A stretch of DNA of 24,292 nt from a virus, in the IMG/VR virus record IMGVR_UViG_3300042691_024438, positions 1 to 24,292 of that record; one strand, written 5' to 3'. The notes below the pieces were generated by a model. The model did no database searches, had not been told where the DNA came from, and was given only the letters and a program-made list of their open reading frames with translations. Positions 1 to 24,292 of the stretch are shown one piece after another (position 1 is the first letter of the stretch; each line of letters starts with the position of its first letter). The translations under genes and the position numbers were made by a program.

Positions 1-70
1 CTAAATCTGAATATAGATTAAAAGGACCACTGTCTGATCCTGCTGTTGTTAATGTTATAAATACTGTCAT
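1..70 (-). CDS. Partial N-terminus of a phage surface/fibre module protein (cut by window edge)
   Basis: This is the start of a gene that runs off the left edge. The ATG lies at 68-70 on the minus strand, preceded by the A-rich stretch AAAAATAAA, and 23 codons are visible. The translation begins MTVFITLTTAGSDSGPFNLY. I recognise this opening (TLTTAG, then D-S/T-GPFNLYS) as a common start of short structural or adhesin-type modules in Bacteroidota phages, often near Thr-linker proteins like the one next door. The rest is missing, so size and domain content are unknown. It follows the 188-aa Thr-linker gene by 12 bases and is probably in the same fibre operon. Confidence 0.6.
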   Translation of the reverse strand, partial: MTVFITLTTAGSDSGPFNLYSDL

Positions 71-82
71 TTTATTTTTGGT

Positions 83-649
83 TTAGCAATTAATTTCTTC
101 TTTTTCCTCCCCATTTACTATTACAAGTGTATCAATGTCTATACATGGTGTATAAGTTGTATTTCCTAATGTTAAAAGCCCTCCTACTGGATCTCCTAAA
201 CAAGTTATTGCACTCCAACTTCCTCCATCGATTGTTAATGCTTGTAATCCATATATTTTACAAATTAATGGTTTTACTGTAGTAGTAGTTGTAGTTGTAC
301 ATAAAATTTCTTCACAAGTTGCAAATCCTTCATCAGGTATTGAAGTATCACTTTCTCCTACATCACATCCTAAATATTCATAAGGAGATATTATAAACTC
401 TCCTAGTTGATAAAAATTAAACAGAGTTAAAGGATTTGAGTTATAAAGAAAACTGCTCTCTACAAATTCACAAAGTTCACAAGTTAGAACATCATAAGCA
501 TATTGCCATCTATTACATAATGCAGTGGTTGTAGTGGTTGTAGTGCTGCTAGTAGAAGTGGTTGTTGATGTAGTACTAGTAGTACATATAAAAGGATTAA
601 CTTCTACACACACTCCATTACAATCACACTTTACAAATCCTGTAAACAT
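83..649 (-). CDS. Cys- and Thr-rich virion/fibre-associated protein with two poly-Thr linkers
   Basis: The product is 188 aa and of unknown function. It has a short Cys-rich head (CDCNGVC, residues 8-14), a Thr/Ser linker at residues 23-42, a globular segment at about 43-117 with several Cys, a second all-Thr linker at 118-124, and a C-terminal domain ending in Cys. The linkers look like flexible spacers between small disulphide- or metal-stabilised domains, as in extracellular adhesive proteins; this is inference. It starts one base after the stop of the tail-collar gene, so the two are translationally close and probably act together at the tail tip or capsid surface. No known enzyme motif is visible. 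Confidence 0.7.
   Translation of the reverse strand: MFTGFVKCDCNGVCVEVNPFICTTSTTSTTTSTSSTTTTTTTALCNRWQYAYDVLTCELCEFVESSFLYNSNPLTLFNFYQLGEFIISPYEYLGCDVGESDTSIPDEGFATCEEILCTTTTTTTVKPLICKIYGLQALTIDGGSWSAITCLGDPVGGLLTLGNTTYTPCIDIDTLVIVNGEEKEEINC
524..583 (-). repeat. Low-complexity ACN/TCN codon tract encoding a Thr/Ser linker
   Basis: The plus strand reads as imperfect repeats of GTA/GTT/GTG triplets. On the coding strand these are Thr codons with interspersed Ser codons (residues 23-42 of the 188-aa protein). A shorter pure-Thr tract in the same gene lies at 278-298. Codons are mixed rather than a single repeated triplet, which suggests selection on the protein sequence rather than simple slippage. 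Confidence 0.8.
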
Positions 650-650
650 A

Positions 651-1784
651 TTATGCTGGTATATACATTATATAGTAACACCCAATTGTTGGTTGGTTGT
701 TTTGGTGAGCAAGATTATTACCTGTATTTGATAAAGTAGCAGTAACTGTTGGTGTTAAAGTTGCAGAAGATGTAGTACCATTATCATTTCCTGTTCCATT
801 GTTAGGTGAAGGTGTTGCATCTCCTCTCCAATCATTACTTATTTCTACAAAAGCTCCTGTATGTGTATGAGGAGGTATAGTTACATTAATAGTAGGAATA
901 TGTGTATGTGATGGCATTTGATCTATCCCTAATGTTACAAAGTTTGTACCTACTTTTGTACCTAGTGCATATGTTGGATTAAATGTTGGAGCTGATAATG
1001 GGTTAACAGCACTATCCATAGTTGACCCTAACATACTTCCATCTGTAACACCAACAGGTGCTCTTCCTCTTAAATCAGGAGTGTTATTAAGACCGTTACA
1101 TAAATATACATTTTCATATTCTCCTGATGTTATACCTGCTCCTGTACCATCAAACAAACCTGTTAAACTTGGAGCAAACCAAGGATAAGCTACATAAGGA
1201 ACCATTTTTGTGTATTGCTTTGTAGCTGGTCCAATAAGACCTTCATCTTCTAAAGCTTGATTAATAATATCATTAATTCCTCCAGGACCATTTAAAGCTA
1301 CATAAGTGTTAGGTAAATCAATTAACAACTGATCAAAATCAGTTTGTAATTCACAAAGTTGTGTTATTACAGCTTGAAGAACATTATGTGTATTAGAAAA
1401 TGTTGTTTCCTCTACTGTTAAACATCCTTCATTATAAGGGCCTTCTAATGTTTCTAAATTATTAGTAACATTATTAACTAAATCTTGTAAATCACAAGCT
1501 GAATCAATAAGAGCTTGTAATAAATCATTTAATGTTGGACCAGCACATCCTACACAAGGAGGAATATTATTTGCTACTATTGAGCAAACTCCTTCTAAGT
1601 CTACAATAGGTTTAATACCTGTTCCATTTAATGTACTAATAAGAAATTGAGCTAGAGTTTGTTCTACAAATTCTAGTGTATCACCGTTTTGAATTCCTAG
1701 TGCAGGAATATCTGCTCCTGTATATTTTACACATTTATCTGATGTAATTTCAGTGCAACCATTAAAACAATTTGTACAAGACAT
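651..1784 (-). CDS. Tail fibre protein with phage tail-collar-like C-terminus
   Basis: The product is 377 aa. The N-terminus is Cys-rich (residues 2-18, CTNCFNGC then KC), a head shared by Bacteroidota phage structural proteins as I recall them. Residues 85-170 look helical with spaced Cys. The C-terminal half has hallmarks of tail-collar/receptor-binding fibres: PDLRGRAPVG at 236-245, MPSHTH at 290-295, a second HTH at 306-308, a Gly/Asn/Thr-rich variable stretch at 318-345, and NNQPTIGCYYIMYIP at 362-376. In such fibres the His-x-His pairs usually bind metal along the trimer axis and the C-terminal region contacts the host surface. The position after the neck genes and among the Thr-linker genes fits a tail-tip adhesin. 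Confidence 0.85.
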   Translation of the reverse strand: MSCTNCFNGCTEITSDKCVKYTGADIPALGIQNGDTLEFVEQTLAQFLISTLNGTGIKPIVDLEGVCSIVANNIPPCVGCAGPTLNDLLQALIDSACDLQDLVNNVTNNLETLEGPYNEGCLTVEETTFSNTHNVLQAVITQLCELQTDFDQLLIDLPNTYVALNGPGGINDIINQALEDEGLIGPATKQYTKMVPYVAYPWFAPSLTGLFDGTGAGITSGEYENVYLCNGLNNTPDLRGRAPVGVTDGSMLGSTMDSAVNPLSAPTFNPTYALGTKVGTNFVTLGIDQMPSHTHIPTINVTIPPHTHTGAFVEISNDWRGDATPSPNNGTGNDNGTTSSATLTPTVTATLSNTGNNLAHQNNQPTIGCYYIMYIPA

Positions 1785-1806
1785 ATTATATATATTTTTT
1801 TATTAA

Positions 1807-2199
1807 TTATAAAGGAATAGTGGTGGTGGTTGTAGTTGTTGTACTACTGGTAGAAGTACTAGTAGAAGAAGTAGTTGTACTAGTAGATGTTGTAGTTGTT
1901 CTTATTGGTGGAGCCTCAAAACAATTCTTTACACAATTTGCTGTTAGTTTTACAACTTGTGAAGCAATTTGATTAACAGAATATTTTGATACATAATCAG
2001 GGTTGATTTGTTTATAAAATAAAATTCTTCTGTATTGTATCAAATCAAAAATTGCTGATCCAGAAATAGGTTTATTCAGCATAAACACTATATTATTATA
2101 CATAGTGCTTGAAAGCTGTGCTAATTTACAATCTATAGAAGCTATTAATGAATTAATATCTCCACACTTTGTACAGTTAGTTTGTTTAGGATAGAGCAT
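1807..2199 (-). CDS. Small late protein with Cys motif and Thr/Ser-rich C-terminal tail
   Basis: The product is 130 aa and of unknown function. It opens with a CTKC motif (residues 9-12), followed by a conserved-looking helical core at about 15-95 (DINSLIASIDCKLAQL, then YRRILFYKQINPDY). It ends in a Thr/Ser-only tail at residues 101-127 followed by IPL. The core resembles a family of small proteins encoded next to tail-fibre genes in Bacteroidota phages, though I know no function for it. The start overlaps the end of the 41-aa Cys-rich gene by 14 bases, which suggests coupled translation. The bare Thr tail at the extreme C-terminus could join it to a partner or be glycosylated; both ideas are speculative. 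Confidence 0.7.
   Translation of the reverse strand: MLYPKQTNCTKCGDINSLIASIDCKLAQLSSTMYNNIVFMLNKPISGSAIFDLIQYRRILFYKQINPDYVSKYSVNQIASQVVKLTANCVKNCFEAPPIRTTTTSTSTTTSSTSTSTSSTTTTTTTTIPL
1819..1899 (-). repeat. Low-complexity tract encoding a 27-residue Thr/Ser tail
   Basis: This stretch codes for residues 101-127 of the 130-aa protein. It consists entirely of Thr (ACN) and Ser (AGT/TCN) codons and gives a GTAGTT-like pattern on the plus strand. It is related in kind, though not identical in sequence, to the tracts at 524-583 and 2971-3024. Confidence 0.8.
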
Positions 2200-2311
2200 T
2201 TATACAAAAGTTTTTAATTTTATTTGCTATAGAATAACAAGCATTACATAGTCCTTGTTTTAATTGACACCCACATCCCACTTGTATCCCACACTTACTA
2301 CAAATTGCCAT
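2186..2311 (-). CDS. 41-aa Cys-rich mini-protein (probable zinc knuckle)
   Basis: This small ORF runs from ATG at 2309-2311 to TAA at 2186-2188. The protein begins MAICSKCGIQVGCGCQ and has the spacing CxxC-x5-CxC-x6-CxxC (CSKC, CGC, CNAC), with a later lone Cys. Two CxxC pairs suggest one bound zinc. It starts 9 bases after the stop of the 187-aa gene and overlaps the start of the 130-aa gene by 14 bases, so it fits the operon without gaps. The start context AATAAATAAAATGGC is the same as that of the 390-aa gene. The neighbouring 187-aa protein ends in a CGCSGN motif and the 130-aa one begins with CTKC, so the three may share a metal-binding theme. Confidence 0.7.
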   Translation of the reverse strand: MAICSKCGIQVGCGCQLKQGLCNACYSIANKIKNFCINALS

Positions 2312-2319
2312 TTTATTTA

Positions 2320-2883
2320 TTATTGAAAGTTAATTAAATAATTATTACCAGAACACCCACAGTTGTTATTGATAAAAGTATCTAACATCTTAGATGCTTT
2401 ATTATATAATTTATTAGCTGTAATAGGATCACAGTTATTAGCTGCTGCTATAGAACCCTGAATAAAGAAATATATTGTAGATAGATCCACTTTACTTTGT
2501 GTTTTAATAGCTTGATCGCATTCCATCATATCTAATTTCATAAATGCTTCATCAAACTTTGCTTGTAATCTATCTACACGCATTATAGTTTTTTCTACAA
2601 AATATACATCTGGTGGTTCTATAGTGTATTTAAAAGAATATATTCCATCAGGAAGAGGTTGTTGTACTCCTGGTTCTGTTATTTCTAGTGTATCAGAAGT
2701 AAAAAAATTAAGTTCTAACACATTAAATGGTATAGAAACTTTTTCAAATCCAGGTACACATATTTCTATAGTTGGATCTGTTACTACAGGAGGTTTAGTG
2801 GGGTAGATAGAAATATCTAACACAGATAAACTAAGTACATCGAATGTAGGAACAATTGTTATATTTAATTGTATTTCGTCCAT
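2320..2883 (-). CDS. Virion-associated protein: beta-rich N-domain plus helical Cys-ended C-domain
   Basis: The product is 187 aa and of unknown function. Residues 1-95 read as alternating beta strands with Pro-rich turns and DGIYSFKYTI, reminiscent of Ig-like phage domains. Residues 100-170 are helical (VDRLQAKFDEAFMKLDMMECDQAI). The C-terminus carries CGCSGNNY. It is the first gene after the strong terminator at 2891-2935 and opens the tail-fibre group, so it is probably a tail or fibre-attachment component. Its ATG is preceded by CAACCAT rather than the usual A-rich leader. Confidence 0.65.
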   Translation of the reverse strand: MDEIQLNITIVPTFDVLSLSVLDISIYPTKPPVVTDPTIEICVPGFEKVSIPFNVLELNFFTSDTLEITEPGVQQPLPDGIYSFKYTIEPPDVYFVEKTIMRVDRLQAKFDEAFMKLDMMECDQAIKTQSKVDLSTIYFFIQGSIAAANNCDPITANKLYNKASKMLDTFINNNCGCSGNNYLINFQ

Positions 2884-2890
2884 ATGGTTG

Positions 2891-2935
2891 AAAAAAAAAT
2901 ACCAGAGGAATGTGGAATATCCTCTCCTCTGGTAT
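2891..2935 (-). terminator. Strong intrinsic terminator in the late operon
   Basis: A perfect 11-base inverted repeat, ATACCAGAGGA (2899-2909) and TCCTCTGGTAT (2925-2935), has a 15-base loop. Read on the minus strand, the stem is followed directly by a run of eight to nine T (2899-2891). This is a textbook Rho-independent terminator for leftward transcription. It lies between the 390-aa gene and the 187-aa gene and splits the late block into a capsid/neck part and a fibre part. Confidence 0.88.
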
Positions 2936-2958
2936 AGATTATTTATTAAAAAAGTTTC

Positions 2959-4131
2959 TTAAGGAATCAACGTACTTGTTGTTGAAGTAGTTGGCCATAC
3001 AGTTGTAGTAGTAGAAGTTGTTGTAATACAAGTTCCAGTTTCATCTACAAGGTCTCCTAACAATCCTTCAATCAAATCATCAATATCTGTTTCAGCTCCA
3101 CTATTTGAAGGAACAGCGATAATTACTTGAGAATCTTGTTCGATGTAATCACCCCATTGGTAAGCTGATCTATCATACTCATTAAATTTAATGTAGTAAG
3201 TAGTGTAGTTAGTACCATCAGAAACCCAGCTTTCAAAGTTACCATTATACCCTACCATTCTGTAAAGGTGTTTTAGGTAACCAGCTTGGTAGCTGTAGAA
3301 GTTTTTCTCTAGTTGAATAATTTCATCAGAAGTACCTCTAGCATAGTTAGAACGTTGTGTAATTACAGCATTAGCAACAATGTTACAATTATCAGCAACA
3401 ATAAAGTCAGCTGTAGTTGCAGGACCACTGTATACAAATGTACGGAACCACATTCTATCAAACTCATAAGGGAATGCTGCAACATCACATGGTTGACCAT
3501 ATTTAGTTAATGGTTTTCCAGAAATACGAAGTTTAGCAGCAGAGTTATTACCGATTCTTTGGAATTGATAGAAATCATTAAAATTAATGTTATCAGGATT
3601 GATACCAGGAGCTTGTTGAGTAAGTTTCAAAATAAAAGCATCAATTAATGCTGGTACATCTACTGTATCACAAGGATCTGCACCACAATCACAACAAGGA
3701 GCTTGTACAGTTACTGAGCGTGTAAACCCATTAAAATACAATGTATCCAAGTAAGAAGAATGTGCACGTAGTGTTAATGTTACAACATCACCACAATGTA
3801 CATTCCAACCATCAACATCTGTAACTTGAGTTACAGGAGTAGGGCATCCAGATACTTTGTAAAATTCAGTTACATTTGATTTACAAGAAGAACCTGTAGG
3901 ACATCCAGCAATTTTGTCAGAACGTTTTGTTCCTTGCAAATAAGTGTTTTGTCTACCTTGAGCTACATAAAAGTAATTTCCTGTAGCTGTAGGAGATGCA
4001 GGGTCAATTGCAGAGTAGTCAGCGTTGAAGAAACCTACTTCACCTTCAGACAAATTTTGTGTAAAACCTGTGCTAGCAATATTCTTACCAACAGGAACTA
4101 CAAAAAGCGTGTTTAATGAAAAATCAGCCAT
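2959..4131 (-). CDS. Probable structural protein with Thr-rich C-terminal tail
   Basis: The product is 390 aa and abundant-looking, with no enzyme motif. The N-terminal half contains paired Cys (CPTGSSC, SGCP, CCDCGADPC at about residues 75-155), suggesting disulphide- or metal-stabilised beta domains. The middle is aromatic and beta-rich (about 200-340). Residues 370-387 form a Thr/Ser tail (TTTSTTTT, VWP, TTSTTST). The gene lies between the ring-like gene and the fibre group and ends just before the strong terminator. Candidates are a tail tube or tailspike-base protein, or a capsid decoration/fibre protein; the sequence does not decide. The start AATAAAATGGC matches that of the 41-aa gene. 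Confidence 0.65.
   Translation of the reverse strand: MADFSLNTLFVVPVGKNIASTGFTQNLSEGEVGFFNADYSAIDPASPTATGNYFYVAQGRQNTYLQGTKRSDKIAGCPTGSSCKSNVTEFYKVSGCPTPVTQVTDVDGWNVHCGDVVTLTLRAHSSYLDTLYFNGFTRSVTVQAPCCDCGADPCDTVDVPALIDAFILKLTQQAPGINPDNINFNDFYQFQRIGNNSAAKLRISGKPLTKYGQPCDVAAFPYEFDRMWFRTFVYSGPATTADFIVADNCNIVANAVITQRSNYARGTSDEIIQLEKNFYSYQAGYLKHLYRMVGYNGNFESWVSDGTNYTTYYIKFNEYDRSAYQWGDYIEQDSQVIIAVPSNSGAETDIDDLIEGLLGDLVDETGTCITTTSTTTTVWPTTSTTSTLIP
2971..3024 (-). repeat. Thr/Ser-coding tract at the C-terminus of the 390-aa protein
   Basis: The tract codes for residues 370-387. It is composed of Thr and Ser codons interrupted by one Val-Trp-Pro. It is the third gene in this cluster to carry such a tract. 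Confidence 0.75.
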
Positions 4132-4158
4132 TTTATTTATTTATTAAGTGTTAAAAAA

Positions 4159-4890
4159 TTATTCGTTTGTTTGTATTCTATATTGTGCATTTTGCACTGC
4201 ACTTTGATTCTCTGTAAACATCGCTAAGTTCTGAACTGTTAAATCTAATAATTCATCTTCTAAGTATGTTTCTAATTCACAATTTTGATCTATTGATGGT
4301 GTGCCATCAAATTTAATATACCCCTCTTTATCAATGTAAACTGGATATCTCATATAACTTATACATATTTCTTTTGGTGTGAATGTACCATCTGTAAATA
4401 TGCTTATTTCATCAGAAGATAGAAAGTTAAATGTTTCTTGATATTCAAAACTTGGTTTGTAGTGTGTGTTGTTTAAAATAAACTGTAAATCACCATGCTT
4501 TGCTAAATCTCGATTAATCCAAATCTTTCTATTTTTACAAATTCCTTTATCAGCTAAAACATATGAATCTATATAAAACATATATTTTGGGTCTAAGGAA
4601 TGTAAATTAGCTTTCCACTGATTTAGTTCTTTGTTTTTTAATGTTAATGGTAATGTTCCTTCGTTATATGCTATTATAAGACTTTGTAAATCTTCATAAC
4701 GTTTTTTAAAGGAATCTAGCCCCATCTGGCTAACAGTACTAATGTTATCAACTTTTTGCTTTATCAACTTAATCTGAGCTTCATTAAGAGCTAAGATTTT
4801 ATCTTCAAGCTGGATTTGTTGATGCTCATTAGTTGATAGCTTATTTAATCGTTGATCAATTTTATATAATAAACTATCTACTGGTATCAT
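4159..4890 (-). CDS. Neck/ring-like (head-tail connector) protein
   Basis: The product is 243 aa. Residues 1-75 look like a coiled coil (LLYKIDQRLNKLST onward). The C-terminal part reads YMRYPVYIDKEGYIKFDG, then an acidic stretch (ELETYLEDELLDLTVQNLA) and a Gln-rich end. This pattern (Tyr-Pro, then a strand pair GYIxFDG, then a long amphipathic helix ending in Q/N) resembles what I recall of head-tail adaptor/ring proteins in crAss-like and related podoviruses. The position two genes after the major capsid gene fits a connector. The assignment rests on pattern memory and synteny only. Confidence 0.6.
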   Translation of the reverse strand: MIPVDSLLYKIDQRLNKLSTNEHQQIQLEDKILALNEAQIKLIKQKVDNISTVSQMGLDSFKKRYEDLQSLIIAYNEGTLPLTLKNKELNQWKANLHSLDPKYMFYIDSYVLADKGICKNRKIWINRDLAKHGDLQFILNNTHYKPSFEYQETFNFLSSDEISIFTDGTFTPKEICISYMRYPVYIDKEGYIKFDGTPSIDQNCELETYLEDELLDLTVQNLAMFTENQSAVQNAQYRIQTNE

Positions 4891-4903
4891 ATTTTATATT
4901 TTT

Positions 4904-4936
4904 AAAAACTAGCCACTTAAACAGCAGCTAGTTTTT
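4904..4936 (-). terminator. Terminator-like hairpin overlapping the end of the 322-aa gene
   Basis: A perfect 10-base inverted repeat, AAAAACTAGC (4904-4913) and GCTAGTTTTT (4927-4936), has a 13-base loop. On the minus strand the stem ends in a T run followed by A. The stop codon of the 322-aa gene (4917-4919) lies inside the loop. The GC core is short (CTAGC), so termination may be partial and leave read-through to the ring-like gene. Confidence 0.6.
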
Positions 4937-5885
4937 TAGTTTTTAATTTTTGTTCAAGAGTGATTAATTCATCTTGATTATCATCATCGATTAAGAATTT
5001 AACCAAATCTTCTTCATCTTTAGCAATTTCAAATTCTCCTTCATAAACTTTACCATTAGGTTTTATTCTATAAATAGAATGTGTTACTGCTTGTTTAACT
5101 AAGTCTTTAATATGTAATAAATTCTCTTTCATATCGGCAAATCTATTAAATACTTCTACAGGATTTAATCCTTGGAAAGCTCCAGATTTAAATTCAGATT
5201 GTTTTAACATATTATCTACTTGGTTGTAAACAATTTCTTCTTTTGTATCATCTGTTACTGGAAGACCAAGTTGTCTAGCAACTTTACGTTTTTTCTCAGG
5301 TGTCATACTGTCAAACTTAACAATTGCTTTATTAATCAATTGTTTTTTCTTAAATATGATTCCACTTTCAATATCCTCATCAACAACATAAAATTGTGTT
5401 TCTGCTGGATATTCACCTCTTTCCCATGCTTGATAAGAACTTGCAATAGTTGGATGTACTCTAAGCCATGAAAAAGCTAATTCTTGAAAAGGAGTAGATA
5501 AGTCAAAGTAGTTGTCTCCATCTAAAAGTTTTACTGATTGTACGTGTGTATAATCTTCATTAGATAGAGATAGTCCATAGTTCCAAAATTTAGAACGAGG
5601 GCCTAAATCAATATCACCTAAAGCAGCTTCTAGTTTTGCACGAAGCTTGGTAACTCTTTCAATTTCTAATTCTCTTTCTGTAGGATCTGCAATTCTTTTA
5701 ATATAAGCTGCATTTGGGTCTAACCCTGTTCTGTATTGACCATCCAATTCTTTGTAAGGATATTTGAATACTCCTGTTCCTGGTATTCTTGTAAGTCCTT
5801 TTGATGCTAAACCTCCTTGCATTGTTTGCAATTGAGAAGTTGTATAATCTTTCTTTAATGTAGAAATCTTTCCTAATTTTGCCAT
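4917..5885 (-). CDS. Late virion-type protein, 322 aa, function unknown
   Basis: This is the first gene after the major capsid gene and before the ring-like gene, a position often held by head completion or auxiliary capsid proteins. The N-terminus is basic (MAKLGKISTLKKDY). The middle has KFWNYGLSLSNEDYTHVQSVKLLDG and helical stretches, and the C-terminus is acidic then basic (LIDDDNQDELITLEQKLKTKK). No enzyme motif is visible. The ATG is preceded one base upstream by AACTACAT, a leader shared with three other late genes. The end overlaps a terminator-like hairpin. I cannot name it more precisely. Confidence 0.65.
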   Translation of the reverse strand: MAKLGKISTLKKDYTTSQLQTMQGGLASKGLTRIPGTGVFKYPYKELDGQYRTGLDPNAAYIKRIADPTERELEIERVTKLRAKLEAALGDIDLGPRSKFWNYGLSLSNEDYTHVQSVKLLDGDNYFDLSTPFQELAFSWLRVHPTIASSYQAWERGEYPAETQFYVVDEDIESGIIFKKKQLINKAIVKFDSMTPEKKRKVARQLGLPVTDDTKEEIVYNQVDNMLKQSEFKSGAFQGLNPVEVFNRFADMKENLLHIKDLVKQAVTHSIYRIKPNGKVYEGEFEIAKDEEDLVKFLIDDDNQDELITLEQKLKTKKLAAV

Positions 5886-5886
5886 G

Positions 5887-5894
5887 ATGTAGTT
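5887..5894 (-). promoter_or_regulatory. Leader octamer AACTACAT before the 322-aa gene
   Basis: On the minus strand the start reads AACTACAT-C-ATG. The same octamer with one spacer base precedes the genes starting at 8936, 14246 and 14572. It is not a Shine-Dalgarno sequence, and its constant spacing to ATG suggests a role in translation initiation or a repeated cassette junction. Confidence 0.55.
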
Positions 5895-5918
5895 AATTAA
5901 TTATTATTGGTTTAAATT

Positions 5919-6036
5919 TGCAGAATGTTCCCATCGAAGGGAATGCGACCATGAATAACACAATCCATCATTCTGTTTGAGATCAATCCCCTCTAGGAGG
6001 GAGTGGGTATGAGGGGATCTTTCTCAGAAAAATGAG
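5919..6036 (-). other. Structured non-coding segment downstream of the capsid gene
   Basis: The 200-base gap 5886-6085 has no ORF and is visibly richer in G+C than the genes around it. It can fold into a three-way junction: closing stem 5921-5927/5969-5975 (7 bp), hairpin 5928-5932/5939-5943 (TTCCC/GGGAA), and hairpin 5951-5956/5963-5968 (5 bp plus one mismatch). The two inner stems abut the closing stem. Next to it is an 8-bp stem, ATCCCCTC (5986-5993) with GAGGGGAT (6011-6018), and a short CTCA/TGAG hairpin (6023-6036). It may control stability, processing or termination of the capsid transcript. Confidence 0.5.
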
Positions 6037-6085
6037 TTACTCTGGGACGCTGTTCTTGTGGGTAGCGTAGTAACTACTGTTATTA

Positions 6086-7657
6086 TTAAAATTGTGGAAT
6101 CTCTTCTATAAGAACAGTTCTTGACAAATCTTCAATGAATACATCACATCTGTCTTTCATCCAGATTTCGTATCCTGGGAATTTGTTAGCACTTGACATA
6201 CCTTGAGATTTTGCAAATCCTAAGTGGTGACGAGTACCATCAATATATCCCCAAGTCATAGAAGGAGCACCCTTCATACGCACTTCACGAATGTTATTTA
6301 CCATTGAACCATCAGACATTGGAGAAACATCAAACACCATAAATACTGGAGTAGATTTTTTGTTTTGTCCAAACTCTAGGTTAGATTGTGGTAAATCTAA
6401 TTCTTTCAAGTGAATAAGTTCAACACGCCCAGTCTCACGTGTAACCATTGCATCAAATGCAAAGTTGTAAGTGATGTGTTGTCCTTCTCCTTGCATATAT
6501 CTGTTTCCAGAATCTGCCATAAATGTAAGACCAGAATTCAATGCATCATTTTTCAAAGCTTGTTGGAATACATCAAATCCAGCTTCATTAGTGTACATTT
6601 TAACTCTACGATCTTTCACATCCACACGTCTGTAGAATAAATCTCCAAATACTGAACGGATTAGATTTGCAGAGAATTCACCTCTGTTATATTGTACCAA
6701 GTTACCATTGTTACGCATTCTGTGGTAAACACCTGCAGATGTACGCTTCAATTCTTGCTTAGAACCATTAGTTTTAACTGTTCCAGGCTTAGCCCAAATC
6801 ATTCTCTTAACTTTTAGCTCAAGCATAGACTTACGCATCCAGAACTCAATAAACGGTTCCCATTTAACATCATTACGAGTTAAAGGTAATTGGTTTCTAC
6901 GTTGTGGAGCATATACTAAAATGTCAAGAGGTTTACCTGAAGCATCTCTCATCATTTTATCATCAGCCCATTCTGTAATTTTGTGCTCATAACCATATGC
7001 TGACCCTAAAGATTCAAACATAGTGATTTTTTCACCAAGTCTTGGTAGACCAAGTAGATCTTGATCAAATTCACCAATTGCAGCATCTACTAATTCTAGT
7101 TCAATACCAACTTGTAAAAATGTAGAAGAAACAAAATCTACAATAGGATTGTCAGTTACTAAAGTAAAAGAGTACAAGAAACCAGCATTCCAAGCAATTG
7201 GATCTTTAGTTACATAGAATCTTGGACCATACTGACGAGAACCTACAGATACAATAGCATTTTTAGAAAACTCATTAGTATCTAATACTAATTGAAATTC
7301 TTGACCATCAATACCTGGTTTACCTGTACCTTCTTGTAAAATAGCAGTTAAACTAGCAGGAATATCAATAATTTTTGGGAATTTGTAAGGAACTTGAACT
7401 TCCCATTTCCAAGAATCACTATTATTATCAATGTAATAAGGAGTGCTCTTGTTAATCATGTCTAAGAAGTCATTGCTGTACAATGAGCTCTGAGTGTACA
7501 AACTGATGATTTTTTTATCATAGTCAGCAGGTTCTGTAGAGTGAAAAGACTCTAAGTGATTGGCATCAGTTAGTTTTCCTACAGCACGTTTGTCCATAGA
7601 GGCAACCCTTGCGTAGGTAAAACCAGTTAAGCCAGGAATAGTTTGAATTTGTGACAT
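6086..7657 (-). CDS. Major capsid protein (HK97-fold expected)
   Basis: The product is 523 aa, within the usual range for crAss-like major capsid proteins. It follows the scaffold-like gene directly, as capsid genes normally do. The sequence is mixed alpha/beta without enzyme motifs. Notable stretches are the N-terminal MSQIQTIPGLTGFTYARV, a central PFIEFWMRKSMLELKVKRMIW that would suit the HK97 spine helix, and a C-terminal half rich in beta strands. No N-terminal delta domain is obvious; the separate acidic protein upstream probably scaffolds assembly. The identity rests on position, size and resemblance. Its start lacks the AACTACAT leader and has an A-rich context (AATAAAAATG). Confidence 0.78.
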   Translation of the reverse strand: MSQIQTIPGLTGFTYARVASMDKRAVGKLTDANHLESFHSTEPADYDKKIISLYTQSSLYSNDFLDMINKSTPYYIDNNSDSWKWEVQVPYKFPKIIDIPASLTAILQEGTGKPGIDGQEFQLVLDTNEFSKNAIVSVGSRQYGPRFYVTKDPIAWNAGFLYSFTLVTDNPIVDFVSSTFLQVGIELELVDAAIGEFDQDLLGLPRLGEKITMFESLGSAYGYEHKITEWADDKMMRDASGKPLDILVYAPQRRNQLPLTRNDVKWEPFIEFWMRKSMLELKVKRMIWAKPGTVKTNGSKQELKRTSAGVYHRMRNNGNLVQYNRGEFSANLIRSVFGDLFYRRVDVKDRRVKMYTNEAGFDVFQQALKNDALNSGLTFMADSGNRYMQGEGQHITYNFAFDAMVTRETGRVELIHLKELDLPQSNLEFGQNKKSTPVFMVFDVSPMSDGSMVNNIREVRMKGAPSMTWGYIDGTRHHLGFAKSQGMSSANKFPGYEIWMKDRCDVFIEDLSRTVLIEEIPQF

Positions 7658-7697
7658 TTTTATTAATCGTTTTGAGTTATTATTAATTTAAATTATT

Positions 7698-8936
7698 TTA
7701 TTGGAACCAAGAACTACTTGTTGACTTTGTACCAGTTGTTCCAGTTTTAGCAGTTGTTTTTTGTCTAGCAACTTCTGAAAACAATTGATTAGCTTGTTTA
7801 GACACTCCTGTTTTTTGTATAGTTGATAATGTTGGATCTTTTTCTAAAATTTTAAGAAGTAGAGCAACCTTAACTTTTGTAGCATGATTTTCTGGTCTCT
7901 TTAAATCCAAAATAGTTCTATCAAAGTCTGATAAAGTTTCTCCTGATGCAGTTTTCCATTTATCAACTAATAGGAAGTCTTGTAGTTCATTTACTAGCTT
8001 TGGATTTAATGGAATACCATCAAACTCTTTTGCTTTTAGTTTATCTTGTAAAACTTCATGTACATTATTAATATACTGTTGTTTTATTTGTTGTTTTTGT
8101 AATTGTTCTTGTTCTGCTTTTTGTTGCATAGCTTGCAACTTTTGAGCTTCTTTTTTAACTAACACTTTATGATGTTTAGTAGATACACTTTCTAAATCAC
8201 CATAATTTTGAAGTCTTTCAATTTCTGTTGTTATATCTTCTGGATCAAAACCTTGATCAGCTAAAGCTTGTCTCATTACTGAAATTTGATTTGATTCTTG
8301 TGATAAATCCATTTCAGCAAAGTTTACAACTTGGTTATATGTCCCAAAATATTCTTTAGGGTTTACACCTTTTACAAATATGGCATCAAAAGCATTTTGG
8401 TAATCCTCTCCAAATTGTCCTATAAAGTTTTCTACAATTTCTGAAGCTCCTTTTCTTTTTTCAGCATTAAATCTTTCTAAAAATTCTTCTGCAGTTGTAA
8501 TAGGAGATTCATCATCATCCTCCCCTTTAGTAAACACTCCTAGTTTAAACAAATCATTTGAAAGAGCTGAAAATTGTGTAGAAGGTTCTTCATCATCATC
8601 TTCTGTTTCTGTATTTGTAACAGATTCAGTAGGTTTTACAGTTTCTTCATCTTCATCTGTATTATCTCCTAGAAAATTAGAGATTGCTGATTGAGCTTTT
8701 TTCTCATCACTGTCTTCATCTTCTACAGGAGTTATCTCTTTACCTTTTGGTGCAGAAGGAGCTTTAGGTTCAGCATCTTTTACTTCATTAATAATAGGAG
8801 TAACATCATCAGGATTTGATGAAGCTGTTTCTGGTGAAAATAGTCCTTCTAGTAATTCTTGGTTTCCAGCACCCATTTCTAGAGTGTCCTGAATAGAGAA
8901 ACTATTGGTGGATAGTTCTAAATTATCTTGTGCCAT
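7698..8936 (-). CDS. Acidic scaffold-like protein
   Basis: The product is 412 aa and lies between portal and major capsid genes, the classic site of a scaffold. Residues 1-145 are very acidic and low in complexity (runs such as EDEDSDEKK, DEDEE, TEDDDEE). Residues 255-290 form a Gln/Lys coiled coil (QAMQQKAEQEQLQKQQ). The C-terminus is basic and Thr/Ser/Gly-rich (about 390-412, ending SSSWFQ), as in scaffolds whose C-tail binds the capsid protein. No protease motif is visible. The start carries the AACTACAT leader one base before ATG. The role is inferred from position and composition. Confidence 0.7.
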   Translation of the reverse strand: MAQDNLELSTNSFSIQDTLEMGAGNQELLEGLFSPETASSNPDDVTPIINEVKDAEPKAPSAPKGKEITPVEDEDSDEKKAQSAISNFLGDNTDEDEETVKPTESVTNTETEDDDEEPSTQFSALSNDLFKLGVFTKGEDDDESPITTAEEFLERFNAEKRKGASEIVENFIGQFGEDYQNAFDAIFVKGVNPKEYFGTYNQVVNFAEMDLSQESNQISVMRQALADQGFDPEDITTEIERLQNYGDLESVSTKHHKVLVKKEAQKLQAMQQKAEQEQLQKQQIKQQYINNVHEVLQDKLKAKEFDGIPLNPKLVNELQDFLLVDKWKTASGETLSDFDRTILDLKRPENHATKVKVALLLKILEKDPTLSTIQKTGVSKQANQLFSEVARQKTTAKTGTTGTKSTSSSWFQ

Positions 8937-8937
8937 A

Positions 8938-8945
8938 ATGTAGTT
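8938..8945 (-). promoter_or_regulatory. Leader octamer AACTACAT before the scaffold-like gene
   Basis: The minus strand reads AACTACAT-T-ATG. It is one of four identical copies, each one base from the start codon. The rest of the 138-base gap (8937-9074) is AT-rich with no supported ORF or hairpin. Confidence 0.55.
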
Positions 8946-9074
8946 GTATTTAATATTTGGTTTATATTCTATGTAAAACTATAACAGTTATTTAAATTAC
9001 AAAAGAAAATAGTGCTGTATTAAAACATATTGTTGGGTAATATAGCATTATCTTTTTTTTCTCCTTAAATTGAA

Positions 9075-11675
9075 CTAACTTTTTTTGTTATTTTTATTAG
9101 CAGCACGTCCTTTTGCATTCTCTTTAGCAACAGCTAAATCATTTGCCATATTTTCTCTAGCTACTTGTAACTTTTCTCTTTCTATAGACATCTTATCTGC
9201 TGCTTGTTTGTTTTTAGACTGTATATCTGCCATTTTCATACCATAATCTTTTGCAGCCTTATCTTGATCTTGTGCAAGTCTACTCATTTCTAGTACATCT
9301 GGAATAGCATTAGCATTTACATCTTCTGCTTCTACATTACCAAATCCTGTAGCTTGAATAATAGCAATTTTTTCTTTAGAAAGTCTATCAAGTTCTTTTT
9401 GATAGTTTTCATTAGCTTGTTGCTCCTGTTGTAATTGAGCTTGCTGTTGCATTTGAGCTTGAGCAATTTGTTGTTGTTGTTCAAGTTTTTGTTGTTCAAG
9501 TTGTTGTGCTTGTTGTTGAATAGCGTCTTGTTTATCTCTAAGATCTCTAAACACTTTCTTCATTTCTCTCATAGACTTAGTGCTGTAAAGCTCAATAACT
9601 TCATATAAGCTTCCACCATTTTGCATAAGAGGTTGAGCAAGTTGTCTAAGTTCATTAAACATTTGCGTATCTTCTGGTCTATTTGTAGTAAACACTTTTA
9701 AATCTCTAAATCTAATATCAGATCCATTTACTTGTACAAATGCAGATTCTCCTTCATTAGTAACATAAGAAATTGTTGATTGTGGTTTAGCACTTTCTAT
9801 GTATAATGCAGCATCGATTATAGCTTGGTATAATTGTCCTAATACATATTCGTGTGCTACAAATAAAGGCTCTGTTTGTGTATAACTGTGTTGTATAGCA
9901 GCATTTGTACCTGTAGCACTTTCAGAGGCAGAGATGCTTCCTAAACGCTGTTTAGACATACCTATAAGTTCCCAGCATTCATTTTTTAATTGTACAGCTA
10001 AGTTATAACGAGATTGAATCTCATTGGTTCTTGTAAGGTCTACGTTTCTAGCTACAGATTGATTTGTTACAGGAGCTTTGGTATTTTCAGGACTATCATC
10101 ATCAAACATGATACCACGTTCTCTTGCTTCTAATTCCCAGATATCAATATCATCTTGAGCATCTCCATCCTTCACTCTAGGAACTCTTCTAATATTAACA
10201 GAAGCTACATTACCAATTTCTTTTTCAAGAAGCTTATACATTTGATTCATACAAATGTTATATAACACTTGAAAAGGTTTCATCATATCAATTAATGACT
10301 TAGCCTCTGTATTCTTTACTTCAAAAGTTGTTCCAATTATAGGACAATAATTCAATAGTTTATAAGGTTTGATATGATAGATGTCTGGACCAATTTTAAT
10401 TCCTTGATACCATTCATTAATCCATCCCCATTCTAGTGACTTCTGTGTAGGAATAGTTCCTGATTTATAATTCTCATCAACAAGCATTGATTGCTCATTG
10501 CCCATTTCATCTTCATATATAAGTTTTCCAATTTTTTTCTTAGAAATCCAATATGCCCTAACTACTACATATTTATATCCAAATGAAGAAACATTAGATG
10601 TTAAACCAAGAAAATCTTGTAATCCATCGTTATTTTCTTTCATTTCTGATTCTATAATCATTCTTGTTTGTAGTACTAATGGATCAAATGTATCATACTG
10701 TACAGAGTCTTGCCCAGGTGTAGCATTAGGGTTACCTAAATTAGATTCACGTACATTAATTAATCCATAGTCTTGTAATGATGAGCGTAAGTGGTCAATT
10801 TCCTCTTTCGTAAGATCTGGGATGCTTTCAATGATCTCCGAAAGCTCCATAACTTGTACTGTACCAGCAGCATAGGCTCCTTGAGTTCTACCAGTGGGAT
10901 CTGATATCCACTTTCTATCAGGAGTAGTAAGAAACCAAGTGTTTTTTGGGTTGGCCACTTCAATGTTAAACCCAGTTTTGGAATTGTCTTCATATATATG
11001 ATAAAACTCTCTTGCTGATATAAGCAAGTCTCTAAATGTATCTTCTGATTTTTCTTTTATATTAAATTCTGCTTTTGTACATGTAAGAATATGGTTGGCC
11101 CATTTTTCAGCTACAGATGTATATGAATCAAGCTGATCTTTAACTTGTTCCATTGTAAGCTGTTCTAGTTGTTCTTCTTCTAGTTCTTCTCCAGCAATAG
11201 CAGCTTTTTCTAATATTTGTTGTTTAGCTCTTGATATAATATACTTTTGCAGTGTATCAGTTTTAAACTGTAACTCTTCTGCTTTACTATCGTCATCAAA
11301 TGCCTTCACTCTATATGTATCAGGTCTTTTTGAAATTTCTCCTACCAAACCATTAAGAGGAGTGGTAATTATAGAATAATGTTTTACATAAGATGGTAGA
11401 GCCAAATCATTTTGTAAAATTTCAGTAAAACTTTTTACTTGAGGATCTTGATAAAAATCTTCCATACGAAGAATACCTTTTACCAAATCATAGTTTTTTA
11501 CAAATGTATCTCTATTTTTAATATATTCTGCATAAGCCCTGTTAGCAAAATAATCCATTGTATTTTTAATCCAACTCTCATCTTGTTTTTCCTTCTCTGT
11601 TTTAAACTGATCAGGAAAAATATTTAAATACGCATAACGTATTGTAGCATCTTTTGTATATCTAATTATTGCCAT
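9075..11675 (-). CDS. Portal protein
   Basis: The product is 866 aa, long but in line with portals of crAss-like and related podoviruses. It is encoded directly after the large terminase with a one-base overlap (TAATG). The first 700 residues are mixed helices and strands with conserved-looking aromatic blocks (EWGWINEWYQGIKIGPDIYH). Residues about 712-755 are almost pure Gln with Glu/Lys/Ala (QQQAQQLEQQKLEQQQQ), a long coiled coil that would form the barrel crown inside the capsid. The extreme C-terminus is Lys/Asn-rich. In the virion a dodecameric portal occupies one vertex, drives DNA packaging with TerL and anchors the tail. The assignment rests on synteny, length and architecture. Confidence 0.82.
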   Translation of the reverse strand: MAIIRYTKDATIRYAYLNIFPDQFKTEKEKQDESWIKNTMDYFANRAYAEYIKNRDTFVKNYDLVKGILRMEDFYQDPQVKSFTEILQNDLALPSYVKHYSIITTPLNGLVGEISKRPDTYRVKAFDDDSKAEELQFKTDTLQKYIISRAKQQILEKAAIAGEELEEEQLEQLTMEQVKDQLDSYTSVAEKWANHILTCTKAEFNIKEKSEDTFRDLLISAREFYHIYEDNSKTGFNIEVANPKNTWFLTTPDRKWISDPTGRTQGAYAAGTVQVMELSEIIESIPDLTKEEIDHLRSSLQDYGLINVRESNLGNPNATPGQDSVQYDTFDPLVLQTRMIIESEMKENNDGLQDFLGLTSNVSSFGYKYVVVRAYWISKKKIGKLIYEDEMGNEQSMLVDENYKSGTIPTQKSLEWGWINEWYQGIKIGPDIYHIKPYKLLNYCPIIGTTFEVKNTEAKSLIDMMKPFQVLYNICMNQMYKLLEKEIGNVASVNIRRVPRVKDGDAQDDIDIWELEARERGIMFDDDSPENTKAPVTNQSVARNVDLTRTNEIQSRYNLAVQLKNECWELIGMSKQRLGSISASESATGTNAAIQHSYTQTEPLFVAHEYVLGQLYQAIIDAALYIESAKPQSTISYVTNEGESAFVQVNGSDIRFRDLKVFTTNRPEDTQMFNELRQLAQPLMQNGGSLYEVIELYSTKSMREMKKVFRDLRDKQDAIQQQAQQLEQQKLEQQQQIAQAQMQQQAQLQQEQQANENYQKELDRLSKEKIAIIQATGFGNVEAEDVNANAIPDVLEMSRLAQDQDKAAKDYGMKMADIQSKNKQAADKMSIEREKLQVARENMANDLAVAKENAKGRAANKNNKKS

Positions 11676-13696
11676 TATCTAAATAATTTACGTTTATTGT
11701 TATTAAACACTCCTCTTGATTCTGGAAAGAGTGAACTTTTTTGTCTTTTAACTCCCATTGATTTTGTTCTTGAGTCTGAATTATCTCCAATCTTTCCAAA
11801 TATAGGATCAAGTTTCATGGCAAGAGAAACAGCAAGTTCTGCTGCTATAATTCTATCAAAGTTACCATCTTCATTATATTGTATCATTTCTTCAAGAAGT
11901 ACTGGGTCAAGTATTTTTGACATTCCTTTTGTTTCAGAAATAATATTATCATCATCATCTTTTTCTACATGTATAACTTCTTCTGTATATTTCTTTAGAC
12001 ATCCATGTAGAAAGTCTCTTATTTTTTCTGCAGATCTATGTATTCCATAATCACGTCTAACGGTAGTATTTGGAACAATTTCTTTTAACCAATCTGGTTG
12101 TTTTTCTAAATAATGTGCATCTCCTTTAGAAATCATATAATCTATAAAGGAGATTTCATCATTTTCACATAATGTTCTAGCATTGTAATACTTTATCAAC
12201 AATCGTGCTTGTTCTTCCCATGTTTCTTTTTTATCTGGACGAGCACAATATGATGCTACAAACATATCTTGATATTTTTCTCCTGATATTGTATGCATAC
12301 GTTTGTATATATAAACAGAGCCAAGAGAACTTGAATATGCAGATTTACCTTGTCTATAAGGGTCAACTCCTGCTACATATAATCCATAAGGAGGGTTTTC
12401 TACTGGAAACTCATATATAACTACAGGAGCATCTTTTTGATCTGTATTTTTTAATGGAAAATTTGATATAGGTAGTTTATCAGAGAATGTATGTTTAACT
12501 CCTTGTCCATCATCATACAGCACTACAGATGTTCCTGTTCTTTCTTGTTGTAACAGTCTAAACTTCTGTCTTTTAGCTGCTTCAATATCAAATATATTTG
12601 TATCTTCATTAAGAAATATATCATCTACTTCTTGGGGATAATACATTTTCTCTTTAAGATAGGCCATTCTATCTCCAGCTTTTTTAAGCTTTTCAAGATT
12701 ATCATTTGTAATCTTTGTGGCTAGTTCTTCATTACTCACCATCATCTTCACTTCATGTAAAGAAGAAGTTTTTGGTTTATCTAAAAATGCTCCCAAAGAA
12801 CTTTCTTCTTTGGCTTCCATTCTATATTTATGAGAAATAAAAAGTCCATGAACTCTTTTTTCATCTTTTGCATTATTATATTCTAAGAAGTTAAAATTTT
12901 CAACATCAAACATTAAGCTTTTTGCATCCATAAACTTCTTCATATCTCCACCTGTTCCTGTAAGAATCGGAGAACATCCCCAACCAAATGGTGTTGTAAA
13001 TCCAGGAATAGCAGCTTGAAGTCCTCTAAGAAAAGATCCTTTTCCAATCTCATCAATAATAAGTCTTCTAGGCTTTGTACCAGCAATAGCTTCCTCATTA
13101 TTACCCTCATCAAGGTTACGTATAAGAATCTGGGAAAATGGAATTCTTTCTCCTGATTTGGTTTTAATTCCTAGTGTAACTTGATTTTTCCAATTATCTT
13201 CTACTCTTTGCCATCTCCAGGCTTCTGGTAAAAAGTTTAATCCTTTGTCAATCTTATCTGTAATAAGCTTTATATCAGGAGCATTTAATCCTGCAATAAT
13301 ATTCTGACTGTTCTCATCAAATGTAGCACCATGTCCAATGTAACTAGCTTCAATAACAGACTTAGCAAAACGACGAATACCTAGTATAACTAGACCTTTC
13401 TTTTCCTTATGTGCTCTATCTATTTCATTTGTAACAAGCCATTCATTATCTCTTAGTAATGGATTAGAATATTTCTGATTAATACGTCCATATTCATCTA
13501 TAATATCTACTTCTGTATGCCAAATATTTAAATGCCAATATAGAAATGGATTGATGTATTGTCCATCCATCATTGCTCCATTCATACATAGTTCTTTATG
13601 AAATGCAAAGAACTGCTTATATTCATCAGAGCTTCTATCTGGAATACGTTTTTGATTAATAAACCAATCCTTATATTCTATATCATGTAGTTTCAT
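11675..13696 (-). CDS. terL: Terminase large subunit (packaging ATPase-nuclease)
   Basis: The product is 673 aa. The ATPase half shows a deviant Walker A, GIRRFAKS (106-113), with Ala where the second Gly is usual; Walker B RRLIIDE (210-216) with D215/E216; and a coupling motif ILTGTGG (244-250). The nuclease half shows GVDPYRQG with D445, a second acidic cluster ENDE (511-514), and NFDRIIA with D614. These fit the three metal-binding acids of the RNase H-like nuclease. The enzyme cuts concatemeric DNA and pumps it through the portal encoded next door. Its start lies 2 bases after the stop of the 70-aa gene. Confidence 0.93.
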   Translation of the reverse strand: MKLHDIEYKDWFINQKRIPDRSSDEYKQFFAFHKELCMNGAMMDGQYINPFLYWHLNIWHTEVDIIDEYGRINQKYSNPLLRDNEWLVTNEIDRAHKEKKGLVILGIRRFAKSVIEASYIGHGATFDENSQNIIAGLNAPDIKLITDKIDKGLNFLPEAWRWQRVEDNWKNQVTLGIKTKSGERIPFSQILIRNLDEGNNEEAIAGTKPRRLIIDEIGKGSFLRGLQAAIPGFTTPFGWGCSPILTGTGGDMKKFMDAKSLMFDVENFNFLEYNNAKDEKRVHGLFISHKYRMEAKEESSLGAFLDKPKTSSLHEVKMMVSNEELATKITNDNLEKLKKAGDRMAYLKEKMYYPQEVDDIFLNEDTNIFDIEAAKRQKFRLLQQERTGTSVVLYDDGQGVKHTFSDKLPISNFPLKNTDQKDAPVVIYEFPVENPPYGLYVAGVDPYRQGKSAYSSSLGSVYIYKRMHTISGEKYQDMFVASYCARPDKKETWEEQARLLIKYYNARTLCENDEISFIDYMISKGDAHYLEKQPDWLKEIVPNTTVRRDYGIHRSAEKIRDFLHGCLKKYTEEVIHVEKDDDDNIISETKGMSKILDPVLLEEMIQYNEDGNFDRIIAAELAVSLAMKLDPIFGKIGDNSDSRTKSMGVKRQKSSLFPESRGVFNNNKRKLFR

Positions 13697-13698
13697 TA

Positions 13699-13911
13699 TT
13701 AATCACAATTCAGTTTATATTTCACACATTCAAAAGGTGTTGTAATGTTCCAAGAATTTATCCAGTCATCATATTCTGTTACATCTTCATTTCGATTTAA
13801 TGCATCTTGCATACCATCTAAATGTGCCTTAGTAATAGATCCTATTTTTTTAATAGGTTTTTCATCTACATCATTTTTATATATAAGTATTTTAATTGCA
13901 GGTGTATTCAT
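13699..13911 (-). CDS. Small late protein, 70 aa, unknown
   Basis: This short protein has an N-terminal beta-like segment (PAIKILIYKND), a charged middle and one Cys near each of the C-terminal turns (FECVKYKLNCD). No family is recognised. It overlaps the upstream 111-aa gene by one base (TAATG) and ends 2 bases before terL, so it is almost certainly translated from the same message. A packaging-accessory role is possible but only from location. Confidence 0.55.
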   Translation of the reverse strand: MNTPAIKILIYKNDVDEKPIKKIGSITKAHLDGMQDALNRNEDVTEYDDWINSWNITTPFECVKYKLNCD

Positions 13912-14246
13912 TACTTATTTCTACTCTTTAAAAATTCTTCTGCTTGAGAACTCAATTCAGCTCCTCCTCTTGTTTCCACTTTTTTAGCTTCTTGTTTTTC
14001 TCTCATTACATCTACTTCTTTTAAAAGAGCAAGATAGTTTTTCATTGTTTCTTGTACAAACTTTCCTTGAGCTTCTATAGATGCAATTACCATAGGAAGC
14101 ATTCCTCCTTTAGCTGTAGGTTTCCACTCTATTCTATCTTTTAAAGTATGAAGAGGATTTGCATCAACATATTCTTTCCATGAAGACAATTGTTGTTCAG
14201 CCCAATCAAGTTCTACATCTATATATGTATTCTTTTTTACTGCCAT
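13911..14246 (-). CDS. Small helical protein upstream of terL (small terminase candidate)
   Basis: The product is 111 aa and almost entirely helical by eye. It has a predicted amphipathic N-terminal helix (VELDWAEQQLSSWKEYVDAN), a Gly-turn (KGGMLP), a central helix (IASIEAQGKFVQETMKNYLALL) and a charged C-terminal tail. Small terminase subunits are small helical DNA-binding proteins encoded just before terL. This gene is the best candidate here, but no HTH is clear, so it is a weak call. The AACTACAT leader sits one base before its ATG, inside the end of the upstream gene, whose TAA overlaps its start. Confidence 0.5.
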   Translation of the reverse strand: MAVKKNTYIDVELDWAEQQLSSWKEYVDANPLHTLKDRIEWKPTAKGGMLPMVIASIEAQGKFVQETMKNYLALLKEVDVMREKQEAKKVETRGGAELSSQAEEFLKSRNK

Positions 14247-14572
14247 TATGTAGTTAGTTTTAAAAACCTTAGCACTTTATATTTAAAGCTAGTTTTACGT
14301 TTATATTCATCATAATCTTTATAATCAAGAATACTGTTTACTACAGCATTATACTTAAGTTGTTCTTCAGAATCTGGTTTAAGTCTATTTGTAAAAGCAG
14401 CTTCTAAATTTTTTTTACAGCTTGCTTTTCTTTTTTCATCTTCTTCATATCTTTTTTTTCCACTAGGGCAAATATTCTTTTGCATACCTTCTTCAGTGTA
14501 TAAAGTTATTGTAAAAAATTTAGTTGGATCATGCTTTACTCCAACCACTCTCTTAGGTTTAATTATTTCCAT
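14246..14572 (-). CDS. Basic small late protein, 108 aa, unknown
   Basis: The protein is Lys-rich. It has a beta-like N-terminal stretch (KFFTITLYTEEGMQ), an ICPSGKKRYEEDEKRKASC segment with two Cys, and a helical C-terminal half ending FKYKVLRFLKLTT. The basic character would suit nucleic-acid binding, but no family is recognised. It shares a one-base overlap with the next gene and has the AACTACAT leader one base before its own ATG. Confidence 0.55.
   Translation of the reverse strand: MEIIKPKRVVGVKHDPTKFFTITLYTEEGMQKNICPSGKKRYEEDEKRKASCKKNLEAAFTNRLKPDSEEQLKYNAVVNSILDYKDYDEYKRKTSFKYKVLRFLKLTT
14248..14255 (-). promoter_or_regulatory. Leader octamer AACTACAT before the 111-aa gene
   Basis: The minus strand reads AACTACAT-A-ATG. 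Here the octamer also encodes the last residues and part of the stop codon of the upstream 108-aa gene, so it is kept even where it must be coding. Confidence 0.55.
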
Positions 14573-14573
14573 T

Positions 14574-14581
14574 ATGTAGTT
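14574..14581 (-). promoter_or_regulatory. Leader octamer AACTACAT before the 108-aa gene
   Basis: The minus strand reads AACTACAT-A-ATG, the fourth copy of the octamer, with the same one-base spacing. Confidence 0.55.
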
Positions 14582-14597
14582 ATATTAATATTGTTTT

Positions 14598-14861
14598 TTA
14601 TTCTTCTTCTAATAAATCCTCAGAATTTAAATTCATTCCTTGTTTAAGAATCTCTTCCAAATCTTCACAATGAGGAACATCTAATTCTAATTCTATTAAA
14701 TAATCATTTAATATATTAAACATTTCTTTGTCATTGAGATTTTCAATTTGATGATCATCTAATGCTGTAGCCAAGTGTTTACCAAGAGTTTGTTTTGGAA
14801 ATACATAGCCAAGTTTATTTAATATATTTACACTACGTTTATAATAATTGCTCATAGTCAT
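14598..14861 (-). CDS. Small acidic helical protein, 87 aa, unknown
   Basis: This helical protein has a Tyr/Lys-rich head (MSNYYKRSVNILNKLGY) and a strongly acidic C-terminus (CEDLEEILKQGMNLNSEDLLEEE). Two starts are possible (14861, or 14855 giving MSNYY). It overlaps the end of the preceding gene by 23 bases, which indicates coupled translation. No motif points to a function. Confidence 0.5.
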   Translation of the reverse strand: MTMSNYYKRSVNILNKLGYVFPKQTLGKHLATALDDHQIENLNDKEMFNILNDYLIELELDVPHCEDLEEILKQGMNLNSEDLLEEE

Positions 14862-15048
14862 CTATGTTTGGCTGGTCTTCAGTTAAATAATCATCTGACA
14901 CTGTAATTCTTATTATATCCTTTTCCCTATCTAAATCTATAATTCCTTCTAAATCGAAATAATCATATCCATCATTATATAATTTTTCTAGTATCTCTAA
15001 TAAATACTCAATAGGAATCTTTGTTAATTTTAAATTACTCTTTTCCAT
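14839..15048 (-). CDS. Small acidic protein, 69 aa, unknown
   Basis: I place the start at ATG 15048 (MEKSNLKLTK); an in-frame TTG sits two codons upstream. The protein is acidic, with a helix (IPIEYLLEILEKLYNDGYDYFDLEGI) and a strand-like tail (IIRITVSDD). It overlaps the upstream zinc-ribbon gene by 14 bases and the downstream gene by 23. Such tight packing marks a real operon member, but no function can be read. Confidence 0.5.
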   Translation of the reverse strand: MEKSNLKLTKIPIEYLLEILEKLYNDGYDYFDLEGIIDLDREKDIIRITVSDDYLTEDQPNIDDYEQLL

Positions 15049-15322
15049 TATCAATTATATTTTGTTGTTCTTGAGAAATTACAGCTTTCCATTTATTTAA
15101 AGGACAATTACAAGAAAGACATTTTGTTTTAGCAGAAAGAGTGCATCCACAATTTGTACAATGTACATCTGGTCTTAATGTTTTATGCTTTGTAGAAATA
15201 TGTTCACAATTATTACATATTTCCATTCTTTCTTGACTTGTTTGCTCTATAACTAATTCTAGTTCTTTTCGAGGAAGAAGGTGGTTACTCCATCCTTCAA
15301 TTATTTGTTGTATCACTCCCAT
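15035..15322 (-). CDS. Zinc-ribbon protein, 95 aa
   Basis: I place the start at ATG 15322 (MGVIQQIIEGW). Eight Cys are arranged as CNNC (36, 39), HCTNCGC (55, 58, 60), C68, and CNC (71, 73) followed by PLNKW. The CGCxL-x-K-x-KC...CP-x-x-KW pattern is a recurrent zinc-ribbon found in small phage and host proteins. A first CxxC pair lies in a region typical of a rubredoxin-like knuckle. It could bind nucleic acid or RNA polymerase, which would make sense near the head of a late operon, but that is inference. It overlaps the upstream HU/IHF-like gene by 26 bases. Confidence 0.65.
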   Translation of the reverse strand: MGVIQQIIEGWSNHLLPRKELELVIEQTSQERMEICNNCEHISTKHKTLRPDVHCTNCGCTLSAKTKCLSCNCPLNKWKAVISQEQQNIIDNGKE

Positions 15323-15677
15323 GATCAATTTTTGGTTTTAGTTTCACTCTATTATCAATAGCTGTAGCTAATTTCATTTCTAAGTTTCTTCTAACTGTAG
15401 GAGAAAGAGTTTCATCATTTAATAAGTTTGTAAAATAACTTATTTGTGATTCAAATAATTCCATTTTCTTCTTGGCTTTATTCATGTTAAACATAAACTT
15501 ACCAAATCCAGAAAACTCTACACTATTATACTTATGTATTGCATCATTAGCAGAATCAAATTGATGAGCAATCACTTTATGAATAACTTTTTCAGAAATC
15601 ATCTTATGCTCAATCACTTTATTAATTGCAATTTTCTTAATAAGAAAATCCTTAATATGTATATTAGGTGGTTTCAT
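15297..15677 (-). CDS. HU/IHF-like DNA-binding protein
   Basis: The product is 126 aa. Residues 8-70 match the HU/IHF layout: two N-terminal helices (IKDFLIKKIAINKVIEHK, then SEKVIHKVIAHQFDSANDAI), followed by the diagnostic turn VEFSGFGKF (53-61) and a basic arm segment (NMNKAKKK). HU usually continues with a long beta arm and C-terminal helix; here the arm looks short and a helical extension (75-125) replaces it. IHF-like proteins are a known conserved component of crAss-like phages. Its likely role is bending or compacting phage DNA during replication, transcription or packaging. It overlaps both neighbours (14 and 26 bases). Confidence 0.72.
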   Translation of the reverse strand: MKPPNIHIKDFLIKKIAINKVIEHKMISEKVIHKVIAHQFDSANDAIHKYNSVEFSGFGKFMFNMNKAKKKMELFESQISYFTNLLNDETLSPTVRRNLEMKLATAIDNRVKLKPKIDHGSDTTNN

Positions 15678-16008
15678 TCTCTAATGTAATTTGTAAAACA
15701 ATATTCTTAGAGAAATCTAATTGTATATCTGGAAGTATTTTAATCTTCCCATCATCCTTAATTAATATTCCTAGTTTTTTAAGACCAGAAACTAAATTAT
15801 TAATTGTGGCATTAGAAGTGCTGAATTCTTTACAGAATTCTTCTTTAACATGTTTATAAGAAATACTCCCATTAAGAGCAATAAAAGAAACTAATTGTAT
15901 TTCTCTTTCTGTTACATTAATATCATTTATACTAAACAATATAGAATAGTATTTCTTAACTGAAGAAAACTTATCTCTCTCTTTTCTTTTAAATCTTTGT
16001 ACAATCAT
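15664..16008 (-). CDS. Winged-helix DNA-binding protein, first gene of the late block
   Basis: The product is 114 aa with a basic N-terminus (MIVQRFKRKERDKF). Residues 32-92 read as a winged helix: helix TEREIQLVSFIAL, a turn (GSIS), helix YKHVKEEFCKEF, recognition helix SNATINNLVSGLKKLG, and a wing ILIKDDGKIKIL. It resembles MarR/replication-initiator type wings. It is the first gene behind the Bacteroidota-type promoter at 16026-16059, about 10 bases from the expected transcript start. It may regulate that promoter or act in DNA packaging or replication. The specific family is not identifiable by eye. Confidence 0.62.
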   Translation of the reverse strand: MIVQRFKRKERDKFSSVKKYYSILFSINDINVTEREIQLVSFIALNGSISYKHVKEEFCKEFSTSNATINNLVSGLKKLGILIKDDGKIKILPDIQLDFSKNIVLQITLENETT

Positions 16009-16025
16009 AATCTATTTAGTTTATA

Positions 16026-16059
16026 CAAAGGTATATAAAAAACATATATATAAAACAAA
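16026..16059 (-). promoter_or_regulatory. Bacteroidota-type promoter for the late block
   Basis: On the minus strand, TTTG (16059-16056) is followed by 20 bases and then TATACCTTTG (16035-16026). This matches the Bacteroidota vegetative pattern of a -33 TTTG and a -7 TAnnTTTG. The expected start of transcription is near 16019, leaving a leader of roughly ten bases before ATG 16008. It is the clearest match to this pattern that I found in the window. Confidence 0.65.
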
Positions 16060-16110
16060 TATTTTTATTTCTATCTATACAAAGAATAAATAAAAGCATT
16101 TTTATTATCA

Positions 16111-16126
16111 ACCCACCCACCCAGCC
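16111..16126 (-). repeat. G-run tract with quadruplex potential in the divergent promoter region
   Basis: The minus strand reads GGCTGGGTGGGTGGGT, three GGG runs and one GG run separated by one or two bases. It is striking in a region that is otherwise A/T homopolymers. It lies about 50 bases upstream of the late promoter. The rest of 16060-16287 holds A and T runs (for example at 16157-16168 and 16199-16220) and no supported gene. Confidence 0.45.
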
Positions 16127-16275
16127 AAAATTATAACATATTTTTTACATGAGCAAGAAAAAATTTTTTTTCCAAATTTTATGTCTCTCCCCTATGAAAT
16201 TTTTTTTTTTAAAATTTTTTAGTAGCCCCCATGTTGATTATGTAGATGAGATGGTTGACCCCTTCCAACAACAAC

Positions 16276-16317
16276 CCCACTGGTGTTTTGGCGAGTGGGA
16301 TAGTCCCCCGCTATAAC
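16276..16317 (+). promoter_or_regulatory. Sigma70-like promoter for the rightward block, with overlapping inverted repeat
   Basis: The -35 box TTGGCG (16288-16293) and -10 box TATAAC (16312-16317) are separated by 18 bases. The start would fall near 16324 and the first gene begins at 16335. An inverted repeat, CCCACT (16276-16281) and AGTGGG (16294-16299), encloses the -35 box. A second small one, GGGA-TAG-TCCC (16297-16307), lies in the spacer. These are plausible operator or hairpin elements. The promoter type differs from the TAnnTTTG promoter of the late block. Confidence 0.5.
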
Positions 16318-16334
16318 AATTAAAAAATAGAAAA

Positions 16335-16676
16335 ATGCAAACTAAAAAAATTACAGGAGAAGATGTATTAGACATCCAACAATTGCCAGGTGTTAGAGAA
16401 TATTCTGAAGACACTCAAATGAAAGGTCAAAAGTACAGAAGATTTAGCTACAATGGTGTGGTATTTATTGCCAATGCAGAAGATGCTTTTTGTCAAGATT
16501 TTGACAATGGACAAGTTTATGCTGTTACCTTTGGTATTAATGCAGAAGGACAATTCAGCAAACTTGCTCACAATAACTACACTCAAGTTGAGAACTTGAA
16601 GAAGTTTGAGGCTAAGATTAAATCTTTTGATAGAGTCGAAGTAATTACTAACCCAGAAGAATTAGCAGGACTTTAG
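16335..16676 (+). CDS. First rightward gene: 113-aa protein of unknown function
   Basis: This is a soluble mixed alpha/beta protein. It starts MQTKKITGEDVLDIQQ, has a beta-rich core (KYRRFSYNGVVFIANAEDAF, QVYAVTFGINAEGQF) and ends RVEVITNPEELAGL. The A-rich leader AAAAATG suits a Bacteroidota start. It stands alone between a good promoter and an intrinsic terminator whose loop contains its TAG stop codon, so it is a single-gene transcript and probably strongly expressed early. I recognise no family. Its codon use is slightly less AT-extreme than that of the genes that follow. Confidence 0.65.
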   Translation: MQTKKITGEDVLDIQQLPGVREYSEDTQMKGQKYRRFSYNGVVFIANAEDAFCQDFDNGQVYAVTFGINAEGQFSKLAHNNYTQVENLKKFEAKIKSFDRVEVITNPEELAGL

Positions 16677-16687
16677 TCCTGCTTTTC
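16664..16687 (+). terminator. Intrinsic terminator, stop codon in the loop
   Basis: AGCAGGAC (16664-16671) pairs with GTCCTGCT (16676-16683) in a perfect 8-bp stem around loop TTTA, followed by TTT-C. The TAG stop of the 113-aa gene occupies 16674-16676, so the coding sequence runs through the 5' arm of the terminator. Confidence 0.8.
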
Positions 16688-16717
16688 TTCGTATATAAGG
16701 GTGGGATATATACGAAG
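16687..16717 (+). repeat. 11-bp perfect inverted repeat
   Basis: CTTCGTATATA (16687-16697) and TATATACGAAG (16707-16717) flank a purine-rich 9-base loop. It follows the terminator directly and has no T run after it. It could be a second stabilising hairpin or a protein-binding palindrome. Confidence 0.6.
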
Positions 16718-16774
16718 CTATTGGGTGGGAAATATAATATCAAAAAAGTAATTCCTAAAGAACATATATATAAA

Positions 16775-16800
16775 GGACAATATTTTAATTAATGTTGTCC
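16775..16800 (+). repeat. 10-bp inverted repeat in the 362-base non-coding gap
   Basis: GGACAATATT (16775-16784) pairs with AATGTTGTCC (16791-16800) with one G-U pair, and TATATATA runs lie on both sides. The gap 16677-17038 holds this, the repeat at 16687-16717 and AT-rich sequence. I found no ORF worth calling and no convincing promoter in it, though a T/A-rich TATATTAT at 16933-16940 is possible as a -10. Confidence 0.5.
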
Positions 16801-17038
16801 TATATATATAGGAGTAAAAAAGTTTATATCTTTACTAGGGGTCAAAAGTTCATTTTTTATTCATTTTATGTGTTTTTGTAGGAAGTTTTCTTACAAATAC
16901 TCTTAAAGGAATGTTAATGAAATGAATAATTGTATATTATAGGAGAGAATGAAATGGGGGATGTGTATACCATCACATAAAAAAATGGGACAACAAACAA
17001 TCAAAAAATAACAAAATCACTACAAAACATATAGCATT

Positions 17039-17353
17039 ATGACTACATTTAAAACAAATACAATTATGAAAAAAATTAAAGATTTTACTTCTTATATAGT
17101 AGATATTAATACTGTTAATAGAGGAATGCAAGTGTTATTTAGATTTCCTAATAATTTTGGAATATCATTAGTGTGTCATTCTTTCTCTTATGGGAATGAT
17201 AGTGATGAGTTTGAGATAGCAATTATTAATTATAATTCTGAAGATAATGATGATTGGGATATTTTTTATACAACAGAATTAACTCAAGATGTATTAGGTT
17301 ATCAATCTAAAGAAGATGTTATTGATGTTATTCAAAAAACAATTGCTCTTTAA
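17039..17353 (+). CDS. Small phage protein, up to 104 aa, unknown function
   Basis: The core (GMQVLFRFPNNFGISLVCHSFSYGNDSDEFEIAII, then ELTQDVLGYQSKEDVIDVI) matches a small protein type that I have seen repeatedly in diverse tailed phages (RFPNNxGxSxVxxxxSYG...DVxGxxxxEDV), without an established function. Two starts are possible: 17039, or ATG 17066 giving MKKIKDFTSY, which fits the conserved region better. It is followed by two hairpins, the second a terminator, so it is probably a single-gene unit. Confidence 0.65.
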   Translation: MTTFKTNTIMKKIKDFTSYIVDINTVNRGMQVLFRFPNNFGISLVCHSFSYGNDSDEFEIAIINYNSEDNDDWDIFYTTELTQDVLGYQSKEDVIDVIQKTIAL

Positions 17354-17359
17354 TAATAT

Positions 17360-17385
17360 AGAGCTCTATTTATATATAGGGCTCT
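17360..17385 (+). repeat. Hairpin after the 104-aa gene
   Basis: AGAGCTCTA (17360-17368) pairs with TAGGGCTCT (17377-17385), nine pairs including one G-U, around an AT loop of 8 bases. It is not followed by a clean T run, so on its own it is a weak terminator. Confidence 0.6.
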
Positions 17386-17401
17386 TATTGTATAAAGAGA
17401 C

Positions 17402-17423
17402 AGGCTCTTAATTGAGCCTTTTT
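17402..17423 (+). terminator. Intrinsic terminator
   Basis: AGGCTC (17402-17407) pairs with GAGCCT (17414-17419) around TTAATT, followed by TTTTATT. It is located 49 bases after the stop of the 104-aa gene and 25 bases before the next ATG. Confidence 0.75.
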
Positions 17424-17447
17424 ATTAACTGACTAAATAACAAAATT

Positions 17448-17621
17448 ATGGAAGATTACGTATTAAAAGGAGATGAGATTATATGTCCTTTAGAACAGTA
17501 CATTCACTTATTAGGATATAAGTTAAAATGTTTAAAAAAAGCTTATGAAGAAGATAGTTCTTGGAATTATAGTATTGATGAGCTTGAAAAAACAATTGCT
17601 AAGTTAAAAACTAAGCTTTAA
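17448..17621 (+). CDS. 57-aa small helical protein
   Basis: ATG at 17448 begins MEDYVLKGDEIICPLEQYIH; the rest is a Lys/Glu-rich helix pair (LKCLKKAYEED, IDELEKTIAKLKTKL). Codon use is like that of its neighbours, and the reading frame is clean between a terminator and a hairpin. No family is recognised. It could be a small regulator or inhibitor, as is common in early phage regions, but nothing in the sequence shows this. Confidence 0.55.
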   Translation: MEDYVLKGDEIICPLEQYIHLLGYKLKCLKKAYEEDSSWNYSIDELEKTIAKLKTKL

Positions 17622-17630
17622 CAACACTTT

Positions 17631-17667
17631 AGTCAGTCAATTACAGGTAATGCTGGGTTGACTGATT
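17631..17667 (+). promoter_or_regulatory. 10-bp inverted repeat upstream of the 96-aa gene
   Basis: AGTCAGTCAA (17631-17640) pairs with TTGACTGATT (17658-17667), eight perfect pairs plus one G-U and one A-T, around a 17-base loop. It ends 20 bases before ATG 17688 and has no T run. It may be a leader hairpin or a protein-binding site. Confidence 0.45.
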
Positions 17668-17687
17668 ATATTAAATCTATATATATT

Positions 17688-17978
17688 ATGAATAATAATT
17701 TATTAAATGGAGCACCTCTGTATTATCCAAGTGCTAAAGAATGGATGTGGAACTATTGTATTTATTTAGGACCATTTACTGATAGTGAAGGAAATAACTA
17801 TGATTTAGGAATATATTTAGATCCTGATAGTGTTTTTGAATGTAGTAATGCTACTGTATGGGGTAATGAACCAGGAGATTATTCTTCTGGAAATATATAT
17901 CCTAGAATAGACTTTGATAATGAAGTAACAAGAGAAGTAATACGTAGAGCTAAACAATTAAATCTAATTAAACTATGA
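17688..17978 (+). CDS. 96-aa phage protein, unknown function
   Basis: The start is set at ATG 17688 (MNNNLLNGAPLYYPS); an in-frame TTG at 17658 lies in the hairpin and is less likely. The protein is acidic and aromatic, with EWMWNYCIYLGPFTDSEGNNYDLGIYLD and a C-terminal helix (REVIRRAKQLNLIKL). The pattern of strands suggests a small beta domain, and I do not recognise a family. It overlaps the next gene by four bases (ATGA), so the two are co-translated. Confidence 0.6.
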   Translation: MNNNLLNGAPLYYPSAKEWMWNYCIYLGPFTDSEGNNYDLGIYLDPDSVFECSNATVWGNEPGDYSSGNIYPRIDFDNEVTREVIRRAKQLNLIKL

Positions 17979-18298
17979 AAGCAAAAGAAGAATTTTTAAG
18001 ACATATTAAAGATAGAAAAGTGTTATGTGCTGAAATATCTTATAGAGATTGTTGGGATTTTAATTCTCCAATGAAAGACTTTAAACTTCCTGTTAATTAT
18101 ACACAAGAACAATATGATGAATTTGTTAATTCATTAGATTTTAAGTATGATGCTGGTTATGGTGGACAAGAGTTATTTGGTACTATATGGTATAAAGATG
18201 GTACTTGGTCTGATAGAGGAGAATATGATGGAAGTGAGTGGTGGAATTATCAAAGCTGTCCAGGTATTCCTCAAGAATTATTAACCAATTCCTTATAG
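17975..18298 (+). CDS. 107-aa protein with GTIWYKDGTW motif, phage family of unknown function
   Basis: The C-terminal half (ELFGTIWYKDGTWSDRGEYD, then GSEWWNYQSCPGIP) is a distinctive aromatic and acidic motif that I know from many phages and prophages of Bacteroidota and others, always as a small protein of unknown function. The N-terminal half is helical (EEFLRHIKDRKVLCAEI). It starts inside the stop of the preceding gene (ATGA). The strong conservation of the motif suggests a specific binding site, but I cannot name a partner. Confidence 0.68.
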   Translation: MKAKEEFLRHIKDRKVLCAEISYRDCWDFNSPMKDFKLPVNYTQEQYDEFVNSLDFKYDAGYGGQELFGTIWYKDGTWSDRGEYDGSEWWNYQSCPGIPQELLTNSL

Positions 18299-18302
18299 CA
18301 TT

Positions 18303-18419
18303 ATGATAACATTATGTATAATTCCTAATTTCAAAGGAACAAGAAAAGAATTATGCCAAGCATTATTAATATGCTTGGCTTTAGATATGTTTTATATTGT
18401 CCCATTATTATGTATATAA
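18303..18419 (+). CDS. Possible 38-aa hydrophobic peptide
   Basis: ATG at 18303 to TAA at 18417-18419 encodes a peptide beginning MITLCIIPNFKGTRKELCQA and ending in a hydrophobic stretch (LLICLALDMFYIVPLLCI) that could span a membrane. It starts 4 bases after the previous stop. However, a strong hairpin (18355-18379) lies inside it, so the reading may be fortuitous and the segment may instead be a terminator region. Confidence 0.3.
   Translation: MITLCIIPNFKGTRKELCQALLICLALDMFYIVPLLCI
18355..18379 (+). terminator. 9-bp perfect hairpin, possible terminator
   Basis: GCCAAGCAT (18355-18363) pairs with ATGCTTGGC (18371-18379) around TATTAAT, followed by only TTT-A. It is located 57 bases after the stop of the 107-aa gene. 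The stem is strong but the T run is weak. Confidence 0.5.
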
Positions 18420-18443
18420 TTTATAAACTAAATATTTAAAACA

Positions 18444-18632
18444 ATGAACACATTAAAAATTGAACAGTTAGAAGAGCAAATTAAAGATGTAGATCAACAA
18501 CTATTTGAATTAGATGAAATATTATCTAGTTCTGATGAAATAGAAATTCATAGATATTATGAATTAGAAGCTATGTTAGTTACAAAGAAAAGAAAGTTAA
18601 TTTCTGAATATGAAGATTTAATTGTATTGTAA
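18444..18632 (+). CDS. 62-aa coiled-coil protein
   Basis: The product is almost entirely heptad-like helix (IEQLEEQIKDVDQQLFELDEI, then YYELEAMLVTKKRKLISEYEDL). It probably forms a helical hairpin or dimer. The ATG follows TAAAACA, a typical Bacteroidota-style leader. It overlaps the next gene by one base (TAATG). No specific function can be read. Confidence 0.6.
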   Translation: MNTLKIEQLEEQIKDVDQQLFELDEILSSSDEIEIHRYYELEAMLVTKKRKLISEYEDLIVL

Positions 18633-18856
18633 TGCAAATCGTAAGAGGAAAATGGGTTGATAATAATTTCAACCCTATTGACGAAACAAATTATTGTCAA
18701 TTAAAAGAACTTGGTAAAAAAGTACAATCATTATATGGAGATAATATTTCTTATAATAGAATTGAATTTGTAAACAATCTCTCTTCTTTAAGTGAAGAGC
18801 AAGAAGAAGGACTGAGAATAGTGTTTAATGAAAATCTAATAGATAAACTAATATGA
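18632..18856 (+). CDS. 74-aa small protein, unknown
   Basis: This small acidic protein starts MQIVRGKWVDNNFNPIDETN. The middle is helical (CQLKELGKKVQSLYGDN) and the C-terminal helix is acidic. It starts in the stop codon of the coiled-coil gene and overlaps the next small gene by four bases, so it belongs to a tight translationally coupled string (18444-20568). No family is recognised. Confidence 0.55.
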   Translation: MQIVRGKWVDNNFNPIDETNYCQLKELGKKVQSLYGDNISYNRIEFVNNLSSLSEEQEEGLRIVFNENLIDKLI

Positions 18857-19020
18857 TGTATTTTGTATTTTGCTATTTAGCAATGTTTGGTGTGCTTCTT
18901 AATGAATATGATAACATTAATGAATGGAAATCATCAGATTATTTAGCCTTATTTTGTGCTCCAATTGTGCTTCCAATAATGGTTGGAATGCGTATAAATG
19001 ATAAAAGAGATGAGCAATAA
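18853..19020 (+). CDS. 55-aa small membrane protein
   Basis: This short ORF starts at ATG 18853, with a second ATG right after it. The protein reads MMYFVFCYLAMFGVLLNEYD, then a polar loop (NINEWKSSD), then a second hydrophobic segment (YLALFCAPIVLPIMVGM) and a charged tail. Two membrane segments with a short loop are predicted. It overlaps the 74-aa gene by 4 bases and the next gene by 11, as expected of a real member of this string. It could act at the host inner membrane. Confidence 0.55.
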   Translation: MMYFVFCYLAMFGVLLNEYDNINEWKSSDYLALFCAPIVLPIMVGMRINDKRDEQ

Positions 19021-19183
19021 AGGAAATAGACCAAGAATTCCAGCTAGAATTTTAGTTGGACAAGTTGTTGGCTCAACAGATGCTGTTCAATATGCATGCT
19101 GTAGAACATTAATTGTATGTGAAACATACGATAGTATTACATACAAAAGAATTAACAGATTTGTAAAACAAGAAGAGACATGA
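19010..19183 (+). CDS. 57-aa basic small protein
   Basis: I choose ATG 19010 (MSNKGNRPRIPARILVGQVV); an in-frame ATG at 18998 lies deeper in the preceding gene. The protein is basic, with a beta-like centre (DAVQYACCRTLIVCETYDSITYKRI) containing three Cys. It overlaps the 462-aa gene by four bases (ATGA). Function is unknown; a small nucleic-acid or protein inhibitor is conceivable. Confidence 0.5.
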   Translation: MSNKGNRPRIPARILVGQVVGSTDAVQYACCRTLIVCETYDSITYKRINRFVKQEET

Positions 19184-20568
19184 GTAAATACAGGTTTAAA
19201 ACTCAGGATGAGTTTATAAGAGATGGGCAATGGGATGATGACAACCATTGCCCTGAAGGGTGGGCTCAAAATAATCAGATGAATCATTATTTAGGCCAAG
19301 ATGTTCCTGAAGGAGCTAATGAAAATTGTGATCTTCATGAAGGATTTGAAGATGATGGTTGGTGGTTTGAACCTACTAACTATGTTCTAAAAGAACCTAT
19401 ATATAAAGTGGGCCAATGGTATAAATCTACACCTGAAGCAAATAAAAGAAATGGTGAAATATATTATGCTAAGTATTTATCAGATGATTTTAAAGCTTCT
19501 GATTACAAAGTGTTAGGAGACATAAAGTCAATAGAATACAAATTTAGTTCAGGATATATTTGGGAACTACTTACAGATTTATCTGAAATACAAGAATTTC
19601 TTCCTGATAATCATGAAGATAAAATTGTAAAAGAAGAAGAAGATTATACAGGAATGTATATTAAAGCTCTTGTAGAAAGTCCTAATTGTACAGGTGTTTA
19701 TAAAGGAGATAGTATTAAAATAATTTCTAAAAAAAATGAAACACAATATGTATTAGATAAAACTAAACTAGGTATACCAGGAATGAAGATTAGATGTCCT
19801 TTAGAAAGGGATTTATGGGAATTAGTTGAAGAGAATAGTAATACATTAGATAGTTTTCCTTCTTCGGGTGCAATATTAATATCAGAATGTGATAATCTAA
19901 AAGAATTTAAGAGATATTTATTTGATTCTGGCAGAACATGTAATGAAGCAGTTGGTAATCCTAAGTATTTAGCTTGGAATGATTCTTCATTTTGGTATCC
20001 TACAACTAGTACTAGTAAAACTATGTATCAATGGAATGAATTAAAACATTTTATTCCTGTCTCTAAAGCTATTCCTGGATATGTAAGATGTGTACAAGCA
20101 TTAATGCATGCTAAAGTTGGAAAAGTATATCCTGTTGTTGATGAAAAACATTGTTTATGTGAAAATGGTGATACATATGAATGGGATGCAATACAATTTA
20201 CTGCTGCTACTAAACAAGAATATGATGCTCAATTTTCTAATGAACAAGATCCTTTGTATATTTGTAAACAGAAGTATCGTAAAGGTATGAGAGTTAGAAG
20301 TGCAAGTAAAACAGGAATGTATTCTGGAGAATTTATTATTGATGTAGACCCTAAAGACTTTAGAAACTTATCAGGTAAAACAAATGTAGTAGATTATACA
20401 TTCTCAAAAGGATATCTTTATTACAATGGAGAATATGCTGAAATATTAGAAGAAGGTGTATATGATGTATCAGAAATAATTAAAACAAACAAACCATCAA
20501 TAGAATCTGTGCACTCTGTTGATGTTAACTTACGCACAAAAAAACAAATTAATAAATTTAAATTTTAA
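19180..20568 (+). CDS. 462-aa multi-segment phage protein, unknown function
   Basis: This is the largest protein of the rightward block. The N-terminus reads YRFKTQDEFIRDGQWDDD, then WAQNNQMNHYLGQDV and a Trp-rich acidic segment (DDGWWFEP). The middle and end contain repeated short beta-domain-like units with GxVYPVVDEKHCLCENGDTY and GMRVRSASKTGMYSGEF patterns. The composition suggests several small tandem barrels for protein or ligand binding. No catalytic motif is visible. Similar mosaic proteins occur in Bacteroidota phages as I recall them, with no known role. It closes the coupled gene string and ends 4 bases before the next ATG. Confidence 0.6.
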   Translation: MSKYRFKTQDEFIRDGQWDDDNHCPEGWAQNNQMNHYLGQDVPEGANENCDLHEGFEDDGWWFEPTNYVLKEPIYKVGQWYKSTPEANKRNGEIYYAKYLSDDFKASDYKVLGDIKSIEYKFSSGYIWELLTDLSEIQEFLPDNHEDKIVKEEEDYTGMYIKALVESPNCTGVYKGDSIKIISKKNETQYVLDKTKLGIPGMKIRCPLERDLWELVEENSNTLDSFPSSGAILISECDNLKEFKRYLFDSGRTCNEAVGNPKYLAWNDSSFWYPTTSTSKTMYQWNELKHFIPVSKAIPGYVRCVQALMHAKVGKVYPVVDEKHCLCENGDTYEWDAIQFTAATKQEYDAQFSNEQDPLYICKQKYRKGMRVRSASKTGMYSGEFIIDVDPKDFRNLSGKTNVVDYTFSKGYLYYNGEYAEILEEGVYDVSEIIKTNKPSIESVHSVDVNLRTKKQINKFKF

Positions 20569-20572
20569 AACC

Positions 20573-20917
20573 ATGAACAAGACAAAATCATTTGTAAAAG
20601 AAATCGTAGCATTATTAAAAGGTGATGATGCTGAAGCAACAGGACAAAAAGTGTTAAGACAAGCTGATTCAGCTTTCAAAACTCAAATTGCATCATTAAC
20701 AGGAGATACTATTGCTCTTGAAGATAGACTAGAAGATGCTAAAGAAAATCTTAGACTTACAAGATTAAACTTTGGTCTTCAAATCACTGATAGAAATAGT
20801 TACATTAGAAGTTTATTAGATGCTAAGAATCTTTTAACTTCTTCTGAAGAAGCTCTTGAAGCACACATTGCTAAATTAGATTTCTTAAGAGAGCAAGCTG
20901 CTTTGTTAGAAGAATAA
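20573..20917 (+). CDS. 114-aa coiled-coil protein preceding the non-coding RNA
   Basis: The start is ATG 20573, preceded by TTTTAAAACC; upstream in-frame codons overlap the previous gene and are not needed. The protein is helical throughout: a head (KSFVKEIVALLKGDDAEATG), then long heptad regions (IALEDRLEDAKENLRLTRL and EALEAHIAKLDFLREQAALL). It probably forms a rod-like dimer. The -35 box of the promoter for the next unit lies within its last codons. No family is recognised. Confidence 0.6.
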   Translation: MNKTKSFVKEIVALLKGDDAEATGQKVLRQADSAFKTQIASLTGDTIALEDRLEDAKENLRLTRLNFGLQITDRNSYIRSLLDAKNLLTSSEEALEAHIAKLDFLREQAALLEE

Positions 20918-20932
20918 ATAAAATTGTATAAT
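20903..20932 (+). promoter_or_regulatory. Sigma70-like promoter for the structured RNA
   Basis: The -35 box TTGTTA (20903-20908) and a perfect -10 box TATAAT (20927-20932) are 18 bases apart. Transcription would start within GGGG (20937-20940), directly ahead of the first stem of the structured region. It has the same 18-base spacing as the promoter at 16288-16317. Confidence 0.6.
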
Positions 20933-20937
20933 CACTG

Positions 20938-21421
20938 GGGACTATAATCGCACATAAGCAGTTTAAATAGTCAATGTAATGTCTGCGTATCATTGAACTC
21001 ACCTATATTATACATAATAGCTAAGCTGTGTAAAGCGTCAGAACTTATAATCTGTTAGAAGCTAAAGGTTAAACATTAATCCTTTGTAATAGACTGTAAT
21101 AGGTCTTTAAGACAGAGTGCTACTTTACATAAAAGAAGTATTTTGCTTTACATAAAAATACTATCAGTAATGGTAGAACGTGAGTTGCCTTGAGAAAGCA
21201 ATTAAGTACTAAAATGTGGATAAAAAGTTAGTCTTGACCACACTTACGTAATGAGTTCTCAGCAAGTAGTGAGTCTAAAGCATTGAAGACTTTATATGGT
21301 AATAACCATTAACTACGTGACCCTACTCTTATGTCGCAAGACTATGGATAAGAAAGAGGGTGCTAATACAAGTTGATCATTGGTCAACAACACAACTGTG
21401 AAAAGTGCTCGTACATGCGAG
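20938..21421 (+). ncRNA. Large structured non-coding RNA candidate (about 480 nt)
   Basis: The 541-base gap 20918-21458 has no ORF on either strand but is dense in inverted repeats. Stems include 20941-20945/20967-20971, 20971-20976/20991-20996, 21064-21068/21081-21085 with an inner UUAA pair, 21137-21144/21155-21162 (8 bp), 21161-21165/21172-21176, 21183-21188/21198-21203, 21215-21219/21238-21242, 21272-21276/21287-21291, 21296-21300/21305-21309, 21372-21378/21382-21388 and 21408-21411/21418-21421. The best is a compound hairpin 21320-21361: ACCCT/AGGGT, TCTT/AAGA, then GTC-GCAA-GAC with a GNRA tetraloop. Some stems exclude each other by a base or two. A 12-base direct repeat CTTTACATAAAA is at 21123-21134 and 21146-21157. 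The 3' end is uncertain; the RNA might read into the ParB-like gene. Size and phage setting recall ROOL/GOLLD RNAs, but I cannot show membership. Confidence 0.62.
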
Positions 21422-21458
21422 ATTTATAAACAAATTAATAATTAAAAACACAGAACAC

Positions 21459-22214
21459 ATGAAAAAAACATTGGAAATTAAAACATTAAAAACTACAGGA
21501 AATAAAGGATTTTCTGTATTAGCTGGAATCAATAGAGTTATTGTTCCTAGTCACGTTACAAAATTAGCAAACTCATTAGAAAAAATGGGAGTTGTAAGAC
21601 CTGTTGTTGTATCAACAATTGATTTTGTTGATGGGAGTAAAAAAACATACATTATTGATGGACAACATTTGTATCATGCTTTAATAAGAATGGGTTGGGA
21701 TGTTCCTTATACAGAAATATCAATTAAAAATTCTGTTGATTTAGCTGAACATTTAGCATTATTAAATGCTAGCTCTAAATCATGGAGTATGAAAGATTAC
21801 ATCACTGTATGGGCTAATGTTAATAAAGACTACGTTAAATTGAATAAATATTTTAATACATATGATATTGAGCTTAATCAATTATCTGAAATATTAATGA
21901 ATAATTCTTGTATAGCACGTTCAGGTGGTAATAATGTTATATCTAAAAATATTAAAAGAGGTGAGTTTACTATTGATGATGAAAAACGTGCTGTTTATCT
22001 TCTTAATTGTGTAACTGATGCTCTTAAAATAGTTCCTAGAATGGATAGACTTAGTAATAAACTTTTTATTGCTAGCTATGTTAGTTTTATTAATACTTGT
22101 GTAAAATATGATCATGCACAGTTTATGTCTAGTTTAAAGTTACACAAAGACAAGTTTAAACTTTCTACACAAGATGAAGAAGAATTCAAAAAACTATTAA
22201 AATCAATATCATGA
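21459..22214 (+). CDS. ParB/Srx-like domain protein
   Basis: The start is ATG 21459 (MKKTLEIKTLKTTGNKGFSV), preceded by A-rich ACACAGAACAC. The product is 251 aa. Residues 25-90 match the ParB N-terminal/sulfiredoxin-like fold: IVPSHVTKLANSLEKMGVVRPVVV, then YIIDGQHLYHALIRMG (64-79) with the DGQH signature. The Arg that usually follows His in DGxHRxxA is replaced by Leu-Tyr, so catalysis or nucleotide binding may be lost or changed. The C-terminal part (100-251) is helical with no clear HTH. Such proteins act in DNA binding, partition, nicking or methylation control. It overlaps the next gene by four bases and lies just after the structured RNA. Confidence 0.75.
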   Translation: MKKTLEIKTLKTTGNKGFSVLAGINRVIVPSHVTKLANSLEKMGVVRPVVVSTIDFVDGSKKTYIIDGQHLYHALIRMGWDVPYTEISIKNSVDLAEHLALLNASSKSWSMKDYITVWANVNKDYVKLNKYFNTYDIELNQLSEILMNNSCIARSGGNNVISKNIKRGEFTIDDEKRAVYLLNCVTDALKIVPRMDRLSNKLFIASYVSFINTCVKYDHAQFMSSLKLHKDKFKLSTQDEEEFKKLLKSIS

Positions 22215-22357
22215 AAACAGTAGAAATGCAACCAACACAATTTCATCAATTCAAACAAAAAGCTAATGATATTAGACTATGGTTTGATTATAGAATAACA
22301 AACAGCATTGTATATGTTACAGCTGATGAATATCGATTAGAACAACTAGGTTATTAA
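22211..22357 (+). CDS. 48-aa small protein coupled to the ParB-like gene
   Basis: ATG 22211 overlaps the TGA of the ParB-like gene (ATGA). The protein begins MKTVEMQPTQFHQFKQKAND and ends IVYVTADEYRLEQLGY, with a helix-strand-helix look. It ends 13 bases before a strong terminator, which supports it as the last gene of this unit. The function is unknown; a partner of the ParB-like protein is a reasonable guess. Confidence 0.55.
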   Translation: MKTVEMQPTQFHQFKQKANDIRLWFDYRITNSIVYVTADEYRLEQLGY

Positions 22358-22370
22358 TTTGTTTGTAATT

Positions 22371-22395
22371 AGCCCTAAGCAATTAGGGCTTTTTA
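22371..22395 (+). terminator. Strong intrinsic terminator with GCAA tetraloop
   Basis: AGCCCTAA (22371-22378) pairs perfectly with TTAGGGCT (22383-22390) around a GCAA loop, followed by TTTTATTTTA. It ends the ncRNA-ParB unit. Confidence 0.9.
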
Positions 22396-22412
22396 TTTTA
22401 ATATTATTTATT

Positions 22413-22598
22413 ATGGAAAAATATTTATTCTGTTATTATACAGAGATTAATGATGAATGTAAAGATTTAGAGAAAATAATTGAAGCTGTTAATTTTAAAG
22501 AAGCTGTAATTGAGTTTGATAACACTACAGTGTATAAGAAAATAACTAGTGCTAGTGAAATTATAAATTTTAACTTTACACCAGATTTTACAAACTAA
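22413..22598 (+). CDS. 61-aa small acidic protein, unknown
   Basis: The ATG at 22413 (MEKYLFCYYTEINDECKDLE) is preferred over upstream codons that overlap the terminator. The protein is acidic with alternating strand and helix segments (EKIIEAVNFKEAVIEFDNT), consistent with a small ferredoxin-like or dodecin-sized fold, but no family is evident. It is separated from the lipoprotein gene by 12 bases. Confidence 0.5.
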   Translation: MEKYLFCYYTEINDECKDLEKIIEAVNFKEAVIEFDNTTVYKKITSASEIINFNFTPDFTN

Positions 22599-22610
22599 AA
22601 ACCAAAAATT

Positions 22611-22880
22611 ATGAAAAAATTATTATTATCAGCTATTATAGTAATAGCTATGTCTTGTTCATCTAATAGTGATGATGCTCCTGCAACAGTTGCAGAAGAT
22701 TGTAATTGTGATAGAGTGGTTGAAGCTACAACTTTTAATGTAGTGGGTACACCACAAAACCCTGCAATTAATTATTACACTGCTTATACAACAATTAATG
22801 ATTGTACAGGTGTACAAAGAGAAAGAAATCACACAACAACAGTGGCTTCAGAAATTCCTAAAGTAGGACAATGTAGATAG
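22611..22880 (+). CDS. Phage-encoded lipoprotein, 89 aa
   Basis: The N-terminus MKKLLLSAIIVIAMSC is a signal peptide with a lipobox-like AMSC; Cys16 would be lipidated. It is followed by SSNSDDAPA, a Ser/Asp-rich stretch similar to Bacteroidota signals that send lipoproteins to the cell surface. The mature part is about 74 residues with four further Cys (CNC, DC, QC) that could form disulphides. Small phage lipoproteins often block entry of competing phages by masking receptors, so superinfection exclusion is a reasonable hypothesis. The start follows an A-rich leader (CCAAAAATT). Confidence 0.72.
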   Translation: MKKLLLSAIIVIAMSCSSNSDDAPATVAEDCNCDRVVEATTFNVVGTPQNPAINYYTAYTTINDCTGVQRERNHTTTVASEIPKVGQCR

Positions 22881-22882
22881 TT

Positions 22883-23719
22883 ATGAAAAACATACACATA
22901 TTACCAACAGATAAACCAAGTAGGTTAATACATTATTTAAAGGATAATAGTTGGGATTTGTTTAACAGTCCTATGCCAAAGATTGATAATGTAATTTGTC
23001 AAAATATCTACATCATTAATTCAGAAGAAATTAAAGAAGGCGAGAGAGGATTATCAATAAACAATGCCGTCTATACTCACCTCAATCATTTAGGCAAGGA
23101 CTATGGTAAAAAAATCATCCTAACAACAGACCAAGATTTAATCAAAGATGGTATACAAGCTATTGATGATGAGTTCTTAGAATGGTTTGTTAAGAATCCA
23201 AATTGTGAGAGTGTTGAGGTTAAAAGAATATTTTTAGGAAACTCATTTGTTCATATTGGTAAAACTCCATCTAAAAAAGAAAAATTACGTGGGTGTTATG
23301 ATAATGGAGAACAAATAGTTGGAAAATGGGAAGAGTTATTTACTTATGAAATTATCATTCCAAAAGAAGAACTATGTTCATTATGTAGTGCTAATAAATT
23401 AATTGATGGTGTATGTAAAGAATGTACCGAATTACTATGTAAACCATTTTCTGTTCTTGAAAAAACAGAAACACCTGAAGAAGCTGCTGAAAGAATATAT
23501 TTAAGTTATGAAAATAATGAACTTTTATATGGGCATTCAGAAGATTTACAATTAGCTTATAAAGCAGGTGTAGTAGATGGTGCTCAATGGCAAGCTGAAA
23601 GAATGTATAGTGAGGAAGATATGTTTGATTGTTGGGAAGCATCTCATACTGGTGGGTTAGACGATAAATCTTTAAGAGCGCATTTTAACCACTGGTTTAA
23701 AAAATTTAAAAAGAAATAA
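22883..23719 (+). CDS. Mosaic Bacteroidota phage protein with zinc-knuckle insert, 278 aa
   Basis: The N-terminal part (IHILPTDKPSRL, then IYIINSEEIKEGERG) and KIILTTDQDLIKDGIQAIDD with FLEWFVKNPNCESVEV (77-114) are a signature widespread in phages and prophages of Flavobacteriia and relatives. Its function is not known. A four-Cys knuckle C165-C168-C178-C181 (CSLC...CKEC) follows a strand (YEIIIPKEE). The C-terminal third (ETPEEAAERIYLSY, KAGVVDGAQWQAERMYSEEDM, ending FKKFKKK) is another common exchangeable module. The protein is therefore a mosaic of domains that recur in other combinations elsewhere. It starts 2 bases after the lipoprotein stop. Confidence 0.68.
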   Translation: MKNIHILPTDKPSRLIHYLKDNSWDLFNSPMPKIDNVICQNIYIINSEEIKEGERGLSINNAVYTHLNHLGKDYGKKIILTTDQDLIKDGIQAIDDEFLEWFVKNPNCESVEVKRIFLGNSFVHIGKTPSKKEKLRGCYDNGEQIVGKWEELFTYEIIIPKEELCSLCSANKLIDGVCKECTELLCKPFSVLEKTETPEEAAERIYLSYENNELLYGHSEDLQLAYKAGVVDGAQWQAERMYSEEDMFDCWEASHTGGLDDKSLRAHFNHWFKKFKKK

Positions 23720-23722
23720 CAT

Positions 23723-24097
23723 ATGAAAAAAATATTACTATTAATGTTATTGTGTAGCACAATAACATTTGCTCAAGAAAAATTTGTTAGAAAATATGTT
23801 TCTATGATTGTAACTTCTGATTTTGTAACATCAGAGTCTCAAGAAGCTGATGTAACTGTTGTATTTAATGCTAGTGGAAAAAGAAAGATTATTTTTTATT
23901 TCTCTAATGGTAATAATAGAACTTATTATCAAATAGGAGGAGTTGTAGAAGGAAAAACAAATGGTGGAGAAGAATATCAATTTGTTAAATGTTTAGATGA
24001 AAAAGGAATAACAACATACATACAATTATTTGATACACTAGGATGTTTAAGAGTTATTATCTCTGAAGGATACAAAATTGAATTTTATACTTATTAA
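23723..24097 (+). CDS. Secreted/periplasmic small protein, 124 aa
   Basis: A Sec signal peptide is clear: MKKILLLMLLCSTITFA, with likely cleavage after Ala17 leaving an N-terminal Gln, as is typical of Bacteroidota exported proteins. The mature part (about 107 aa) is beta-rich (YVSMIVTSDFVT, DVTVVFNASGKRKIIFYF, YYQIGGVVEGK) with two Cys, consistent with a small beta barrel or sandwich. It starts 3 bases after the preceding stop. With the nearby lipoprotein, it suggests this unit modifies the cell envelope. No family is recognised. Confidence 0.65.
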   Translation: MKKILLLMLLCSTITFAQEKFVRKYVSMIVTSDFVTSESQEADVTVVFNASGKRKIIFYFSNGNNRTYYQIGGVVEGKTNGGEEYQFVKCLDEKGITTYIQLFDTLGCLRVIISEGYKIEFYTY

Positions 24098-24099
24098 TT

Positions 24100-24292
24100 A
24101 TGTTCTCAATAGGTGATAAAGTTGTATGTATTAATGCTTCAATGAATTTACATACAATAGCTGAATTAAGAAAAGATATGCCACAGTGGGTGAAAGAAGG
24201 AGAGCAATACACAATAAGAGGATTTCATGATAATGATGGAATTGTTACAGGTGTATTGCTTGAAGAACTTCATAACCCACCAAGGTGGTTTC
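24100..24292 (+). CDS. Partial small phage protein (GDKVVCINAS...YTIRGFHDNDGI), cut by window edge
   Basis: ATG 24100 is followed by MFSIGDKVVCINASMNLHTI, then a Leu/Lys helix (ELRKDMPQWVKEGEQ) and YTIRGFHDNDGIVTGVLLEEL; 64 codons are visible. The GDKVVCIN and YTIRGF strands are typical of a small SH3-like barrel seen in many Bacteroidota phage and prophage proteins. The function is unknown. It overlaps nothing and starts 2 bases after the preceding stop, so it continues the same operon. Confidence 0.65.
   Translation, partial: MFSIGDKVVCINASMNLHTIAELRKDMPQWVKEGEQYTIRGFHDNDGIVTGVLLEELHNPPRWF

Follow-up and report, generated by a model that had tools for sequence, protein, structure and literature searches.

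An open reading frame ends at position 20917 of the window (the whole 24,292-nt stretch of viral DNA analysed here) and a ParB-like ORF begins with its ATG at 21459, leaving a gap of ~541 nt (20918-21458) in which a hairpin raises the question of whether a large folded RNA is encoded there or only a simple leader. The source of the window is a phage of the Crassvirales, with a capsid protein that hits Crass_capsid PF23898 (5e-29) and with a portal and a terminase that likewise hit phage families. The preliminary description of the locus had proposed a compound arm on the plus strand, and all of its segments are present: ACCCT (21320-21324) facing AGGGT (21357-21361), TCTT (21327-21330) facing AAGA (21350-21353), and GTC (21333-21335) facing GAC (21340-21342) around a GCAA loop (21336-21339). 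The middle stem of this arm, here called P8, comprises 6 bp (TCTTAT, 21327-21332, with ATAAGA, 21348-21353), and TATGG (21343-21347) forms a one-sided bulge. Judged solely by its folding energy, the arm exceeds chance only modestly (z -2.55 for the 46-nt arm, with 4 of 200 shuffles folding as well; z -1.36 and 16/200 for the 101 nt around it; z -1.65 and 7/100 for the whole gap), and it is the comparison with relatives that decides.

Relatives are numerous among phage sequences. BLASTN against 50,697 phage records matched Cellulophaga phage phi14:2 (Crassvirales) inside the conserved core described below and, solely within element B0, Flavobacterium elemo phages, the remaining matches being weak; two more BLASTN searches with relatives as query recovered phi14:2, in its GenBank and its RefSeq record, and no other phage. 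IMG/VR holds at least 120 stretches with a 14-mer from P8, many of them flanked by other conserved blocks, and at least 120 with an independent 17-mer from the pseudoknot block, while a scan in which the middle stem of P8 was left free gave 39 stretches. Anchored block parsing recovered at least 140 instances, at least 118 of them distinct, in 244 sequences, most of which are metagenome assemblies; all six blocks were present in 67, and blocks B3 and B4 were required for an instance to be counted, so that members without either are missed. The RNA takes up ~300 nt at window positions 21065-21366, with P8 as its 3′-terminal arm and a P3-P8 core of ~220 nt (Table 1).

Table 1. Parts of the RNA locus in the window, with window coordinates.
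Feature	Position	Strand	Description
Upstream element U	20924-21016	+	Two hairpins within the inverted repeat GTATAAT/ATTATAC; accompanies the locus
Leader element B0 (47 nt)	21018-21064	+	Stem TAGCT/AGCTA with two inner hairpins
P1 hairpin	21065-21084	+	AAGG/CCTT around the conserved loop TTAAACATTRA
P2 closing stem	21083-21156	+	TTTGTAA with TTTACATAAA around variable arm V1
P3 hairpin	21161-21176	+	CTATCA-GTAA-TGGTAG; conserved GNRA tetraloop
P4	21178-21249	+	21178-21184 with 21243-21249; encloses P5 and variable arm V2 (21202-21242)
P5 hairpin	21185-21201	+	TTGC-CTTGAGAAA-GCAA; stem 21185-21188 with 21198-21201
Pseudoknot	21190-21262	+	P5 loop TTGAGAA (21190-21196) with TTCTCAG (21256-21262)
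P7	21266-21316	+	21266-21272 with 21310-21316; encloses variable arm V3
P8	21320-21361	+	Conserved base and exchangeable tip V4 (GTC-GCAA-GAC in the window)
P8 3′ flank	21362-21366	+	GCTAA; near-invariant in alignments A1 and A2
Tail hairpin after the core	21372-21388	+	GTTGATCATTGGTCAAC; also in L229 (P3-P8 absent) and L084

Pairing in these relatives was counted cell by cell and compared with shuffled controls. The outer stem of P8 (P8a, ACCCT/AGGGT) is kept in homologues, being paired in 544 of 555 cells from 111 distinct relatives with nine two-sided changes (maximum of five in 200 shuffles); in the subset retrieved with a different motif, 399 of 410 cells are paired and eight two-sided changes stand against a mean of 1.5 and a maximum of five in 200 shuffles. 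For P8b the anchored count gave 518 of 777 cells paired (67%) and 73 two-sided changes (shuffle maximum 64). Over the 118 distinct instances P4 has 699 of its 826 cells paired and 111 two-sided changes (maximum of 42 in 200 shuffles), and P7 has 743 of 819 paired and 44 such changes (shuffle maximum 15); P5 is paired in 451/590 cells and the pseudoknot in 691/708. A stem of at least three pairs was found for P1 in 64 of 66 cases by a script that used the best register and so favours pairing, and the exact 5-nt complement of P2 in 42 of 74.

For an alignment-based test, 27 of the 118 instances were kept by arm length and anchor mismatches, the mismatch limits favouring conserved members. Alignment A1 (26 members) excludes L111, which clusters with L172 in V2, V3 and V4 alike, and A2 (24 members) further excludes the window and L091, where MAFFT had misaligned the 3′ strand of P4 in A1. 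On A2, with the window thus held out, 93.9% of cells are paired (82.8% when shuffled), two-sided changes are seen at 27 of 42 pairs (mean of 9.8 after shuffling) and covariation is 0.312, against 0.107 for shuffled and at most 0.086 for slid versions. All four P5 pairs show two-sided change, with 95.8% of cells paired, and so do five of the six P3 pairs; helix 8 is paired in 75% of cells, and this shortfall, like that of P8b in the anchored count, stems partly from indels. The pseudoknot is paired in 98.8% of cells with one-sided changes only, and by reading, the divergent relative L114 has GGCA/TGCC in its place. Reading of the sequences alone suggested a candidate second pseudoknot, CATT of the P1 loop with AATG on the 5′ side of the first one; the two segments are near-invariant. 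The model built from A2 (R1) found the held-out window at 164 bits (E 8.9e-47), the held-out L091 at 158 bits, phi14:2 at 131 and L114 at 65. What the phages carry is thus a large RNA whose secondary structure is conserved with compensatory changes, a structured family with a core of P3, P4, P5, P7, P8 and the pseudoknot, preceded by P1, and we regard this as practically certain.

The preliminary description had reasoned from the GCAA loop of P8 to a large RNA with higher-order structure. Its conclusion stands, the argument does not: a GNRA loop appears in the predicted P8 fold of only 9 of 111 relatives, and the exact tip of the window (GTC-GCAA-GAC) recurs in two other contigs only, L050 and L069, because the tip of P8 is an exchangeable cassette. 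The suggested look for a conserved GNRA loop and a matching receptor in homologues led elsewhere, as no receptor was identified and the conserved GNRA loop lies in P3, ~160 nt upstream of the GCAA (GTAA, 21167-21170 in the window; 72 of 75 instances, on 26 distinct stem sequences). That the P3 loop docks into P8a, with CCCU/AGGG as the candidate receptor, is only a suggestion.

R1 also served to survey whole records, of which 35 out of 40 match the ~300-nt RNA, mostly as a single copy (two or three matches in records G007, G039 and G026); the five records without a match belong to loci fetched by leader element B0 alone. A crAss capsid was found in 17 of the 40 records searched, 15 of these 17 having the core, and of the 35 core-bearing records 20 gave no crAss capsid match in the same search, contigs of 256-373 kb among them. 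The carriers are Crassvirales and larger phages in which no crAss capsid was found, from a 100-kb isolate genome to 373-kb contigs. An exact-match scan of a cellular genome collection with a 17-base pattern returned only four chance-like stretches, none from Bacteroidota by title and none above 15.8 bits with R1, and the family therefore looks phage-borne. The phi14:2 copy lies in the ~2.9-3.4 kb region of that genome (locus L002, 2911-3365). Three short minus-strand ORFs, gp007-gp009 of phi14:2 (KC821624; L002 3106-3431), are annotated over this RNA or next to it and probably do not represent genuine genes.

Set into this constant core are the side arms V1-V4, mostly tens of nucleotides and at most ~110 nt long, which differ between close relatives and recur between distant ones. 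At 80% identity 32 pairs of members share V2, 60 share V3 and 43 share V4; restricted to arms of at least 20 nt, the counts are 32, 39 and 42 pairs, with no pair in any of three shuffled sets per arm. Sharing is not concerted: three pairs share both V3 and V4, 45 share V3 only and 40 V4 only, and for the other combinations, too, pairs that share one arm rarely share another. Flanks match over at least 200 nt in 13 of the 60 V3-sharing and 15 of the 43 V4-sharing pairs, most pairs having no such match. Arms also change place and carrier, the V1 of L182 being identical to the V3 of L188 over 46/46 nt, and the V4 of the crAss-like L139 and L149 recurring at 88-93% in L182, whose 322-kb record has no crAss capsid found. 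Conversely, L008 and L229 have matched flanks that for the most part share 82-93% identity with the window, two pieces being at 74-77%, yet L008 has different arms, and L229 keeps B0, P1 and a V1 identical to that of the window but lacks P3-P8, in place of which a tRNA-Leu-like gene can be read (not listed by ARAGORN). A resemblance of the arms to tRNA T-arms was tried as well and dropped, with one hit each in 74, 117, 116 and 110 arms for V1-V4 (mono-shuffle means 0.20, 0.06, 0.32 and 0.15).

Two arms are also present within a different RNA element. Element X, ~105 nt closed by TTACCAA/TTGGTAA, occurs in 11 stretches (L149, L184, L092, L086 and L251-L257), and four of the ten copies inspected contain an insert; one insert matches a P8/V4 hairpin over 51/54 nt and another a V3 arm over 43/45, so that arms move between different RNA elements. 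We conclude with high confidence that members which otherwise differ exchange V1-V4 as complete cassettes. It is conceivable, if hardly the likelier case, that misassembly, or the usual mosaicism of phages acting on short identical segments of the core, accounts for most of the exchanges and that diversity is not selected for. Between the arms the core runs for 20-30 nt with almost no variation, and such segments would favour recombination and misassembly alike; since most sequences are metagenome assemblies, some exchanges could be assembly chimeras. Such artefacts sit poorly with the same arm occurring in a different RNA element and at another position of the ~300-nt RNA, and with the many different sample numbers of the contigs; ordinary mosaicism may nonetheless be the mechanism of exchange. 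More tentatively, the data may reflect a combinatorial diversification of RNA, in which phages would draw folded arms from a shared pool, insert them at set positions in a number of constant cores and in tRNA/tmRNA leaders, and swap them across unrelated lineages, tracking changing host factors.

Other parts of the locus also lead lives of their own. Upstream element U recurs in L149, L184 and L229, followed by different elements each time (fold z only -1.01). Leader element B0 has 38 distinct copies at up to two mismatches, 16 of them with a core within 500 nt; others often stand 0-2 nt before a tRNA, as with tRNA-Ala in L003 (4003-4049), L204 and L232, or run straight into tmRNA-like sequence. 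In unrelated phages, L213, L218 and L219 among them, B0 lies directly 5′ of tRNA-Ala, tRNA-Leu-like or tmRNA-like sequence or the core, and it is a possible processing or insulator element. The domain of P4, P5 and the pseudoknot occurs alone in ten copies in eight stretches, several running into tRNA-like sequence; such stand-alone copies, sometimes in tandem, lie in large tRNA arrays (L085, L246, L245, L248-L250 and L024). By reading, element X stands directly before tRNA, tmRNA or similar sequence, or before P1. A hairpin leader, ATTGACTGCTAGGAAAGACTAGCA, is found shortly 5′ of different tRNA-like genes in L229 and L008, and group I introns are present at L213 2766-2989 and L221 10151-10375, in two records that both have B0 before tmRNA- or tRNA-like sequence.

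Around the core itself, proximity to tRNA and tmRNA genes is frequent, not universal. Such a gene lies within 300 nt of 25 of the 118 cores, always on the same strand, in 12 cases a tmRNA and in 19 of the 25 on the 3′ side; random positions in the same contigs give 13.3/118, so that the observed number is only about twofold higher. The remaining 93 cores, including that of the window, have no detected tRNA or tmRNA within this distance, which contig or locus ends explain in some cases. The most serious alternative to a trans-acting RNA is that the ~300-nt RNA, B0, X and the stand-alone P4/P5 domain are cis-acting 5′ structural leaders of tRNA/tmRNA transcripts, serving to insulate folding or to flag where processing occurs and having no existence of their own. 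The placement of B0, X and the stand-alone domain immediately before tRNA- or tmRNA-like sequence agrees with such leaders, as do the 12 nearby tmRNAs and the 3′ position of most neighbouring genes, whereas the 93 cores with no such neighbour do not, and the elaborate core seems more than an insulator requires; we consider this explanation rather unlikely. A riboswitch-like leader of the downstream ParB-like gene is still less plausible, to the point of being nearly negligible. In the window the ParB-like ATG follows the end of the RNA by 92 nt, and the same gene comes next in three members (the window, L008 and L180), but 78 ORFs downstream of relatives sort into 61 groups, and in other members tmRNA or tRNA genes follow, so that the neighbour survey largely refutes a ParB leader. 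With this diversity, with a pseudoknot, and with seven helices that show compensatory changes, the earlier view that the arm does not belong to a simple leader is borne out.

Taken as a whole, the observations are in our judgement best, and somewhat probably, explained by P8 being an arm of a phage RNA family with a constant core, exchanged arms and a role as a scaffold in trans. The RNA would be transcribed together with tRNA/tmRNA genes and then cut out, and the excised molecule would serve as a trans-acting scaffold on which exchangeable arms are displayed. Its core might bind a partner that every host has, possibly the translation machinery, whereas the arms might contact something host-specific or rapidly changing, possibly a defence protein or a nuclease; recombination that swaps arms would therefore be favoured. 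Action in trans, which we infer only from position and the lack of a shared neighbour gene, is to us an evenly balanced proposition, and a putative role in anti-defence or translation is speculative and on present indications doubtful.

Known RNA families do not account for the locus. In the window, ARAGORN and Rfam gave no tRNA or tmRNA and Rfam 15 no family; at E up to 10 the RNA region had only three Rfam matches, all at chance level. Weak Rfam matches, such as CAESAR at E 0.95, were put down to chance. In 15 relatives searched with Rfam at E up to 1 the core remained unmatched, and only neighbouring tRNA, tmRNA and group I introns were found. A catalytic RNA or intron remnant (group I, group II or a new ribozyme) might be suspected from the pseudoknotted core with its conserved unpaired stretches and from the group I introns near such elements in L213 and L221. 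We think it improbable, given cores that match neither group I nor group II models, group-II-D1D4-1 in 0 of 35 records and no exon continuity seen. No paper describing the RNA was found among titles and abstract beginnings, and PMC10136315 mentions neither noncoding RNA nor tmRNA; an unnamed earlier sighting is possible, for instance among the candidates tabulated in PMC8040213. The ~300-nt RNA has thus apparently not yet been described, and very likely not under an Rfam 15 name.

A family with at least 118 distinct copies is covered by no Rfam 15 entry and brings the large RNAs of phages, so far GOLLD and ROOL, to three. Some of the most abundant phages known belong to the Crassvirales, and with phi14:2 and its host Cellulophaga baltica a system for tests can be grown in culture. 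The unusual point is the exchange of arms, which provides a natural combinatorial library and makes the functions of core and arms separable by experiment.

Of the known systems, ROOL and GOLLD form multimers and invite the closest comparison. PMC12286853 describes GOLLD as a large phage RNA often near tRNA genes, with a conserved and a variable part and with tRNAs that can occupy a linker, and as a 14-mer cage in cryo-EM; ROOL is described there as another large RNA associated with phages and lying close to tRNA genes, its function being unknown. Like GOLLD, the RNA found here is large, structured and phage-borne, often lies near tRNA genes and has a conserved and a variable part; unlike GOLLD, it bears exchanged arm cassettes on a ~220-nt core and has no sequence or structure match to it. 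With ROOL it shares the phage carriers, the large size and the tRNA-gene neighbourhood, again with no model match. Neither the GOLLD (RF02032) nor the ROOL (RF03087) model matched the window region at E up to 10 or the 15 relatives at E up to 1; in whole records ROOL was found in 0 of 35, in a search in which the positive controls were also silent. Two of the 35 core-bearing records also have GOLLD, in a gene of its own and at distances of 6.6 and 26 kb from the ~300-nt RNA (288 and 273 bits; G013:C1:263007-263413 in the 322-kb record of L182 and G024:C1:207804-208211 in the 282-kb record of L239), so that the functions of the two can be compared within one genome. A divergent member of GOLLD or ROOL would fit the carriers, size class and tRNA/tmRNA neighbourhood, but is very improbable in view of the missing Rfam match and of bona fide GOLLD elsewhere in these two records. 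Phage tRNA/tmRNA islands are a second parallel: the ~300-nt RNA and its companion elements share the strand within such islands, but by ARAGORN and Rfam it is neither tRNA nor tmRNA. Phage tail-fibre modules, finally, have variable cassettes between conserved anchors that are exchanged between lineages. The exchanged units here are instead folded arms of a non-coding RNA, and combinatorial diversification of arms, if that reading is true, would be the RNA counterpart of tail-fibre cassette switching.
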